A DNA stretch of 64,000 nucleotides from assembly GCA_902529115.1 (NCBI GenBank), contig CABZVB010000001.1, forward strand, positions 186,001-250,000, written 5' to 3'. Positions within the stretch are counted from its first letter, which is position 1. Every line of letters starts with the position of its first letter. Positions 1-64,000 of this stretch are shown in pieces. Made by a program: the position numbers and the translations under genes. The stretch comes from an uncultured Balneola sp. Its GTDB lineage: Bacteria > Bacteroidota > Rhodothermia > Balneolales > Balneolaceae. A model generated the notes under the pieces. That model searched no databases. It had not been told where the DNA came from and saw nothing but the letters and a program-made list of their open reading frames with translations.

Positions 1-758
1 CTCCAAAAACATTGTTACTTATTAAAGATGCCTCAGGGGAACCAGTTCGATGGTTAGAAGGCGGACAAAGCCGTGGTTTTCATCGGACGACCTGGGATCT
101 GCGCTTTCCGGCACCAGATCCCATCAGTTTTTCTACACCAGGATTTCGCCCACCTTGGGCAGGAATTCCCCAAGGCCCATTGGCTGCACCAGGAATATAT
201 AGTGTAGAATTGTATGTACTACACAATGGCAAATTGGAAATTCAAGGAGGCGTACAGGAGTTTATTGTTAAGCCGATACCTACTTTAGAAGGTCGAGATT
301 TTGAGGAAACCTTTGCTTTTCATAAAGAGCTTAACGACTTATCCCGTGAAATGAATAGCGCCGGAAGCTCACTCGCGGAAGCCTCAAACCGCCTTCGCCA
401 TATAGAAGCGGCATTGTTGCAAACATCAACCTTATCCCCGAAGCTTTTCGAACAATTAGCTGCACTTACACGCCAGCAAGCGGAACTCATCACTCAGCTC
501 TATGGTGACCGGATACGCCATTCAAAAGATATTTCGGTTGAACCCGCTATAGCAGGCCGTTTGAATCAGGTACTGTATGGACTTTCTGAAACGAGCTTAC
601 CCCCGACCCAAACGCACCATACAAATGTGGCTTTGGCAAGTCAGGGATTTGAGCAATTTAAAATAGCGCTGCAGGATTTTTGGTCTGAATTAGAGAAGTA
701 CGAAACCCAGGTACAGCAGGCAGGAGCGCCGTACACTCCGGGACAAAAGTTAAGGTGA
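1..758 (+). CDS. C-terminal part of a VPS10/BNR-propeller type secreted glycosyl-hydrolase-like protein (5' truncated)
   Basis: The reading frame is open from the window edge (first full codon at base 3), so the apparent TTG start at 12 is not real; the gene begins outside. What remains is the carboxy end: a beta-sandwich-like segment containing GFHRTTWDLRFPAPDP and GPLAAPGIYSVELYV, then about 130 residues of helix, and a tail with GAPYTPGQ. This arrangement is what I associate with the C-terminus of the WD40/YVTN/BNR-repeat (VPS10 or sortilin-like) proteins that Bacteroidota annotations often call glycosyl hydrolases. The propeller itself and any signal peptide lie upstream, so the catalytic status cannot be judged. 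It converges on the GHL10-like gene at 787 with only 28 bp between. Family assignment is from remembered tail motifs; no enzymatic activity is implied. Confidence 0.6.
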   Translation, partial: PKTLLLIKDASGEPVRWLEGGQSRGFHRTTWDLRFPAPDPISFSTPGFRPPWAGIPQGPLAAPGIYSVELYVLHNGKLEIQGGVQEFIVKPIPTLEGRDFEETFAFHKELNDLSREMNSAGSSLAEASNRLRHIEAALLQTSTLSPKLFEQLAALTRQQAELITQLYGDRIRHSKDISVEPAIAGRLNQVLYGLSETSLPPTQTHHTNVALASQGFEQFKIALQDFWSELEKYETQVQQAGAPYTPGQKLR

Positions 759-786
759 TTCGTTAAAGAATTAGATTGGGTGTGAA

Positions 787-1860
787 TTACTGTTTGGGTA
801 GATTTTTTAACACCTCCCAATGATCGGGAGTCATGGATCCAACGTCAAAGACAGAGATACCTTTGGCTCCTCCACTTATTGCTTTTTGTGCAGCGGTTTG
901 GAGCCCTTCGGGACTTAGTGCAGGAATAAATAAACCTGCTATAACATCGAAACGTCCGTGTGATTCACGGACACCTTGTTCGGCTGCAAATTTAATCCAT
1001 TCAAGATTCTGTTGGTAAAAATTATGGTAAAGCATGGGCAGGGCGACATCTAAATCCCAACTGGCCCAATCTTGACGAACCATTTGCCGCGACATCACTG
1101 GAAAAGGAAATACTGCGGCGCTGAGTTGTTTGTTGCGTTCGTGTACTTCTTGGGCAATTTCATTCACTAAGCTGGTCACCGCATTCAAACGATATTGAAG
1201 CCATTCGGTACTAAGTTCGGGATGCTCCATATCCATTGGGTCTACACCAAAGAGCTCTTTGAACCCCTTTCTGGCAATGGGGTGATATCCGTAATCATAT
1301 TCAGCAAACTGCCGGTCTTGTACCAAATCATATTTTGGTTGTAGGTCCGCTCCTAAAATAACGTCTACATAGCGTACATAATCTAGATGTACCGATGTTA
1401 GGCCTGGAATATCGGCATAGGAGATCATTTTGGAAGTAATATATTGTCTTGCTCCTGGCGAAAAAGGAGATAACCATTGATAGTAGTTAACATAAGCTCT
1501 GTAATCATATGAATTATCTCCGTTTCGATTCACAGCGTACCATTCAGGATTCTTGGCAGCGGTAGTATCACCAGGGCGATTTAAGGTCCACACCCATGCA
1601 TGGATATTAATGGAATAGTCTTGTGCCCATTCAATTACTTGTATTGTTTCCTCAATTTCAGCGGATAAGAATAAGTCGCTAAGCCCATGCTCAGAAAAGT
1701 TAGCCAATTTCTCTCTCCATTCCGCTTCTGTTTCGGCAATGCCACCACCTGTCCAAGCTGCAACCATAAATGAGCTTACTTCCGGCTGCTTGTCTTCTTG
1801 AACAGCAGAACAACTAACTAGGAATAGACTAAGTGTCATTAAAAGTAATTTATTTTTCAT
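787..1860 (-). CDS. GHL10-like glycosyl hydrolase-type lipoprotein (TIM-barrel family)
   Basis: A 357-residue protein with a lipoprotein signal (hydrophobic segment then VSCS, lipid Cys17). The mature part reads as the family called glycosyl hydrolase-like 10 (GHL10/DUF187): an early VAAWTGG strand, a central HLDYVRYVD strand that would supply acidic active-site residues at the barrel rim, and a late ALPMLYHNFY strand. Substrate is unknown; family members are predicted carbohydrate-active. It is the last gene of a minus-strand run and overlaps the CBM9-like gene upstream by 11 bp, indicating translational coupling. The pairing of a putative glycosidase barrel with a separate CBM9-like lipoprotein suggests the two act on the same surface-bound glycan, which is inference. 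The sequence shows no frame damage and the length is normal for a single-domain GHL10 protein. Confidence 0.7.
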   Translation of the reverse strand: MKNKLLLMTLSLFLVSCSAVQEDKQPEVSSFMVAAWTGGGIAETEAEWREKLANFSEHGLSDLFLSAEIEETIQVIEWAQDYSINIHAWVWTLNRPGDTTAAKNPEWYAVNRNGDNSYDYRAYVNYYQWLSPFSPGARQYITSKMISYADIPGLTSVHLDYVRYVDVILGADLQPKYDLVQDRQFAEYDYGYHPIARKGFKELFGVDPMDMEHPELSTEWLQYRLNAVTSLVNEIAQEVHERNKQLSAAVFPFPVMSRQMVRQDWASWDLDVALPMLYHNFYQQNLEWIKFAAEQGVRESHGRFDVIAGLFIPALSPEGLQTAAQKAISGGAKGISVFDVGSMTPDHWEVLKNLPKQ

Positions 1861-2956
1861 ACGAACTCCTTATGTATCCATCTTGGTTTATGCTCAATTT
1901 AGTGCCTGAGCGGTCTTCTAGTATTATTTCAAATCCAAGGTTAGTGGGTAAAAATTCAGCGTCATAAAAATATCCATTGACCTCAAAATTAGAACCTTCA
2001 TTAACTAGAAATGAGCCCGACTTTTTAGAGGTGTTGTTCTGTAAAGCAAGTCGTTTTCTGTATAGGTGAAAAAGAAGCTGATATGCGCTGGCCATTGATT
2101 GATTCAAATAGGCATACTCGGTGTTATCTACTGGGTTATCGATAAAAAATACATACCCCCAATGTTCGGGTCTATGCATATCAATGGCCATTTGTGGGTT
2201 CCAGACCCAATTGTTTTCGGGTAAAAGTTGGCCATTATTATCGGTTTTTTTCTCATAAGTACTACCATTTAGTTGATACTCCCACTGTACTCGCGAAAAA
2301 TTAACTCGCCATATGCTCCCTTCACCAAAAGTATGTCCCCGATCTATAGCATTGATGGGTGCAATTGGGATGGCCAATTCAACAGACCAGCCATCATCGA
2401 TGTCCGCTGGATTATTCAGAGTGCCTTGTATATCAATACCAATTTTAGTCCCACTCACATCCCATTCGTCCAACACGGGGCCATTTCGCCTGTAGGGTCG
2501 GGCCAAAAATAAATCCCATAATGTTCCCAAGGCATTGATCTCGAACTCAACATAATAAGGCTGAAACTCATTAGGCTTTATGAAGACTTCAAAATCATTG
2601 TTATAAAAAATTACCGCATCCCGTTGCTCTATATCACCCCAAACATGCTCCTCTTCCATCTTGGCATATATATACAAATAGTCCATATCCCACAACATTT
2701 TTACGCGTGTATCATAGTAGGGTTTGTCCAAATCCTGACCTTGAATGTCCATAAATAGATCGGTCCACTCGGCATCATTCCAGGCTGTCTCATTGGCTAA
2801 TCCATCTATAAATATAGGATTCTGCGTTTTTGATGTGTAATAACTTTTTGGAATAGTTAGATTCAATTTTTCTGTAGTTGTAGGAGTGCTGCATCCAAAA
2901 CAAAGTCCTAGGACAGTAACTACCATGATTTCACGATTCGTCATTTTTATTACCAA
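1850..2956 (-). CDS. CBM9-like (carbohydrate-binding family 9 type) lipoprotein
   Basis: A 368-residue lipoprotein; the signal ends GLCFGCS with lipid Cys22 (Cys18 if the second Met, residue 5, is the start). The body carries the pattern of CBM9-like domains: IFIDGLANETAWNDAEW near the start, then RVKMLWDMDYLYIYAKMEE, NDFEVFIKP, and the closing DDGWSVELAIPI strand. These domains bind sugars in xylanases, and in Bacteroidota they often appear as stand-alone exported proteins. The last roughly 100 residues (after residue 265) include HLYRKRLALQNN and a small beta-rich tail, as in other stand-alone CBM9-like proteins. The gene overlaps its upstream neighbour by 7 bp and its downstream neighbour by 11 bp, so all three are probably made together. 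Binding target is not deducible. Confidence 0.72.
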   Translation of the reverse strand: MVIKMTNREIMVVTVLGLCFGCSTPTTTEKLNLTIPKSYYTSKTQNPIFIDGLANETAWNDAEWTDLFMDIQGQDLDKPYYDTRVKMLWDMDYLYIYAKMEEEHVWGDIEQRDAVIFYNNDFEVFIKPNEFQPYYVEFEINALGTLWDLFLARPYRRNGPVLDEWDVSGTKIGIDIQGTLNNPADIDDGWSVELAIPIAPINAIDRGHTFGEGSIWRVNFSRVQWEYQLNGSTYEKKTDNNGQLLPENNWVWNPQMAIDMHRPEHWGYVFFIDNPVDNTEYAYLNQSMASAYQLLFHLYRKRLALQNNTSKKSGSFLVNEGSNFEVNGYFYDAEFLPTNLGFEIILEDRSGTKLSINQDGYIRSSYEK

Positions 2957-4002
2957 TCCTCTGCTATGGCGGGGGTCCCTGGGAAATTAATACTATAATT
3001 CCCGTAGATAGGATCGTAGTAGTGCCCGTTTTCCTGGTAATCTGGATTCCATTTTTTAATTCCGTTTGATTCTAATACATACACATATGGAGATAATAAT
3101 AGTCGTTCAAGATGCCATCTTCCGGCTTCTTCTGATGGAATTTCCTCTCCATTACCGTAGACCATGAGTCCGCCATCGGCATATACTTCATGTTCAGGGC
3201 TAATATCCATGTACTCATGACTTACATTCATTACTTTGTGCCCAATTTCATGAGCAATGGTACGGCGCTGCCGATCGGGCCGCTCAAGATTCGAAAGGCT
3301 GATTACCCCTCGATAAGGTTTAGGAATAGTCCCAGGGTAGGAATAGGAAGGAAAGGATAAGCCACCAGTACGAACGGTCTTCATGGTCCAATTACGGCCT
3401 TCTGAAACGGTTAAAAAGGGGTAAAATACATCCTGAAATACAATAAAATAAAGTGTTCGATGACTGTTTTCTTCCACTTCAATAATATGCTCTAATGCAT
3501 TAGAAGCATGTTCTGTAAGCTCAGTGGGGTGTCGCTGGCTGTGTTTATATAGGTTAATGTATCCGGTATTTGGTACGCCAGGGACTTTATTGGCCTGAAT
3601 CGAAAGATACGATGGGTTTATCTCGCCTGTTTTTATCCACAGCACATTTACTTGTACACCTGTAGGTGCATAAATTTCCTTTGCAGCTTGTAAACCTGTT
3701 ACGATACTGTTCAGTGTTATTTTTTTAAAATCAGGATCTAGGTTGGATGGAAGGTAGACCCCCACATCCATGGTTGGTTTACCTAATTCAATATCTGCAT
3801 TTAAGGTAGTGTAATCGATTGTATCAATGATAGACCAGGATGCTTTCTTGAGATTGAGGGACGTTGTTTGATCTTCATTGTATGGCTGCTTAGACGAACA
3901 CTGAAACAAAAATGTAGCTGCTAGTAAAAGAAAAAAGGGTGCAGAATTATGCTTTTGCGGTATACTAAATACCTTTTTTAAATACGTTGGGCTATGATAC
4001 AT
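2950..4002 (-). CDS. Zinc-metallopeptidase-like lipoprotein with HEIGH motif
   Basis: An exported protein with the motif TIAHEIGH followed by KVMNVSH. HExxH is a zinc-binding active site; the next histidine lies one residue further on than in the metzincin pattern HExxHxxGxxH, so the third ligand is uncertain. I prefer the ATG at 4002 over the frame's first start at 4065: it leaves a 20-residue polar lead, a hydrophobic stretch and a lipobox-like LFQC (Cys35), whereas the longer form would have two hydrophobic segments. No known family is recognised beyond the motif. It overlaps the CBM9-like gene by 7 bp and follows the serine hydrolase gene by about 110 bp, in what looks like one hydrolase operon. 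Proteolytic activity is inferred from the motif alone. Confidence 0.6.
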   Translation of the reverse strand: MYHSPTYLKKVFSIPQKHNSAPFFLLLAATFLFQCSSKQPYNEDQTTSLNLKKASWSIIDTIDYTTLNADIELGKPTMDVGVYLPSNLDPDFKKITLNSIVTGLQAAKEIYAPTGVQVNVLWIKTGEINPSYLSIQANKVPGVPNTGYINLYKHSQRHPTELTEHASNALEHIIEVEENSHRTLYFIVFQDVFYPFLTVSEGRNWTMKTVRTGGLSFPSYSYPGTIPKPYRGVISLSNLERPDRQRRTIAHEIGHKVMNVSHEYMDISPEHEVYADGGLMVYGNGEEIPSEEAGRWHLERLLLSPYVYVLESNGIKKWNPDYQENGHYYDPIYGNYSINFPGTPAIAEDW

Positions 4003-4111
4003 AATGAATTGAATATATAGGATAGGAATTATTAGTAATAGTATAAACTGATGTATAAAAACCACCCAGAGATAAAATATTTTTTTGGATTGTATTTGGT
4101 ATTCGAATATA

Positions 4112-5341
4112 CTATTCCATAGCAGTTAATATTCGCTCTATCAACCCGTTCATCCCAGTGCCTTGAATCCATCGAGCGACAACAACCAAATCGTTTTTAG
4201 GGTCTACGTATACCATATTATTACCAGCACCCAAATGCCAGAAAGCCGATTCAGGAGCTGCTGGCATAGCTTCGCGATTGGGATTTAGGAAGTAGTTCAT
4301 ATACCCATAATTAGGTCGAGCCTGTGTGGGATTTTTTGACATTCTTATCCATTCCTTGGATACTAGCTGCTCGCCCTTCCAACTTCCTTCACGCAAAGTC
4401 AGTAACCCAAAGCGCGCCTGATCCCGCGCACTAATAAACATCCCTCCGCCCCAATGACCTCCACCGCTTACGCTTTGCATCTGTTTTCCATCAATCAGTA
4501 CCCAAGAGTTTTCATATCCATGCCAACGCCATGTGGGAGAGGCTCCAATTTTGTCCATGACGCGCTCTTTGAGTACTTGGGGAAGCGGCTGCCGCCACAC
4601 GTTTAAAGTAGTAAGAGCTAGTAGGTTTACTCGCACATCGTTGTATTCCCAAACACTTCCTGGAGTATGACGCTCACGAGTGATCCATTCACTTCGCTCT
4701 CCGGAGGGACGGTCGGCCCAATCGGGTTTCCCGAATAGAGTTCCCTCCCAGTCTGAGGTTTGTTGCAGTAAATGTTCCCAAGTAATTTGGGTATTATGAT
4801 CCGCAAGAAAGGGCTCCAAAAAATGGGCCTCCCCCACTTCGGATCCTTTATCTCTGTTGTATATGTCGTCAATGACCAATATGGGCCCCATATAAGGGGC
4901 AACTTTGTCGTGTACATCTCGAATGAGACCATCATCCCAAGCCAGTCCTACGGTCATGCTCAAGAAACTTTTGGTAACGCTGTGCGTCATATCGACCCGA
5001 AACGGGTTTCCCCACTCGGCCACGATGTATCCATTTTTTACAATAATACCAGTCATTTCTCCCCGGCTTTTAAAAGGTCCTATACCTTCACCAAATGGTT
5101 CTCTTCCAAAGGTGCCATAATGGTTGATTTCCATATTCTGAGGATTCTCACTTTCCATAGAAATAGCATAATCGATGGCTTCTTGTAACTTTACGGGATC
5201 AAAGCCAGAGGCTTCTGGGTTCAATATTTCCCACTCCCCCCATTTACCCGGATAGTAAGGCTCATTAATGGCGGGCTTTTGAGCGTTTGTTGGAACCCAA
5301 AAAAGAAAAAGAAATATGGAAAAAGGAGTTAGGAATCGCAT
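4112..5341 (-). CDS. Serine hydrolase of the class C beta-lactamase / D-alanyl-D-alanine carboxypeptidase-like family
   Basis: A 409-residue secreted enzyme with a classical signal peptide ending TNAQ. The catalytic SxxK motif is SVTK (Ser121, Lys124). A Tyr motif is present as EYND, which gives Tyr-Asn-Asp instead of the usual Tyr-x-Asn, and the late HLGAG segment takes the place of the KTG/HxG motif. Class C-fold serine hydrolases include esterases, peptidases and true beta-lactamases, so substrate cannot be assigned. It starts 10 bp after the S10 carboxypeptidase gene and precedes the metallopeptidase-like lipoprotein, in the same orientation. The context of exported peptidases favours a role in scavenging peptides or esters over drug resistance; this is inference. 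Confidence 0.8.
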   Translation of the reverse strand: MRFLTPFSIFLFLFWVPTNAQKPAINEPYYPGKWGEWEILNPEASGFDPVKLQEAIDYAISMESENPQNMEINHYGTFGREPFGEGIGPFKSRGEMTGIIVKNGYIVAEWGNPFRVDMTHSVTKSFLSMTVGLAWDDGLIRDVHDKVAPYMGPILVIDDIYNRDKGSEVGEAHFLEPFLADHNTQITWEHLLQQTSDWEGTLFGKPDWADRPSGERSEWITRERHTPGSVWEYNDVRVNLLALTTLNVWRQPLPQVLKERVMDKIGASPTWRWHGYENSWVLIDGKQMQSVSGGGHWGGGMFISARDQARFGLLTLREGSWKGEQLVSKEWIRMSKNPTQARPNYGYMNYFLNPNREAMPAAPESAFWHLGAGNNMVYVDPKNDLVVVARWIQGTGMNGLIERILTAME

Positions 5342-5351
5342 GGTATAGGTT

Positions 5352-6932
5352 CTAATATTTAGCAGGAGTGCCGGCGGGTGCTAAGCTTTTTTGGATAAAA
5401 TAACGAATATCGTCATTGGCATTTTTCAGATCCTCTCGGCGCAGATACATCATGTGTCCGCTCCGGTAACCTTTGAATTCGAGACGATCTTTCATTTTTC
5501 CGGAAGGATCAAGATGCCACATAGTATATTTTGCGTCGTAATAGGTGGTGGCGCCGTCGTAGTAGCCGCCCTGAATAAGTACATGTAGGTAGGGATTTTG
5601 TGCCATGGCACCACGTAATTGTTCACCGGTTCTGTCGCCACTTCGATCCCAAGGACTTACTGGGCCAAACATATTGTATTTTACATCGGTGTCATAGTTG
5701 AGCTTTTGCTTAAAGTACATATTAATGGCTGGGGTAAAGGAATGAAGCCAGGAGGTAAGTTCAGAGTTAAAGTCAGGACGAGTTCCGGCATCCGAGCGAT
5801 CGAGGCCTTTGTAACGTGAATCTAGTCGCCCTACAGTGTGGCCTTCGTGTCGTAGTAGGTCTTTCCAAAAAAAGGAGGTGGGTACATCTAGGTTGTGTTG
5901 CCTGATAACTTCTTGAGCTAGCCCAGAATAACGCGCAAACTGAATGATAGCATGTTCTTTTTCATCAGCGCTCATCCAAGCCCCTTTAGCAAGGATGGGG
6001 ATGAGTTCATTTTGGGTAAACTCTTCCGATGTCGCCAGTGCATCAAGTAGGTCTAGGGACTGAAGATCTTCTGGAAGCTGCTCATGATACCATGCGGCGG
6101 CGGTGTAATACGGCAAGCGGTTGGCTTGATTAACAGGACCGGACCGGTCGATTCCTAAACCAGTAGGAGATACCAAAATGACTCCATTAATGTACATCCA
6201 ATGACGGTTTTGAAGAACGTTAGCTAATCCAGAAACACGGGTAGTCCCGTAACTTTCGCCAATAAGATATTTGGGAGAGGCCCAACGGTCTACTCGGTTT
6301 ACAAAGGTGTTAATCCATTCGGCTAGATATGCGATATCTTGATTTACCCCGAAGAATTGTTTACGGTCTGCTTCTGGATGCAGAATTCGCGAGTAGCCGG
6401 TATTCACGGGGTTTACAAACACTATGTCCGCTACATCTAAAATGGAGTAGGGATTATCCTGATATCCATAGGGTTGAATGGGATAGCCTTCGTCATCAAT
6501 GTTTAAAACACTTGGTCCGGTATATGCCAGGTGCATCCACACTGAAGCTGAGCCGGGCCCTCCGTTAAAAGATATTACCAGAGGTCTTCGCTCGTAGGAT
6601 TCCACATCAGTACGCTCATAGAAGGTATAGAAAAGAGAGGCTTGTACAACGCCATGATCGTCCCATACCGGCTGAGTTCCAGCGGTGGCGCGATAGGGCA
6701 CTTTTTTGCCATTGATTGTGACGGTATGATCGGTTACCGATGCCGATTCGGCAGGGAGGATTCGAGAGACTGTTATTTGTGGTTCGTGTATACCTTCGTA
6801 AGCATTTGGGTCCAACCAAATTGATTTATTGGTAGTTTGTTGAGCAAGTAACGTTACTTCTAATGCTCCAATAATCAAAAAAGTTAGGGTCATAAAAAAC
6901 GCCTGCGAATTGCAAATTCTCAAACTTATCAT
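5352..6932 (-). CDS. S10 family serine carboxypeptidase-like peptidase
   Basis: A 526-residue exported alpha/beta-hydrolase peptidase of the serine carboxypeptidase (S10) family. It has the oxyanion-hole motif SFNGGPGS (about residues 121-128), the nucleophile motif IGESYGT with Ser227, and candidate acid and base residues Asp459 (GGYYDG) and His493 (SGHMMY). These enzymes remove C-terminal amino acids in periplasmic or extracellular space. The N-terminus has a hydrophobic stretch ending LLAQQ; the Met at residue 14 is an equally good start and gives a tidier signal peptide. It is the first gene of the minus-strand hydrolase run 6932 to 787, with the serine hydrolase only 10 bp downstream, so its promoter should lie in the 541-bp gap to its right. 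Confidence 0.88.
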   Translation of the reverse strand: MISLRICNSQAFFMTLTFLIIGALEVTLLAQQTTNKSIWLDPNAYEGIHEPQITVSRILPAESASVTDHTVTINGKKVPYRATAGTQPVWDDHGVVQASLFYTFYERTDVESYERRPLVISFNGGPGSASVWMHLAYTGPSVLNIDDEGYPIQPYGYQDNPYSILDVADIVFVNPVNTGYSRILHPEADRKQFFGVNQDIAYLAEWINTFVNRVDRWASPKYLIGESYGTTRVSGLANVLQNRHWMYINGVILVSPTGLGIDRSGPVNQANRLPYYTAAAWYHEQLPEDLQSLDLLDALATSEEFTQNELIPILAKGAWMSADEKEHAIIQFARYSGLAQEVIRQHNLDVPTSFFWKDLLRHEGHTVGRLDSRYKGLDRSDAGTRPDFNSELTSWLHSFTPAINMYFKQKLNYDTDVKYNMFGPVSPWDRSGDRTGEQLRGAMAQNPYLHVLIQGGYYDGATTYYDAKYTMWHLDPSGKMKDRLEFKGYRSGHMMYLRREDLKNANDDIRYFIQKSLAPAGTPAKY

Positions 6933-7026
6933 AGTCTTTGTTAATTTTACTTTGGTTTATTCGAATGTATTTATAAATAACTATAGATTCTATCTAACAT
7001 ATTAGATTTTACACTGCATACATGAA

Positions 7027-7055
7027 TTGTAGTCTGGATTATCATTGTACCTTTG
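7027..7055 (+). promoter_or_regulatory. Candidate Bacteroidota-type promoter (TTG-N18-TACCTTTG)
   Basis: TTG at 7027-7029 is followed after 18 bases by TACCTTTG at 7048-7055, which fits the -33 TTG / -7 TAnnTTTG consensus of Bacteroidota primary sigma factors. Transcription would start near 7062, about 410 bp before the giant surface-protein gene. Such short matches occur by chance in AT-rich DNA. Confidence 0.25.
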
Positions 7056-7213
7056 TTTTTTACTTTTCTTGGAACCATGACTTACAGGATTATTTAGGTG
7101 AAACTGCCTCATTTAAAGATATTTTTAACTGTTGACTACAAGCCATTTTTTCGAGTTATACTATAGATTACCCATTCTAGCTTCTTCCCGATTATTTGTT
7201 TTTGGAGGTTTGC

Positions 7214-7333
7214 ATGCGGTGGTGGGTATTAGGGAGTAATTTATATTGTAAAATAGACTCTGTACTTGAATTAATCTTAATATTAAACGAGTTTAATAAA
7301 ACATCCTATCTAATAGCTTACAAACAAAGATAA
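7214..7333 (+). CDS. Possible small ORF (39 aa), function unknown
   Basis: An ATG at 7214 opens a 39-codon frame ending with TAA at 7331-7333. It is preceded by GGAGG at 7204-7208, five bases before the ATG, one of the few clear Shine-Dalgarno matches in the window. The predicted peptide starts MRWWVLGSNLYC and has a leucine/isoleucine-rich middle. It lies between a candidate promoter and the giant gene, so it could be a leader peptide. Base composition is like the surrounding AT-rich spacer, and I have no homologue in mind; it may well be chance. Confidence 0.15.
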   Translation: MRWWVLGSNLYCKIDSVLELILILNEFNKTSYLIAYKQR

Positions 7334-7473
7334 ATTTCATATTTTCTATAACTTAAATTAATATTTATCGTAATATTTAATAATAATAGTTAGTTTGATC
7401 ATCCTTTAGGTTTTTAGTTAAAAGACCGATAACTATATTAGTCAATAGAAGGGTAATTAGAATTGTTATTTCC

Positions 7474-10400
7474 ATGGATAAATGGGCAAAATGGTTTAGT
7501 AGAGTATTTGTTTCAACACTATTTTTGATTGTGTCGAACTATGTCTATGCTTCTGGCAATAACACATTTAGTAATTATGAACTACAAGATAGCGCAGTAG
7601 TTCTATTACCAAATAGTTCAGGAATAATTGGTAATAATTTAGTATTTGGATTAGAAATCGATAATGCAACAGGTGCACATCTTAACAGTATACAATTTGG
7701 GTTACATTTTGATACAACAATGGTTGGGATTGATTGGTTTAATCCAGATCAGCAATTTTTAGAGGGTTTTACTTATTTAGTCAATGATTCAATACCTGGT
7801 ATAATTTATTTTTCTGCGATTTCAGCTGGAAACAATTTTTACAATGGGCAAGTAGCTCAGTTGCAGATAGAATTGAAAGCGACTGGAAAAACAAAATTTG
7901 AGATTGAAGATTTACTATTTAATGAAGGCAATCCTCCTGCTTCTTCTTTAGGAGGTAAATTGACAATCTTAGATCCAGATACCATTCCTCCAATGAAACC
8001 TCGTCAGCTTACATCTAAATTAGTAGATGCTAAAACGGTACAGTTAGACTGGGTGACTGGTCAAGACTTAGATCTAAAGGGATATCGGATTTATATGTTT
8101 GAAGGGAACCTTGATACAGAATGGACTGAGGATGAACTAAAAAAACCATGGCATTTAAGTGGAGTTGACTTGATTGATTCACTTATAGTAGATTCACCGG
8201 CTCCTATTAATCAAGCTCTAAGTAAACAAATAAATGAACTAAAAGATTTGACTCACTATCAATTTTGGGTTACGGCATTTGATTCCATTGATAATGAAAG
8301 TCTAGGGGAGTTTATTAATATTAGATCGGGAGATACAGAGCCACCCAAAAAACCTAATTTCTCAATTGTTCAACAAAATGGCTCTCAGGTTTATTTAGAA
8401 TGGACTGCTCAAGAGAATTCCGATATAGAGCAATATGTATTGTATCGTTCTGAAAATCTCTTTTTTAATGGCTTAAAGGAGAATAATATTATACTACAAC
8501 GAGTGACTACGACACCTGGAGATGTAGAAAGAATGGTGTTGTTTAATTGGGATGTAAACACTCAAACTCATCAATTACTCCTAGATAAGCGAGAATTTCC
8601 TGATTCTGTAGATGCATCTTCTATTGATGCGCTCAAGTTGTTAGACATCTATGAAGGACCAATTTCCTACGACAATACTGGATCTGCTTGGATAACCTAT
8701 TATATACCTGAAGAAATAAGTGAATCAGTAATTGAAGCTTCTGACTATGCCGAAAAATTTCGAAAATTAAATGGCGCATACGGAGTAAGTGTTGATATAG
8801 GTTTTGAGAAATTCAGTTCAAATGAAACCTCATTTGAACTAGTAGGAATGTTTGGTCCAGAACAACTCAGTTATACAGATGCTGATATAATTAATAGACA
8901 TTCATACAATTACACTCTAGCTGCAATTGATTCTTCTAATGGCGAACCACTTATTCATTTCGATCCCGCATTGAAAAGTGAATTTTCTGATACTGTAAAT
9001 GTGATTACACCTTTCCTCACATGGCTTGTAAATAAGACTGGAGAAGGTGACTATGAATTTATTCAAGAAGCGATTGATGGTAGTGAACCAGGAGATACCA
9101 TTTCTGTAGATGCCGGGGAATATCAAGAACAACTGAGAATTAGTCACCCTCTAACCTTACGAAATACAGCTCATTTTGAAAAGCCACGCATTATTAAACC
9201 AAATAATGTCGATACTTTAATTGTGTTAGATGCGCAAAAGTTCACTGCTAGTGCTTGGCCTCTCAATCATGGGTTACATTTTTTGGGATTAGACATTTCT
9301 GGAACTAATGATGAAAAAAAATCCGGAGTTGGGATTAGCCTCAATTATGGTACAAGCATGAGGTTAGAAAAGGCATACATTTCCCAATTTAATCAAGCTA
9401 TTACAGGATCTCACAGCTCTTATTCTGTTTACAATTCAATATTTAATGAAAATTTTAATATATCAGGGCATAAAAATCATTTATATGCTTCAACACAAAA
9501 AGAAGACACCATTAAATATGTTCATGTAAATATATTAAATACGGATGGTTATATAACAGATTTAGATGGTGCAATAGATTTTGAATTTCAAAATAGTATT
9601 ATAGCTGACAGGGTAGAGCTCCAAATTGGAGAAAAGGGATTTCAAGGATCAGGAGTTAAATTAATTAATGTTGCCATTGATACTAATTTAGTTAGAACGG
9701 AGCGTGATGAAGTTCAAGTATCACATGTTGAGTTATTAAATAATCAAAATTCTTCTTTAACACATATCAATAATATTGACCAGGTTTTGTTTAAATCATT
9801 AGTCGTGTCTGAAGATTTATCTAATTATCGTCTGCAACCTCAGTCAACGGTTATTGGAAGCGGAAATCCATCTGTTAATATACCGTTCGATTTCTTAGAC
9901 CAAAAAAGAGACTCATATAAAAATGATTTAGGGGCAATAGAACATCCAAATGTTATCCCGGATTTATTTGCGTCTCCTGGTGTAAATATAATGCAAATAG
10001 ATACTAGTTTTAATGATGGTCTTAATTCTGCGGTACAGATTAATATAAATTATCCTGATTCACTCCTTTCAAAACTAGATGCTATTTATTTATCCAAGTG
10101 GTCAAATCAGGATGAACTACTTCAAATTGACACACTAAAGACAGGGACATTTATTGATTTTGATGTGTTTGTAGGCGCAACTTATAGTTACTCTGCTCAA
10201 GCTCGTATGTATGATATATATCTTGGCGACATTTCTGAGAAAGAGACAATATTTATTAATGAAATTGCACCTCCTCTTGATGTAGATCCGCCTACTTCTC
10301 CTATTAATTTAACAGCGAAACGTTTAGATACAAGAATATTTGATTTTGAGTGGAAAGTAGATCCTTTTGATGAACTGTCACACTTCAATATATACAGAAT

Positions 10401-13008
10401 ATTATCGACCGAAGTTATAGTAGAAGCTTTTATAGATACAATAGATGCAACCTGGTTGTGGTCGGGGGGTATTTATCCATTAGATGAATTAAAAAACAAA
10501 TCTATTGAGCTTTTTGACTCTCTATCAATTCCCTTTGAAGCATTTGAACAAGCAAAAAAGGATTCTATTGAGTTACTATTTAACTGGGTTGATGACAAAG
10601 ATCTAAGCATTCAGACTTCATATACCTACTGGGTAACATCTGTTGATTTAGCAGGAAATGAGGGGGACGCACGATTTGTAAAAATACAAACAGGGGATGA
10701 TAAACCTCCAACTCCACCGTCAAATATTATTCAAATCATTCAAGGCGATAAATTAGTACTTGAATGGGAGTCTAGTCCAGATGATGATGTTAAGTGGTAT
10801 AAGATATACAAAGGATTAGATTCAACCGCAGTATCATTATATGACAGTGTAGAAGTGGATGTTAGAATGTTTGAGGATAAGATAACGGATTTTGGTGTCC
10901 AGACATTTTACCGAATAAGTGCAGTGGATTCTTCTATATCGAATCCTTTATTTTCTTTTGATCCGGCACTTGAAGGAGAGCTGTCAGAGTCAACGCCGGG
11001 ATATGTTATCGATATAACAGGCCCATCTAAACCAATCATTGAATCGGTATACAGTGCTAATTCTCTGGTCGAAATTGATTGGGCTTTAATTACAGATCCT
11101 GATCTAGAATATCATAATATATATCGTGGCTCACATCCTGACACTGTAGAAGTTATTGATATTACATCGGCTGGTGACACATTTTATAGTGATTCGACTG
11201 TTGAAAATGGGTTGTTATATTATTATTTCATAAGCGGTGTAGATTCATTATCAAATGAAGGTGATTTATCAGATGTTGTTATTGGAACGCCATATAACAT
11301 TCAACCTTCGGTTGACCCGTATGAGGATTTATACATGCATAATCAAGAAAGTGACCAATTTGAATTTCCTTTTGTTTTTCAAGGATTTGATAATGATGGG
11401 GTAATTGATTCTACCCTTTGGTTAGTTGGTAATGAATTAGTTTCAGATGAAAGAAATCCATCTATTGATATAAGACAAGGATCTAATCATATAACAGTTA
11501 TTGGTATTGACAACGATGGTGCCCGTGACAGTTCTAGCTTTTCGGTTTATGTTGACGCTGGTTTTATTGATTTAGGATCTAATTTAGTTCCAACTAGTGG
11601 GTTATCCATTTTTGGAAATAACTTTAGTTTCCAGCCCGATGGTAGAGGTAATTTAAGTCTGATGACTCCGGAAGAATCAAATGAATTTATTTTAACGGCA
11701 CCATTACAAGCACCTGTAGCTATAGCATCGGATTCCAGTTTTTACTTGTTATCAGGCACTCAGAAACTTAGTAAATATAGTCTATTTAGTTGGTGGAAAC
11801 ATAAAATCACAGTACCCTATTGGTCTTCTTCAACTGGCGGGGTTCATTCAGCTAGCCCAGTAATTGATGAAAAAAGAAAACGACTTTATCTAGCTTCTAT
11901 GGATAATCAGATTTATGGTATTGGCATGGCAGCAGGAATTCAAAAATGGAGTTCCAATTTAGGAGGATCAGGAATACATCCAGGTGTTATTATATCCGAA
12001 AAATATTTAGCCCAACCAAACAAATTAGGGGATATCATCTACTTTGATTTAGATGCTTCAATATCTTTTAAAGAAATGTCGCCGCTCGGTAAAACAATAT
12101 TTGATGATGGCTTATTGGGAGCATTATCTCTAACTAGGGATAATGAATTGGTTGCGGCATTTGCCTCGGGTACCATCAGAAAATGGAGTCCCAATTTATC
12201 TAGTGGAAGTATAGATCAAATAAAATGGGAAACTGATTTAGCCACCGCATTCCAAACAACACCTGTTATTGCTGAAAATGGTTTAATTCTAGTTGGAGGA
12301 TCAGATTCTACTTTTTATGGAATTAATGGAGATAATGGTCAAGTTCAATGGACATATAAAGCGTCAGATTCTATAACATCTACAGCCTCAATAAATGAAT
12401 ATGGGATAATTTATTTTGGTGATGCTTCTGGTGGAGTGTATGCAATAGATGATACTGGCGATTTAATATGGGATTATCAAATTGAAGCTGATGATGATGC
12501 TAGTAGTTTATCAGTCATGAATACTATTAATTATGTTAATGGTAGTGTATTTGTTGCTACACAGGGTGGGAAACTAGTTAGAATCAGGGATGGTTGGCGA
12601 TATGATGGTTCATTTGAAGAGAAGTTTGGTCCGCAATGGGAAGAAAAACAGGCTCAATGGGCTACCTATCAAGGAAATTATCGTAGGAGTGGAAATGTAG
12701 ACATGAGTGTTTCAACTTCAAGTGAAGATATTGAATCATTACCTACTGAATTTAAATTGCTGCAAAACTATCCTAATCCTTTTAATCCCAGTACAAAAAT
12801 TGAATTCTCATTACCGGAAGCCTCATTAGTCAGATTAGAAGTATTTAACACATTAGGCCAAAGAGTCCAGACGCTAAAGAACGAAAAAATGCCTGCTGGA
12901 AAACACAGTGTTACTTTTGAAGCTTTTGATTTAACAACGGGGGTCTATTTGTATAGATTAACTGCAGGAGAGTTTTCACAAATAAATAGAATGCTATTGA
13001 TCAAATAA
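7474..13008 (+). CDS. Giant multidomain T9SS-secreted surface protein (cohesin-like, Fn3, beta-helix, PQQ-like propeller)
   Basis: An 1844-residue exported protein. In order: signal peptide (1-26); cohesin-like beta-sandwich (about 30-165, with VFGLEIDNATGAHLNSIQFG); fibronectin III-like modules (about 170-510), each opened by a DTxPPxxP linker; a right-handed beta-helix segment (about 515-830) beginning YEFIQEAIDG and EPGDTISVDAGEYQEQ; more Fn3-like modules (about 935-1275); an Ig/PKD-like domain with FDNDGVIDS (about 1276-1365); a PQQ-type beta-propeller (about 1385-1730) with repeats such as SASPVIDEKRKRLYLAS and TPVIAENGLILVGGSD; and a T9SS type A sorting domain (about 1760-1844) starting LLQNYPNPFNPSTKIEF. 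It should be exported by Sec, carried across the outer membrane by T9SS and cleaved or anchored there. No catalytic domain is evident, so adhesion or scaffolding is inferred. The next gene, 33 bp downstream, encodes a related T9SS cargo. Confidence 0.85.
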   Translation: MDKWAKWFSRVFVSTLFLIVSNYVYASGNNTFSNYELQDSAVVLLPNSSGIIGNNLVFGLEIDNATGAHLNSIQFGLHFDTTMVGIDWFNPDQQFLEGFTYLVNDSIPGIIYFSAISAGNNFYNGQVAQLQIELKATGKTKFEIEDLLFNEGNPPASSLGGKLTILDPDTIPPMKPRQLTSKLVDAKTVQLDWVTGQDLDLKGYRIYMFEGNLDTEWTEDELKKPWHLSGVDLIDSLIVDSPAPINQALSKQINELKDLTHYQFWVTAFDSIDNESLGEFINIRSGDTEPPKKPNFSIVQQNGSQVYLEWTAQENSDIEQYVLYRSENLFFNGLKENNIILQRVTTTPGDVERMVLFNWDVNTQTHQLLLDKREFPDSVDASSIDALKLLDIYEGPISYDNTGSAWITYYIPEEISESVIEASDYAEKFRKLNGAYGVSVDIGFEKFSSNETSFELVGMFGPEQLSYTDADIINRHSYNYTLAAIDSSNGEPLIHFDPALKSEFSDTVNVITPFLTWLVNKTGEGDYEFIQEAIDGSEPGDTISVDAGEYQEQLRISHPLTLRNTAHFEKPRIIKPNNVDTLIVLDAQKFTASAWPLNHGLHFLGLDISGTNDEKKSGVGISLNYGTSMRLEKAYISQFNQAITGSHSSYSVYNSIFNENFNISGHKNHLYASTQKEDTIKYVHVNILNTDGYITDLDGAIDFEFQNSIIADRVELQIGEKGFQGSGVKLINVAIDTNLVRTERDEVQVSHVELLNNQNSSLTHINNIDQVLFKSLVVSEDLSNYRLQPQSTVIGSGNPSVNIPFDFLDQKRDSYKNDLGAIEHPNVIPDLFASPGVNIMQIDTSFNDGLNSAVQININYPDSLLSKLDAIYLSKWSNQDELLQIDTLKTGTFIDFDVFVGATYSYSAQARMYDIYLGDISEKETIFINEIAPPLDVDPPTSPINLTAKRLDTRIFDFEWKVDPFDELSHFNIYRILSTEVIVEAFIDTIDATWLWSGGIYPLDELKNKSIELFDSLSIPFEAFEQAKKDSIELLFNWVDDKDLSIQTSYTYWVTSVDLAGNEGDARFVKIQTGDDKPPTPPSNIIQIIQGDKLVLEWESSPDDDVKWYKIYKGLDSTAVSLYDSVEVDVRMFEDKITDFGVQTFYRISAVDSSISNPLFSFDPALEGELSESTPGYVIDITGPSKPIIESVYSANSLVEIDWALITDPDLEYHNIYRGSHPDTVEVIDITSAGDTFYSDSTVENGLLYYYFISGVDSLSNEGDLSDVVIGTPYNIQPSVDPYEDLYMHNQESDQFEFPFVFQGFDNDGVIDSTLWLVGNELVSDERNPSIDIRQGSNHITVIGIDNDGARDSSSFSVYVDAGFIDLGSNLVPTSGLSIFGNNFSFQPDGRGNLSLMTPEESNEFILTAPLQAPVAIASDSSFYLLSGTQKLSKYSLFSWWKHKITVPYWSSSTGGVHSASPVIDEKRKRLYLASMDNQIYGIGMAAGIQKWSSNLGGSGIHPGVIISEKYLAQPNKLGDIIYFDLDASISFKEMSPLGKTIFDDGLLGALSLTRDNELVAAFASGTIRKWSPNLSSGSIDQIKWETDLATAFQTTPVIAENGLILVGGSDSTFYGINGDNGQVQWTYKASDSITSTASINEYGIIYFGDASGGVYAIDDTGDLIWDYQIEADDDASSLSVMNTINYVNGSVFVATQGGKLVRIRDGWRYDGSFEEKFGPQWEEKQAQWATYQGNYRRSGNVDMSVSTSSEDIESLPTEFKLLQNYPNPFNPSTKIEFSLPEASLVRLEVFNTLGQRVQTLKNEKMPAGKHSVTFEAFDLTTGVYLYRLTAGEFSQINRMLLIK

Positions 13009-13041
13009 GAACGATTCTTTGCGTTTCCATCGGTATTTGAT

Positions 13042-16000
13042 ATGCCATTATATATGAAAAGTCTTTTATTTTTGATAATGGTTATTCCAAAAACCATAAT
13101 TGCTCAAAATACTGGAGTAGTCTACTTATTAAATCACCAGGGTGAAGAAGTATTTAATTATCCACCAGGTCAGGCAGTTGTTCATATAGGGTTGACAGAT
13201 GCTGATAATCCAAATGATGTTCACCTGCGCATAGGTTCATCGGATGATACGGTTATGGTAGCTATGACCCGGATTTCTCCTGGTGAATATACTGGAACGG
13301 TTACCTTGGAGGAGTACGCATCAGGCAGCGTTGATCTTGGAGATGCTATTCTTCAAGCTAGACGCGGTTCTTTACTTACGGTAATTTATGATGATGAGTC
13401 GGATAGTTTTGGAAACCCTAAGCGGGTAGAAGACCATGCATATTATGGGATGACGCTGGTAAGTGGAGTGTATGATAGTGATCATACATGGGCAAAGGAT
13501 AACAGCCCTTATTTGGTGACTGGAGATATTGATGTAAAAAATGGAGCTCGGTTGACGATAGAGCCGGGAGTAGAAATATTATTTACAGCTCCGACTTTTG
13601 GGGTTACCGGAGATGATCGTGCGGGGGGCCGAGATGATACTCGATCTGAATTAAGGATTGTTGAAGGTTCTACTTTGCATGCAGTAGGGACGTTTGAAGA
13701 AAAAATTATATTTCGATCAAGCAGGGAAAGACAGGAAGAAATAGATAGAGATTGGTGGGGTATATTTGCAGAGAGCGGTCCAAAAATTCGTTTAGAACAC
13801 GCGAAGGTATCAGGTAGTTATTATGGACTATATTTTCAGGATCTAGGTGGGTCTAAAACAGACACCATGTATATACGTCATAATATTTTTGAAAACATAG
13901 GCGAAGCAGCTATTCGTACGGAATGGATATCTTGGGAAACAAATACAGATGTCAGCCATAATATATTAGATGGAGGTATACAGATTGATGGCATGTATGA
14001 TAGTTGGAATGATGATAATTTAGTGTCAGTAAAAATAGCCAACAATGATTTTAGTGACGATCAATTTTATCTAAATACAGATGGTGATAATAGACACAAT
14101 GACTATAAGATAATATTCCGAGGGAACCGTAATTTATGGACTACTCGATTCTATCGCCCGAAACGAGTTATAAGTGAAGACAATGAAGTAAGCGGGAGAT
14201 ATGAAGTAGGTTATATTGGAGATTTTAGTTCTAGAAGTGACAGTTTAGTACGGAATGAAGGAGCTGAGGCTTATACAGGCTGGTCATTAAATCACGTATC
14301 GAAAGCTAGCATTAGCCGGTCATATGTAACAGGGTATGGTACAGGGGTTAGTATATATTCGTCCGCTGTGAAAATAGATAGCAGTAGTATTATCGAGAAT
14401 GATAATACAGGTATAAATATATCCTCAGATTTTGATTATGGTTCGAGGATAACGGTTATAGAGCATTCTACGATTACGGGCAATGATGGGGATGGGATAA
14501 CATTAAGAGAGTATGGTCAGGTGATCGCTAATTACAATAATTTGTATGGAAACGGAGGTCCTGAGTTTAGTAACCAAGCAGCTCACACTAATGAGATTAA
14601 TGCCCGGTTTAATTGGTGGGGTGATGAGGCTACTGCCCAGATGAATGAAGGAAAGAACCCAAAGAATATTGATGAGATTTATGATGAATATGACGATGCA
14701 TCAAAAGGTTTTGTGAATTATTCAGATTGGTTGGATGCTCAAAATGGTACACCATCACAAGATCTAGGCAATACAGGTGAGATATATTTGGTCAATGACC
14801 AAGGTGAAGAGGTATTAAATTATTCATTAGATCAAACAATAATTTATGTTGGCTTAACTGATCCGGATAATCTTAAGTATACTACTGTTCGCATAGGTTC
14901 ATCGGATGATACGGTTATGGTAGCTATGACCCGGATTTCTCCTGGTGAATATACTGGAACGGTTACCTTGGAGGAGTACGCATCAGGCAGCGTTGATCTT
15001 GGAGATGCTATTCTTCAAGCTAGACGCGGTTCTTTACTTACGGTAATTTATGATGATGAGTCGGATAGTTTTGGAAACCCTAAGCGGGTAGAAGACCATG
15101 CATATTATGGGATGACGCTGGTAAGTGGAGTGTATGATAGTGATCATACATGGGCAAAGGATAACAGCCCTTATTTGGTGACTGGAGATATTGATGCAAA
15201 AAATGGAGCTCGGTTGACGATAGAGCCGGGAGTAGAAATATTATTTACAGCTCCGACTTTTGGGGTTACCGGAGATGATCGTGCGGGGGGCCGAGATGAT
15301 ACTCGATCTGAATTAAGGATTGTTGAAGGTTCTACTTTGCATGCAGTAGGGACGTTTGAAGAAAAAATTATATTTCGATCAAGCAGGGAAAGACAGGAAG
15401 AAATAGATAGAGATTGGTGGGGTATATTTGCAGAGAGCGGTCCAAAAATTCGTTTAGAACACGCGAAGGTATCAGGTAGTTATTATGGACTATATTTTCA
15501 GGATCTAGGTGGGTCTAAAACAGACACCATGTATATACGTCATAATATTTTTGAAAACATAGGCGAAGCAGCTATTCGTACGGAATGGATATCTTGGGAA
15601 ACAAATACAGATGTCAGCCATAATATATTAGATGGAGGTATACAGATTGATGGCATGTATGATAGTTGGAATGATGATAATTTAGTGTCAGTAAAAATAG
15701 CCAACAATGATTTTAGTGACGATCAATTTTATCTAAATACAGATGGTGATAATAGACACAATGACTATAAGATAATATTCCGAGGGAACCGTAATTTATG
15801 GACTACTCGATTCTATCGCCCGAAACGAGTTATAAGTGAAGACAATGAAGTAAGCGGGAGATATGAAGTAGGTTATATTGGAGATTTTAGTTCTAGAAGT
15901 GACAGTTTAGTACGGAATGAAGGAGCTGAGGCTTATACAGGCTGGTCATTAAATCACGTATCGAAAGCTAGCATTAGCCGGTCATATGTAACAGGGTATG

Positions 16001-17286
16001 GTACAGGGGTTAGTATATATTCGTCCGCTGTGAAAATAGATAGCAGTAGTATTATCGAGAATGATAATACAGGTATAAATATATCCTCAGATTTTGATTA
16101 TGGTTCGAGGATAACGGTTATAGAGCATTCTACGATTACGGGCAATGATGGGGATGGGATAACATTAAGAGAGTATGGTCAGGTGATCGCTAATTACAAT
16201 AATTTGTATGGAAACGGAGGTCCTGAGTTTAGTAACCAAGCAGCTCACACTAATGAGATTAATGCCCGGTTTAATTGGTGGGGTGATGAGGCTACTGCCC
16301 AGATGAATGAAGGAAAGAACCCAAAGAATATTGATGAGATTTATGATGAATATGACGATGCATCAAAAGGTTTTGTGAATTACTCTGGATGGCTCGATGA
16401 TAAAGATGGCACTCCATCGCTTGTATGTGGTGATGTAACAGGAGATTATTTTGTTTCTGCCTTAGATGGCTCTTTTATTTTACGTCATTCGGTAAGAATG
16501 GCACCACAGTACCCTCTTATAGGAAGGGATTCAACAGCTGCTGATGTTACGGGTAATGGTTTTGTATCAGCATATGATGCAGCAACAGTTTTAAAATATA
16601 TAGTTGGCTTACCTGTGACGTTAAATTGTGATGGGAATAGTAATGCATTAAAGGATATACAGAAACCCCTGATTACATGGTCACCAAAAATTTCAGAGGG
16701 TCAAGATATACTTACTATACCAATCAATATATCGAATATTAATGCTGGTATAAATTCTATTGAAATTGAAATACCGCATAAAAATAGTATTCGTTTAAGC
16801 TCAATTTCTCAAAAACCAGATAACTGGGAAATACTAGAACATACTACAGATCAATTTCTAAATATAGCTATGTATGGTATGGATGAGTTACGCGATGACT
16901 TTACATTAGAATTATATTTTGAAATCCTTGAACCAAAACCAAATGTAAACTTTACGGGTACTATTCGGGTGAATGAATATTCAAAAATATCTATGGAGCC
17001 GTATAATTTGGATATTATACCCAAGGTGTTCGAATTATATCAAAATTATCCTAATCCATTTAATCCTAGTACTCAAATCGATTTTTCTCTTCCTGAATCT
17101 GCAAATATTCAATTAGAGATTTACAATATTTTAGGTCAAAAAGTGCGAACGCTTAAAAATGAGCGAATGGCGCCAGGATATTATAGTATAACTTTTGAAG
17201 CAAATAGCTTATCAAGTGGGGTATACATTTATCAGTTAAAAATGGGTAATAAGGTTATTACTAAAAGAATGTTACTATTGAAATAA
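13042..17286 (+). CDS. T9SS-secreted duplicated beta-helix protein with dockerin and cohesin-like domains
   Basis: A 1414-residue exported protein with signal peptide ending IIAQ. Residues 23-576 and 577 to about 1128 are two copies of one 554-residue unit: a short beta domain (YLLNHQGEEV / YLVNDQGEEV), then a parallel beta-helix region with the typical GARLTIEPGVEILF and TGNDGDGI turns. Next comes a dockerin-like pair (about 1128-1196): DVTGDYFVSALDGS and DVTGNGFVSAYDAA, each a calcium-loop motif; then a cohesin-like domain (about 1210-1322), and a T9SS sorting domain beginning ELYQNYPNPFNPSTQ (about 1326-1414). The two units are almost identical at DNA level. It lies 33 bp after the giant cohesin-like protein and is followed by a strong terminator, so the two are probably one transcription unit. 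A non-cellulosomal cohesin-dockerin link between the two proteins is possible but unproven. Confidence 0.85.
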   Translation: MPLYMKSLLFLIMVIPKTIIAQNTGVVYLLNHQGEEVFNYPPGQAVVHIGLTDADNPNDVHLRIGSSDDTVMVAMTRISPGEYTGTVTLEEYASGSVDLGDAILQARRGSLLTVIYDDESDSFGNPKRVEDHAYYGMTLVSGVYDSDHTWAKDNSPYLVTGDIDVKNGARLTIEPGVEILFTAPTFGVTGDDRAGGRDDTRSELRIVEGSTLHAVGTFEEKIIFRSSRERQEEIDRDWWGIFAESGPKIRLEHAKVSGSYYGLYFQDLGGSKTDTMYIRHNIFENIGEAAIRTEWISWETNTDVSHNILDGGIQIDGMYDSWNDDNLVSVKIANNDFSDDQFYLNTDGDNRHNDYKIIFRGNRNLWTTRFYRPKRVISEDNEVSGRYEVGYIGDFSSRSDSLVRNEGAEAYTGWSLNHVSKASISRSYVTGYGTGVSIYSSAVKIDSSSIIENDNTGINISSDFDYGSRITVIEHSTITGNDGDGITLREYGQVIANYNNLYGNGGPEFSNQAAHTNEINARFNWWGDEATAQMNEGKNPKNIDEIYDEYDDASKGFVNYSDWLDAQNGTPSQDLGNTGEIYLVNDQGEEVLNYSLDQTIIYVGLTDPDNLKYTTVRIGSSDDTVMVAMTRISPGEYTGTVTLEEYASGSVDLGDAILQARRGSLLTVIYDDESDSFGNPKRVEDHAYYGMTLVSGVYDSDHTWAKDNSPYLVTGDIDAKNGARLTIEPGVEILFTAPTFGVTGDDRAGGRDDTRSELRIVEGSTLHAVGTFEEKIIFRSSRERQEEIDRDWWGIFAESGPKIRLEHAKVSGSYYGLYFQDLGGSKTDTMYIRHNIFENIGEAAIRTEWISWETNTDVSHNILDGGIQIDGMYDSWNDDNLVSVKIANNDFSDDQFYLNTDGDNRHNDYKIIFRGNRNLWTTRFYRPKRVISEDNEVSGRYEVGYIGDFSSRSDSLVRNEGAEAYTGWSLNHVSKASISRSYVTGYGTGVSIYSSAVKIDSSSIIENDNTGINISSDFDYGSRITVIEHSTITGNDGDGITLREYGQVIANYNNLYGNGGPEFSNQAAHTNEINARFNWWGDEATAQMNEGKNPKNIDEIYDEYDDASKGFVNYSGWLDDKDGTPSLVCGDVTGDYFVSALDGSFILRHSVRMAPQYPLIGRDSTAADVTGNGFVSAYDAATVLKYIVGLPVTLNCDGNSNALKDIQKPLITWSPKISEGQDILTIPINISNINAGINSIEIEIPHKNSIRLSSISQKPDNWEILEHTTDQFLNIAMYGMDELRDDFTLELYFEILEPKPNVNFTGTIRVNEYSKISMEPYNLDIIPKVFELYQNYPNPFNPSTQIDFSLPESANIQLEIYNILGQKVRTLKNERMAPGYYSITFEANSLSSGVYIYQLKMGNKVITKRMLLLK
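13108..14769 (+). repeat. Tandem repeat unit 1 (1662 bp) within the beta-helix surface-protein gene
   Basis: First of two in-frame 1662-bp units. Bases 13228-14720 match 14890-16382 at every position I compared except one (T13535 versus C15197, Val to Ala). The leading 120 bases (13108-13227) are clearly diverged from those of unit 2 yet still alignable without gaps. Confidence 0.95.
14770..16431 (+). repeat. Tandem repeat unit 2 (1662 bp) within the beta-helix surface-protein gene
   Basis: Second unit, in frame and offset by exactly 1662 bases from the first. The near-identical core is 14890-16382; after that the sequence drifts (GWLDDKDGTPS versus DWLDAQNGTPS) and passes into the dockerin domain at about 16420. 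Confidence 0.95.
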
Positions 17287-17595
17287 TTGAATTTAACCCA
17301 AGGAGAACTTGAACATAAATTTTATTTATTAATAAAAAATTATTTCTTGAAGTCTAATAATTAAATTATTAATATCTTTTTACAAGATTGTTAGCGCTTA
17401 CATTTAGAAAAAAATATTAAATATTTCAGCGATTGTTTTTTAGCTTTAATTGAGCATTTTTTTTAGATAAGCCCAATAGTTAGTAGAATTAGTTTAGCAA
17501 GTTTTTTATTGATACCATAACCCGAAATGATGTGGTGTGAAAACCGCGTCGTTTTTTTAGGCAGCCTTTTATGGCTGTCTTTTTTTGTAAAAGAA
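17287..17595. other. 309-bp AT-rich intergenic region between convergent genes
   Basis: It holds a 17-base palindrome of TAATAATT/AATTATTA (17355-17371, centre 17363) and a strong intrinsic terminator at 17559-17586. No gene or RNA was recognised in it. Confidence 0.6.
17559..17586 (+). terminator. Intrinsic terminator for the T9SS surface-protein genes
   Basis: The arms AGGCAGCC (17559-17566) and GGCTGTCT (17573-17580) pair over eight positions with one G-T wobble around a six-base loop, followed directly by six further T residues. It points along the plus strand and lies 273 bp after the stop of the duplicated beta-helix gene, just before the 3' end of the convergent aldehyde dehydrogenase gene. 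Confidence 0.8.
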
Positions 17596-18999
17596 TTAAA
17601 AGAATTTTTTAAGCCACTTCAATTTATCGGTATAGGGTGGATAGCGAAGAGGAATATCGAAAAAATAATTTTTCTTCATTATACTCTTGATATGAGAAAA
17701 AGTTTCAAAACTAGATTTACCATGATAGGCGCCTATGCCACTAGTAGCAATGCCTCCAAATGGTAAATTTGGATTACCAAGATGTGCTATGGTATCATTG
17801 ATTGCACCACCGCCGTATTTCAATTTTGTATTGAAATATTTTTGAAAATTTATATCGTTGGAAAATAAATAACAGGCCAAAGGCAGAGCATTTTTTTCAA
17901 TAATTTTTGCAATCTCATCTCTTTTTTCGAAAGTAAGTATTGGTAATATCGGGCCAAATATTTCTTCTTGCATAAGTGGGTGATTCATGTCAATTCCTCT
18001 AACAACGGTTGGGCTTATATATTTTTCTCTCATATTAATATTACCACCGATTACAATATCTATATTGTTTATTGCCTGTGTTTGCTTATTGGAGCCTTTA
18101 AGTAACTTGTGTAAACGTTTTACATGCTTCTCTGATACAATTCTTGAGTAGTCTGGACTATGTTCAGGTGATACTCCATAAAATTTTGTGATTACCTTTT
18201 TCAGGCATTCTATAAATTTTTTTTCTACATCCTTATGCACTATAATATAGTCAGGAGCAACACAAGTTTGGCCCGCATTCAAATATTTCCCCCAAGCAAT
18301 ACGTTTTGCGCTCACTTTTAGGTTAGCATTTTTATCTACAATACACGGGCTTTTCCCGCCTAACTCAAGGGTGCAAGGGATTAACCTTGATCCGGCACTT
18401 TTCCCGATAATTCTACCTACCTTTGTACTACCTGTAAAAAAGATGTAATCAAGGTCTAGATTCACTAGTGTGGAACTAATAGTGTGATCTCCTATTATCA
18501 CAGCAATATATTCAGGGTCAAAAAATTCTTCGATCATTTTTTTTAATACCTCTGCAACATTGGGCGCCCATTCTGAAGGCTTTAATAGTACAGTATTTCC
18601 AGCCGCTATAGCGCCAATGATTGGATTAAGACATAATTGAACAGGGTAGTTCCATGGTCCAATAACTAGACTAACCCCATAAGGTACTGCTAAGCTATAA
18701 TTTTTTGATGGGAAATTGATTAGCACGTCTGGATGTTTCTTAGGGCGCATCCATTTTTTTAAATTTCTCCGAATATAGCGGAGTTCTGTTTTGACCAAGG
18801 CGATTTCAGAACCGTACGCTTCAAATGTAGATTTTCCTAAATCATCTGATAATGCATTGATTAATTCATTTTCATAGGTATTTATAGCATGTTCAAGGCG
18901 ATTGAGTGAATCCTTACGAAATATATACTCCAAAGTGACATGTGTGTTGAAAAAGCGTTGCTGTTTTTCAAATACTGAATGTATTGTTTGTGTTGACAT
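17596..18999 (-). CDS. Aldehyde dehydrogenase, class 3 / fatty-aldehyde type
   Basis: A 467-residue cytosolic NAD(P)-dependent aldehyde dehydrogenase that oxidises aldehydes to acids. Visible landmarks are IGPWNYP (113-119), the cofactor loop FFTGSTKVG (187-195), the general base Glu212 in LELGGKSP, and the catalytic nucleophile Cys246 in NAGQTCVAPDY. The short length and a C-terminal YPPYTDKLKWLKKFF helix match the class 3 and fatty/coniferyl-aldehyde branch (AlkH or ALDH3-like), which has a hydrophobic tail, rather than the 490-500 residue betaine/acetaldehyde type. The start at 18999 is an ATG with the family's usual N-terminal length. It stands alone on the minus strand with about 220 bp upstream, so it likely has its own promoter. 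The aldehyde substrate is unknown; medium- to long-chain aldehydes are likeliest. Confidence 0.92.
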   Translation of the reverse strand: MSTQTIHSVFEKQQRFFNTHVTLEYIFRKDSLNRLEHAINTYENELINALSDDLGKSTFEAYGSEIALVKTELRYIRRNLKKWMRPKKHPDVLINFPSKNYSLAVPYGVSLVIGPWNYPVQLCLNPIIGAIAAGNTVLLKPSEWAPNVAEVLKKMIEEFFDPEYIAVIIGDHTISSTLVNLDLDYIFFTGSTKVGRIIGKSAGSRLIPCTLELGGKSPCIVDKNANLKVSAKRIAWGKYLNAGQTCVAPDYIIVHKDVEKKFIECLKKVITKFYGVSPEHSPDYSRIVSEKHVKRLHKLLKGSNKQTQAINNIDIVIGGNINMREKYISPTVVRGIDMNHPLMQEEIFGPILPILTFEKRDEIAKIIEKNALPLACYLFSNDINFQKYFNTKLKYGGGAINDTIAHLGNPNLPFGGIATSGIGAYHGKSSFETFSHIKSIMKKNYFFDIPLRYPPYTDKLKWLKKFF

Positions 19000-19139
19000 G
19001 CATCCTTTAACGAAGAATTAAACTTAATGATTCATTTTATACTTATGATCGATAGTTATCTGTGATTATGAAAACAAATAGCTAAGCAATATATATATAC
19101 AACTATTCAATCAAAGCATTTTTATTTACAATGAATTTG

Positions 19140-19161
19140 AGGTTATACGCATAACCTTTTT
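19140..19161. terminator. Hairpin with T-tract downstream of the PHP phosphodiesterase gene
   Basis: Perfect 7-bp stem AGGTTAT/ATAACCT with loop ACGC, followed on the plus strand by TTTT. It lies about 60 bp beyond the stop of the minus-strand gene ending at 19220, so it is well placed as its terminator, but the T-tract is on the plus-strand side, so direction and strength are uncertain. Confidence 0.4.
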
Positions 19162-19219
19162 GAGCAACTAATTACTTTACCATTAGAAATTGAGTGAATT
19201 CAATTCAAAGTTGCCCATC

Positions 19220-20407
19220 TTATTTTTCTACGGCAAGCGTGTAATCGATGACAGGATGCTTATTAGGAGCTAAAATTCCATTCAAAAATTCAAACTTCAG
19301 CTTTACTGTATCCACCCGTTGCAAGGTTTTCACGAGCAGTGTTTTAGTAGATTGAGGTTCTACGATAAAAACGGACGCGTCTTCATGAAAGGTGTAATCG
19401 GTGGTGTTTCGGAGTGTAAATCTAGAATGAGTCGCATTCACTAATTCTAACTCTAATATCTGTGTATCAGTTTGATAACCAATGACTCTAATAGGAAGTG
19501 AGGCTTTTAATATGGGCGTAAGCCACTTCTGCCTGCCAATAAACAAATTATTGAACCAAACCACGGTTTGCCGATTAAATAATGCCTCTCGGATAGTTTT
19601 CGGATCTCGTTCTTTCGCAAATACTAAGGTTACAGGTCGATGACCACCGTGCGGAATATCATACATCCAATCGGTGAGGCCATGTACGTCGGAGGTGCCA
19701 ACTAAGGTCAAGTTATAATCTAAGGCAAGTTGGAGCGCCTCATCGGAGTAACTGTGTTCATTCACAATTTCAATACCATGAAGCATATTTTTCTCAATTA
19801 ACTCTAAGTGCATGGGATCGTAGCTAGCGATACCATCTTTGCGTTGAGCGGTCCATTGTGGATGATTAGTAAAAATAAATGCTCCTTGCCTAGCTGCTTC
19901 TTCGAATGCATCCATTGGGTCTTCGGTCAGAATGGGATTAGCATCGTTAATAAATATAGCATTTGAATGTCCAGGAGGCATTTGCCGAGTAATTTCAGAA
20001 CCTGCAATCACTATTAAATTGGTGTTTCTTGCCGATGCTCTTGCCAATTCATAGGCTCTGTTTCGGTCTGGATGTGGAATATCTTTCGAATGCGGTTGGT
20101 ATTCTAAATGCTCTGTAGTTGAAATACAATCAATACCTTCTCTAACGGCCTCAGAAACACGAATATCAGGCCATACGGAACCATCCGAAAACACCGTATG
20201 CATGTGAAAATCACAACTAATCGTTTTAGTATTGGGTAGGTCAGGAAAATAAATCTTTTGTTCGACTGAATGATTGTGCCCGTGTGCTGGAGGCTTAACA
20301 ATTGAACTATGATGGTGGTGTCCCTGAGCAATCAGCAACTGCTGGTCTGAAAGGATAAATAATAAAACCAAAAGAGTGTAAAGTGGAATTGTAAATTTAC
20401 TGTTCAT
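19220..20407 (-). CDS. PHP-domain phosphoesterase (Sb-PDE family phosphodiesterase type), exported
   Basis: A 395-residue PHP-superfamily metal phosphoesterase. The first motif is DFHMHTVFSDGS (His68, His70, Asp75), the second STTEHLEY (Glu99, His100); later metal-site candidates are AGSEITR, FTNHPQW and GTSDVHG. This set and the KTIREALFNRQTVVWFNN segment match what annotations call the Sb-PDE family phosphodiesterases, which hydrolyse phosphodiesters. A hydrophobic N-terminus ending IAQ is a signal peptide, followed by an unusual histidine-rich stretch (GHHHHSS and HGHNHS, residues 29-46). The extra histidines could bind metal for the active site or chelate zinc or copper; that is inference. 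The gene is flanked by divergent MFS and unlinked ALDH genes, so context gives no substrate. Confidence 0.8.
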   Translation of the reverse strand: MNSKFTIPLYTLLVLLFILSDQQLLIAQGHHHHSSIVKPPAHGHNHSVEQKIYFPDLPNTKTISCDFHMHTVFSDGSVWPDIRVSEAVREGIDCISTTEHLEYQPHSKDIPHPDRNRAYELARASARNTNLIVIAGSEITRQMPPGHSNAIFINDANPILTEDPMDAFEEAARQGAFIFTNHPQWTAQRKDGIASYDPMHLELIEKNMLHGIEIVNEHSYSDEALQLALDYNLTLVGTSDVHGLTDWMYDIPHGGHRPVTLVFAKERDPKTIREALFNRQTVVWFNNLFIGRQKWLTPILKASLPIRVIGYQTDTQILELELVNATHSRFTLRNTTDYTFHEDASVFIVEPQSTKTLLVKTLQRVDTVKLKFEFLNGILAPNKHPVIDYTLAVEK

Positions 20408-20558
20408 GGCGTGATGTGGAGTATAAAATTTCTATTTATGTAAATCGATTTTACTCAAACTTACAAGTTAATATCATAAATAGGGGAGAGCTAGTTAAAT
20501 AGTCATTATAAGTAAGATGAAATAGTGATACTTTTTTGGTTTGGCTTAGCTAAAATTA

Positions 20559-21725
20559 TTGACATATGATCAATATTTAAATTTACCTCATTTGGATACC
20601 CAACAAAAATCAATTTTGGCAGTAAGCTTTGCTCTTTTCAATTTAGGCTTGGCTTTTGCAACATGGGCATCAAGAGTCCCTGATGTGCGAAATTTGGCGT
20701 TACTCACTGCCACCACATTGGGTTATGTACTTTTATTTAGAGGTTTAGGAACTTTGGTAATGATGCCTATAATTGCTTGGTTAATTCCAAAATTTGGTTC
20801 AAAGAATGTGGCTTTATTTATGGGATGTATGGTAGCTTTAACTCTGTTTCCTATCTCACTTATGGATCATTGGTTTAGTTTAGCAATATTGATGATGACC
20901 ATAGGGATGTGTAGCAGTGGATTTAATATATCTTTAAACTCATTAGGATCGGTGGTAGAAACCGAGACTGGGCAATCACACATGTCGAAAATACACTCCT
21001 GGTTTGGAGTTGGAATGGTATTTGGAGCTGTATTTGGTACTCTTGCCACCCGACTATCTTGGTCTGTACACATTCATTTTGGACTTGTATCCCTAATAAT
21101 GGTATTAATTTTGGCTTTTGTTGCGAATTATTTACCCAATGATAAACCAAATACTGAAGCTACTACACCAACATTCATGTGGCCCCATGATGGACTTATA
21201 GCATTGGGATTAATTACATTTTTAGCTGCAACCATTGAAACCTCCATTATGAATTGGGTGAGTTTATTTTTTACCGATCATGTACAAGCTTCTGAGAGCT
21301 TGGTGCCTCTAGGTTATGCTGTCTTTGCTGGCTCATTGCTGATAATGCGATTATTTGGTGACCGTTTAAAGATGAAATTTGGAGCCCGCAATCTGTTAGT
21401 TGGAGGAGCTGCATTTTCTTTAAGTGGACTTCTTATTGCGGTATATGCTCCAAACTTTATGGTAGCAATTATCGGAATGATAGCTACAGGGGCTGGAGTG
21501 TCGTTAAGTTTCCCCATGTTGTTCAGTGCAGCTGGGAAAGAAGGAGCTATTGCGTTAACAACGGTTGCCAGTTTTGGATATGTAGGTGGCATGATATCCC
21601 AACCTGTGATGGGTTGGGTGGTAGAAACGTATGAATTAGCTGGAGGTTTCCTATTTATAGCGGCTATTACGGTAATTATTGGTATTCTAGCTTCTAAAGC
21701 TCGTCTTTTAGCTCCCACACACTAG
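20559..21725 (+). CDS. MFS transporter (YbjJ/FucP-like)
   Basis: A 388-residue inner-membrane permease with about twelve hydrophobic segments. The opening FALFNLGLAFATWASRVPDVR resembles the start of MFS proteins of the YbjJ type; the loop WLIPKFGSKNVALFMG after the second segment is the MFS signature region, and GDRLKMKFGARNLLVGG is its second-half counterpart. The frame begins with a TTG codon; an in-frame stop lies just upstream, so no longer form exists. The 3' end overlaps the convergent amylase gene by 32 bp. Substrate is not deducible; a sugar or drug efflux role is possible. Sharing a junction with an alpha-amylase family gene is suggestive of sugar use but they are convergent, not co-transcribed. 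Confidence 0.85.
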   Translation: MTYDQYLNLPHLDTQQKSILAVSFALFNLGLAFATWASRVPDVRNLALLTATTLGYVLLFRGLGTLVMMPIIAWLIPKFGSKNVALFMGCMVALTLFPISLMDHWFSLAILMMTIGMCSSGFNISLNSLGSVVETETGQSHMSKIHSWFGVGMVFGAVFGTLATRLSWSVHIHFGLVSLIMVLILAFVANYLPNDKPNTEATTPTFMWPHDGLIALGLITFLAATIETSIMNWVSLFFTDHVQASESLVPLGYAVFAGSLLIMRLFGDRLKMKFGARNLLVGGAAFSLSGLLIAVYAPNFMVAIIGMIATGAGVSLSFPMLFSAAGKEGAIALTTVASFGYVGGMISQPVMGWVVETYELAGGFLFIAAITVIIGILASKARLLAPTH

Positions 21726-23565
21726 CTTCTTTAGAAGGGAGAACTAAGGTCGCCCCTAAATCTATATTAGTATTTGTAATTACATTTTTAGCGGTAGTAA
21801 AATCACCTAATACTTCCTGAAAACGAGTGGCATCCAAGGTTTTTTCTTCGTTCGATGTATTAACTAATACCATGACCGTCTGTTGCTCGTGAATGCGGAA
21901 ATACACATAAGTGCCATCTTCAGGAACAAAATGTTTCATGCTTCCTTGATGAGTAGCTATTGCTGTTTTTCTCCAATTGGCAAGGCTTCGGATATAATTA
22001 AAAGCATCATTTTCACTCTCTGTTCTGCCTTTTTCGGTGAATACACTTCGAGTATCGTCAGTCCAGCCACCAGGCAGAGTTTGTCTCCATGCTTCATCAT
22101 CACCACCTCTATTTTCATGGCCAAACATAAATTCTGTACCATAATAAATCTGCGGTATACCTCTTTGAGTAAGTAAAAGAGTAATTGCCATTTTAAAGGC
22201 AGCCACATCCTTATTTACATGCTCATAGACGCGAGACATATCGTGGTTATCAAGGAAAATCACGTTTTTCATCGCATTGGCATATAGGTGATCCTGCCCA
22301 AGCATATAATAGATTTTCATGAGACCATTCTCCCAGCCAAATTCTTCCGTCATTCCATCTCTAACAGCAAATGACCAAGGAAAATCGGTAATACTGGGTA
22401 ATTTGGAATCATAACCATCATCCTGGCCAGGTAGGTCGTATTGCCAAAATGCCGCAGCTGGAGTATTTATCGCCCATGCTTCTCCAACGATATTGAAGTC
22501 AGGGTATGCTGTTAAAACAACGTCTACCCATTCTGCCATGTATTTTTTATCTGGATATAAATAGGTATCCATTCGGATTCCGTCTACGCCAGAGTATTCA
22601 ATCCACCATAGTGTGTTTATGATTAGATAGTCGGTGAGTAAAGGTTCATCTTGATTTAAATCAGGCATCTCTGGAACAAACCAACCATCAACAAGTTTTA
22701 TCATATCATAGTCGGAAGAATAAGGATCGGCAACAATAGATCCTTGATAATTGGTTTGCATATATTGATCAATGTTGTGTATCCAATCTTGGGTAGGTAG
22801 GTCTCGCATCCACCAGTGTTGATCGCCAATATGATTGTGAATCATATCCATAATTACCTTCATTCCACGCTCATGAGCCGCGTCGATGAGCGATTTGTAT
22901 TCCGCATTAGAACCATATCGTCGGTCTACTTTGTACAAATCCGTTGCGGCATACCCGTGGTAGGCTCCGTACTCGGGTTTCATATCATTTTCAATGATTG
23001 GGGTGAACCAAATAGCAGTCATTCCCAAATCGTTTAGATAGTCAAGGTGTTGAGTAACACCTGCTAAATCCCCCCCTTGACGGCGTTGTGGATTTGTTCG
23101 ATCCGCAGATTCTAGCATCCCTTCAATAGTATCATTATCAGGATTCCCGTTGGCAAAGCGATCGGGCATCATTAGATAGATAACATCAGATGCATCAAAA
23201 CCTTGGTTCTTATTAGTCCGATTTTCACGACGTTTTAGCTCAAAGTCTACAGTTAGGGTAGAGGATTCATGGCTCAATCGAATCGGAATAATTCCCGCTG
23301 AGGAAGCTGAACTAATATTTAGGTATACGAATAAATAATTTGGCGAATCTACCGCTATTTGTTTTATAAGTTCTACACCGGGATAATTAACTTGAGCCTG
23401 GTGAAGTCCAATATTGGGACCATATAATTGTATCTGCACTTCTTCAACAGGCATGTCTGTCCACCAAAATGGAGGGTCCATTTTATTTACTTGGCCATAT
23501 AAGTTAAATGCAAGGGTAATAGTTGAAAAAACACTGAATAAAAGAAGAAATAATAAACGGGTCAT
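21694..23565 (-). CDS. Secreted GH13 alpha-amylase family enzyme with cyclomaltodextrinase N-terminal domain (neopullulanase-like)
   Basis: A 623-residue enzyme with a signal peptide (ending about residue 25). Residues 27-112 form the beta-sandwich typical of the cyclomaltodextrinase/neopullulanase N-domain (DPPFWWTDMPVEEVQIQLYG). The (beta/alpha)8 domain has DVIYLMMPDRFANG, then the conserved GH13 regions: DMIHNHIG (240-247), GIRMDTYLY with nucleophile Asp333, NIVGEAW with acid/base Glu362, and FLDNHDMSR with Asp442. The last 80 residues make the C-terminal beta domain. It should cleave alpha-1,4 and possibly alpha-1,6 bonds in pullulan, cyclodextrins or starch oligosaccharides in the periplasm, like SusA. 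No SusCD-like genes are in the window. The 3' end overlaps the convergent MFS gene by 32 bp. Confidence 0.92.
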   Translation of the reverse strand: MTRLLFLLLFSVFSTITLAFNLYGQVNKMDPPFWWTDMPVEEVQIQLYGPNIGLHQAQVNYPGVELIKQIAVDSPNYLFVYLNISSASSAGIIPIRLSHESSTLTVDFELKRRENRTNKNQGFDASDVIYLMMPDRFANGNPDNDTIEGMLESADRTNPQRRQGGDLAGVTQHLDYLNDLGMTAIWFTPIIENDMKPEYGAYHGYAATDLYKVDRRYGSNAEYKSLIDAAHERGMKVIMDMIHNHIGDQHWWMRDLPTQDWIHNIDQYMQTNYQGSIVADPYSSDYDMIKLVDGWFVPEMPDLNQDEPLLTDYLIINTLWWIEYSGVDGIRMDTYLYPDKKYMAEWVDVVLTAYPDFNIVGEAWAINTPAAAFWQYDLPGQDDGYDSKLPSITDFPWSFAVRDGMTEEFGWENGLMKIYYMLGQDHLYANAMKNVIFLDNHDMSRVYEHVNKDVAAFKMAITLLLTQRGIPQIYYGTEFMFGHENRGGDDEAWRQTLPGGWTDDTRSVFTEKGRTESENDAFNYIRSLANWRKTAIATHQGSMKHFVPEDGTYVYFRIHEQQTVMVLVNTSNEEKTLDATRFQEVLGDFTTAKNVITNTNIDLGATLVLPSKEASVWELKDEL

Positions 23566-23606
23566 GTAGATTAGACTTAAATCAAATTTTGATTAGGCTG
23601 ACAAAC

Positions 23607-24938
23607 TTAGTTCCCAGAACTTGCAAAATAATCAATGACTAAGTGGCTTAAGCTTCTAACACCTAATTCAAGGCCACTTTCATCGATATAAAAGTCAGGG
23701 GTATGGTGTCCAGCTGGAGTACCTCCTTCAGGAAGCCCGCCTAGAAAGAAGTAGAGCCCTGGTATTTGTTCTTGAAAGAATGAAAAGTCTTCTGCACCAG
23801 TGATGGCTGGCATGGTTACCACCATATTTTCACCGGCTGTCTTTTGCAGTGTTGGAACCATTTTTCGTGTTAGTTCGGGGTCATTATAAGTAATGGGATA
23901 ACCAGGCGAAATAGTCACTTCTGCTGTGGCCCCATTTGCTTCTGCTGTTTTTATTGCAATTGTTTTGATACGCTCAAAAATTGCGTCACGCATATCATTA
24001 TCAAGCGCGCGAATGGTACCCTCCATGAATACTTCTTCTGGTATAATATTACTTCTAACACCACCATGTATTTGACCAACGGTTACTACAGCAGCTTCAT
24101 TGGTTAACTCCATATTTCTGCTGATAATAGTTTGAAGGTTGTTTATAATTTGAGCTGATGTTACTATAGGATCTACTCCACTCCATGGTGCTGAGCCATG
24201 AGCTTGTTTACCATTAACGGTGATTTGAAAAGTATTCGAGCTAGCCATAATGCCACCTTCTCTGTAAGTAATCATTCCTACAGGAGTAGCATCGGATATG
24301 TGTAAACCAAAGATAGCATCAACATTAGGGTTCTTTAAAACACCTTCTTTAACCATAAGTTCTGCACCGCCTTCTTCGCCAGCAGGCGCACCCTCTTCTG
24401 CTGGTTGAAATATAAATTTCACCGTACCGTTAACTTTATCTTTCAGCTCAGTTAGTATTTGAGCCACTCCCATTAGAATAGCTACATGGGTATCATGGCC
24501 ACATGCATGCATGACACCAACTTGATTTCCTTGGTACTCTCCTATGGCGGTAGATTTAAATGGGATAGGTGTACGCTCGGTCACCGGCAGAGCATCCATA
24601 TCGGCTCTAAGTGCTACCACGGGTCCAGGGGTAGCACCTTCTAAAATAGCGACTACTCCTGTATGAGCTATTCCAGTCCGGACTTCTAGCCCCAAATCTG
24701 TCAAGTGTTTGCTGATATACTCAGCCGTTTTATATTCACGATTAGATAACTCAGGATTTTGGTGTATGTGACGCCGCCACTCTATCACGCGATCTTCTAA
24801 ATCGGCTGATCGACTATCAATGAGAGTTTTTAAATCTTGAGCATATGCATATTTGGCCATATTTCCCATCAGAAGCACGGTCATGAAAGAACTAAATAAA
24901 AGAAGGGTAACTATTTTTTTTAATGGTCGAGTATTCAT
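23607..24938 (-). CDS. M20 family amidohydrolase (IAA-amino acid / hippurate hydrolase-like), exported
   Basis: A 443-residue dinuclear metal amidohydrolase of peptidase family M20D. Visible metal and catalytic motifs are RADMDALP (111-118), MHACGHDTHV with Cys146 and His148, and FQPAEEGAPAGEEGG with Glu181/182 region. The lid domain follows (INNLQTIISRNMELTNEAAVVTVG), and the C-terminal GAEDFSFFQEQIPG completes the metal site. It removes N-acyl groups from amino acids or peptides. An N-terminal hydrophobic stretch ending YAYAQ indicates export to the periplasm, unlike the cytosolic relatives. It lies 41 bp upstream of the amylase gene on the same strand, so co-transcription is likely although the functions are not obviously related. 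Exact substrate is open. Confidence 0.9.
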   Translation of the reverse strand: MNTRPLKKIVTLLLFSSFMTVLLMGNMAKYAYAQDLKTLIDSRSADLEDRVIEWRRHIHQNPELSNREYKTAEYISKHLTDLGLEVRTGIAHTGVVAILEGATPGPVVALRADMDALPVTERTPIPFKSTAIGEYQGNQVGVMHACGHDTHVAILMGVAQILTELKDKVNGTVKFIFQPAEEGAPAGEEGGAELMVKEGVLKNPNVDAIFGLHISDATPVGMITYREGGIMASSNTFQITVNGKQAHGSAPWSGVDPIVTSAQIINNLQTIISRNMELTNEAAVVTVGQIHGGVRSNIIPEEVFMEGTIRALDNDMRDAIFERIKTIAIKTAEANGATAEVTISPGYPITYNDPELTRKMVPTLQKTAGENMVVTMPAITGAEDFSFFQEQIPGLYFFLGGLPEGGTPAGHHTPDFYIDESGLELGVRSLSHLVIDYFASSGN

Positions 24939-25033
24939 ACTAAATATTTATTTATCAATAGTTTCAGTAAAATGAATTAAAGTAAAGAAGGGTGATCTGT
25001 GAATTGAAATATACTTTAATCATGTCTAACAAC

Positions 25034-25051
25034 TTCAGCAAAAAAGCTGAA
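25034..25051. repeat. Short hairpin (TTCAGC-A6-GCTGAA) downstream of nadA
   Basis: Six-base perfect inverted repeat with a six-A loop, about 65 bp past the nadA stop. It may help end nadA transcripts, but there is no T-tract on either side. Confidence 0.25.
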
Positions 25052-25114
25052 ATCCACAAATAAATGCGAAGTAAGGAATCGTGTAATGTAAGTAAGAATC
25101 TAAAAAGCAACGTC

Positions 25115-26224
25115 TTAACTAAGTTCTAACATTCGTTCTAGCGATAAAATGGCATATTTTGCAACCTCTGGGTCTACCTTAATATGGTTTACCACTCTTC
25201 CTGCCTCGATTTCTTCTAATGACCATAATAAATGGGGAAGATCAATACGATTCATCGTTAAACATGGACACATAAAGGGATTAAGCGATTCAATTTGTTT
25301 ATCAGGATGTTCAGTGATGATTCGATTAACCAAATTCATTTCGGTTCCAATGGCCCACTTAGATCCTGCTGGAGCTTCTTCGATAGTACGAATAATGTAA
25401 TTGGTAGAGCCTGCATAGTCAGAGTGTTGAACCACATCGAAAATACATTCAGGATGTACAATAACCTGTATTTCAGGGTCACGCATTTTAGCGTGCATTA
25501 TATGTTCGCGTGTGAATTTTTCGTGTACGGAACAATGTCCCTTCCAGAGAATGACTCGAACATCTTCCCATGCACCGTCAAATTCGAACTCATTGTCTGT
25601 TGGGTTATAAATGCACATGTGTTCTAATGCTATTCCTAATTTATGAGCAGTATTTCGGCCCAAATGCTGATCCGGTAAAAAAAGGACTCGTTCTTTTTGT
25701 TCAAAAGCCCATTTAAGCATGGTATGCACATTGCCTGAGGTTACACATGCTCCTCCATATTTTCCAACGAATCCTTTAATTGCTGCAGTAGAATTTACAT
25801 AGGTGAGTGGAATTATTGTGTCTCCCCAAATTTTTTGCATTCGCTCCCATCCCTTCTCAGTCTGTTCAATATTGGCCATATCAGCCATCGAACATCCAGC
25901 TCTCATGTCGGGTAAAATCACCTTTACATCTTCTTTGGTCAACATATCAGCCGTTTCCGCCATAAAATGAACCCCGCAAAACACAATGTATTCTACTTCT
26001 GGTATTTCCGCACAAATCTGAGCTAGTTTTAAGGAATCGCCTCGCACATCGGCAAAGTCTATTACTTCATCTTTTTGGTAATGATGCCCAGGGATAAACA
26101 GACGAACACCTAGCCTATTTTTTATTTCTAATATACGACGCGACATCTCATCACTACTTAATTCATTATAGTGATTGGGAATTCGCAGATCGATTTCTAT
26201 ACCTAATAATTCATTTAGCTCCAT
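25115..26224 (-). CDS. nadA: Quinolinate synthase
   Basis: A 369-residue cytosolic [4Fe-4S] enzyme that condenses iminoaspartate with dihydroxyacetone phosphate to quinolinate in de novo NAD synthesis. Sequence marks are [19 protein letters not shown] near residue 46, and three cysteines with the spacing of the B. subtilis-type long NadA: Cys111 ([10 protein letters not shown]), Cys231 (GHCSVHE) and Cys321 (MCPCLTMN), the presumed cluster ligands. Length matches the 368-residue form. The gene lies 179 bp downstream of nadC on the same strand; nadB, which supplies iminoaspartate, is not in the window. The divergent cysteine desulfurase beyond nadC is well placed to help build its cluster, as in the B. 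subtilis nad locus. Confidence 0.97.
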
Positions 26225-26403
26225 AGAAAAAAATAATCGTTTTAATCTAAATTCGAGTAATTTGAATTGATATTGTTTGAAAAGAGTAGGTTTCTACTTT
26301 TCTTATTATCTGTCAATATGATAAAGATAGCATTTTTATTAGTAACAGTTTATACGACCACAACCACAGTTTTTATATATAAATCACCTTTATTTAGTAT
26401 ATA

Positions 26404-27234
26404 TTAATCAATATAAAAGCTAATATCACATGCTTTTACCGAATGGGTAATCCAACCTACAGAAATTACATCAGCCCCGCACTTTCTATATCCAGCAATG
26501 TTGTCTGGACTTATTCCGCCTGATAATTCAACTATTATCGACTTGGGAATATACTTGCGTAACTCTTTTACCTGATCAGGAGTTTGATTATCCAGCATAA
26601 TAACATCCACCTCGGCATCCACTGCCTGTTGCACTTGATTCAGTGTCTCTACCTCTATCTCAATTTTTATCATATGTCCTTGCTGTTTTCGAACCATTTC
26701 TACTGCCTTTGCTATACCTCCTGCAGCCCTTATATGATTATCTTTGATCATAACACCATCATCCAACCGAAATCGATGGTTAAAACCCCCACCACATCGC
26801 ACGGCATATTTTTGGATCATTCGTAGACCAGGTAAGGTTTTACGAGTATCGACGACTTTAATATCTGGGTTATCTAGGCGTTGAATGAGGTCATGAGTTG
26901 TACTTGCAATTCCAGTGAGGTGCTGTAGCAAATTTAAAATGACACGTTCTCCGCTCAGTAATGTGGAAACAGGGCCTTTTACCTTGGCAAGAACTGAATC
27001 TTCTTCAAATGCTTGACCATCTTCAACGGACCAAAAAACCTCGACACCACCACCCAATGCGGTATATACCTGCTCTAGAATCTTTCGACCCGAAAAAATC
27101 CCTGATTGCTTGGCTAAAAAGCGGCCACCTTTTTGGGTAGTTGAATCAAAAAGCCACTGGCTAGACCAGTCACCCATACCAAGGTCTTCTGCTAGTGCTT
27201 GTTTAATAATACGTTCTAAGGTTATCGGGTTCAT
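26404..27234 (-). CDS. nadC: Nicotinate-nucleotide diphosphorylase (carboxylating)
   Basis: A 276-residue type II phosphoribosyltransferase converting quinolinate and PRPP to nicotinate mononucleotide, the step after NadA. Diagnostic segments are ALAEDLGMGDWSS at the N-terminus, VDTRKTLPGLRMIQKYAV in the substrate site, RLDDGVMIKDNHI with the catalytic lysine, and VELSGGISPDNI near the C-terminus. Length is typical. It sits upstream of nadA on the minus strand with a 179-bp gap, long enough for a second promoter or for regulatory DNA. Its start at 27234 faces the cysteine desulfurase gene across a 137-bp divergent region, suggesting shared control. No damage is seen. Confidence 0.97.
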   Translation of the reverse strand: MNPITLERIIKQALAEDLGMGDWSSQWLFDSTTQKGGRFLAKQSGIFSGRKILEQVYTALGGGVEVFWSVEDGQAFEEDSVLAKVKGPVSTLLSGERVILNLLQHLTGIASTTHDLIQRLDNPDIKVVDTRKTLPGLRMIQKYAVRCGGGFNHRFRLDDGVMIKDNHIRAAGGIAKAVEMVRKQQGHMIKIEIEVETLNQVQQAVDAEVDVIMLDNQTPDQVKELRKYIPKSIIVELSGGISPDNIAGYRKCGADVISVGWITHSVKACDISFYID

Positions 27235-27371
27235 AAGAACTAAATGGGTTTGAGTGGTACTTTTTTAATAATTTCTAAAGAGTTGTTTTAACAAGTAAAA
27301 CATAATATAAGTTACGTAGATACCGTCATTAAAACATCTTTCTTAGACCTTCAAAAGCAAAACAAGTGCTT

Positions 27372-28532
27372 ATGATCTATTTGGATTACGCAGCAACTAC
27401 ACCCATGAGCGAACAGGCTTTGAATACGTATACAAAAGTAGCTAGGGAGTATTACGGAAACGCTAGCAGTTTGCATGAAGAAGGAAGTCGAGCTCAACAA
27501 ATTGTTACTGCATCTAAGCAAGTAATAGCTCAAAGTCTAGGGGCTTCAGCCCGGCATTTACATTTTGTAAGTGGGGCTACAGAGGGAAATTTTCTAGCCA
27601 TTTATTCGCTATTAGAGTCGGTAAAAAAGCAAGATTCCAGTATGAATCATATTCTATGCTCACCAATTGAACATGATTCGGTTTTACGGGTGATGAAAAG
27701 ATTAAAGGCAGAGGGTTGGGTGGTAGAGTACTTACCACTTTTAGCCGATGGAAGAGTATGCATTGATCAACTCAAAGAACGCTTAACTACCTCCACTTCA
27801 TTAATCGCAGTACAGCTTGTTAATTCTGAGTTGGGGACATATGAACCAGTAAAAGAAATTGCTGAAATAGCAAGGAAAATGGACATAAAAGTGCATTGTG
27901 ACGCAGTACAGGCATTTGGAAAAATACCCATCGATGTGCAAGCACTAGGTGTTCATTCGTTAAGTATATCAGCCCATAAAATTTACGGACCCCAAGGGAT
28001 TGGAGCCGTCTGGTTAAGTCCAAATGTGCAATGGAGTGGGTTCTTTCCAAGCAGCAGTTTAAAGAAATTTAGGCCGGGGACTTTAGCGGTTCCATCGATT
28101 GCAGCTTTTGCCGCTGCCGCTAGAGAAGCTATAGATGAAATAGATGCTGAATTTGTACGGATGCAGCATTTACGGGAGGCATGGGTGAAAGCACTACATG
28201 ATATGCCAAATCCACCAATTATTGAGGGAGCTGAGGGAACTTCTCATCAAAGCCCATACATTTTGGGTCTTCGTTTTCCTGGTATTGAGGGGCAATATTT
28301 AATGCTTAAATGTGATCAAGCGGGAGTGGGTATATCCACAGGAAGTGCTTGTCAATCTGGAATGGATGAGACTAATGTTAGTATGAAGGCACTAGGCAAG
28401 AATGAGCAAGAGGCTAGAGAATTTGTTCGTATTTCTTTTGGCAAGGGCCATTATGTTGAGGAAATACCTCATATTATTGAGGAAATTCGTACTATTGTGG
28501 ATCAACACTATTCTCATATGTCAACTTTTTAA
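27372..28532 (+). CDS. Cysteine desulfurase (NifS/IscS family), probably serving NadA
   Basis: A PLP-dependent enzyme of about 386 residues that transfers sulfur from cysteine for Fe-S clusters. I choose the ATG at 27372 over the GTG at 27366, giving the canonical start MIYLDYAATTP. The PLP lysine is in SISAHKIYGP (Lys203), with HCDAVQAFGK just before it; the active cysteine is in GISTGSACQSG (Cys327), within a short loop like the NifS/NFS group I enzymes. The gene is divergent from nadC-nadA. In B. subtilis a nifS-like gene beside the nad operon activates NadA, so the same role is inferred here; it might also be the cell's general IscS. The next gene, a DsbA-like lipoprotein, is only 24 bp downstream. 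Confidence 0.93.
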   Translation: MIYLDYAATTPMSEQALNTYTKVAREYYGNASSLHEEGSRAQQIVTASKQVIAQSLGASARHLHFVSGATEGNFLAIYSLLESVKKQDSSMNHILCSPIEHDSVLRVMKRLKAEGWVVEYLPLLADGRVCIDQLKERLTTSTSLIAVQLVNSELGTYEPVKEIAEIARKMDIKVHCDAVQAFGKIPIDVQALGVHSLSISAHKIYGPQGIGAVWLSPNVQWSGFFPSSSLKKFRPGTLAVPSIAAFAAAAREAIDEIDAEFVRMQHLREAWVKALHDMPNPPIIEGAEGTSHQSPYILGLRFPGIEGQYLMLKCDQAGVGISTGSACQSGMDETNVSMKALGKNEQEAREFVRISFGKGHYVEEIPHIIEEIRTIVDQHYSHMSTF

Positions 28533-28556
28533 TTTTCATTTAAACCTAACTCCATT

Positions 28557-29174
28557 ATGTTTTTTAAACAACTTTCACTTCTAGGTTTTATAGTTCTATT
28601 TGTGACGGCTTGTGGTCCGTCCGAAGTGCAACGAAGTAGCAGTCAAATTACTACTTCTTCTGGCTACACTCCTGAGATTAATCTTAATCCAGACGCTCCT
28701 ATTCAAATTGTGAAATTTAGCGACTATCAGTGCCCTGCTTGCAAGTTCTTTGTTCCAATTGAACAGAAATTAAAGGAGGATTATGGCAATCAAGTGAGTA
28801 TTGTAACCAAGCATTTTCCATTATCAATGCATCCTTATGCTCATGTAGCTTCTCGCTCTGCAGAAGCAGCTAGAAAACAGGGAAAGTACAAAGAAATGCA
28901 TGATAAAATATTTGAAGGACAAGAAGTTTGGTCTAAAGGTAATGCGGAACGTTTATTTATTGGCTATGCTGAGGAAATTGGTTTGGATACCGAAGAATTT
29001 ACCGCAGATATGAATTCTGCTGAGATGAATCAAATTGTCATGGAGCAGCGTAAAGAAGGTGTTCGTTTGGGCGTAAATTCGACACCTACATTCTACATTA
29101 ATGGTATAAAAATAGAAAGTAATCCCCAGACATACATGGGATTTAAAGTCTTAATTGACCGAGAATTAGATTAA
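28557..29174 (+). CDS. DsbA/thioredoxin-fold lipoprotein with CPAC active site
   Basis: A 205-residue lipoprotein (VTACGP, lipid Cys19). The mature domain is a DsbA/DsbG-like thioredoxin fold: KFSDYQCPACKFF gives the active CPAC pair (Cys59, Cys62), and NSTPTFYINGIK (about 173-184) supplies the cis-proline loop. The helical insert (MHPYAHVASRSAEAARKQGK) is typical of the thioredoxin_4 family. It is expected to act as a thiol-disulfide oxidoreductase in the periplasm, attached to a membrane. No DsbB or VKOR partner is next to it. Located 24 bp after the cysteine desulfurase and 50 bp before the gamma-carbonic anhydrase, all on the plus strand. Confidence 0.9.
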   Translation: MFFKQLSLLGFIVLFVTACGPSEVQRSSSQITTSSGYTPEINLNPDAPIQIVKFSDYQCPACKFFVPIEQKLKEDYGNQVSIVTKHFPLSMHPYAHVASRSAEAARKQGKYKEMHDKIFEGQEVWSKGNAERLFIGYAEEIGLDTEEFTADMNSAEMNQIVMEQRKEGVRLGVNSTPTFYINGIKIESNPQTYMGFKVLIDRELD

Positions 29175-29224
29175 GGGTAAGAACTTTTTATTTATTTCTA
29201 AGCACATTAATCTTGTAAAACTAG

Positions 29225-29773
29225 ATGATACAAGCTTTTTTAGGCGTCAAACCAACAATTAATTTATCCGCTTTTATTACTGATAGTGCGGATATTATTG
29301 GTGATGTTCATATTGGTGAGATGTCGAGCGTGTGGTTTAATGTTACAATTCGGGGTGATGTAAACAAGATTCGAATTGGTAATCGGTCGAATATACAGGA
29401 TAATGTGTGCATTCATGTAATGAATCAAACCGGTCCCACATATATAGCTGATGAGGTGACAATAGGCCATGGGGCAGTCGTTCATGGGTGCACTATTCAC
29501 AGCCGTGTTTTGGTGGGAATAAATGCTACCTTGCTTGACGGATGCATAATACAATCGGATGTTATAGTTGCTGCAGGCACTCTGGTTCCTCCGGATAAGG
29601 TTTTAGAATCAGGTTATTTGTATATGGGTTCGCCCGTTAAACAGGTGCGTGCATTGACTGAGGAAGAGCGGGCGTCTATTGGTGATTATGCAGAAAATTA
29701 TGTTCGATATAGTCGTGTATACAGAGGAGAGCACTCGTATATAGAAAATCCTTTCTATCGTAGTGACACTTGA
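29225..29773 (+). CDS. Gamma-carbonic anhydrase family protein (left-handed beta-helix)
   Basis: A 182-residue left-handed beta-helix protein of the YrdA/CaiE (gamma-CA) family. Hexapeptide repeats run through the middle: GDVHIGEMSSVWFNVTIRGD, RIGNRSNIQDNVCIHV, YIADEVTIGHGAVVHGCTI. Candidate zinc histidines are in CIHVM, TIGHGAVVHG; these correspond to the trimer-interface site of the family. Many members bind metal but lack measurable carbonic anhydrase activity, so function is uncertain. A helical C-terminus (LTEEERASIGDYAENYVRYSR) matches the family. Its stop overlaps the TTG start of hemW in a TTGA arrangement, indicating coupled translation. Confidence 0.92.
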   Translation: MIQAFLGVKPTINLSAFITDSADIIGDVHIGEMSSVWFNVTIRGDVNKIRIGNRSNIQDNVCIHVMNQTGPTYIADEVTIGHGAVVHGCTIHSRVLVGINATLLDGCIIQSDVIVAAGTLVPPDKVLESGYLYMGSPVKQVRALTEEERASIGDYAENYVRYSRVYRGEHSYIENPFYRSDT

Positions 29774-30981
29774 GTGGAATTTATATTCATATCCCATTTT
29801 GTAAGCAAGCTTGTTCGTATTGTGATTTTTATTTTGTCACTAAATCGGATCAGAAAGAAGACTTTGTAAATTCGTTAATACTAGAAATTGCTGCACTTGA
29901 GGGGCATTTGTTTACTGAGGAAGTGGTTAGGAGCGTATATTTTGGTGGAGGTACGCCCTCTTTATTAACCTCAGATCAATTAAAACGCATAATGGCTGAA
30001 TTGAAAAGGGTGTTTACGCTTGAAGTGGATGAGCTAACCATTGAAATGAATCCCGATAATGTGACTCCGGATTATCTAATGTCTTTAAAGGCTTGTGGGT
30101 TTGATCGCATAAGTATGGGAGTTCAGAGTTTTTCTGAGAAAAGCTTGAGTTTTATGAATCGAGCTCACAACCAAGCTCAAGCGTTACAAGCATTAGATGA
30201 TATTGTGGCATCATCGTTCAAAAATTATACCGTTGATCTGATTTATGGCCAGCCCAATCAAACTAAGTCCGAGTTACAAGAGGATATTGATCAGCTTATG
30301 GAGTTTAATCCCCCACATATTTCCGCATATGCGCTCACAATCGAACATAATACCCGTTTGGCAAAGCAAGTAGAGTTAGGTAAGCTGAAGCCAGCTGATG
30401 ATGATTATGTGGTTGATCAAATGGACCTATTGGAGGAATCGCTGAAGAAGTATAATCTTTATCGTTATGAAGTTAGTAGTTTTGCTAAAGAAGGGTTTCA
30501 GGCAAAGCATAATCAAATATATTGGAGTCATGGAAATTATGTTGGCCTGGGCCCGGGAGCCCATTCTTTTTGGTGGCCAAAATCATCAGAACAGAAAAAA
30601 AAATTAATTAGCGATGAAGTGGGCTTTTTTAAGGATTCTTCATCTGAAAAAGAAGTGGCTTTACGGTGGTCTAACCCTAAAGATCTTATTGCGTATATTC
30701 ATAAGAAAAATGACTATCAACAGAAAATACGAACCCTTATTGAACCGGTCAATGAATCTACTTTAGCGGAAGAATATATATGGCTTGGATTACGAACGAG
30801 TAGAGGATTTGATCATTCTATTTTAACAGATTTGTATAAATTTGACTTTAGTACTAAACAGAATGCCCGCTTAAAACAACTAGTAAAGGAGGGAAAAATT
30901 AGTCAAAGCGGAAATAGGTTTAGCTTAACCTCAGAAGGAGTCCGATTAGCCGATTATATAGCTTTAGCTTTACTAAGCTAA
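29770..30981 (+). CDS. hemW: Radical SAM heme chaperone HemW
   Basis: A 403-residue cytosolic radical SAM protein. IPFCKQACSYCDF holds the [4Fe-4S] cysteines Cys11, Cys15 and Cys18 in the CxxxCxxC order. YFGGGTPSLL, MNPDNVT and GVQSFSEKSLSFMNRAH are conserved HemN/HemW blocks; the C-terminal HNQIYWSHGNYVGLGPGAHSF is typical of HemW. Long mistaken for an oxygen-independent coproporphyrinogen oxidase, HemW binds heme and delivers it to membrane enzymes; true HemN carries extra N-terminal residues absent here. It starts at a TTG that overlaps the stop of the gamma-CA gene by four bases. It converges on the HU-LysM gene, with 19 bp between the stops. Confidence 0.93.
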   Translation: MSGIYIHIPFCKQACSYCDFYFVTKSDQKEDFVNSLILEIAALEGHLFTEEVVRSVYFGGGTPSLLTSDQLKRIMAELKRVFTLEVDELTIEMNPDNVTPDYLMSLKACGFDRISMGVQSFSEKSLSFMNRAHNQAQALQALDDIVASSFKNYTVDLIYGQPNQTKSELQEDIDQLMEFNPPHISAYALTIEHNTRLAKQVELGKLKPADDDYVVDQMDLLEESLKKYNLYRYEVSSFAKEGFQAKHNQIYWSHGNYVGLGPGAHSFWWPKSSEQKKKLISDEVGFFKDSSSEKEVALRWSNPKDLIAYIHKKNDYQQKIRTLIEPVNESTLAEEYIWLGLRTSRGFDHSILTDLYKFDFSTKQNARLKQLVKEGKISQSGNRFSLTSEGVRLADYIALALLS

Positions 30982-31000
30982 TAATTAGCATCTTTAGTTA

Positions 31001-32410
31001 TTACATGGTGTTTAGGTAATATAGTGTTGCACTACGGTAATTCTGCGCTAAATCTCTTTTCCCTGCATTTTCGTAAGCTTGGGCTACATGAAGTAAGGCA
31101 ATGCGTAGACGTTCTTTTTCAAGTCGATTTAACGAGTTAGGTGTAGCTATAACTGGGATGGTTAATGGGGTACCATCTGCAATGTCATCAGGGTTTTGAT
31201 TGGTATTAAAATTTTCCTCAAATAATAGTACCCAGAGTCGTGGGTTACCATAAATTTCTTTCGCCATATTATAGAGTCCTTTTTCGCTATTGAAGCGTAC
31301 ACTTCTTCTGGAAGAAAACCCTGAAGATGTAGGACTAGCAGTTGAAGGGTTAGTCACATTTTTCGATTTATTAGTAATATTAGCGTTTGAACTATTGGTT
31401 CTTTGTGTTGCTTTAGCAGCTAATTCTGTACGCTCAACACCAGTGGCTTTGATCGGTTGATCCTGCCTAATAGTAGTTGTATTAGTTTGAATTGATTGTT
31501 GGCTTAAATTATTCACATTATCTATCGATCCTGAGCTAAAGAATTGACTCACTGTAGTCCCAATTAAAAAACCACTTACAAAAAGCAAGAAAACACCTAT
31601 TAAGCTACTTGAGATAAATATTTTTTTATTGATACTAATAATATCATTCGATTTAGATTTTTCTCGATCAGATTTTGCATCAATATTTTTTATGACTGTT
31701 TTAAGTTCATCCATTGTCTGAATAAAATCTTTAAGTAAATCTTCATCGATAGGTATATATTTTTTTGGATTACTTGTGCTTTCAATATTGGTAAAAGTAC
31801 TTTCTTTTGTAATATGTTGAGGGCTTGGATCAGGAGTAGTAATGTTGTCTTGTGAAGTTATTTCTAAAGGATGTGTTTTTCCCTTTTCTTCTGCTTGGGT
31901 TTGTTCCTTTCGTTCGGCAGAGTATTCATCTTCAACACGAATATCTATGGAAGAACCCATCATATGCTTCTTTTTTTGCAGAATAATTAGTTCTAATTCA
32001 TCTAATAAGGCAGCTTTTTCCTGAGAATCAATCTCATCTAAATTTTCAGAAAAAGAGTTGTTATTTTTTTCCATCTGAGTATTTGTAACTGTATTGAGCT
32101 CTTTATTCTTTATTTGGATATTTTTCTTATTTACTAGATCTGCTAATCTTTTATATGGGGTAAAGTACATACGTTTATGAGCAGGGATTATAATGCTTTC
32201 ACCTGTACCTGGTTGTGTTCCTTCTCGGTCGGCTACCTCCGAAATGGTAAATCGTCCAAAACCAGAAATTGTTGCTTTACCTTCACTGATGGCCACTTCG
32301 GTAACTGTTTCAGACAAAGTCTGAATGAATGATTTAGCCTCTGATAGATTAATACCGGCTCTTGTAGCAAACAATTCAATGAGCTCACTTCCATTGCGTT
32401 TAAGCCTCAT
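31001..32410 (-). CDS. HU-domain, transmembrane, LysM-like fusion protein
   Basis: A 469-residue fusion. Residues 1-97 align with HU DNA-binding proteins: helical dimer part (ELIELFATRAGINLSEAKSF), then ISGFGRFTISEVADREG and IIIPAHKRMYFTPYKRLADLV, with Pro67 at the place of the arm-tip proline that intercalates DNA. Residues 100-260 are polar and low in structure. A single hydrophobic segment (264-286) follows KK262-263, predicting the HU end in the cytoplasm. The outside part has a Ser/Thr/Asn-rich linker, a LysM-like domain (about 368-421, SEKGLYNMAKEIYGNPRLWV ... GTPLTIPV), and a helical hairpin tail (430-466). It overlaps the stand-alone HU gene by four bases, so they are co-expressed. 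Membrane anchoring of DNA to peptidoglycan is inferred, not known. The LysM assignment is weaker than the HU one. Confidence 0.75.
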   Translation of the reverse strand: MRLKRNGSELIELFATRAGINLSEAKSFIQTLSETVTEVAISEGKATISGFGRFTISEVADREGTQPGTGESIIIPAHKRMYFTPYKRLADLVNKKNIQIKNKELNTVTNTQMEKNNNSFSENLDEIDSQEKAALLDELELIILQKKKHMMGSSIDIRVEDEYSAERKEQTQAEEKGKTHPLEITSQDNITTPDPSPQHITKESTFTNIESTSNPKKYIPIDEDLLKDFIQTMDELKTVIKNIDAKSDREKSKSNDIISINKKIFISSSLIGVFLLFVSGFLIGTTVSQFFSSGSIDNVNNLSQQSIQTNTTTIRQDQPIKATGVERTELAAKATQRTNSSNANITNKSKNVTNPSTASPTSSGFSSRRSVRFNSEKGLYNMAKEIYGNPRLWVLLFEENFNTNQNPDDIADGTPLTIPVIATPNSLNRLEKERLRIALLHVAQAYENAGKRDLAQNYRSATLYYLNTM

Positions 32411-32691
32411 AATCCAGATCCCTTTAATTCATCCTTAATCGCTCTAGTGGGAGTAAATCGTACGATAATTTTTGGGGGTACACGCATTTTCTTCTGGTAA
32501 TGCGGATTATAAGCTATATATGAGGCTCGTTCACGGGTTTCAAATTGTCCTAAGCCAGGAAGTTGAATGGCGTTTTGTTGTTCTAATTCCTCACAAATTA
32601 GATCAACAAAATAATTCAATCGTTTTTCTGTATCATTTTTTGATAGTGATAGTTGCTTACTCAATTCACTGACTAGACGTGCCTTGTTCAT
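32407..32691 (-). CDS. HU family DNA-binding protein
   Basis: A 94-residue histone-like protein, the usual size of HU/IHF subunits. The N-terminal helices are MNKARLVSELSKQLSLSKND, the beta saddle is IQLPGLGQFETRERA, the arm carries the DNA-intercalating proline in YNPHYQKKM, and the C-terminal helix is FTPTRAIKDELKG. It binds and bends DNA as a dimer. The stop overlaps the start of the HU-TM-LysM gene by four bases (ATGA type), so it is the first gene of a two-gene operon. It could form homodimers or heterodimers with the membrane-bound HU domain, an inference from the pairing. Whether this is the main nucleoid HU of the cell cannot be told. Confidence 0.93.
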   Translation of the reverse strand: MNKARLVSELSKQLSLSKNDTEKRLNYFVDLICEELEQQNAIQLPGLGQFETRERASYIAYNPHYQKKMRVPPKIIVRFTPTRAIKDELKGSGL

Positions 32692-32841
32692 AAGTAGTGC
32701 AAATTTATTCTTAGTTCATCATTTCTTGATAGCCACGATGATACGCCTGTTATACAAAGTAGACGATAATTATAAAAGTATACCCGATTTATTTTAAAAA
32801 TGAAACAATTAACATAAAAAACGCCATGATACGCTACGAAT

Positions 32842-34569
32842 TTATCGGATTACGGTCATTAATTTTGAAGAAATTTGATCCGATGCGCGGACTCTAAGCA
32901 CATAAGTGCCTACTGAAAGACTATGAAGGTTAACAGAGAATTGTTGCAAACCTGCATCAGCACGACCTTTAAAAACGGTCAAGATATGCCGACCTAATAA
33001 ATCAAATACCTCGATACTTAGTTCGGTTCTATTTGGAAGCGTTAATTGGATAGTAGTTTGATCAGAGGCGGGATTTGGATAATTTTGATTTACTACAATA
33101 TGCTCTCCAAGCGTGTAATCACTAAAGACAAGTTCGAAATATCCATTTATTTGTTCATTGCTGTTATGCACGATAATACCAAGCTTTTGGACATCATCCC
33201 AGTTAATTGTAAGCCGATATTCAATCCATGAACCTATGGCTGATTCGTTATTCAATGCTTGATAAATAGGGGACCCATCATTCAGAAAGGCAATTACACC
33301 GACGATTATAGCCGCATTATCAACCATAGAATGAATACGGACAAAACTTCCAGGGACATCTTCGGCAATGATTTCGTAATAACGGCTAGACATTCGGCTT
33401 AAATCACCCGTAATTTTTCCCTCTATCTGACTATCTAAAACGGGATCAGGTACTGATATATCGAATCCAGTGGCAAAACTAGTGATGGTTTTAGTAATGA
33501 AGGGATCTGGATAGAAGGTGCTTTCCTCGAAACCAAATGATGGATAAATAGAATTTTTTCCTGAGACATAGTGGTATGCGTAGGCCCGCAATAAGTTTGG
33601 CTTCCAAGATTTATTATTTATTTCAAGGGTTTGCTTAGCTGCTTGTAGGAAAGAAATCTGCGGGTCTTCAGCAATTAATTCCCAGGACAAAGGCCAAAAA
33701 TCCGAACCTATAGTTTCATGGAAATACAGTGCGAATGTGACGTCTTCATAAGAACCAGGAATTAAGCTTCTATGGGCTTCTGTAAAAAGATCCGTTGAAA
33801 AATTATCGATGTAATTGTAATAATCATTCACATTATCATAGACTATCTCTTCCATGAGCGTTGCGTCCATTTCTGCCCACTGGTCTGTTTCGCCTTCCCA
33901 TTTATTTTGGATGTATTGAATAGCATGCTTGAATTCATGGGCAATGGTAACTTGAAGTGCTCCTTTTACTTGATTTTTACTGTCATTTGCTGGATACCCT
34001 ACAAAGTCATTTTCACTGTATATGCAGGTACTTGTCAAATTAGCTCCGCAGGAAAAAATACCGTTCCGTGAGGTGTTTGTTAACCCGTAAGCCCCAAAAG
34101 AAGATAAATCCTTTAAGTATATATCGTAGCTAGTACCGCTGGGTATAGGATCTGGGTACCCTAATTCGTTGATTTGAAGTTGATATGAAGAATCTGCGGC
34201 TTCAGCAGCCCATTCGACGTAGTCAGGAATTCCATTTTCATTAGCATCACCATTGTGCACAGCGTCTACACCTTCCGTAACATAGTGAATGCTAAATTTA
34301 CCTGATTTAGAGAGATATTCTTGTCTCTGATTTGTGAATATGTCACTGGTGATAGGGGTTTGCCATTTATCAAAATGGTGCCCAAATCGTAGGGTGGCCA
34401 ACGAATCGTCCTTAAGAAATGGGGTTAGACATTTGGTAATTGAATCGCCGTATGAGACATGTTCTGTAATAGTTTGGGCAGCGGTAGATACACTAAGACC
34501 AATGAATTCGCAAATAAAAACAAACCAAAGTGGACGTATTAAAAAAGTGTAGATCTTTCTGTATCCCAA
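32842..34569 (-). CDS. MXAN_6640-type putative metalloprotease, T9SS cargo
   Basis: A 575-residue secreted protein with signal peptide ending AAQT. The segment FSIHYVTEGVDAV then GDANENGIPDYVEW is the marker of the MXAN_6640 family of putative metalloproteases. The zinc motif is TIAHEFKHAIQY (His211, Glu212, His215), followed by WAEMDATLMEEIVYD, which may contribute the third ligand. A beta-rich region leads to a T9SS sorting domain starting VNQNYPNPASDQTTIQL, ending in LMTVIR. It is thus exported by Sec and secreted by T9SS; it is probably a surface or extracellular peptidase. It stands divergent to trhO with only 21 bp to that frame's first possible start (66 bp to the start I prefer), a tight promoter region. 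Confidence 0.85.
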   Translation of the reverse strand: MGYRKIYTFLIRPLWFVFICEFIGLSVSTAAQTITEHVSYGDSITKCLTPFLKDDSLATLRFGHHFDKWQTPITSDIFTNQRQEYLSKSGKFSIHYVTEGVDAVHNGDANENGIPDYVEWAAEAADSSYQLQINELGYPDPIPSGTSYDIYLKDLSSFGAYGLTNTSRNGIFSCGANLTSTCIYSENDFVGYPANDSKNQVKGALQVTIAHEFKHAIQYIQNKWEGETDQWAEMDATLMEEIVYDNVNDYYNYIDNFSTDLFTEAHRSLIPGSYEDVTFALYFHETIGSDFWPLSWELIAEDPQISFLQAAKQTLEINNKSWKPNLLRAYAYHYVSGKNSIYPSFGFEESTFYPDPFITKTITSFATGFDISVPDPVLDSQIEGKITGDLSRMSSRYYEIIAEDVPGSFVRIHSMVDNAAIIVGVIAFLNDGSPIYQALNNESAIGSWIEYRLTINWDDVQKLGIIVHNSNEQINGYFELVFSDYTLGEHIVVNQNYPNPASDQTTIQLTLPNRTELSIEVFDLLGRHILTVFKGRADAGLQQFSVNLHSLSVGTYVLRVRASDQISSKLMTVIR

Positions 34570-34635
34570 GGTGGTACTTCCTTATAAATTATGGTTATCT
34601 TTATGGCTTTATTGGAATTATCTAAGTTACAAATT

Positions 34636-35601
34636 ATGTACGAAGTTATACTCTATTACCATTTTCATGAAATAGTATCGCCTGAGGAATTTTGCAAAGT
34701 GCATAAGGTTAAATGTAAAGAATTAGGTCTTAAAGGTCGTATTTATATTTCAAATGAAGGCCTGAATGGTACTGCTTCCGGGAGTTCTCAACAAATAGAA
34801 GCATATAAGCAGTATGTGTGGGCTCAACCAGGTTTCGATAAAACTGAATTTAAACAGGAGTCCTATGATCAGGTACCTTTTGCCAAGCTAATTTGTAAAG
34901 TAAGAAAAGAAATAGTCTCCTTACATATTGATGATGTGGATCCAAAGAATGGGGGGAAATATCTAAACCCACACGAGTGGCGAGCAGTACTTGAATCCGA
35001 TGAAGATCATGTAATTATCGATGTGCGGAATAACTACGAATCTAAAGTGGGTCACTTTAAAGGAGCGATAAAACCCGATGTTAAAAACTTTTATGAATTT
35101 CCAGATTGGTTAAAAACAGCTGATATACCCAAGGATAAAAAAGTACTTATGTATTGTACTGGGGGTATTCGTTGCGAAAAGTTTTCGGTACTTATGAAAA
35201 ATGAAGGTTGGGAGGATGTAAACCAATTGCATGGAGGAATTTTAAACTATGCGTACAAAGAGAAAGGGGAACATTTCAAAGGGAAGTGTTTTGTATTTGA
35301 TGATCGACTTGTTGTGTCTGTAAATCCTAAAGACTTAGCACCGATTGCTAGCTGCGAAATTACAGGGAAACCGGCTGATAGTTATGTTAACTGTGCTAAT
35401 ATGGAGTGTAACAAGTTGTTTATTTGTTCTGAGGTGGGAGCTCAATTGATGGAGGGTTGCTGTAGTGAGGAATGCAAAAAAAGTGAATACCGAAGGCCTT
35501 TTGATCCAGACCAAGCTTTCCAACCCTTCAGAAAGTGGTATAGCTACTTTGAAGAAGATTTTAAAGAGCGAAATAAGGATTGGAAAAAAACGCAAGCATG
35601 A
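34636..35601 (+). CDS. trhO: tRNA uridine(34) hydroxylase (rhodanese-like)
   Basis: A protein of about 321 residues of the TrhO (YceA) family, which hydroxylates U34 in tRNA anticodons (ho5U34) on the way to mo5U/cmo5U. The N-terminal domain has LKGRIYISNEGLNGT; the central rhodanese domain has IDVRNNYESKVGHFKGA and MYCTGGIRCEKFS with its active cysteine, nearly identical to the E. coli motif; the C-terminal cysteine cluster (CANMECNKLFICSE, EGCCSEECKKS) is the zinc-finger-like end. I prefer the ATG at 34636 because it starts at MYEVILYYHF, where the family begins; the frame's earlier ATG at 34591 adds 15 residues. It is followed 87 bp later by another RNA-modification enzyme. Confidence 0.92.
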   Translation: MYEVILYYHFHEIVSPEEFCKVHKVKCKELGLKGRIYISNEGLNGTASGSSQQIEAYKQYVWAQPGFDKTEFKQESYDQVPFAKLICKVRKEIVSLHIDDVDPKNGGKYLNPHEWRAVLESDEDHVIIDVRNNYESKVGHFKGAIKPDVKNFYEFPDWLKTADIPKDKKVLMYCTGGIRCEKFSVLMKNEGWEDVNQLHGGILNYAYKEKGEHFKGKCFVFDDRLVVSVNPKDLAPIASCEITGKPADSYVNCANMECNKLFICSEVGAQLMEGCCSEECKKSEYRRPFDPDQAFQPFRKWYSYFEEDFKERNKDWKKTQA

Positions 35602-35605
35602 AAGT

Positions 35606-35646
35606 CTAATAGATTCCTCTCTTAATGGTTTGAATACCTCTATTAG
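35606..35646. repeat. 8-bp inverted repeat between trhO and the pseudouridine synthase gene
   Basis: CTAATAGA (35606-35613) and TCTATTAG (35639-35646) are perfect inverted repeats around 25 bases, right after the trhO stop. It could be a weak transcript-end hairpin; no T-tract follows. Confidence 0.2.
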
Positions 35647-35688
35647 GTAGTATAAGTAGCAATGAATAAGCAAAAGTTTACATAGAAT

Positions 35689-36615
35689 ATGACGGTTTCG
35701 CGTAAAGTTCGTTTGGTATCGTCTTACCCTTATACTCATCACACGACGGTGCGCAGCGATGGGCATGGAAAAGAATTTTATACCTATTTGGCTGAGCGGT
35801 TTCCCTATGTGGGAGAAAAATTATGGCGCCATCGAGAAAATGAAGGTCTTATTTACATTCTAAGGAATGGAAAATCGATAAAAGCCTCTAATTTTGTTGG
35901 AGTATACTTAGTGACTGGCGATACCATTGTTCATCATGTTCCTAATATGATTGAGCCTAGTGTTCCAGATGAAATCATGATATTGGAAGAAGATTCCGAT
36001 ATAGTGGCGCTGTTTAAGCCCGCACCTATGCCTATGCATGCAGGGGGACGATATAATAAAAACAGTTTACAGTATATTTTAAGGGAAAGAGGCTACGAAG
36101 GATTACGAATTGTACACAGGCTCGATGCAGTAACTTCAGGTTTAGTAGTGATGGCAAAAAATAAAGAAATGGCACAGGCTTGTAGTAAAGCCTTTGAAGA
36201 ATCTAACGTGAAAAAAATCTATTGGGCGCGAGTGCAAGGATATCCAAATGGAAACGAAGAATACCTTATAAATGCCTCTATCCGTAGAAAGAAAGGATTT
36301 GTATTTGAATGCGGGGCTAATTTAAAAGCAGCCTTTGATGCCCAAACTTTATGCACTTTTTTACGTAAAGAGGGACAAGATACACTGATAGAGTGCCAAC
36401 CTATAACCGGAAGAACCCATCAAATCCGTTTACATTTGTCTTATTCAGGATATCCAATTTATAATGATCCTATCTATGGTAAGAATGGTGATAATTCAGG
36501 TGTTAGTCTGCAAAATCAAGGTATAGCACTAGTAAGTAAGAGCCTCCAATTTCCAACGCTAGGGCTCAGTTTTAGCCTTTCTGATCAGTTGGTTTTAGAT
36601 ACGCTTCGGCAATAA
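35689..36615 (+). CDS. RluA family RNA pseudouridine synthase
   Basis: A 308-residue pseudouridine synthase. An S4-like N-terminal part (roughly 30-85) precedes the catalytic domain: IVHRLDAVTSGLVV has the catalytic Asp146, and GRTHQIRLHLSYSGYPI the second conserved block. The family isomerises uridine in rRNA or tRNA; the exact target (RluC/D, TruC or other) cannot be assigned. The 3' end overlaps the convergent alpha/beta-hydrolase gene by 44 bp. Upstream lies trhO, so both are tRNA/rRNA-modifying genes on the same strand, possibly co-transcribed. Confidence 0.92.
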   Translation: MTVSRKVRLVSSYPYTHHTTVRSDGHGKEFYTYLAERFPYVGEKLWRHRENEGLIYILRNGKSIKASNFVGVYLVTGDTIVHHVPNMIEPSVPDEIMILEEDSDIVALFKPAPMPMHAGGRYNKNSLQYILRERGYEGLRIVHRLDAVTSGLVVMAKNKEMAQACSKAFEESNVKKIYWARVQGYPNGNEEYLINASIRRKKGFVFECGANLKAAFDAQTLCTFLRKEGQDTLIECQPITGRTHQIRLHLSYSGYPIYNDPIYGKNGDNSGVSLQNQGIALVSKSLQFPTLGLSFSLSDQLVLDTLRQ

Positions 36616-37450
36616 CTGCGAATTGTTTGGGCTTATCTAAAAAAGCATAATGCCCGCAGTCATTCATAACGACTAGAGCAGCTTCGGAAATACCTTTTTC
36701 CATCCTCTTAGCTTGATATAGCGGTGTGGCATCGTCGTTTTTACCCCAGAGTAAGAGTACAGAATGAGAAATATTTGGCAGAGTAGGTTCTAAATATTCC
36801 TCAACCGAAAGAACAAAAGTTTCGCGCATAACACCGTTTAAGGAAGCATAGTCGCTAGAACCTAAAGATTTCCAGATAGTTGTAGCTCGAAGCCAGTTTA
36901 AACCTTTAGACTTGAAGGGTTCTGGAAGTAGCCTAAAGGGTACTTTAAGGCTTTTAGCGGTATATTTTTTGGCGTAAAATCTTATACTGCGCTGCGGCTT
37001 CATCCCAGCACCACCCGTAATCAATACTTTTTTTACATGTTCTTTGGACCATGCCTGAGTGAGTAATTTTAAGGTAATACGACCACCAAAAGAATGGGCC
37101 AAAATATCGAATGTATTTAGTCCAATGTGTTCGATCCAAGCCTTTATACTTTTGACATAGTCATCAATATTCCATGCGACGGAGGGTTTGGACGATTCCC
37201 CAAAACCTGCTAAATCTATTACGTAACAATCATGATTCAATGCTAAAGTTCGCCCAAGAGGTCGCATTATTTTTTTACTTGCCCCCCAACCATGTAAAAT
37301 AATTAGTGGATGCAGTGAACCATTAGACGAACCAGCAGTTGAACGGTTGGAATGAACAATCCTGATATGTTCCCAAGCTAAGCTAGTTCCATTATAGTCA
37401 AAGCAATGGGTTTGTATGACTGGGTTAATCCTTGTAGTTGACAGTGACAT
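36572..37450 (-). CDS. Alpha/beta hydrolase
   Basis: A 292-residue alpha/beta-hydrolase. The oxyanion region is ILHGWGASKK (51-60), the nucleophile elbow ILAHSFGGR with Ser120, the likely acid LLWGKNDD (Asp239 or 240), and the base His267 in DCGHYAFLDKP. The family covers esterases, epoxide hydrolases, haloperoxidases and MenH-like lyases, so no substrate is assigned. There is no signal peptide, suggesting a cytosolic enzyme. The 3' end overlaps the pseudouridine synthase gene by 44 bp in convergent orientation; the 5' end faces porX across 194 bp. Confidence 0.88.
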   Translation of the reverse strand: MSLSTTRINPVIQTHCFDYNGTSLAWEHIRIVHSNRSTAGSSNGSLHPLIILHGWGASKKIMRPLGRTLALNHDCYVIDLAGFGESSKPSVAWNIDDYVKSIKAWIEHIGLNTFDILAHSFGGRITLKLLTQAWSKEHVKKVLITGGAGMKPQRSIRFYAKKYTAKSLKVPFRLLPEPFKSKGLNWLRATTIWKSLGSSDYASLNGVMRETFVLSVEEYLEPTLPNISHSVLLLWGKNDDATPLYQAKRMEKGISEAALVVMNDCGHYAFLDKPKQFAVIAEAYLKPTDQKG

Positions 37451-37644
37451 AATTAAATATAGCGCTAGTTGGATAAAAAATTAAGCTTCAAAAAAACAAT
37501 AGAAAAAATTAAAAAGACACCTCTATATTGAATTAGGTATGGAATGATTAGGGATGCTATTGACTTCGAATTATTGGACTGCATAGCCTTCTAGGGTTTT
37601 AGTATATTACTTAGCATAATAACCATTCATTAATCCGCTATACA

Positions 37645-39234
37645 ATGCCAAGTATATTATGGGCAGATGACGAAATAGATCAACTGCAATCCAACATACT
37701 TTTTTTACAAAGAAAAGGTTTTGAAGTCGTAGCAGTAACCAATGGTAGAGATGCGGTAGCAATGATGGATGAGCAACTATTTGATGTAGTATTTCTAGAC
37801 GAACAGATGCCAGGAATTGGGGGATTGCAAGCCCTGGAGCAAATTAAATCTAAGTTTCCATTGGTTCCTGTAGTTATGATTACAAAAAGTGAAGAAGAGT
37901 CAATCATGGAAGAGGCCATTGGAGCAAAGATCTCGGATTATTTAATTAAACCGGTTAATCCATCACAGATACTTCTAACGGTAAAAAAAATACTGGATAG
38001 AGGTCGTTTAGAAAATGAAAAATCGGCCCAAAGTTATTTGCGTTCATTCCCAGAGATGGATGCCTTACTACATCATCGAACTACCTGGCAAGATTGGATT
38101 AACGTGTATAAAAAACTAACCCAGTGGATGATGGATTTGGGTCAAGGAGATGAAACCTTAAAGCAGGTTTTGGACGATCAAATTCAATCGGCCAATCGAG
38201 AGTTTGGAAAAATGGTGGAACAGAACTATTTGCAGTGGATTAAAAAGTATGAACTAATAGATGCTTTTGACCGAAACCAAGGAGAAAATGAGTCCCCTCT
38301 ACTCTCACCTGGAATACTTTCTACTTATGTAGAACCCTTGATAAAGCAAGGAAAGCGGGTAATGTTTTTTCTTATCGACTGTATGCGTTATGATCAATGG
38401 TTAGTTTTTGAGCGTTATTTAAGCCAATATTATGATATTCAAACCGAATTTTATTTCTCACTTTTACCTACTGCTACCCCCTATTCTCGAAATGCTATAT
38501 TTTCTGGTCTAACCCCGCTACAAATCTCAAAACAATATCCAGCATTATGGAAGCAGGGTCAGGATGAGCGATCTTGGAATAAGTATGAGCACGAGTTGCT
38601 TAATTCTTATGTTTCAAGAAAAGGGCTTGGAATTAAAACGAAATACGAGAAAATATTAAATGCACAAGAAGGGCGTCATATAGCCCAAAAAATTAAAAAT
38701 TATGCTCAGAGTCCTCTTTGTGCTTTTGTATTCAATTTTGTGGATGCTTTGGTCCACTCCCGTTCCGATTCGGATGTTATTAAAGAGTTAGCTCCTGATG
38801 AGGCAGCATTTAGAGCAATTACAGAAGCTTGGTTTCAACATTCATCCCTGTTTCAGATGTTAAAAGAACTATCTGAAGAGGGGGTTTATCTTATAATTAC
38901 GACCGATCATGGTTCGGTTCGAGCACTTCGAGATACCAAAGTGTATGGCGACAAGGAAACTGCGACAGGACTGAGATATAAGTACGGGCGAAGTTTAAAT
39001 GCCGAAGAAGAAAATTCAGTTATTGTATTTAAAGAAGCACGAGAATTTGGATTACCTGAGTATGCAAACGTGAAAGATTATCTGATAGCAAAAGAAAACT
39101 ATTATTTCGTCTATCCTACCAATTACCATAAATATCAAAACCGCTACAAGGATACCTTTCAGCATGGGGGGGCTTCTATGGAAGAAATGATTTTACCAGT
39201 GGCACTCTTAGAATCTAAATCAAATGATGGATAG
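37645..39234 (+). CDS. porX: PorX-type response regulator with PglZ phosphatase domain, T9SS regulator
   Basis: A 529-residue two-domain protein. Residues 1-115 are a receiver: acidic pair DDE (8-10), phosphoacceptor Asp52 in FLDEQMPG, Thr80, and Lys102 in LIKPV. After a helical linker, residues about 235-525 form a PglZ/alkaline-phosphatase-like domain: [11 protein letters not shown] with Asp245, [10 protein letters not shown] (likely nucleophile threonine), ITTDHGS, and [17 protein letters not shown]. This arrangement is that of PorX, which in Porphyromonas and Flavobacterium controls T9SS with PorY and an ECF sigma factor and cleaves cyclic or linear oligonucleotides. The window contains T9SS cargo genes but no porY or structural por/gld genes. 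tsaE overlaps its 3' end by 11 bp. Confidence 0.93.
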
Positions 39235-39688
39235 TAGCTCAGATTATAGTTTTTTTTCATCATCGGTAGAACAGACCATTGCCATAGCCAAAGAATTTGC
39301 TCGCAGGCTTCAATCAAATGATGTGGTAATTATTCAGGGAGGTTTAGGTGTGGGAAAAACACATTTTACCAAAGGATTGGCCTCTTATTTCGGTGTTAAA
39401 CAAGAGTATGTACAATCACCAACCTATGCGGTGGTGCATGAATATCTTGGGCAAATACCTCTTTATCATTTTGACTTATATCGGTTGAAATCTTTAAGCG
39501 AGCTTCAAGAAATTGGCTTTGAAGAATATCTTTTCAATGGTGGCATTTGCATTATAGAGTGGCCTAAACTTGCGCTGCCTTTTTCAACTGATACTTGGTG
39601 GATGGTAGAGATCGAATGGCCATATGATATACAGGAGAATCGAGCGATTCACATACGAAAAAAACATAGATATGCCGCTGAACAATAA
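39224..39688 (+). CDS. tsaE: tRNA threonylcarbamoyladenosine biosynthesis ATPase TsaE
   Basis: A 154-residue ATPase that works with TsaD and TsaB to make t6A37 in tRNA. The Walker A loop is [11 protein letters not shown] (about 38-48), followed by KGLASYFG and [10 protein letters not shown] (Thr/Tyr block), then LYHFDLYRL and GICIIEWPK, all family hallmarks. Length is typical. Its first ATG overlaps porX by 11 bp; a second ATG three bases on is equally possible. The PorX-TsaE order recurs in Bacteroidota as I recall it. Its own end overlaps the next small gene by 17 bp, so the four-gene run porX to pnuC is probably translated from one message. Confidence 0.95.
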
Positions 39689-39962
39689 AAAAAAACTTTC
39701 ATACCGCTTAGATTTATTGCCGGTAATTATGCCTTTTCATCGGCGCGCAAAGAATGAACTACAGTTTGGTGATTTAGTTTACTATGGCCCTAGTCCAGAG
39801 TTCTACGGAATAGGTGAAATTGTTCAAAGAGAAGAGAACGTATGCGTAGTCGATTTTCGAGGCACTGGGCTACTAGGCATTCATAAGGATGAAATTCTAA
39901 TTAACTATTTAATTCCAATACATACACTGAACCTAACTGGCATACTAAAAACAAAAGTATGA
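39672..39962 (+). CDS. Small protein of unknown function between tsaE and pnuC
   Basis: A 96-residue protein if started at ATG 39672 ([17 protein letters not shown]); the frame's earlier ATG at 39624 lies deep inside tsaE. It has no signal peptide. The central stretch LQFGDLVYYGPSPEFYGIGEIV and CVVDFRGTGLLGIHKDEI reads like a small SH3-type beta-barrel of the kind found in KOW or CarD-type domains, but I cannot place it in a family. Overlap with tsaE (17 bp) and pnuC (4 bp, ATGA) shows it is a genuine coupled gene and not spacer. Possible role in RNA or ribosome binding is a guess. Confidence 0.7.
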   Translation: MPLNNKKKLSYRLDLLPVIMPFHRRAKNELQFGDLVYYGPSPEFYGIGEIVQREENVCVVDFRGTGLLGIHKDEILINYLIPIHTLNLTGILKTKV

Positions 39963-40558
39963 TCGATTATTTATTCAGTATTGAGGGATTGGCTGTTAGT
40001 ACTGGCTTAGCTAGTGTATGGTTCTCAGTGAAAGAGCGCATATGGGTATATCCTATTGGATTAATTAGCGTCAGTATCTATGTGTACTTATCCTTTATTT
40101 ACGGGATTTATGCTGATATGGGCATCAATATCTACTATGTTCTTATGAGTATATATGGTTGGTATCGTTGGCTTCAGCCCTCAGAGAGTGGCGAAGCTAA
40201 AGAAATAACTCGTAATAGTGGGAAAGAATGGTTTTTATCAATCGTTTTATTTCTACTCTCTTGGGTTATTCTTTTTGTTATTCTTCAAAGGTTCACTGAC
40301 AGTGAAATACCACTTTGGGATTCCTTAACTACATCGCTGGCTATTGTGGGAATGTGGCTTATGGCCGAAAAAAAAGTAGAACACTGGTTGTTTTGGATCG
40401 CAACCGATCTGCTTTCCATTCCACTGTATTATTATAAAGATTTGTTATTAACTAGCGGGCAGTTTTTTGTTTTCACTATTTTAGCTGTAATTGGTTGGCT
40501 TCAATGGAATAAATCTCTTTCAAATAGAAACCAAAATAGCAAGCCGATTCACCAGTAA
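39959..40558 (+). CDS. pnuC: Nicotinamide riboside transporter PnuC
   Basis: A 199-residue inner-membrane protein with about seven hydrophobic segments and the PnuC signatures IGLISVSIYVYLSFIYGIYADMG (cut here to its key parts: YPIGLIS and YGIYADMG), SIYGWYRWL, and the C-terminal KVEHWLFWIATDLLSIPLYY. It carries nicotinamide riboside (or, in relatives, other vitamins) by facilitated diffusion with trapping by phosphorylation. Its start overlaps the small gene before it by four bases. No NadR-like kinase follows in the window; the de novo NAD genes are 12 kb away. Thiamine transport (PnuT) is a less likely alternative since no thiamine gene is near. Confidence 0.9.
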   Translation: MIDYLFSIEGLAVSTGLASVWFSVKERIWVYPIGLISVSIYVYLSFIYGIYADMGINIYYVLMSIYGWYRWLQPSESGEAKEITRNSGKEWFLSIVLFLLSWVILFVILQRFTDSEIPLWDSLTTSLAIVGMWLMAEKKVEHWLFWIATDLLSIPLYYYKDLLLTSGQFFVFTILAVIGWLQWNKSLSNRNQNSKPIHQ

Positions 40559-40574
40559 AACCTTTCATGATTGA

Positions 40575-41477
40575 CTAATCTTTTACCAGGTATTCGATTA
40601 GTTTATTTAGCCATTCTTTGTTATCCAATGGTGACATAGAAAAAATATTAACCTGACGTTGTCCCATTTCCGTGTATAAGGTGGCATGTGCGCTTTCGTG
40701 ATTAGATAAAGCCAGTATATCAATCTTTAATAATTTTGTGCTAACTCCATTCTCGCTTAAAATAACATCTAAACTTTGTGTACTTCCCTTACCATTCATT
40801 GCAAATGCAATCTGAGTCTGGGTTTTATCATCCCTAAAATTTGCATTGTAAAAATAGTTTTTTAATGCAAATTCCGATGGAATATTTTCAAAATCCAAGT
40901 AAATAGGAGGAGATTTCAAATCTATGTACAAGCGTGAGCATAAATTACATACTAATTCATGCAGCGATTCAGGAATGTTAGGATACAAAAATCCACGATC
41001 TATCCAATATTGTAGATCACGTTTAACCTCTCGGGTTGATCGATATTCATCAGGCACTGATTCAAGATATTCAAAACCCTTTGCTGTACACCGAAACCAG
41101 GCATCAAATCTTCCATTGGTAATAAGTAAATAGGGACTAGGAAGGCTCAGGTGGTATTTAGCAATTTGCTGTGCGGCTTGTTCATTTAAAGGAATATTTA
41201 CATGTTTACATTCTACTAGGCAATGAGCCTGATAATTAGTATCAAAACAGACTAGATCGATGCGCCCTTTCGTTTGATTAGCTAAGTCAACCTGAAACTC
41301 TGGACCAATTCTATTGGGCGAAATTTGGCACTCTTGTAAGAAGTATTCAATTACTCGAAGTCGAACACGCTCTTCCGGTCTATTTTTAAACCATTGCTTA
41401 TGAATGGGGTTCCATAATTCCACATCGTTGGCTAAGTAACGAATGATTGGATAGTGGTATAAGGCAGTGCTTAACAA
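40575..41477 (-). CDS. Orphan HsdR N-terminal (PD-(D/E)xK nuclease-like) domain protein
   Basis: A 300-residue protein with the type I restriction enzyme R N-terminal domain in its first 130 residues: RPEERVRLRVIEYFLQ, GRIDLVCFD and HCLVECKHVN. Asp74, Glu89 and Lys91 form a PD-(D/E)xK active site. No helicase, methylase or specificity subunit is nearby, so this is not a restriction system. Such lone HsdR_N proteins are common in Bacteroidota with unknown function. The second half (140-300) has no motif I know. The gene converges on pnuC (16 bp apart) and is about 90 bp downstream of yidC on the same strand. A DNA-repair or RNA-processing role is possible; unproven. Confidence 0.8.
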   Translation of the reverse strand: MLSTALYHYPIIRYLANDVELWNPIHKQWFKNRPEERVRLRVIEYFLQECQISPNRIGPEFQVDLANQTKGRIDLVCFDTNYQAHCLVECKHVNIPLNEQAAQQIAKYHLSLPSPYLLITNGRFDAWFRCTAKGFEYLESVPDEYRSTREVKRDLQYWIDRGFLYPNIPESLHELVCNLCSRLYIDLKSPPIYLDFENIPSEFALKNYFYNANFRDDKTQTQIAFAMNGKGSTQSLDVILSENGVSTKLLKIDILALSNHESAHATLYTEMGQRQVNIFSMSPLDNKEWLNKLIEYLVKD

Positions 41478-41569
41478 ATATATATTCCTCGATTAATGCA
41501 GTGCAATGTTGTGTATTCTTTTGGTTTTAGCTTAGCTATAGCCTAAACTGAGATGTCAAAGAAAAGTAA

Positions 41570-43414
41570 TTAAGACTTTGCTAGAGCCGTTTTATGTGTA
41601 CTTCGATTGATATAGTATTGTTGAACAATCGACAAAACATTAAAAATGAGATAGTAAAGACTTAACCCAGAGGCAAAGCGGTTAAATATGAATAGCATCA
41701 TGATAGGAAGTAGATACTGCATTATTTTCATATTCTGAGCCATCGCACCGCCTGCTGCGCCGCCGCCGCTAGCACCCCCCGTGAGTCGACTTTGAAGCCC
41801 CATCGCAAGAGACATTAATATTACAAATCCACCTATTTGATCCCCTAAAAATGGGATGCCAAAAGGTAAATTGATAACAAAATCTGGCGCGGATAAGTCA
41901 TTAGCCCAAAGGAAGGATTCTTGCCTTAGTAAAATAGAGTTTTGAAAAAATAGCCATAGAGTAATTAGGATAGGAAACTGAAGTAACATGGGTAAACAAC
42001 CCCCTAATGGATTCACTTTATTTTTGCGATACAAATCCATAGTAGCTTTCTGCTGCTTCTGGGGATCACTCTTATATTTTTCTTGTAATTCTTTCAATTG
42101 CGGCTGCAGTTCTTTCATGGCCGCCATGCTTTTGTAACTTTTAAATGTGAGTGGAGATAGAACAAGTTTAACGGTGGCCGCAAATATAATGACCAATACA
42201 CCATAGTTGGAGATAAACCCGCCCATTACATTAAAGAATGGAATAACAATAAAACGTACAAATGGATCAGAAAACCATCGTAGCCACCCATAACCCACCT
42301 CTACCATATCAAACGCATGTTCATTGTAACTTTTCATATCGGCATATTTAGTTGGTCCTATATAGAGCCGATATTCTTGCGTTCCATTGCTCGGTATATC
42401 AGAATTAAGCATAGCCTGATATGCATGATCGGTAGTTGGTTGATCTACTTTACCATTTATTTGACCTATTAGTAAAGCTCCTTCAGTGCCATGAACTGGT
42501 TGTATAAGTTGGGCAAAAAATTTGGTTTTTGTAGCAACCCATTCAACCATGCCATTTATATTCAATTCATTGTATCCATTGTTTTCGTCTGGGTTATCGA
42601 CCTTAAGCCGTTCTAGTTCACCACCTGCAAATAAGTATGCAGAAGTTGTGAGAGCTTCTTGAACTCGATCACGTTCAGTAAAATTTAGTGGGCTGATAAA
42701 ACCAAAATCTACGGATCGACCTAAGATATATTCCTGAATACCAATGTATTCTACTTTTAGATCTATTTCATAGCTATCAGAGTAAAATGTGTAGGTGTAA
42801 CGAAGTGCACCCCCATTGGGAATATTCAATCGGTAGCTCAAACTTCTACTTTCTCCTGATAAAACAAGGATATTAGAAGCTAGATTTTCTGCTTCGAAAA
42901 GAATTTGTTGGGTTTCAACATTGTAGTTTTCCGTACTTAAAAACCCCAAATTGTAGGCAGAAAGAGTAGTATCTCCAATCATTTGTACAGGTGTCCCCGC
43001 CCAATTGACATGCTCTTTTAAGGTGAATTGAGTTGGCCCTGCCCCTTTATTTGTGAAGATAGTTTTATATAGTGGAGTATCTATGGTAGTAAACCGTTGC
43101 ACCGAATCTTGGATGGCCCCAAACATTCCAACATTCTGTACTTTGGGTTCGTCACCATCAATAATTTGACTCGATTTCATGTTACTAAGTTCGCTAGCCC
43201 CGATACCCTGGTTTTGTAATCTACTAGGTACTCCAATATCTGAATCTAAGTTAGGATTTAGGTTTTGGTTTAATTCAACTTGAGCTAAACTGTCTCTAAT
43301 TACTCTTTGACGTTGTTGCTCGGCTAATTGTTCTTCGCTAGGTAAGGTGAAATAAAACCAGCCTAGCATCAGTACAAATATTAGGGTAAATCCAACTACA
43401 GTATTCTTATCCAA
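41570..43414 (-). CDS. yidC: Membrane protein insertase YidC
   Basis: A 614-residue inner-membrane insertase that folds membrane proteins with or without SecYEG. TM1 is at residues 5-24 (VVGFTLIFVLMLGWFYF); a long periplasmic beta domain (about 60-360) follows, as in Gram-negative YidC. The conserved core starts near FISNYGVLVIIFAATVKLVL, continues with the amphipathic YKSMAAMKELQPQLKELQEK loop, and includes CLPMLLQFPILITLWLFF. A Gly/Ala-rich loop (GGASGGGAAGGAMA) lies before the last TM segments. C-terminal RSTHKTALAKS is basic. It is third in the rpmH-rnpA-yidC order, 76 bp after rnpA, and faces away from secA. No yidD (about 70 aa) lies between; the gap is too short. Confidence 0.97.
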   Translation of the reverse strand: MDKNTVVGFTLIFVLMLGWFYFTLPSEEQLAEQQRQRVIRDSLAQVELNQNLNPNLDSDIGVPSRLQNQGIGASELSNMKSSQIIDGDEPKVQNVGMFGAIQDSVQRFTTIDTPLYKTIFTNKGAGPTQFTLKEHVNWAGTPVQMIGDTTLSAYNLGFLSTENYNVETQQILFEAENLASNILVLSGESRSLSYRLNIPNGGALRYTYTFYSDSYEIDLKVEYIGIQEYILGRSVDFGFISPLNFTERDRVQEALTTSAYLFAGGELERLKVDNPDENNGYNELNINGMVEWVATKTKFFAQLIQPVHGTEGALLIGQINGKVDQPTTDHAYQAMLNSDIPSNGTQEYRLYIGPTKYADMKSYNEHAFDMVEVGYGWLRWFSDPFVRFIVIPFFNVMGGFISNYGVLVIIFAATVKLVLSPLTFKSYKSMAAMKELQPQLKELQEKYKSDPQKQQKATMDLYRKNKVNPLGGCLPMLLQFPILITLWLFFQNSILLRQESFLWANDLSAPDFVINLPFGIPFLGDQIGGFVILMSLAMGLQSRLTGGASGGGAAGGAMAQNMKIMQYLLPIMMLFIFNRFASGLSLYYLIFNVLSIVQQYYINRSTHKTALAKS

Positions 43415-43490
43415 AACAGCTAATTATTATTGGGTTAGTATTCGGGGATATATGTCAAATCCGACTCTTTTGAGAATGCTGCACATTTTT

Positions 43491-43967
43491 TTACTTCTCT
43501 GAATGTTTAAATGTATAAATATCATGGGCTAAAATCTCAATGAGATTATTGAGTCCTTTATGCATCTGATATTTTACAAGCTCAAAATCAGGATTAGGAT
43601 AACGGGCAATTAGGGCCAAATGCAAATTAATTGAGTTTTTCCTCAAAAAATGATGCAATTCCTTATTCGAAGTACGAAAGCTTTCCCTGAGTAACCTTTT
43701 TGTTTTATTTCTAGTAACCGCGTTACCTATATGTTTTGGGGCAATGAACGCCGTTTGGAGCCTGTTTTCAGATATAGGATTAGATTTAGCGAAATGGAAA
43801 GGACAGAATCGAAATAAAATACTGCCTAAATGAAAAGTAGTAGGAGCTTTGAAAAGTTTTTCAAAAGCAGATTTCCCTCTCAATATTGATAGTTTGGGTA
43901 GCTGATGTGTTTTTGCATCAGTTGAGAGAAGAGCTAATAAATTATTTGGCTCCTTTTCGCTCATCAC
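43491..43967 (-). CDS. rnpA: Ribonuclease P protein component
   Basis: A 158-residue protein (a little longer than the usual 110-130 because of an N-terminal extension) that assists the RNase P RNA in trimming tRNA 5' leaders. The conserved RNR motif region is [17 protein letters not shown]; the earlier [20 protein letters not shown] and the late [17 protein letters not shown] are the other family blocks. It begins with GTG at 43967 or ATG at 43964, inside the end of rpmH, which it overlaps by up to 26 bp in another frame. The overlap couples synthesis of L34 and RnpA. yidC follows. Confidence 0.94.
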
Positions 43968-44100
43968 TAACCGTTAGCTTATGACGACCTTTTGCTCGTC
44001 GACTGGCAATGATTTTTCTCCCGCTTTGGGTAGACATTCTGTCTCGGAAACCATGCTTATTCTTACGCTTTCGATTACTAGGTTGGTATGTACGTTTCAT
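43942..44100 (-). CDS. rpmH: 50S ribosomal protein L34
   Basis: A 52-residue basic protein, not listed as a long ORF but unmistakable: [17 protein letters not shown] followed by [28 protein letters not shown] is at 44098-44100 and TAA at 42-44 of the 43900s (43942-43944). L34 lies in the large ribosomal subunit. The last 26 bp also encode the start of rnpA in another frame, so the C-terminal tail (VSDERKGAK) is longer than the usual 44-residue form. It is the first gene of the rpmH-rnpA-yidC cluster and is divergent from secA across 224 bp. Confidence 0.97.
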
Positions 44101-44209
44101 GGATCTAATCCCTCAAAGTTTTGAATATCCAAAATAGCCTAAAATATAGGCATTAATTTCTATAAATCGAATATTTATCCTAGGAAATTAAACTTATCTA
44201 CAACATGTG

Positions 44210-44240
44210 TTGAACGGCCTCGTTTGAAAGGTTACATTTG
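44210..44240 (+). promoter_or_regulatory. Candidate Bacteroidota-type promoter of secA (TTG-N20-TACATTTG)
   Basis: TTG at 44210-44212 and TACATTTG at 44233-44240, 20 bases apart, match the -33/-7 consensus of Bacteroidota primary promoters. The -7 box is about 84 bp before the secA ATG, a sensible leader length. It lies in the divergent gap to rpmH. Confidence 0.45.
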
Positions 44241-44324
44241 ATGTAGCAATAATTTAGTTATACTAACTCACGCAAGCTGAATTAATTACTATTCTAACAT
44301 GTTACAACAGACTATTCCATACCC

Positions 44325-47300
44325 ATGATTGATAAGGTAGGCAAGCTAATAACAAAGATTTTTGGCTCAAAAAGCGAAAAAGATATTAAATCTATTCAAC
44401 CACTAATTGAAGAGATCAAATTATATAGTTCGAGTTTGGAAGCTTTAAGTGATGAAGAGTTAAAAGCTAAAACGGAGTATTTTAAGCAACTCATTACAGA
44501 AGCGACAAACGATGTGAGAAATGAAATTGCAGAGCTAAAGGGTAAATTAGAGCATATTGAAGAGCTTCAAGATGCGGATCATAGACAACTTACGGATGAA
44601 CTCGAGGAGCTAGAAAGCCGAGAGTTAGAACTGATTGAGCAAACTCTTGACCGTATCATGACTGAAGCCTACGCGGTATTAAAAGACACTTGCCGTCGAT
44701 TTGTGGGTAAATCTTGGAAAGTTGCAGGTGATGCTATTGAGTGGAACATGATTCCGTATGAAGTGCAACTAGTTGGTGCAATGGCACTTCATCAAGGTAA
44801 AGTCGCAGAGATGAAAACCGGTGAAGGAAAAACCTTGGTGTCTATATTTCCCGCATATTTAAATGCCCTAGCTGGTAAAGGTGTGCACGTTATCACCGTG
44901 AATAATTACCTAGCAAAGCGAGATGCTGAGTGGAACGAGCCAATATTTAATTTTCATGGGCTCAAGGTTGATTGTATAGATCGATATGAACCCAACACCG
45001 AACAACGTAGACAGGCTTATCGGGCAGATATAACCTATGGCACCAACAATGAATTTGGGTTTGATTACCTCAGGGATAATATGGTTATTAATCCGGATCA
45101 ATTGGTGCAAAGAGAGCATCACTACACCATCATTGATGAGGTGGATTCGATTCTTATAGATGAAGCTAGAACCCCGCTTATAATATCAGGACCGGTTCCA
45201 AACGATAATAAATCCGATAAGTATATAGAGATGAAGCCTCGAGTGGAATCTTTGGTTCAGGCTCAGAAAAAGTTGGTAGCTAACTTGGTACAGGAAGCTC
45301 AAAAACATCTGGATGAAGGCAACGATGATGACGCAGGCCTTGCTTTATTTAGGGTTCAGAGAGGGTTTCCAAAGAATACCCGCTTTAAGAAAATACTACA
45401 AGAACCGAGTATTCAAAAACTTATTCAACGCACGGAAGCATTGTATTTACAAGACAATGCGAAAAATATGCCTGTAGTAGATGAATATTTGTTTTATGCG
45501 GTTGACCAAAAAATGAATTCAATTGAAATGACCGATAAAGGTCGTGAATTCATTACTAAAAAAGGAGAGGATGCAGAGTTCTTTGTTATTCCAGATTTAG
45601 GGGAAGAAACATCTAAGATTGAAGTAGAATTTGCTGACATGGAATCTGAGCGAATTCATCAAATAGAAGTGAATGAAGAATTTAGTCAAGGGTATAAGGA
45701 TAAGAAGCTAGAATCAGCGAAATTGGAACTTTTGCAAGAGCGTGAGCAGAAATTCTCGGAACTCCATAGACTATTTGCAGAGCGAGGAGACCGGATTCAC
45801 ACGGTGAATCAGCTGCTAAAAGCCTATACCAATTTCGAACGTGAGGAAGAATACATTGTGCAGGATGGTAAAGTACAAATTGTAGATGAGCATACCGGTC
45901 GAGTATTGTCGGGTCGCCGATATTCAGATGGTTTACATCAGGCTATCGAAGCAAAAGAGCAAGTAAAAGTTGAAGCTTCCACGCAAACCTATGCAACTAT
46001 TACTTTGCAAAATTACTTCCGAATGTATCATAAAATTTCTGGAATGACCGGTACTGCAGAAACGGAAGAAGGCGAATTTAATGAGATTTATGATTTAGAT
46101 GTGATGGTAATCCCGACTAATCGTCCCATTGCAAGAGAAGATCATGAGGATTTGGTTTTTCGAACGAAGAGAGAGAAATATAAGGCTATTATTAAGAAGA
46201 TTAATGAATTTCATATCAGTGGACAGCCTGTGCTAGTGGGTACGACCAGCGTAGATGTGTCCGAGTCGATGAGTCGTATGCTTAAGCAGGCGGGTATTCC
46301 ACACAACGTTTTAAATGCCAAGCAGCATGCCAGAGAAAGTGATATTGTAAAGCAGGCAGGGCAACCAGGGGCAGTTACTGTGGCGACCAATATGGCAGGT
46401 AGGGGTACTGATATTAAACTTGCACAGGGAATTAAAGAAAAAGGTGGACTCGCAATTTTGGGCACTGAACGACACGAATCCAGGCGTATTGACCTACAAC
46501 TGCGTGGGCGAGCTGGACGTCAAGGAGACCCAGGTTTTTCACAATTCTATGTTTCCTTAGAAGACAAGCTAATGGCATTATTCATGAGCGATCGTGTTGC
46601 GGGTGTCATGGACAAGCTAAGTTTTAAGGAAGGCGAAGTTATTACGCATCGTATGATAACTAAGTCCCTAGAACGTGCCCAGGGAAAAGTCGAGCAAAAC
46701 AACTTTAGCATCCGTAAGCGCCAATTAGAATATGATGATGTGCTTAATAATCAACGAAATGTGGTATATGCTCGTCGTAAGCACGCCCTCCTAGGAGATC
46801 AATTGCGTACGGATTTATTGGGTATGCTTGAATCACTTGTAGAAGAATGGGTAGATGAACACGTGGCTATCAGTGATTATCAAGGCCTTCAAGCTACAAT
46901 ACTCCGAAATCTTGCTGTAGATGTACCTTTTGATGAAGATGAGTGGAGATCCATGGACGAGGAGTCACTAGTCGATGTGATCATACGGCGGGCACTAGAG
47001 GTGTATAAAAGAAAAGAGGAGATGATAAGTAAACCGTTGTATGAGGTGATGAAGCGGATAAGTGAAACACAGCCGGATCGACGACCAGATAAGGTACAGG
47101 TTGTATTTACCGATGGGTCTCGACGAATGCGTGTAGTGGTTGGTGTCGAAGCGGCGTTACACAATGAAGGTAAAGAGGTGGTAAGAGCACTCGAGCGTTC
47201 TGCTGTACTATCTGTTATTGATGATAAATGGATGCAGCACTTGCGTGAATTAGATTCAGTAAAAGAAGGTATTGGGCTGCGTTCATTTGCCCAGAAAGAT

Positions 47301-47714
47301 CCTTTGTTGGAGTATAAAAGAGAGGCCTTCGATATGTTTAAACAACTCATAGAAATGATCAACCAAGAGGTTATTTCTTTGATTTGGAAGTCGGTTCCAG
47401 AAGCACAGGCTTCACCAAATTCAGTGCAGCAGGCTCAACAGCAAAAGTCTTCATATGATACAAAGCGTATGCAAACTCAACATGCCGATTCAACAGGAAT
47501 GGGTCTACAAACTCCTGTAGCATCTGCCGTAGATCAGGCACAGCCTCCAAGGGGGCCAAATGTTAAAAGAAAACCAGTCGAAGTTGCCGTTGAACCTGGA
47601 AGGAATGATATTGTCACTATACAAAATATGGCAACGGGTACTTCAGAGAGTATGAAATGGAAATTTGCCAAGAAAAAAGTTGAGCAAGAAGGATGGGTTA
47701 TAGTCGAACAATAA
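44325..47714 (+). CDS. secA: Preprotein translocase ATPase SecA
   Basis: A 1129-residue motor ATPase that drives unfolded preproteins through SecYEG. The DEAD motor has the Walker A MKTGEGKTLVS (about residue 164), the TYGTNNEFGFDYLRDNM block, and Walker B IIDEVDSILIDEARTPL; the second motor half has GTTSVDVSE and TNMAGRGTDIKLA, then RRIDLQLRGRAGRQGDPG. The preprotein crosslinking and scaffold domains follow (NFSIRKRQLEYDDVLNNQRNVVY). It is longer than the 900-residue E. coli protein because of inserts, usual in Bacteroidota. The C-terminal zinc/SecB motif (CxCxSGxxxxxCH) is absent; the tail is a Gln/Pro-rich linker ending in WKFAKKKVEQEGWVIVEQ. Twelve bases downstream starts a ROK-type kinase gene, probably co-transcribed. 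Confidence 0.98.
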   Translation: MIDKVGKLITKIFGSKSEKDIKSIQPLIEEIKLYSSSLEALSDEELKAKTEYFKQLITEATNDVRNEIAELKGKLEHIEELQDADHRQLTDELEELESRELELIEQTLDRIMTEAYAVLKDTCRRFVGKSWKVAGDAIEWNMIPYEVQLVGAMALHQGKVAEMKTGEGKTLVSIFPAYLNALAGKGVHVITVNNYLAKRDAEWNEPIFNFHGLKVDCIDRYEPNTEQRRQAYRADITYGTNNEFGFDYLRDNMVINPDQLVQREHHYTIIDEVDSILIDEARTPLIISGPVPNDNKSDKYIEMKPRVESLVQAQKKLVANLVQEAQKHLDEGNDDDAGLALFRVQRGFPKNTRFKKILQEPSIQKLIQRTEALYLQDNAKNMPVVDEYLFYAVDQKMNSIEMTDKGREFITKKGEDAEFFVIPDLGEETSKIEVEFADMESERIHQIEVNEEFSQGYKDKKLESAKLELLQEREQKFSELHRLFAERGDRIHTVNQLLKAYTNFEREEEYIVQDGKVQIVDEHTGRVLSGRRYSDGLHQAIEAKEQVKVEASTQTYATITLQNYFRMYHKISGMTGTAETEEGEFNEIYDLDVMVIPTNRPIAREDHEDLVFRTKREKYKAIIKKINEFHISGQPVLVGTTSVDVSESMSRMLKQAGIPHNVLNAKQHARESDIVKQAGQPGAVTVATNMAGRGTDIKLAQGIKEKGGLAILGTERHESRRIDLQLRGRAGRQGDPGFSQFYVSLEDKLMALFMSDRVAGVMDKLSFKEGEVITHRMITKSLERAQGKVEQNNFSIRKRQLEYDDVLNNQRNVVYARRKHALLGDQLRTDLLGMLESLVEEWVDEHVAISDYQGLQATILRNLAVDVPFDEDEWRSMDEESLVDVIIRRALEVYKRKEEMISKPLYEVMKRISETQPDRRPDKVQVVFTDGSRRMRVVVGVEAALHNEGKEVVRALERSAVLSVIDDKWMQHLRELDSVKEGIGLRSFAQKDPLLEYKREAFDMFKQLIEMINQEVISLIWKSVPEAQASPNSVQQAQQQKSSYDTKRMQTQHADSTGMGLQTPVASAVDQAQPPRGPNVKRKPVEVAVEPGRNDIVTIQNMATGTSESMKWKFAKKKVEQEGWVIVEQ

Positions 47715-47725
47715 TATAAACTAAC

Positions 47726-48475
47726 ATGAAGGTACTGGGCATCGATATTGGCAGTTATGGTATTAAAGCTGCTGTTGTAGATACGGTAAAAGGAGAGATT
47801 ATATCTGGAAAAAAATCTACCGACAAATTAGAAGATAGTCGCCCACATAAAATAATTTCAAAGGTGCATAAACTGGTCAAAAAATTTGACTGGTATGGAC
47901 CTATTGGTTGTGCATTTCCGGCTGCAATTCATAAGGGCCGAGTATTATCTGCATCCCGTATAGATTCTGCTTGGATAGATGCAGATGTTGAGCACTTATT
48001 TAGCGAAATTACAGGATGTTCAGTACACCTTATTAATGACACCGACGCAACAGGTATGGCTGAAATGACCTTTGGGGTTGGCAAAGGGTATCGAGGAACG
48101 GTTATAGTATTGACAGTAGGTACAGGTATTGGATCTTCTATTTTTGTAGATAATATACTTTTACCAAATACAGAACTTGGTCTTATTGAGTTAAAAGGCA
48201 TTAGCATAGAAGAACGAGCGTCGAACAGGGTAAGAAAGGAAGAGGGAATTCAGCGTAAAATATGGGCGAAAAGGATTCAGTTTGCTTTACAATATTATGA
48301 AAAATTATTTCATCCAGAATTATTTATTATAGGTGGACAACTGAGTAAAAAAGCAGAAAAGACCTTACCCTACGTTAAAATTACCACAAAACTTAAGGCT
48401 GCAGGGTTTCAAAATAATGCTAGTATAGTAGGGGCAGCATATCATGCGGCATCACTTAGTTTACATAACAGTTAA
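47726..48475 (+). CDS. ppgK: ROK family sugar kinase, probably polyphosphate glucokinase
   Basis: A 249-residue cytosolic ROK kinase. The nucleotide-binding start is VLGIDIGSYGIKAAVVD; the second site HLINDTDATGMAEMTFGVG carries the catalytic base Asp105; then VLTVGTGIGSSIF. The 250-residue size, the FPAAIHKGRV strand and the absence of the usual ROK zinc-cysteine cluster point to polyphosphate--glucose phosphotransferase, which phosphorylates glucose using polyphosphate or ATP. An ordinary glucokinase is a lesser alternative. Start ATG is 12 bp after secA. It ends four bases into the convergent DUF456 gene. Starch- and glucan-degrading genes elsewhere in the window would supply glucose for it. 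Confidence 0.85.
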   Translation: MKVLGIDIGSYGIKAAVVDTVKGEIISGKKSTDKLEDSRPHKIISKVHKLVKKFDWYGPIGCAFPAAIHKGRVLSASRIDSAWIDADVEHLFSEITGCSVHLINDTDATGMAEMTFGVGKGYRGTVIVLTVGTGIGSSIFVDNILLPNTELGLIELKGISIEERASNRVRKEEGIQRKIWAKRIQFALQYYEKLFHPELFIIGGQLSKKAEKTLPYVKITTKLKAAGFQNNASIVGAAYHAASLSLHNS

Positions 48476-48963
48476 AACTGGCTCATTACCCATTGGATTA
48501 GTTCGGTTCCGTAGTGCCAACATAGAATTAAAGCTGCGATCACTTTAATACCAGTCGCCACCATAAACCCCAGAAATGAGCCCCATGCTGCTCTTAACGA
48601 CTGCCGCTGACCTTGACCACCTATTATTTCACCTAGAAAAGCGCCTACTAAGGGCCCAATAACGAACCCTATAGGTGGAAATCCAATCCCAAAAATCATC
48701 CCAAGTAGGCTTCCCCAAAAACCATAGCGAGTTCCTCCTGTTTTTTGACTAGTCAAAGCAGGTATAAAATTGTCGAGTATGGAGAATAAGACTATAGCCA
48801 ATGTCCAACCCCAAATAAATGCAGAGGAAAAGGGTGCAATGGTCCATTGCATAATTAGTATTCCCAATAAACTGATAGGTAAACCTGGAACAATTGGTAA
48901 AAAAGATCCAACAAATCCGAATAGTACTAATAGCGCGCCAATAATGAGTAAGATTAATTCCAT
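48472..48963 (-). CDS. DUF456 family membrane protein
   Basis: A 163-residue inner-membrane protein of the DUF456 family. It is made of glycine-rich hydrophobic segments: IGALLVLFGFVGSFLPIVPGLP, the middle FWGSLLGMIFGIGFPPIGFVIGP with its GxxxG pattern, and VGAFLGEIIGGQ, then AAWGSFLGFMVATGIKVI. The family resembles bacteriocin-type glycine-zipper helices and has no known function. It overlaps the ROK kinase stop by four bases in convergent orientation and is divergent from the POT transporter with about 140 bp between. No partner is apparent. Confidence 0.88.
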   Translation of the reverse strand: MELILLIIGALLVLFGFVGSFLPIVPGLPISLLGILIMQWTIAPFSSAFIWGWTLAIVLFSILDNFIPALTSQKTGGTRYGFWGSLLGMIFGIGFPPIGFVIGPLVGAFLGEIIGGQGQRQSLRAAWGSFLGFMVATGIKVIAALILCWHYGTELIQWVMSQF

Positions 48964-49103
48964 AATAATATGTTTACGAATAAATAAGAAAATGTACGAT
49001 TTGAGCCTCGAAAGGTTTCATTAGGCTTGCGAGCGAAGATAGGTTTAGCTATAATCTAAGCTATTGTTATATTTTCAAAAAAAACTAACCTAATTTTGAC
49101 ATC

Positions 49104-50801
49104 ATGAGTATGAGTACATCCTCAGTGGGCCCTTTAGATGCCCAACAACACGACTTTTTTGGGCATCCAAGGGGCTTATCCACCCTCTTTTTTACCGAAT
49201 TATGGGAGCGCTTTAGTTACTATGGTATGAGAGCGTTACTCGTACTTTTTATGACAGCAGAGGCTGTTGGTAATAATCCTGGCTTAGGTTTATCAGTTGG
49301 TGAGGCTACTGCTATTTATGGTCTATATACCTTTTTTGTTTATATGTTATCACTGCCTGGAGGTTGGGTAGCCGATAATATTTGGGGTCAACGAAAAGCG
49401 GTTCTTATAGGTGGTATTATCATTGCCATGGGGCATTTTAGTATGGCAGTTCCTACCACCATATTTTTCTTTATAGGATTGGCACTTATTGTCATTGGTA
49501 CTGGATTGCTAAAACCAAATGTGAGTTCAATGGTAGGGGATTTATATCCCGAGGGTGGTGCCAAACGCGATGCGGGCTTCTCAATATTTTATATGGGGAT
49601 TAATTTTGGTGCCATATTAGGCCCATTGTTGTGTGGCCTTCTAGGAGAAGGGTATAACTGGCATTATGGATTTACATTAGCTGGTTTTGGTATGATTCTC
49701 GGTCTTATTTCTTATCAGATTGGAGGAAAATATATAGGAACAGCAGGAGATCTTAAGGTAGATATTGATCCTGAAACCCTTGCTAAGCGAAGCAAGATTT
49801 TTTATACCGTGGTTTCTATTATTGGCGCGCTGAGCGTATTACTAGGCTTCTTAGTTAGCTCGGGTGCTATTGAATTAACTTTAGAATCATTGGCTGGTAA
49901 TTTAGGACTGGTTGCTGTGGTAATTACGGTCGCTTTTTTTGGTTATATCATTTTTTTTGGTGGGCATACAGGTGAAGAGAAAAAGCGTCTTGGTGTTATT
50001 TTCTGGTTATTCATTTTAGCAGCTATTTTTTGGAGCGGTTTTGAGCAGGCTGGTTCTTCGTTGAATATTTTCACTGCCGAGTTAGTCAATCGTTCAGCAG
50101 GACCCAGCGTGTTCTTGGGGGGTATTGGCGCCCTCATGTTAACGGCTTTGTTAGCTCTTCCACTTGGATACTATACCTATAAAACCTGGAATCGTGAGGA
50201 TATTTGGTCGGTAGCCAAAACAGCAGTCGTTTTTACCAGTATAGGTTCACTTGGCTTGGTGTATTGGTTATTAAGTCAAGTAGGGAATGGATGGCAAATT
50301 CCTGCAAGCACGTTACAGTTAATAAATCCTTCTTTTATCGTGATTTTTGCCCCTATTTTTGGTTTTATGTGGACATGGTTAGCTAGTAAAAATGCCAATC
50401 CATCAATACCAATGAAATTTGCTTTAGGGCTTTTAGGACTCTCTGCTGGATTTTTTGTATTGGCATGGGGGTCAGCCAATGCTTCTAATTCAAATTTAGT
50501 TTCACCGGCTTGGCTAATTGTGATGTATTTTTTACATACGGTTGGTGAGCTTTGTTTGTCGCCAGTCGGACTTTCTTCTATGACTAAGCTATCTCCTAAG
50601 AGTCGAGTAAGCCAGATGATGGGGATTTGGTTTGTGGCAGCTGCACTAGGAAATTTAATTGCTGGCTTGGTAGCTGGACAACTCGAAAACCTTGCACCTG
50701 CCAGTCTCTTCCAAGCAGTAGCACTATTTGTAGGCGGTGGCGGGGTAGTTGCCATATTAGCGGCCCCATCTGTGAAAAAACTAATGGGAGATATCGAATA
50801 A
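49104..50801 (+). CDS. POT/PTR2 family proton-dependent peptide transporter
   Basis: A 565-residue inner-membrane symporter of the proton-dependent oligopeptide (POT/NPF) family, taking up di- and tripeptides. The PTR2 signature at the start, FFTELWERFSYYGMRALLVL (Glu32, Glu35, Arg36 of the ExxER motif), is clear; so are GGWVADNIWGQRKAVLIGG and the FSIFYMGINFGAILGPLL signature. About fourteen hydrophobic segments fit the bacterial POT fold. It starts 140 bp from the divergent DUF456 gene and is convergent with glpF. Exported peptidases nearby (S10, M16 and others) would feed it with peptides; this is inference. Confidence 0.95.
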   Translation: MSMSTSSVGPLDAQQHDFFGHPRGLSTLFFTELWERFSYYGMRALLVLFMTAEAVGNNPGLGLSVGEATAIYGLYTFFVYMLSLPGGWVADNIWGQRKAVLIGGIIIAMGHFSMAVPTTIFFFIGLALIVIGTGLLKPNVSSMVGDLYPEGGAKRDAGFSIFYMGINFGAILGPLLCGLLGEGYNWHYGFTLAGFGMILGLISYQIGGKYIGTAGDLKVDIDPETLAKRSKIFYTVVSIIGALSVLLGFLVSSGAIELTLESLAGNLGLVAVVITVAFFGYIIFFGGHTGEEKKRLGVIFWLFILAAIFWSGFEQAGSSLNIFTAELVNRSAGPSVFLGGIGALMLTALLALPLGYYTYKTWNREDIWSVAKTAVVFTSIGSLGLVYWLLSQVGNGWQIPASTLQLINPSFIVIFAPIFGFMWTWLASKNANPSIPMKFALGLLGLSAGFFVLAWGSANASNSNLVSPAWLIVMYFLHTVGELCLSPVGLSSMTKLSPKSRVSQMMGIWFVAAALGNLIAGLVAGQLENLAPASLFQAVALFVGGGGVVAILAAPSVKKLMGDIE

Positions 50802-50868
50802 ATACAGGTAGGTCCTATAATTAACTATCTTGTCAATTAACCCGATGTTCTAGGGTATAATTCAAGGA

Positions 50869-51597
50869 TCAAATCACAATATATACTGCAGCAGCAAGTA
50901 CTCCCCCTAGTAGTGGACCTAGGATGGGAATCCATCCATAGGCCCAATCACTGGATCCCTTATTTGAAATAGGTAGAATAGTATGGGCTAGGCGTGGGCC
51001 AAAATCTCTTGCAGGATTGATTGCAAAACCAGTAGTTCCACCTAAACCTAAACCAATACACCATACAAGAAAAGCAATGGGTAAGGCTCCAACCGATCCC
51101 AAACCAATGGGGGTATTTGAGGTATTCATTAACTGTCCATCGCTTATATAAAACACTACAAAGACGAGCACAAAGGTGCCCATAATTTCTGAGATCAGGT
51201 TGTTGAAAGACGATCTAATAGCCGGTATAGTACTGAAAGTGGCGAGAATTATGGAGGAATCGTGAGTCTCTTTATAGTGATCCTTGTACATAAGCCAAAT
51301 AGAAGTTCCGCCTAAGAAAGCTCCAAGAATTTGTGCGCTAATATAGCCAGGGACTTCTGCCCAAGGAAATTCGCCTGCTGCAGCTAGCCCTAAGGTAACT
51401 GCTGGATTTAGATGAGCTCCTGAGTATGGGCCTGCGACCACTACACCGGTAAAAACGGCTAGTCCCCAACCAGTGGTAATGACTAACCAACCAGAATCGT
51501 ATCCTTTTGTTTTGGGTAATAAAACATTTGCTACTACACCATTTCCTAGAATTAAAAGTAAGAAAGTAGCTATAAATTCAGCAATTAAAGGGGTCAT
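50869..51597 (-). CDS. glpF: Glycerol uptake facilitator (MIP/aquaporin family)
   Basis: A 242-residue inner-membrane channel with six TM helices. The two NPA boxes are GAHLNPAVTLG (Asn64) and FAINPARDFGPR (Asn194, with Arg197 and Asp198); the NPARD form with Asp is characteristic of glycerol facilitators rather than water channels. It admits glycerol and small polyols. It follows glpK 27 bp downstream on the same strand, so the two form a glpK-glpF operon. No glpD or regulator is in the window. Confidence 0.94.
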   Translation of the reverse strand: MTPLIAEFIATFLLLILGNGVVANVLLPKTKGYDSGWLVITTGWGLAVFTGVVVAGPYSGAHLNPAVTLGLAAAGEFPWAEVPGYISAQILGAFLGGTSIWLMYKDHYKETHDSSIILATFSTIPAIRSSFNNLISEIMGTFVLVFVVFYISDGQLMNTSNTPIGLGSVGALPIAFLVWCIGLGLGGTTGFAINPARDFGPRLAHTILPISNKGSSDWAYGWIPILGPLLGGVLAAAVYIVI

Positions 51598-51624
51598 AAT
51601 AGATAATTTTACTAGGTTAAGAGT

Positions 51625-53121
51625 CTATGAGTGATTTGTCCAAGCTTGAACTGAATGGATAGCCTTATTCCATCCTTCAATCGATTTTGTAATTTGAGTA
51701 CTATTAGATTCATTTTTGAAGCATTTATCCATTGCCCATATAGATTGAATTTCTTCAATATTTTCCCAATATCCAACACTTAAACCAGCCAAATAAGCGG
51801 CGCCTAGTGCAGTCGTTTCTACGCATCTTGGACGAATTACATCGGCTCCCAATAGGTCTGCCTGAAATTGCATCAGCAGATTATTAGTGGTGGCTCCTCC
51901 ATCTACCCGAAGTTCTTTTATAGATATTCCTGAATCTGCCTCCATGGCTTTTAATACATCATAACTTTGATAGGCCATGGATTCCAAGGCGGCTCGTGCG
52001 ATATGAGATTTGGTAGTGCCACGTGATAAACCAACGATCATGCCACGTGCTTCTTGATTCCAATAAGGCGCACCCAACCCCGCAAAAGCCGGAACAAAAT
52101 ATACTCCATCCGTATCTGAAGATTGCTTGGCTAAGATTTCTATTTCGGATGAGTTGTGAATCATTTCCATCCCATCGCGAAGCCACTGGACAACGGCGCC
52201 TGCAATAAACACACTACCTTCTAGTGCGTAATGAAGTTCACCATTTATTTTCCACGCAATAGTAGTTAGAAGATTGTGTTTTGAAACGACAAACTCTGGA
52301 CCAATATTCATGAGCATGAAGCAGCCAGTTCCATAGGTATTTTTTACCATGCCTGTTTCTGTACACATTTGCCCAAAAAGAGCCGCCTGTTGATCTCCCG
52401 CTACTCCGGTAATAGGTATACGATGTCCAAAAAACTGTTCACTTGTTCTTCCAAATTCATTACTTGATTCTAATACCTTAGGTAGCATTGTAGAAGGTAT
52501 TTCAAACAGCCTCAATAATTCTTCATCCCATTGTTGAATACGAATATTATAGAGCATGGTTCGAGAGGCATTGGTAACATCAGTTACATGAGATTCCCCT
52601 TCCGAAAACTTCCAAATGAGCCAGCTATCAACGGTACCAAAAATTAAGCGCCCTTCTTCGGCTAACTTTTGTGCACCGGCTACGTTTTTTATGATCCACT
52701 CCACTTTAGTGGCAGAGAAATAAGCATCAATGACCAGTCCTGTTTTTGATTGAATTTTAGACAGATATCCCTCTTCTTTTAGTGTGTTACATCGTTCTGA
52801 TGTTCGGCGATCTTGCCAGACAATGGCATGGTAAATAGGGTGCCCTGTCTGTTTGTCCCATACCACTGTGGTTTCTCTTTGGTTCGTTATACCAATCGCC
52901 TTGATCTGATCACCTTTGATCTGAGCCATACTTATGACTTCCATCGCAACACTCACTTGGCTTGACCATATCTCATTGGCATCGTGTTCGACCCATCCGG
53001 ATTGAGGGAATATCTGGGTGAATTCTTTTTGTGCCATAGCTACTATGCTTCCTTTTTTATCAAAAAGTATGGCGCGGGAACTTGTGGTACCCTGATCTAG
53101 TGCGAGTATATAGGAATGCAT
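51625..53121 (-). CDS. glpK: Glycerol kinase
   Basis: A 498-residue FGGY-family kinase producing glycerol-3-phosphate from glycerol and ATP. Landmarks: [15 protein letters not shown] (7-21), [39 protein letters not shown], and [19 protein letters not shown] near the C-terminus. The length (E. coli: 502) and every conserved block are intact. It is the first gene of the glpK-glpF pair and is divergent from mnmE across 75 bp. Glycerol-3-phosphate then feeds lipid synthesis or glycolysis through a dehydrogenase encoded elsewhere. Confidence 0.98.
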
Positions 53122-53196
53122 AAGAGTTGAGATTGGTTTGTAGGAGTATGTAGATTATTGTACTAAAAAACATACATATATAACAAATAAAACCGC

Positions 53197-54621
53197 GTGT
53201 CAGAGATCTTAAGTATTACAGAAAAAAAGCCCATTGCTGCTATAACTACCCCCATAGGGGAAGGTGGAATAGCAGTGATTAGAGTTTCTGGGAGGGGGTC
53301 AATTGCAAAGGTTCAAGAATGTTTCAAAGGAAAAGATCTGGGGGCATTACCATCGCATACTATTCATTTTGGTCGTATAATTGATCCAAAAGGCCGCTTG
53401 GTAGATGAGGTTTTGGTGAGTCTGTTTCATTCACCTAAAAGTTATACAGGAGAGGAAACTGTAGAAATTTCATGTCATGGAGGGATTTTAGTCACACAAC
53501 GGGTTTATGAAACCTTATTGGCAACGGGAATTCATCCGGCACAAGCTGGAGAGTTTACTCAACGTGCTTTTTTAAATGGTAAATTAGGGCTAGAACAGGC
53601 TGAAGCAGTCGCGGATCTAATTCACGCTCGTAGCGTAAAGGCTGTCGATGCCGCAAATCAGCAGCTATCTGGAAGTTTGGGTACCTATGTGAAGGAATTT
53701 AGGCAGCAAATTATTGATGCGACAGCAATGATAGAACTCGAACTAGATTTTATAGAAGAGGATGTAGAGTTTGCTAACAAAGATCAATTACAGCAGTTAT
53801 TATTAGATCTCAAAACAGCCATTCATCGTCTACTGGAGAGCTATGAGGTCGGCAGGTTAGTGAAAGACGGAATAAAGACTGTACTTATAGGTCGTCCTAA
53901 TGCGGGTAAATCAACACTTTTAAACGCTTTGGTTGGCAGTGAACGAGCCATTGTCACAGATATAGCCGGAACTACTCGAGATACCGTTGATGTAGAATGG
54001 AATCATGGAGGTCTGCTATTTAGGCTGACTGACACAGCGGGGCTGCGTGAAACAGCTGATCGTGTCGAGGCAGAAGGGGTCCGGCGCAGCCAACAAGCTG
54101 TCAAAGAAGCAGATGTGATTGTCTATCTCAGGGATTTGAATCAGCCATTTACCATCAAAGAAATGAACGAGATTAAACAATTGCAATCATCGGCTGTTGA
54201 GACTCCATTTATCGTTATCGGAACTCAATTTGATCGACTGAGCCAAGCTCAACCTTCTGTCCATGCAACGCATGAGGCCAATCAAGAAAGTGATTGGAGT
54301 AAAATTGAAGATTTACATATTTCAGCAACGACAGGATTAGGTTTGACAAAACTCAAAGATCTTATAAAAGAAGTGGCATTGAGACAGACTCATTATGATG
54401 GGGCTTCTCTACTTGTTACATCTTCTCGTCACAGAGATGCCTTTGAAAAAACTATGAATCATGTGGAATCTGCTCTAGATGGGTTAATGGGTAGACTGAC
54501 AGGTGATTTTCTAGCTATAGATCTTCGTGCGGCCTTACAGAGCCTTGGAACTATAACTGGTGAGATTACCAATGAGGATATTTTGGATTCAATATTTTCA
54601 CGATTTTGTATAGGAAAGTAA
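53197..54621 (+). CDS. mnmE: tRNA uridine-5-carboxymethylaminomethyl(34) synthesis GTPase MnmE
   Basis: A 474-residue GTPase that with MnmG installs the cmnm5 group on U34 of tRNAs. The N-terminal domain shows AAITTPIGEGGIAVIRVSG; the helical domain has FTQRAFLNGKLGLEQAEAVAD; the G domain, G1 IGRPNAGKSTLLN (232-244), G2/switch TDIAGTTRDTVD and G3 DTAG (279-282). The C-terminal CIGK (471-474) contains the catalytic cysteine. The frame starts at GTG 53197, reached by the family's usual N-terminus. It is divergent from glpK and precedes a photolyase/cryptochrome gene on the same strand. Confidence 0.98.
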   Translation: MSEILSITEKKPIAAITTPIGEGGIAVIRVSGRGSIAKVQECFKGKDLGALPSHTIHFGRIIDPKGRLVDEVLVSLFHSPKSYTGEETVEISCHGGILVTQRVYETLLATGIHPAQAGEFTQRAFLNGKLGLEQAEAVADLIHARSVKAVDAANQQLSGSLGTYVKEFRQQIIDATAMIELELDFIEEDVEFANKDQLQQLLLDLKTAIHRLLESYEVGRLVKDGIKTVLIGRPNAGKSTLLNALVGSERAIVTDIAGTTRDTVDVEWNHGGLLFRLTDTAGLRETADRVEAEGVRRSQQAVKEADVIVYLRDLNQPFTIKEMNEIKQLQSSAVETPFIVIGTQFDRLSQAQPSVHATHEANQESDWSKIEDLHISATTGLGLTKLKDLIKEVALRQTHYDGASLLVTSSRHRDAFEKTMNHVESALDGLMGRLTGDFLAIDLRAALQSLGTITGEITNEDILDSIFSRFCIGK

Positions 54622-54675
54622 TCTAGGTAATACACGTATATTTTTGAATTATTCGCCTTGAATACATACATATCT

Positions 54676-56184
54676 ATGAACATGAATTCCCTAAACAAAA
54701 AGTCTAAGCCGCCTATTAATATAGTATGGTTGAAGAGAGATATTAGATTGGCTGACCATGAGGGATTTTATTTAGCCGAGCAAGTAAAAAATGATTATAT
54801 CCCACTATATGTGTTTGATCCTAATGAATTAGCAGGACCAGATTCATCTTTGCGGCATAGACAGTTTGTTTATCACTCCCTAAAGGATATGAATAAGCAA
54901 TTAGTAGCTGTGCAAAGACAGGTAATGATTACCTGGGGAGATACTCTCAAGGTATTTCATTTTTTGGCAGATACCTTCTCTATTGAGCAGTTATTTTCTT
55001 ATCAAGAGTCTGGAACAGGTAGAACCTGGGAGCGTGACAAAGGTGTGGATACCTTTTGTAAGCAGCAAGGTATACAGTGGGTACAATGTCAGCGAGACGG
55101 GGTACTTCGAGGGATAGATAACCGGGATGGTTGGAATAAAGCCTGGAAGGTGTGTATGAGTCAACCTCAGTTTACGCCAGCCTTTTCACCACCAAGTGAG
55201 CAAATAAAATCCTTAAGTAAAGATATTTCACGCCAGCATCCTTTTCCTATTCCATTGGAAATAAAGGCAAAGCTAGAGAGCTATCCTAAGATGTATCAAC
55301 CCGCGGGGGAAAGCCAAGCATGGAGACGTTTAGAGAGTTTTATTGGTAGCCGGGGCAGAAATTATCAACGGTATATCTCTAAGCCATCATTATCACGAGA
55401 TAGTTGCAGTCGAGTGTCGCCGCATTTGGCATGGGGTAATGTAAGCGTGAGGCAGGTTTATGGATTTGTAAGTAAACACCCCGCAAGGAAGGAAAGCTTC
55501 CAAGCCTACTCTTCCTTTTTGACCAGACTAAGGTGGAATTGCCATTTCATTCAAAAGTTCGAAATGGAACCAGAATATGAGTTAGAGTGTGTGAACAAGG
55601 GATACAAACTTATGTCATATACCAGTAGACCGGATTTTTTAGAAGCCTGGAAGCAAGGGTATACCGGTATACCACTGGTTGATGCGTGTATGCGTTGCTT
55701 ACAGGCAACAGGGTGGATTAATTTTCGTATGAGGGCTATGCTGGTTTCTTTTTTGTGTCATCATTTAGATTGTGATTGGAGGCTTGGGGTGTATCATTTG
55801 GCAAGACTTTTTTTAGATTATGAACCTGGTATTCACTATCCTCAATTTCAAATGCAAGCTGGGACCACTGGGGTAAATACGATACGAATGTATAACCCAG
55901 TAAAACAGTCTAAAGACCATGATCCAAATGGAGTATTTATTAGGCAATGGGTTCCTGAGTTGCAGCATTATCCTCTAGCCTATATACATGAGCCATGGAC
56001 CATAACTCCCCTTGAAAAGGCATGTTTACCAGATTTGAATGGCCTCGTGTATCCCAACCCAATCGTAGACATCGCACTAGCAGCATCAGTAGCTAGGAAG
56101 AAAATTTGGAGTTATAGAGAATCTTTACTGGTCAAACAAGAGAACCAAAGGATTCTAAAAAAACATACCCATCGCACAATTTAA
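54676..56184 (+). CDS. Cryptochrome/photolyase family flavoprotein
   Basis: A protein of about 502 residues with a Rossmann-like antenna domain ([17 protein letters not shown] at its start) and a helical FAD domain. FAD-domain marks are [44 protein letters not shown], and [16 protein letters not shown], then [20 protein letters not shown]. The family repairs UV dimers with blue light or serves as a photoreceptor; the branch is not assigned here. I use the ATG at 54676 instead of the TTG at 54658. The gene lies 54 bp after mnmE. It converges on the M16 peptidase gene, and its stop codon sits in the loop of a 9-bp inverted repeat. Confidence 0.87.
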
Positions 56185-56197
56185 TATGGATGGGTAT
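56165..56197. repeat. 9-bp inverted repeat spanning the photolyase stop codon
   Basis: ATACCCATC (56165-56173) and GATGGGTAT (56189-56197) are a perfect inverted repeat with a 15-base loop that includes the TAA (56182-56184). It may act as a transcript-end or bidirectional termination hairpin between convergent genes. No T-tract follows. Confidence 0.35.
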
Positions 56198-56270
56198 AAT
56201 GAATGGAAGAAGTTAAGTATTCGCTTATAAGTTAGATATTAAATTGCTCTCTATATATTTAGACGATCGA

Positions 56271-59156
56271 TTATTCGCTACCTTCTTGAATGGGTTCTAT
56301 GATGTCTCCCTTCTCGGTCACATCAATGACCTCATAACCAAGAGCTTTTAGCTTATCACGATTAGTTGCTCCATCTCCAACCACTAAAATATAGGTATTT
56401 TCAGTATTTAGATATTTCTTGGCTAGTGCATTAATCTCCTCACGAGTAATATTTTGTATAATATCAGCTTGTTTGTCAACATAGGAGCCGTCTAGATCGT
56501 ACCGGATGATATTGCCTAAGAAGCCGGCTTTTTGAAATGGTGTTTCATAGCGACGAGCATCTCGCTGGCCAATAGAGTTTCTCATAAAATTGAGCTCATC
56601 TTTGGTAATTCCATCTTCTTGAAAGCCTTTGATTTCTTTTATAAACTCTACTACTGCACTATCGGTAGCACTGGCTTTGATGCCAGCCGATGCCGTAAAC
56701 TGACTTCCTCGATCATTTCCACTAAATCCAGAGCGAGCGCCATAAGTCCAACCTTTATCTTCTCGCAGGTTTAGATTAATTCTGCTGTTAAAAGCACCAC
56801 CTAAGCTGTAGTTCATTAGACTAGTTTTAAAGTACTCACCTGTTGCATCGTAGGTCATATTAGATACATAGCCAATACGTATTTCAGATTGGGGCGCACC
56901 CACTTTATCCATAAGATACACTTTAGTATAGTCTCCAGGCTTGGGCTTGGGTAAGTCAGGGATATCTACATTTTTGGTTTTCCATTCGTTTAGGAATGTT
57001 AGACTGGAAATTGCTTCTTCTTCAGTAATATCACCAACTACAACTACTTCTGTAATCTCAGGAGACATATATGATTCATAGAAGGCTCGAACATCTTCAA
57101 TAGTAATTCGGCTCACGGTTTCCTCTAACCCTGAGGTAGGAACCGAATAAATATGTTCATCTCCGTAGAGCAATCGATTATAGATTTGACTAGCTACAGC
57201 CGCAGGATTTTGGTAAGAAGCACGAATGCTTTCAAGCTGTTGCTGCTTAACCCGATTAAAGTCTTCTTCAGTAAAAGCTGGGCGGTAGAGTATTTCTTCA
57301 AACAATTCCATAGTACGGGTCAAATTTTTGCTTAGAGTACTTAGTCCAACTACCGTTTCACTTCTGCCACCTGAAACTGAAATAGAACTGGCAATGAGAC
57401 GTAATTCTTCAGAAATTTCCTCAGAACTATAATTTTGAGTGCTTTCATTCATCAACGCTGCAGTTAAAGATGCGAGGCCTGCTTTTTGTGGATCGTTAGC
57501 ATCCAGTTCATGTCCACCTTTGATGTACAGTTGCATATTAATGGTTGGTACTTCGTTTGATTCGCTGCCAATAAGTTTGATTCCATTTTCAAAATTAGCT
57601 CTCCAATAGTCAGGTACTTTAACCAAAGGAGCAGTTCCTGGGGTTGGTTTAACGCTCCTGTCAAACGTATCTCCTTCAGGGCGTGAATAGGAAAGCCCAG
57701 AATAGTCTGTAGTAGGGAATGGATTATCGCCCTCTTTTTGAGCAAGATAGTTATCGGGCGCTGCAGGTGTCGTTGCTCCACCATCATTGGGAAGTACACT
57801 TAGTAATACTCCTGGGTTATTATAAATATACTTGTTAAAAACCCGCATAATATCTTCTTTGGTTACTTCCAAATAACGGTTTAAATCCTCATTTATATAA
57901 TTAGCATTTCCAGCAATAGTCTGATAATCAGCCAATTGAGAAACCTTGCCGCTAACAGAAGTTAGTCCATTAATAAAGCTGGATTCAAAATTAGCCTTAA
58001 TCTTAGCTAAATCATTATCACTTACTCCTTCTGAGGCAAATTCGTCCAAGATTGTTCTCATTTCTTGTTCGAAATCTGCTAAAGTTTGGCCTGGAAATGG
58101 TAATACAAACATAGTAAACTCACCAGCGAGTTCACTTACAGGATGGAATACGGAGGCTTGTATGGCTTTTTGGGTCAGTATAAATTTTTTGAATAAGTAC
58201 GAACTTCTTCCGGTTCCAAGAATTTGCGCTAAGAAATCAAGAGGTGCTTCATCTGGATGAAAGCGTGGTACTGTTGGATAAGTTGCTAAAAGAGCAGGGA
58301 ATCGAATATTGTTATCTACATATGAAACATAGCGATCTGCGTCGAGCTGAACGGGACGTAATTTCATACTCTTAACTTCCGGGCCTCTAGGAATGACTCC
58401 AAAATATTTTTCTACCATAGGAATTACTTCCTCTGCGGTTACATTTCCGCCAATGGTAAGGGTAGCGTTGTTTGGCCCATACCATCGCATAAAGAATTTC
58501 TTTAAATCATCTACATTTACTCTATCTAGATCTTCCAATTTTCCAATTGTAAGCCAGGAATAGGGATGACCAAAAGGATACAAAGTTTCAGCTGTGAGTT
58601 CACTCCAGCGGCCATAGGCAGCGTTGTCGTAATTTTGCCCCTTTTCATTCTTTACGGTTTCTCGTTGAATTTCAAATTTTTTCTGAGTTACTGCATCTAA
58701 GAAAAAACCCATTCGATCAGCCTCCAACCATAGCACAACTTCCAGCTGATTGCTTGGGACGGTTTGATAGTAATTGGTACGATCACGATTGGTAGATCCA
58801 TTTAAGGTTCCTCCAGCATCACTAATAATTTTGAAGTGCTCTTCATCGGCAACATTTTCCGAACCTTGGAACATCATATGTTCAAAAAAGTGAGCAAAAC
58901 CAGACTTATACAATTCCTCTCTTGCCGAACCTACATGATAAGTGATATCCACATGAACCAAAGGATCGGAGTCATCTTCATGAATAATTACAGTGAGTCC
59001 GTTATCCAGCTTAAATTCCTTAAAAGGTATAACAAGCATTTTATTATTTTCTGAGTAGTTAACTTCTTTTATAAATGATGTTTGTGCTTTTAAATTAGAT
59101 ATACACAAAGTTAGAAATATTAGAGTAATAAGTATTGTTCTGAACTTGGAAATCAT
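56271..59156 (-). CDS. M16 family zinc peptidase (pitrilysin/insulinase), two fused units
   Basis: A 961-residue exported peptidase with signal peptide (1-25, ending LKAQ). The N-terminal M16 half has the inverted zinc motif HFFEHMMF (His89, Glu92, His93) and the downstream ETVKNE (Glu166 or 171). The middle and C-terminal M16 modules (near YLAQKEGDNPF onward) lack a second HxxEH, as expected for the paired catalytic and inactive halves of two-chain M16B-type clamshell enzymes fused into one chain. These enzymes degrade peptides up to about 70 residues in the periplasm. It ends convergent to the photolyase, and its start faces the RsbW-like gene across 107 bp. Feeding the POT peptide transporter is plausible. 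Confidence 0.95.
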   Translation of the reverse strand: MISKFRTILITLIFLTLCISNLKAQTSFIKEVNYSENNKMLVIPFKEFKLDNGLTVIIHEDDSDPLVHVDITYHVGSAREELYKSGFAHFFEHMMFQGSENVADEEHFKIISDAGGTLNGSTNRDRTNYYQTVPSNQLEVVLWLEADRMGFFLDAVTQKKFEIQRETVKNEKGQNYDNAAYGRWSELTAETLYPFGHPYSWLTIGKLEDLDRVNVDDLKKFFMRWYGPNNATLTIGGNVTAEEVIPMVEKYFGVIPRGPEVKSMKLRPVQLDADRYVSYVDNNIRFPALLATYPTVPRFHPDEAPLDFLAQILGTGRSSYLFKKFILTQKAIQASVFHPVSELAGEFTMFVLPFPGQTLADFEQEMRTILDEFASEGVSDNDLAKIKANFESSFINGLTSVSGKVSQLADYQTIAGNANYINEDLNRYLEVTKEDIMRVFNKYIYNNPGVLLSVLPNDGGATTPAAPDNYLAQKEGDNPFPTTDYSGLSYSRPEGDTFDRSVKPTPGTAPLVKVPDYWRANFENGIKLIGSESNEVPTINMQLYIKGGHELDANDPQKAGLASLTAALMNESTQNYSSEEISEELRLIASSISVSGGRSETVVGLSTLSKNLTRTMELFEEILYRPAFTEEDFNRVKQQQLESIRASYQNPAAVASQIYNRLLYGDEHIYSVPTSGLEETVSRITIEDVRAFYESYMSPEITEVVVVGDITEEEAISSLTFLNEWKTKNVDIPDLPKPKPGDYTKVYLMDKVGAPQSEIRIGYVSNMTYDATGEYFKTSLMNYSLGGAFNSRINLNLREDKGWTYGARSGFSGNDRGSQFTASAGIKASATDSAVVEFIKEIKGFQEDGITKDELNFMRNSIGQRDARRYETPFQKAGFLGNIIRYDLDGSYVDKQADIIQNITREEINALAKKYLNTENTYILVVGDGATNRDKLKALGYEVIDVTEKGDIIEPIQEGSE

Positions 59157-59263
59157 TATCGCAGGTTTAAATATTAGTTATTTGTTGATACTTAGAATGG
59201 TTTCTATTATTATAATCCAACGTAAGATAGTTTAAAATGTTTCAATAAATGTAAAGGCTAATT

Positions 59264-59701
59264 ATGTCAAAAGAAACAAAACCATCAGTTGAACTACGCA
59301 TCCCAATTTTAAAGGATATGGAACTTGTGGCGACAAATACAGCTGATGTCATTGCTAAATATATGGAATTAAGTGAGGAGGCATCTGGTGAAATATCTAT
59401 GGCATTAATTGAAGCGACAATTAATGCATTTGAACACTCCGAATCACAAAAAGATATATTTATAAATTTCACTATCTCAGACGATGAATTAACAATAAAA
59501 GTTATAGACAAAGGAAAAGGCTTTGACAGTGAAGGAATTCAAATACCAGACATCGATTCAAAATTAAAAAAACAAGAAAGAAAGAGGGGATGGGGTGTAA
59601 TGCTCATCAAAGAGTTGATGGATTCAGTCGATTATGAATCGGGTAATGACGGAACTACACTCACAATGACAAAGAAAAAGAAAAATGAGCAAGATAATTA
59701 G
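59264..59701 (+). CDS. RsbW/SpoIIAB-like anti-sigma-type ATP-binding kinase
   Basis: A 145-residue HATPase (GHKL) domain protein. The N-box is IEATINAFEHS (Glu50, Asn54), the G1 box is VIDKGKGFD (Asp82), and the G2 box RGWGVMLIKELMD; this is the fold of the serine kinases RsbW and SpoIIAB that phosphorylate a STAS partner and may hold a sigma factor. The 145-residue size and a basic tail fit. Its stop overlaps the start of the STAS gene by 17 bp, so they are translated together. No sigma factor gene lies in the module, so its effector may be the cyclase next to it, or an unlinked sigma factor. Divergent from M16 peptidase. Confidence 0.9.
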   Translation: MSKETKPSVELRIPILKDMELVATNTADVIAKYMELSEEASGEISMALIEATINAFEHSESQKDIFINFTISDDELTIKVIDKGKGFDSEGIQIPDIDSKLKKQERKRGWGVMLIKELMDSVDYESGNDGTTLTMTKKKKNEQDN

Positions 59702-60020
59702 TACTGAAGAACACAATAATTTTGTAGTAGTAAAAACAGAAGGCTATTTCAATAAAGATCTAGGTGAGCTTGTGATTTCTCTTGTCGAGGAAAACGTCAA
59801 GGAGAATAAATACCATTTTATTTTAGACTTAGAGCAATCAAAAATTGTTAATAGTATTGGTGCATCAATATTAATTGAAGTAATTGAAATACTTCAAGAA
59901 AAAGATGGAAGCTTATCATTGTGTCACATGGCTCCAATTATCGAAAAAACATTTTCAATTATGGGTCTTACAAAGTATTGTAATACTTTTAAAAGTCTAG
60001 AAGAAGCGGTTGCTCAGTAA
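59685..60020 (+). CDS. STAS domain anti-sigma factor antagonist-like protein (RsbV-like)
   Basis: A 111-residue single STAS-domain protein, the usual length of RsbV/SpoIIAA. Its phosphorylation loop reads KIVNSIGASILIEV, with Ser57 and Ser61 as candidates. Compared with the DSSG/DSTG of SpoIIAA and RsbV, Asp becomes Asn56 and the second Ser/Thr becomes Ile58, so only the first serine is kept. The end GLTKYCNTFKSLEEAV resembles the final helix of the family. It overlaps the RsbW-like kinase by 17 bp and is followed 20 bp later by the cyclase. Dephosphorylated STAS protein usually frees the kinase's target; here dephosphorylation could come from the SpoIIE-type phosphatase opposite. Confidence 0.88.
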   Translation: MSKIISTEEHNNFVVVKTEGYFNKDLGELVISLVEENVKENKYHFILDLEQSKIVNSIGASILIEVIEILQEKDGSLSLCHMAPIIEKTFSIMGLTKYCNTFKSLEEAVAQ

Positions 60021-60040
60021 TCAATATTAGGTGATGGGCC

Positions 60041-61957
60041 TTGTTTTCTATATCAAAGAGCATTTCCAATTACAAAGAGACCTACCCTGATATAGATATA
60101 AGTTGCTTATTCTATAAGCAAAAAGAATTCCTAAAAAATGTGGGAGGTCTAGATTATTTTTTAGGCACACAATCGGTTAAATATCAAAAAGAGGCCATCT
60201 CTTATTTCAGAGAGATAGAAAAATCAAAAGTTGGCTTGAATAAATTTGATATTCATTTTCTTCATGAAGATTATCAAGTAGTTTTTTATCCAATTTTTTG
60301 TAAAAATGAGACAATAGGATTCGTATATGGAAATAATACTGTAAGTAATGCCCAAAAGTTATTGAGTTTCAGTAGTCTCTTATCAAGAAAACTTGCAGGG
60401 ATATTTTATGAAAAAAGAATTAGAAAAATTGAATCTAGGGCTAGTATTAAAGACCTTGAATTTGAGTCTATTGTTCAACTTACAAATATGCTTAGTTTTT
60501 GTGAGGATTTGTCTAATGAAACATTAGAATATATTCTCATACACTTAGTATCACTTTATGCAGCCTCAAAGGGTATGTTTATCCTTAGAGACTCTAATAC
60601 AAATATTTATGAAGTCAGGGCAACTTTTGAAATCCAGAGTGAAGATTTGCCTAAAAGAATGTTGACAGATAATAAAGGACTTCTATCAGAGCTCAAGAAT
60701 ACAAATAAAACATTTCTTCTAAAACCAGATCAATTCAATTTGGTTAAATTTGTCAAACAAAATTCAATTTGTAGCCCAATTTATTTCAGAGGTAATTTAC
60801 TTGGTTGTATAATTTTAGCTGACAAAGAAAGCCGCAGGGGCTTTGTGAATTTTTCAAGTAAAGATGCTAATCTATTTGATAGCCTTACTAAGGAAATTAG
60901 TTTGACGATTAATAATTTGAAACTCATTGATGATCTTCAATCGACAAATAATTTGATTGATAATATAATGACATCTATTGAGGCTGGAATAATAAAATTT
61001 ACAGAGTTTGGTGAGATTGAATATGTAAACAAAAAAGCAATTGATGTTATTGGTCTAGAACGAGAAGATATACAAAATCAGTACTATGGGATTATATTTG
61101 CAGAAAATGAATCATTCCTAGAAGTAATCAGTAATTTTGAGGAATCTGAATCAGCAAATAATAAAGTGCAAATAATTAAGAATGTACCATATGTGAATTC
61201 TAATCGTGTTTCACGAACGTTGGATACAACAATTTCGCCTGTTTTTGATAAAAATAATGATCGATCTGGATTTATTTTATCTTTTGACGATATATCAGAT
61301 ATGCAAAAGGTTAAGACTACCTTTAAGAAATATGTTTCAGGAAATATTGTTGATGAAATTCTAGACGATAACTCAAAAACTGATTTGGGTGGTACGCTTA
61401 CTAATGCATGTGTTCTATTTGCAGATATCAGAGGATTCACCTCTTTTTCTGAAAAAACTACGGCGTCTGATTTAGTTGCAATACTAAATAAGTATTTTAC
61501 TGATATGATTGACGTTGTCTATGAGTTCAATGGAACTCTTGATAAGATTATTGGTGATGAATTAATGGTATTGTTTGGAATACCAAATAATTCTGACCAA
61601 GATTGTCAAAACGCAGTTGATTGTGGAATAACCATGTTTAAAAGGCTTGATAGATTTAATGAAGAATTAGAAAAACAAAACAATCATAAGTTAAGGATAG
61701 GTATTGGTATCCACTTTGGAGAAGTAGTTGCTGGAAATATTGGATCGGATAAACAAATGAACTATACAGTGATTGGGGATAATGTTAACCAAGCTGCAAG
61801 ATTTTGTTCACATGCTAGGCCAAATGAGATTATAATTTCAGAATCTGTATATGATAATATTTCAAATAAGTCTTTATTTACAGATCAAATATTTATTAAC
61901 GTAAAAGGGAAAGAGAAATCTATCCCAGTAAGAAGCTTTACTCATAAGTTGAATTAA
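60041..61957 (+). CDS. GAF-PAS class III adenylate cyclase
   Basis: A cytosolic 638-residue cyclase. Order: an N-terminal region (1-135) that I cannot name, GAF (about 140-295), PAS (about 300-425, IVEAG-like motif SIEAGIIKFTEFGEIEYVN), then a class III cyclase domain (about 450-600). Metal aspartates are Asp462 (LFADIRGFTSFSEK) and Asp506 (IIGDELMVLFG); Asn583 and Arg587 are in VIGDNVNQAARF. Lys502 and Thr576 occupy the base-selecting positions of adenylate cyclases, so cAMP is the expected product. The frame starts with a TTG at 60041; this start is uncertain. It lies 20 bp after the STAS gene and overlaps the convergent phosphatase gene by four bases. Control by the STAS/kinase switch is inferred. 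Confidence 0.9.
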   Translation: MFSISKSISNYKETYPDIDISCLFYKQKEFLKNVGGLDYFLGTQSVKYQKEAISYFREIEKSKVGLNKFDIHFLHEDYQVVFYPIFCKNETIGFVYGNNTVSNAQKLLSFSSLLSRKLAGIFYEKRIRKIESRASIKDLEFESIVQLTNMLSFCEDLSNETLEYILIHLVSLYAASKGMFILRDSNTNIYEVRATFEIQSEDLPKRMLTDNKGLLSELKNTNKTFLLKPDQFNLVKFVKQNSICSPIYFRGNLLGCIILADKESRRGFVNFSSKDANLFDSLTKEISLTINNLKLIDDLQSTNNLIDNIMTSIEAGIIKFTEFGEIEYVNKKAIDVIGLEREDIQNQYYGIIFAENESFLEVISNFEESESANNKVQIIKNVPYVNSNRVSRTLDTTISPVFDKNNDRSGFILSFDDISDMQKVKTTFKKYVSGNIVDEILDDNSKTDLGGTLTNACVLFADIRGFTSFSEKTTASDLVAILNKYFTDMIDVVYEFNGTLDKIIGDELMVLFGIPNNSDQDCQNAVDCGITMFKRLDRFNEELEKQNNHKLRIGIGIHFGEVVAGNIGSDKQMNYTVIGDNVNQAARFCSHARPNEIIISESVYDNISNKSLFTDQIFINVKGKEKSIPVRSFTHKLN

Positions 61958-64000
61958 GCAACTTTTTTTATAACTACTAAAGTTATATCGTCAGGTAAAT
62001 CATCAAGATGAGTTCGCCATTTTTTTCCCAAACTTAATAATGCATTAGAAATTTGTTTTGCACTTTTATCAATGTTCTCAAAAATTTCATTGTAAATAGC
62101 TTCGTAGTCTAATAATTCGTTTGACTCATTGGGTAATTCTGGTAACCCATCAGACATCAAAACTAAGATATCTCCAATTTCAAAATCATGTTTATTTGAC
62201 TCATATTTAGTTCGACTAAGGCCACCTAGGGGTAAGTTCGGAATTAAAACTTCCTCTAACTGATTATTCTTTGATTTGTACAAATAATAAGGAGGCATTG
62301 CAGCCGAACTAATTTCAATAGCATTTTCTTCAAGTTTAACTACAGATAAGCTCATACGAATTCTACCGAAATTCACTTTTTTTACTATCTGATTTAATTT
62401 GCTTAGCATATTAGATGGGGATTCTAATTCAACACCATTTAATCCAGCCTTGGTCACAGAAACCATGATACCCGAAGTCACGCCGTGACCAGTTGCATCA
62501 CCGCAAATGCTGTATAGCTTATTTTCGTACTCAATGAAATCATAATAATCCCCACCCATTTCGTTAGCTGATTGAAGATATGTACTGATATCAAAAATGC
62601 TTGTTGAGGGAGTCGACTTAGGTAATAGACTCTGTTGTAAGTCTCTTGCTTCATTGAGTTCTTTTTCTCGTCGTTCTTTTTCAAAGTTATCTTTAGCCTT
62701 TTTAACTCTTTGTTTTTGGATTATCCAATAAACTCCGACTAATATGATCAGGTAAAAGATGAATGCTTGATAACTAAACCAAATTGGTGGAGTATTAGTA
62801 ATGGCAATCTCTATATCATTAATAGATCTATTTCCATTAGCATCGATTAAATAGATTTTGATTGATGAACCATACCATGGTAGAGAAGATATTATTATTT
62901 GATTACCATTGACACTGGCATTATATGTTTCGTCATTAATACTATAATAATATCTATTATTATCTGACTTATAGTGGTTCCCTATGTAAGCATCAAATAA
63001 TAAAGAAGTTATTTGATAATCTATTTTTATTTCGTTGTTATTGATTTGAATGGGGTATGGCTTGTTAAATTTATCATATCCAACCACTCGAAAGAGTTTG
63101 ATTTCATTTGAAATATCCTCATCATATAATTCAGCATAATTGAATTGAAATAAACCATCTGTTCCACTAATAAAAATATTATTTGAACTATCGATCTTAT
63201 GAATAGATTGCGTATTAAAAGATGACATAGATAGTCCGTCTTCTTCTGTAAGAGATCGAATTTTACCATCTTTAATTAAGTTTAATCCTTGGCCACTCTG
63301 TATAAATAAAATGCTATCTTGATAGTAAATATCTGAAATATTATTAGATAATAGGCCATCTTCTCTCGTCAATCTAACTAATTGATTTAATTCTAAGTCA
63401 AATTTATATAATCCTCTTCCACTAGTTCCTCCATACACTTCATTAATCTCTTTAGCAAAGTAAAGATTATCAATGTTGTTTAAAGAATTTGCTGCATTGA
63501 TATTAGTTTCTTCCAGAATTTTATTTTCAACTAGGCTATCAAGACTTTCTATTTGATGAAATGAAAGTGTCTTTAGATCGCTAGATATCCAAAGAGTATT
63601 ATTCACTTTTTCAATATCTGTAAAATTGGGAGGTACATTTGGGTTCAATAACTCATCATAGATGTAGCTATTTTTTGCTAAAATAAATGAGAAGTCTGAA
63701 AAATTGTCTAAATCTGACTCAAATTCATGAATACCATTACTTGTACTTACATAAAAAGATTCATCTGTAAGAAAAATATTGTTAACCTCACCCCAATCGA
63801 ATTCAAAATTATAGCTGAAGATTAATGCAAAAAAACTAAAATCGAGATTGTAGAAATAAAGTGTATTATTTCCCATTGCTAACAAATAATTCTTCTTTAA
63901 AATTATCTTGTTGTAATCATCACTTAATACTTCTTCGGGAGCTTCAATTTCATATGTATTTTTGTTAGGTATATCTGTTATTGAAAAAACTCCATTATTT
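61954..64000 (-). CDS. Membrane sensor with propeller repeats and SpoIIE-type PP2C phosphatase (5' end outside the window)
   Basis: The frame stays open to the window edge past the internal TTG at 63885, so the true start is outside; residues below count from 63885. The outside part has two-component regulator propeller-type repeats (REDGLLSNNISDIY, EEDGLSMSSFNTQSIHK) and a Y_Y_Y-type beta domain (about 270-365). One TM helix (369-390) leads to a basic coiled coil (391-420) and a SpoIIE/PP2C phosphatase domain (about 430-641): MGGDYYDF (Asp446), GDATGHG (Asp463), MSDG (Asp579), DDIT (Asp633), all metal ligands. It should sense a periplasmic signal and dephosphorylate a STAS protein such as the neighbour. 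It is convergent with the cyclase, overlapping by four bases. Confidence 0.9.
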   Translation of the reverse strand, partial: NNGVFSITDIPNKNTYEIEAPEEVLSDDYNKIILKKNYLLAMGNNTLYFYNLDFSFFALIFSYNFEFDWGEVNNIFLTDESFYVSTSNGIHEFESDLDNFSDFSFILAKNSYIYDELLNPNVPPNFTDIEKVNNTLWISSDLKTLSFHQIESLDSLVENKILEETNINAANSLNNIDNLYFAKEINEVYGGTSGRGLYKFDLELNQLVRLTREDGLLSNNISDIYYQDSILFIQSGQGLNLIKDGKIRSLTEEDGLSMSSFNTQSIHKIDSSNNIFISGTDGLFQFNYAELYDEDISNEIKLFRVVGYDKFNKPYPIQINNNEIKIDYQITSLLFDAYIGNHYKSDNNRYYYSINDETYNASVNGNQIIISSLPWYGSSIKIYLIDANGNRSINDIEIAITNTPPIWFSYQAFIFYLIILVGVYWIIQKQRVKKAKDNFEKERREKELNEARDLQQSLLPKSTPSTSIFDISTYLQSANEMGGDYYDFIEYENKLYSICGDATGHGVTSGIMVSVTKAGLNGVELESPSNMLSKLNQIVKKVNFGRIRMSLSVVKLEENAIEISSAAMPPYYLYKSKNNQLEEVLIPNLPLGGLSRTKYESNKHDFEIGDILVLMSDGLPELPNESNELLDYEAIYNEIFENIDKSAKQISNALLSLGKKWRTHLDDLPDDITLVVIKKVA

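Follow-up and report, generated by a model that had tools for sequence, protein, structure and literature searches.

A probable case of intragenic concerted evolution in a two-unit beta-helix protein gene of an uncultured marine Balneola

Gene conversion, in which sequence is copied between homologous stretches of one genome, is known in bacteria from vlsE of Borrelia and from the tuf gene pair. Within a single gene, the aciniform spidroin AcSp1 of Argiope spiders has tandem repeats more than 98% alike in DNA, for which intragenic concerted evolution has been proposed (PMC3933166). For the bacterial Periscope Proteins, recombination between near-identical repeats has been proposed to alter protein length (PMC8201768).

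The window analyzed here is a stretch of 64,000 nt from an uncultured Balneola sp. (contig CABZVB010000001.1, positions 186,001 to 250,000). A single open reading frame in it, at 13042-17286, contains two long tandem units. The features concerned are:

7474-13008, plus strand: upstream neighbor gene, 1844 aa, with a sorting tail; putative recombination partner in the removal of the two-unit gene from a related genome (G006); 162-bp, 70% repeat at 12763-12923 / 17041-17201
13042-17286, plus strand: open reading frame, 1414 aa, with leader, two units, dockerin type I domain, further domain, and type IX secretion system (T9SS) sorting tail
13108-13227, plus strand: diverged leading edge of unit 1; 42/120 differences from the unit 2 edge; groups by position with the ortholog
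13228-14720, plus strand: core of unit 1, probably homogenized (remainder of the N-terminal domain and right-handed beta-helix, by PF13229 and fold); 1/1493 mismatch with core 2
13522-14241 (second copy 15184-15903), plus strand: core segment of raised between-species divergence, common to both copies; dS 0.98 (elsewhere in the core, 0.22-0.33)
13535, plus strand: sole core mismatch, T here and C at 15197
14721-14769, plus strand: diverged trailing edge of unit 1; 20/49 differences from 16383-16431
14770-14889, plus strand: diverged leading edge of unit 2; 42/120 differences from 13108-13227
14890-16382, plus strand: core of unit 2, probably homogenized; 1/1493 mismatch with core 1
16383-16431, plus strand: diverged trailing edge of unit 2; 20/49 differences from 14721-14769
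16429-16602 (aa 1130-1187), plus strand: dockerin type I domain (PF00404, 28.6 bits, cut-off 22.9)
17047-17271 (aa 1336-1410), plus strand: T9SS type A sorting domain (PF18962; TIGR04183, 45.5 bits, cut-off 23)

The initial annotation had described two in-frame, gapless units of 1662 bp, with a core differing at one position and leading edges differing at about a third of theirs, and this description stands: at an offset of 1662 the units align ungapped and in frame, pairwise nucleotide comparison gives 1 mismatch in 1493 bp (13228-14720 against 14890-16382), and the leading 120 bp differ at 42 positions; the trailing 49 bp are diverged as well, at 20. The one core difference, T13535/C15197, exchanges Val for Ala, and the longest exact runs between the cores are 307 and 1185 bp. 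The C at 15197, in unit 2, is probably derived, because both copies in the ortholog described below have T. The duplication is far beyond chance, since the window has only one other self-match at E<=1e-5: 162 bp at 70% identity, shared by the stretches that encode the sorting tails of this gene and the upstream one. Tandem Repeats Finder returned 0 rows; the longest period it considers is 500, below the unit length.

The predicted protein begins with a leader of 22 residues that by eye looks like a signal peptide, and unit 1 starts 22 residues past the start codon. Each unit has 554 aa, comprising an N-terminal domain and a right-handed beta-helix; a Pfam profile search matches Beta_helix (PF13229) to two stretches of the protein, the best at residues 416-517. 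Between the dockerin and the sorting tail is a further domain that looks, again by eye, like a cohesin. No catalytic family is among the protein's Pfam matches. The T9SS was searched for through its component SprA, which is present in the genome (TIGR04189, 1467 bits, cut-off 200) and matched in 0 of 14 control genomes. The 1414-aa product is predicted to be secreted by the T9SS and presumably lies at the cell surface; it may have a polysaccharide-binding or adhesive role.

AlphaFold2 places the beta-helix at about residues 114-500 of the unit. The model is unreliable for the first 113 residues (pLDDT <50 over 17-113), and the N-terminal domain is called Ig-like by eye only. The nearest solved folds are those of phage tailspikes, alginate epimerases, lyases, and surface adhesins, with Z scores of 20-27 to many right-handed beta-helix proteins; Foldseek gave only 2 matches at E<=0.001, and a search of solved structures by protein sequence gave none.

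Nine genomes of the genus were examined, including that of the window (G000). The full two-unit gene is found in two of them, G000 and G003, the only two in which both units are complete, and the comparison that follows is thus of four units: A1 and A2 in G000, B1 and B2 in G003. In the stretch compared, G003 is identical to CABZWK010000003.1, from uncultured Balneola sp. isolate AG-896-N14, which, going by the isolate name, we take to be a single-cell genome. Its ortholog also has 1414 aa and the same two units, with cores identical to each other over 1453 bp. Within a genome the cores differ at 1 position (G000) or 6 (G003, confined to the final 70 bp); between genomes they differ at 272 of 1493 (18%).

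Informative sites fall into two classes according to where they lie. Of the 42 at the edges, in gene positions 61-156 and 1680-1725, 40 put like positions together (A1 with B1, A2 with B2), the other two grouping once by genome and once crosswise. In the core (gene positions 187-1609), 263 of 263 group by genome, as do all 4 further sites in gene positions 157-186 and 1610-1679. The ends of the equalized tract are unlike in the two genomes: it runs over gene positions 187-1679 in G000 and 157-1609 in G003. In G003, bases 157-186 of unit 2 are the same as in unit 1, which suggests, for this end of this genome alone, that unit 1 was the donor and unit 2 the recipient.

Since cores group by genome and edges by position, it is strongly supported that the duplication predates the split of these two congeneric species, and that the cores were afterwards equalized separately in each lineage. 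The recent homogenization of an old duplication, proposed in the initial annotation, is borne out to the same degree. A near-identical core by itself would look just as it does had there been a simple tandem duplication, recently and in the window genome alone, with edges that diverged fast later; but G003 shares the unit-specific edges by position, and these edges are nearly saturated at synonymous sites (pS 0.72), leaving this explanation with almost no probability. It was rejected on the shared, position-specific edges, which place the duplication before the split. Nor would protein-level selection alone account for the likeness of the cores, because synonymous sites are identical as well: the two G000 copies have zero synonymous differences on about 315 synonymous sites, the sole change being the Val/Ala one. 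If the sequences are exact, this puts an upper bound near dS 0.01 (3/315, calculated by hand) on the time since the last equalizing event in G000. In the gene tail, dS between G000 and G003 is 0.28.

Concerted evolution of an older in-gene duplication, its cores homogenized independently in two lineages, is very probably the explanation. Duplication into two tandem units would have come before the species split. Homologous recombination between the direct repeats would then have copied one core over the other, independently in each lineage, by gene conversion or, to the same effect, by two unequal crossovers on sister chromosomes, while the short outer edges would escape copying. New or imported variants in one core would spread to the other, so that the pair would change together. 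The recombination is presumably of RecA type; the direction and rate of core copying would likewise be matters of presumption.

Within this account, gene conversion is the simplest route and is moderately favored over paired unequal crossovers, the main rival, because the edges and the unit number appear unchanged. Unequal crossing over, as an expansion to three units followed by a contraction, would replace a core without non-reciprocal conversion; array length would drift, and two units would be simply its present state. Two such crossovers yield the same final pattern as conversion, the unit (1662 bases) is in frame, and the gene loss at sorting tails in G006, described below, indicates direct-repeat recombination at this locus. 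However, two events are needed per round, and the two full-length genes agree in having two units and 1414 aa (short-read graphs being unable to count units); this route seems on the whole the less likely one. The capacity for expansion and contraction suggested from the first inspection is plausible to the extent that gain or loss of a unit would be in frame (1662 = 3 x 554), but no other unit number was found at this locus among the nine genus genomes.

The locus does appear to recombine, judging from two of these. G006 has no copy of the gene and carries a fused neighbor instead: its upstream gene follows the G000 ortholog as far as a QNYPNPFNP motif and then switches to the tail of the two-unit gene, for which reason the gene was, most simply, lost there by recombination between neighboring sorting-tail sequences. 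What is left in G007 is a decayed remnant, interrupted by in-frame stops and by two deletions whose ends have short overlaps of 8 and 10 bases. In G001 and G002 the neighbor is followed by an aldehyde dehydrogenase, with no match to the two-unit gene between them. By eye, the neighbors in these two genomes, too, have a terminal tail resembling that of the two-unit gene, and change there may have run in either direction. Neither a unit nor an ortholog of the neighbor was found in G008.

In the family, 22 of 92 genomes match a profile of the unit, most over a short stretch only. Genes with just one unit occur in G079 (967 aa) and in a Rhodothermales bin; because of these, one unit is probably the ancestral state. 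A viral origin was rejected, a scan of viral contigs having found no relative.

The initial annotation had also raised the possibility of assembly error. A short-read assembler might have merged moderately different cores, or walked the repeat loop once, in which case both the core identity and the unit number would be products of software. The contig of the G003 ortholog is named NODE_3, in the style of SPAdes, whose handling of loops and bulges may merge small differences between copies. For the G003 gene, the set of k-mers stays the same after one extra passage through the loop, at all six k tested, from 55 to 500. In a published single-cell pipeline (PMC5519541), SPAdes is run with --careful --sc, 100 bp are trimmed from contig ends, and only contigs of >2000 bp are kept. 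Such an artefact nevertheless cannot yield core sites that all group by genome (263/263) together with position-specific edges in two genomes; and cores as unlike as the edges would assemble without trouble. At most, it could account for minor concealed differences and for doubt over the unit number. As a full explanation, assembly artefact is very unlikely. The site grouping in two genomes led us to reject it as the reason why two units with near-identical cores are seen, though not as a source of error in their number.

The concern is thus largely answered for the two units themselves, by a second genome in which core and tract ends alike are different, while it stands for the unit count and for copy differences of ~1%. 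If the assemblies are short-read, the unit number is at least two, a lower bound, because a tandem repeat this long is one loop in a short-read graph; such assembly would force core identity and may mask true differences of roughly 1%. The main conclusion holds despite possible merging, since cores as unlike as the edges would not have merged.

Two further genus genomes have contig breaks near the core edges. In G004 the contig with the gene tail begins five bases past the core, at the position corresponding to 16387; in G005 the leader contig stops shortly after entering the core from the leader side, and a tail contig picks up again near the core end. These breaks fit a two-copy core but could have other causes. 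With a pipeline like that in PMC5519541, a 1.5-kb core, once collapsed, would be discarded, in keeping with what both genomes show, and they may have been made in this way. More generally, short-read genomes can lose or miscount such genes, as contigs stop near the repeat edges in 2 of the 9 genus genomes.

The core is not uniformly diverged between the two species. A 720-bp segment (gene positions 481-1200), of which both copies in each genome carry that genome's version, has synonymous changes at 82 of 150 sites, against 39 of 165 in the remainder of the core (Fisher p 2e-8); its ends are sharp, with normal divergence on either side. With a dN/dS of 0.23, the segment as a whole shows no sign of positive selection. 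In the core middle, the variable residues are not enriched in loops (34/104 in loops, 52/136 in strands, p 0.42), and loop-directed diversification is unsupported.

As a variant of the preferred explanation, conversion may have run in opposite directions: the ancestor would have had two different core middles, and the lineages would have kept the versions of different units. This would account for the dS of 0.98 without import from elsewhere, and it suits both the sharp ends with their normally diverged flanks and the persistence of position-specific differences at the edges. The pattern fits just as well if one lineage imported a diverged allele, however, and no genome was found that still has two different core middles; the variant is a tentative one, somewhat short of even odds. 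The G007 remnant is closer over this stretch to G000 (88.8%) than to G003 (73.9%), which does not choose between the two, because G007 is on the G000 side for neighboring genes as well.

Going further, it seems conceivable, though rather doubtful, that the gene encodes a paired-cassette surface protein. One unit would receive a diverged beta-helix segment of 720 bp, imported or taken from the other unit's version, and conversion guided by the conserved flanks would install it in the second, so that both beta-helices would switch specificity together; homogenization would be kept because both units need the same binding surface.

In fold, over unit residues ~114-500, the protein is like phage tailspikes, alginate epimerases and lyases, and the adhesin PfbA, but its identity to right-handed beta-helix proteins is only 7-15%, a likeness of fold alone that implies no function. 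With cellulosome-type dockerin proteins it has the dockerin type I domain (PF00404) in common. In a partial coverage of the literature on intragenic homogenization and adhesin repeats, no bacterial case was recognized as exactly alike; no claim to a first report is made. As in vlsE and the tuf pair, sequence would be copied between homologous stretches of the same genome; here, however, one reading frame contains both donor and acceptor, silent cassettes are absent, and the outcome is equalization rather than variation. The resemblance to AcSp1 is in having near-identical tandem repeats within a gene, but AcSp1 is eukaryotic and has many copies with little repeat variation between species (PMC3933166), whereas the bacterial gene has two 1.66-kb copies with cores 18% different. 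Periscope Proteins likewise have tandem folded domains of very high DNA identity in bacterial surface proteins (surface location being presumed for ours), and a repeat number variable between strains belongs to their description (PMC8201768). Both full orthologs here have two units, each large and with a beta-helix, and the protein has no distinct N-terminal ligand-binding domain for the repeats to project. The gene is not classed as a Periscope Protein, because that separate domain is absent and no length variation was seen between the two full orthologs. Intragenic concerted evolution is a known process, and the instance is new: by the test of position against genome, it would be a clear case, in an uncultured marine bacterium, of such evolution in a beta-helix protein exported by the T9SS.

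In G006, another genome of the same genus, the upstream gene is chimeric (locus L064, contig C59, around 8214-8501): at QNYPNPFNP it changes over to the sorting tail of the window gene. The stretches of the window compared with this chimera were:

12763-13008, forward strand, sorting-tail stretch at the end of the upstream gene
17041-17286, forward strand, sorting-tail stretch at the end of the window gene

From its sequence, the chimera appears to be the mark left when the entire window gene was lost, by recombination between sorting-tail sequences. Genes may quite generally be lost or fused through such tails: the window-gene protein has 39 matches in its own genome, almost all within the tail.

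The upstream protein itself (7474-13008) is, by alignment, a second highly variable secreted protein adjoining the first: compared with G003, which has a full two-unit ortholog, its overall identity is 59%, against 83-87% for its neighbours. When the alignment is divided into windows of 100 columns, identity is 27-49% across the first eight and reaches 71-86% between columns 1200 and 1900.

Downstream lies:

17596-18999, aldehyde dehydrogenase

It is 93-94% identical to the G006 and G007 versions and only about 60-62% identical to those in G001 to G005, as if two different versions occupied the same position.

Separately, a G002 protein (L054, contig C73) has several more stretches that resemble a beta-helix and show a weak relationship to the unit; it is perhaps another member of the secreted family to which the window-gene protein belongs.

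Follow-up and report, generated by a model that had tools for sequence, protein, structure and literature searches.

Membrane-anchored HU-type proteins have a precedent in Bacteroidota: Burroughs et al. 2017 reportedly described HU(CCDC81-like)-TM-SPOR proteins in this phylum and are said to have proposed a chromosome-partition role for them. In eukaryotic CCDC81, the HU-type domain has been proposed as a protein-interaction module. To our knowledge, the holding and segregation of the chromosome in Bacteroidota are poorly understood, and we know of no chromosome-envelope linker described as a single polypeptide spanning from DNA to peptidoglycan.

Here, we analysed a two-gene operon in the window (i.e., the whole stretch of 64,000 nucleotides under analysis), which lies in a genome of 1.97 Mb (43 contigs) and encodes a stand-alone HU (hereafter the partner) followed by an HU-linker-TM-LysM protein (hereafter the fusion). 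The same genome carries, outside the window, an HU(CCDC81-like)-TM-SPOR protein (442 aa, L076 1400-2728, SPOR 31.8 bits) followed by ExbB/TolQ-type and ExbD/TolR-type genes (L076 241-2728, minus strand; G000:C1 about 24740-27227). With our confidence evenly divided for and against, we suggest that the operon may form a membrane-spanning, nucleoid-facing anchor linking DNA to the cell wall.

Architecture of the operon

Both gene products match the HU profile PF00216 far above its curated cut-off of 22.4 bits, i.e., the partner with 77.1 bits (E=1.3e-21) and residues 7-94 of the fusion with 66.7 bits (E=2.3e-18). The preliminary description of this DNA, made from the letters alone, had proposed an HU domain in residues 1-97 with Pro67 at the arm tip, a polar linker, a single TM segment at 264-286 and a stand-alone HU gene overlapping the fusion gene by four bases, and these features were recovered (Table 1): Pro67 is invariant in the Balneolaceae fusions, the overlap consists of ATGA, and the sole hydrophobic segment (19-residue mean of 2.33) is placed slightly more narrowly. 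The linker is highly variable in length and sequence among relatives. Lys and Arg count four in the 15 residues on the N-side of the TM segment and none on the C-side, which agrees with the N-in/C-out orientation predicted earlier. Since the N-side flank is the more positive one in 55 of 64 fusions, the HU end is predicted to be cytoplasmic and the LysM end periplasmic.

Table 1. Features of the operon in the window and named records carrying the same operon
Feature	Position in window or accession	Strand	Remarks and basis
HU-linker-TM-LysM fusion, 469 aa	31001..32410	-	ATG at 32410; ORF, PF00216, hydropathy TM, LysM by profile
HU domain of fusion (residues 1-97)	32120..32410	-	Arm tip Pro67, most arm Arg/Lys lost; PF00216 and residue table
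Polar linker, predicted cytoplasmic (residues 98-263)	31622..32119	-	Translation
Single predicted transmembrane segment (residues 265-283)	31562..31618	-	Hydropathy, positive N-side flank
LysM domain (residues 368-421)	31148..31309	-	Profile matches to Kbp and other LysM structures; hhalign 99.4; PHROG 21966 and 7145
C-terminal helical tail of fusion (residues 422-469)	31004..31147	-	Conserved in alignment; helices in low-confidence model
Partner HU, 94 aa	32407..32691	-	Keeps Pro63, Arg55 and PPK motif; overlaps fusion by ATGA
Bacteroides finegoldii	WP_007758232.1 and WP_022275144.1		Same operon
Parabacteroides distasonis	WP_008778384.1 and WP_009275120.1		Same operon
Phocaeicola massiliensis			Same operon
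Prevotella (sp. oral taxon 299)			Same operon, degenerate LysM

The C-terminal domain, earlier called LysM-like, needed family-level comparisons. As a single sequence, the fusion gave no Pfam LysM match, and an NCBIfam LysM protein stayed below threshold (E=0.037). A 17-member Balneolaceae profile matched solved LysM proteins (Kbp 7pvc with 9.6e-11, 9g8s with 3.1e-9), the alignment of the C-terminal region against LysM domains of unrelated proteins reached an hhalign probability of 99.4, and 9 of the 15 Bacteroidales-type members gave a Pfam LysM match at E<=0.01. In contrast, AlphaFold gave low confidence, with a mean pLDDT of 32 for the full-length fusion (five-sequence alignment) and of 50 for the C-terminal 110 residues (five sequences), where two helices lie in place for the LysM beta-alpha-alpha-beta fold and nothing more. 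The LysM identity is thus well supported by profile comparisons, not by the structural model; the helical tail proposed after the domain was also found. Searches with the LysM-tail region separated fusions (E no worse than 6.5e-26) from generic LysM proteins (no better than 4e-15) by a clean gap, and the matches examined in the rest of the phylum, none of them an HU fusion, belonged to BON-LysM proteins or to secreted coiled-coil proteins with LysM. Note that the ligand of a LysM domain can be other than peptidoglycan; Kbp, the best match among solved structures, is, as we take it, a cytoplasmic K+-binding protein.

Upstream of the operon, a protein of 575 aa (32842-34569, minus strand) that carries a C-terminal sorting domain for Por secretion (type IX) is kept beside the HU genes in close relatives. 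Two other origins were rejected for the locus as a whole: an anti-phage defence system, since no PADLOC model matched, and a phage origin, since the PHROG matches are limited to HU and LysM/tail domains of a generic kind, in what is an ordinary chromosomal locus.

Distribution and co-inheritance

The preliminary description had proposed to check its reading by looking for homologues with this domain order and an adjacent HU gene, and many related genomes were found to carry both. An order-wide draw contained 43 Balneolaceae genomes, 38 of which carry the HU and HU-TM-LysM pair; the fusion was found in none of the 37 genomes from other families of the order. When the HU part was used as the query, long HU frames next to a short HU came up in another order, with the architecture stand-alone HU, then HU-acidic linker-TM-LysM; in this second order (Bacteroidales-type), 38 of 247 genomes matched at a strict threshold, and the spread appeared patchy when one genome per family was sampled. 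All named records with the operon belong to Bacteroidales, which rules out that the pair is confined to Balneolaceae. Where annotated, both genes are labelled only 'HU family DNA-binding protein'.

The surroundings of the pair differ between lineages, and the two genes thus travel as a unit. Two annotated Bacteroidales loci read ftsY-rimO-HU-fusion-AAA ATPase (moxR)-DUF58-BatD-like/VWA (bat), and the ftsY, rimO, moxR and bat neighbours recur in several further genomes. In Balneolaceae, where neighbouring genes were identified by eye except for those of the window, hemW and a gamma-carbonic-anhydrase-like gene flank the pair in some genera and an aconitase-like gene in others. These two neighbourhoods (hemW-like gene in L045, L047, L048 and L049; aconitase-like gene in L046, L051 and L053) would mean that the pair moved as a block, or that its surroundings did.

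This variability bears on the view that the fusion is a one-protein transmembrane regulator, in which the LysM domain would monitor the condition of the wall and the HU pair, close to the membrane, would alter the topology of DNA or its transcription (a ToxR/CadC-like logic). The fusion does place a DNA-side and a wall-side domain on one protein, and its topology class is that of known membrane-bound regulators (general knowledge). However, flanking genes that vary between lineages, the general lack of sequence specificity of HU, and a long, polar and variable linker, ill suited to relaying a conformational signal, make such a regulator quite improbable.

To describe the pairing, we counted 87 distinct fusions (46 from Balneolaceae and 41 others) after removal of the membrane-anchored HU-CCDC81-like proteins. 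In 86 of them, the gene immediately upstream encodes a partner HU, most often at a spacing of -4 or -8 bases; for the 87th (L098), the end of the locus cuts the view, and an HU match lies directly upstream in that genome (G092). LysM was detected in 85 of the 87, the exceptions being G021 (frame breaks) and a degenerate Prevotella copy, and exactly one TM segment was predicted in 85. Such a recurrence goes far beyond chance; as an internal control, the HU-CCDC81-like membrane proteins encoded in these genomes lack an HU partner. In the exceptional Prevotella sp. oral taxon 299 (L250 4983-6359), the operon is present and the degenerate LysM suggests that the wall-binding end may have been lost in that lineage.

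A mere HU gene pair with a variable tail, i.e., chance adjacency with a misassigned C-terminus, could be read from the subthreshold single-sequence LysM score and the uninformative structure prediction. This reading is hardly credible, and we consider it refuted by LysM profile matches near 1e-10, the hhalign result and the conservation of HU, TM and LysM in nearly all fusions.

Losses follow the same pairing. In seven Balneolaceae genomes devoid of the fusion (G010, G012, G047, G075, G080, G087 and G425), the partner class is also absent, while in six fusion-bearing Balneolaceae genomes it is present at 1e-33 or better. As an example of decay, G001 (the genus of the window; L044) shows a fusion match full of stops and a partner reduced to a 55-aa remnant. 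From this distribution, the two genes are lost together, repeatedly, and the pair is therefore not essential everywhere.

Probable common descent

In a tree of 83 HU domains (94 columns), the fusion HUs of both lineages group together (100/96), as do the partner HUs (99/94), with ordinary HUs elsewhere. Because of these groupings, common descent is the preferred origin: the duplication that gave rise to a membrane HU and its partner probably preceded the split of the two lineages, or the whole operon was transferred between them. AU tests reject separate duplications per lineage weakly (p of 0.041 and 0.072), so that a single ancestral operon across Bacteroidota is favoured, not proven. Further support comes from the profile-profile match between the two fusion families, which spans the HU domain and a common conserved stretch just after it.

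DNA-contact residues and the proposed anchor

The two HU types differ in the residues used for DNA contact. Ordinary HUs keep Arg55, Arg58, Arg61 and Pro63, with a mean net charge of +7.5. A Lys or Arg occupies position 55 in 96% of ordinary HUs, 100% of partners and 0% of fusions, and position 74 in 100% of partners and 0% of fusions; at position 61, it is found in 0-6% of fusions. The HU domains of the two partner groups have mean net charges of +1.1 and +5.8, and those of the two fusion groups -1.4 and -1.9. Pro63 is kept in Balneolaceae fusions, all members of which also retain Arg58 (Pro67 and Arg62 in the window), and gives way to Val in 10 of the 11 Bacteroidales-type fusions. Every partner sampled keeps K/R55, K/R74 and Pro63; neither partner group retains Arg61, and most Balneolaceae partners have also lost Arg58, which sets the partner, too, apart from a normal HU. 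The basic surface of HU/IHF proteins with Arg55, Arg58, Arg61 and Pro63 is thus complete neither in fusions (55 and 61 lost) nor in partners (Arg61 lost). Both proteins are HU/IHF members by homology, and as such putative DNA binders.

These results leave the earlier HU-fusion reading with its HU-LysM identity and domain order intact, but the HU domain of the fusion is itself short of most DNA-contact residues (in Bacteroidales, even of the intercalating proline). Given this loss, the fusion probably depends on the stand-alone HU as an obligate partner, from which most of the DNA contact would come. Indeed, since partners retain K/R55, K/R74 and Pro63 where fusions lose their contacts, a heterodimer is the simplest reading.

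The domain order, one predicted TM segment, co-inheritance, the favoured common descent and the unequal loss of contact residues are the data on which the anchor rests, and from them we infer topology, dimerisation, DNA binding, peptidoglycan binding and cellular role along the following lines. The partner and the HU domain of the fusion would form a heterodimer in the cytoplasm, the partner contributing most of the DNA-contacting residues; the TM helix would keep this heterodimer at the inner membrane, and the LysM domain across the membrane would, judging from its family, bind peptidoglycan. The net effect would be that chromosomal DNA is kept near, or mechanically coupled to, the cell wall, with nucleoid positioning or segregation as the probable use.

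The main rival to this anchor takes the HU domain of the fusion as a protein-interaction module that brings a cytoplasmic protein (the partner HU or a different one) to the wall with no tethering of DNA. Its acidic to neutral character, the loss of Arg55, Arg61 and Lys74, the exchange of Pro63 for Val in most Bacteroidales-type fusions and the weak HU-CCDC81 matches (sub-threshold in some members, none above the curated cut-off) all speak for such an adaptor. However, the arm proline and Arg58 are retained in all Balneolaceae fusions, and the fusion is obligately paired with an HU of more basic character, in which the proline and several of the basic positions are preserved; we consider the adaptor unlikely on balance.

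Relation to known systems

The presence in this genome of a parallel HU-TM-SPOR protein, next to ExbB/ExbD genes, brings in another function, that of a division or envelope factor whose LysM domain would target the septum or growing wall and whose HU end would exclude or clear DNA (Noc-like) rather than hold it. LysM is not known as septum-specific (general knowledge), and no division gene was recognised beside the pair in the loci examined; such a factor is very unlikely, even though SPOR domains recognise septal denuded glycan (PMC6895207).

Returning to the DNA-to-wall anchor, our literature search found no description of the HU/HU-TM-LysM pair, and Burroughs et al. 2017 might mention LysM fusions. 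The preliminary description had proposed an undescribed DNA-to-wall tether: the pair itself may fit this claim, but the idea has a precedent in the HU-TM-SPOR protein. The pair is a real, widespread and apparently unstudied variant of membrane-anchored HU, to which it adds a dedicated HU partner. Tentatively, and with more doubt than belief, it may be an old and dedicated nucleoid-to-wall tether of Bacteroidota, i.e., an obligate HU heterodimer with a membrane subunit reaching peptidoglycan, parallel to HU-TM-SPOR and unrecognised in major human gut genera. The operon, as a candidate whose two genes are conserved and whose predicted topology is clear, is present in gut bacteria amenable to experiment (Bacteroides, Parabacteroides), and makes testable the question of whether a single protein forms a mechanical link between bacterial DNA and the cell wall. 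A further lesson is that some Bacteroidota genes counted as HU encode membrane proteins, not general nucleoid packers.

Among known systems, Noc, SlmA, RacA-DivIVA and other chromosome-envelope linkers resemble the proposed anchor in linking DNA to the envelope (general knowledge), but share no domains with the fusion. The HU/IHF nucleoid proteins (PF00216) have the full HU profile in common with both gene products, whereas the fusion is membrane-spanning and acidic with its arm residues lost, and the partner forms a clade apart from ordinary HU. Kbp/YgaU-type LysM proteins provide the best sequence match among solved structures for the C-terminal domain; Kbp is BON-LysM and cytoplasmic, whereas the LysM of the fusion is predicted to be periplasmic and is followed by a helical tail. 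The closest likeness is to the HU(CCDC81-like)-TM-SPOR proteins, which also combine an N-terminal HU-type domain, an acidic linker, one TM segment and a C-terminal peptidoglycan-binding domain. In contrast to the fusion, they carry SPOR (for which the LysM fusion gave no match) instead of LysM, lie beside ExbB/TolQ and ExbD/TolR genes without a dedicated HU partner gene, and possess an HU domain that resembles HU-CCDC81 and fails PF00216, whereas that of the fusion passes it.
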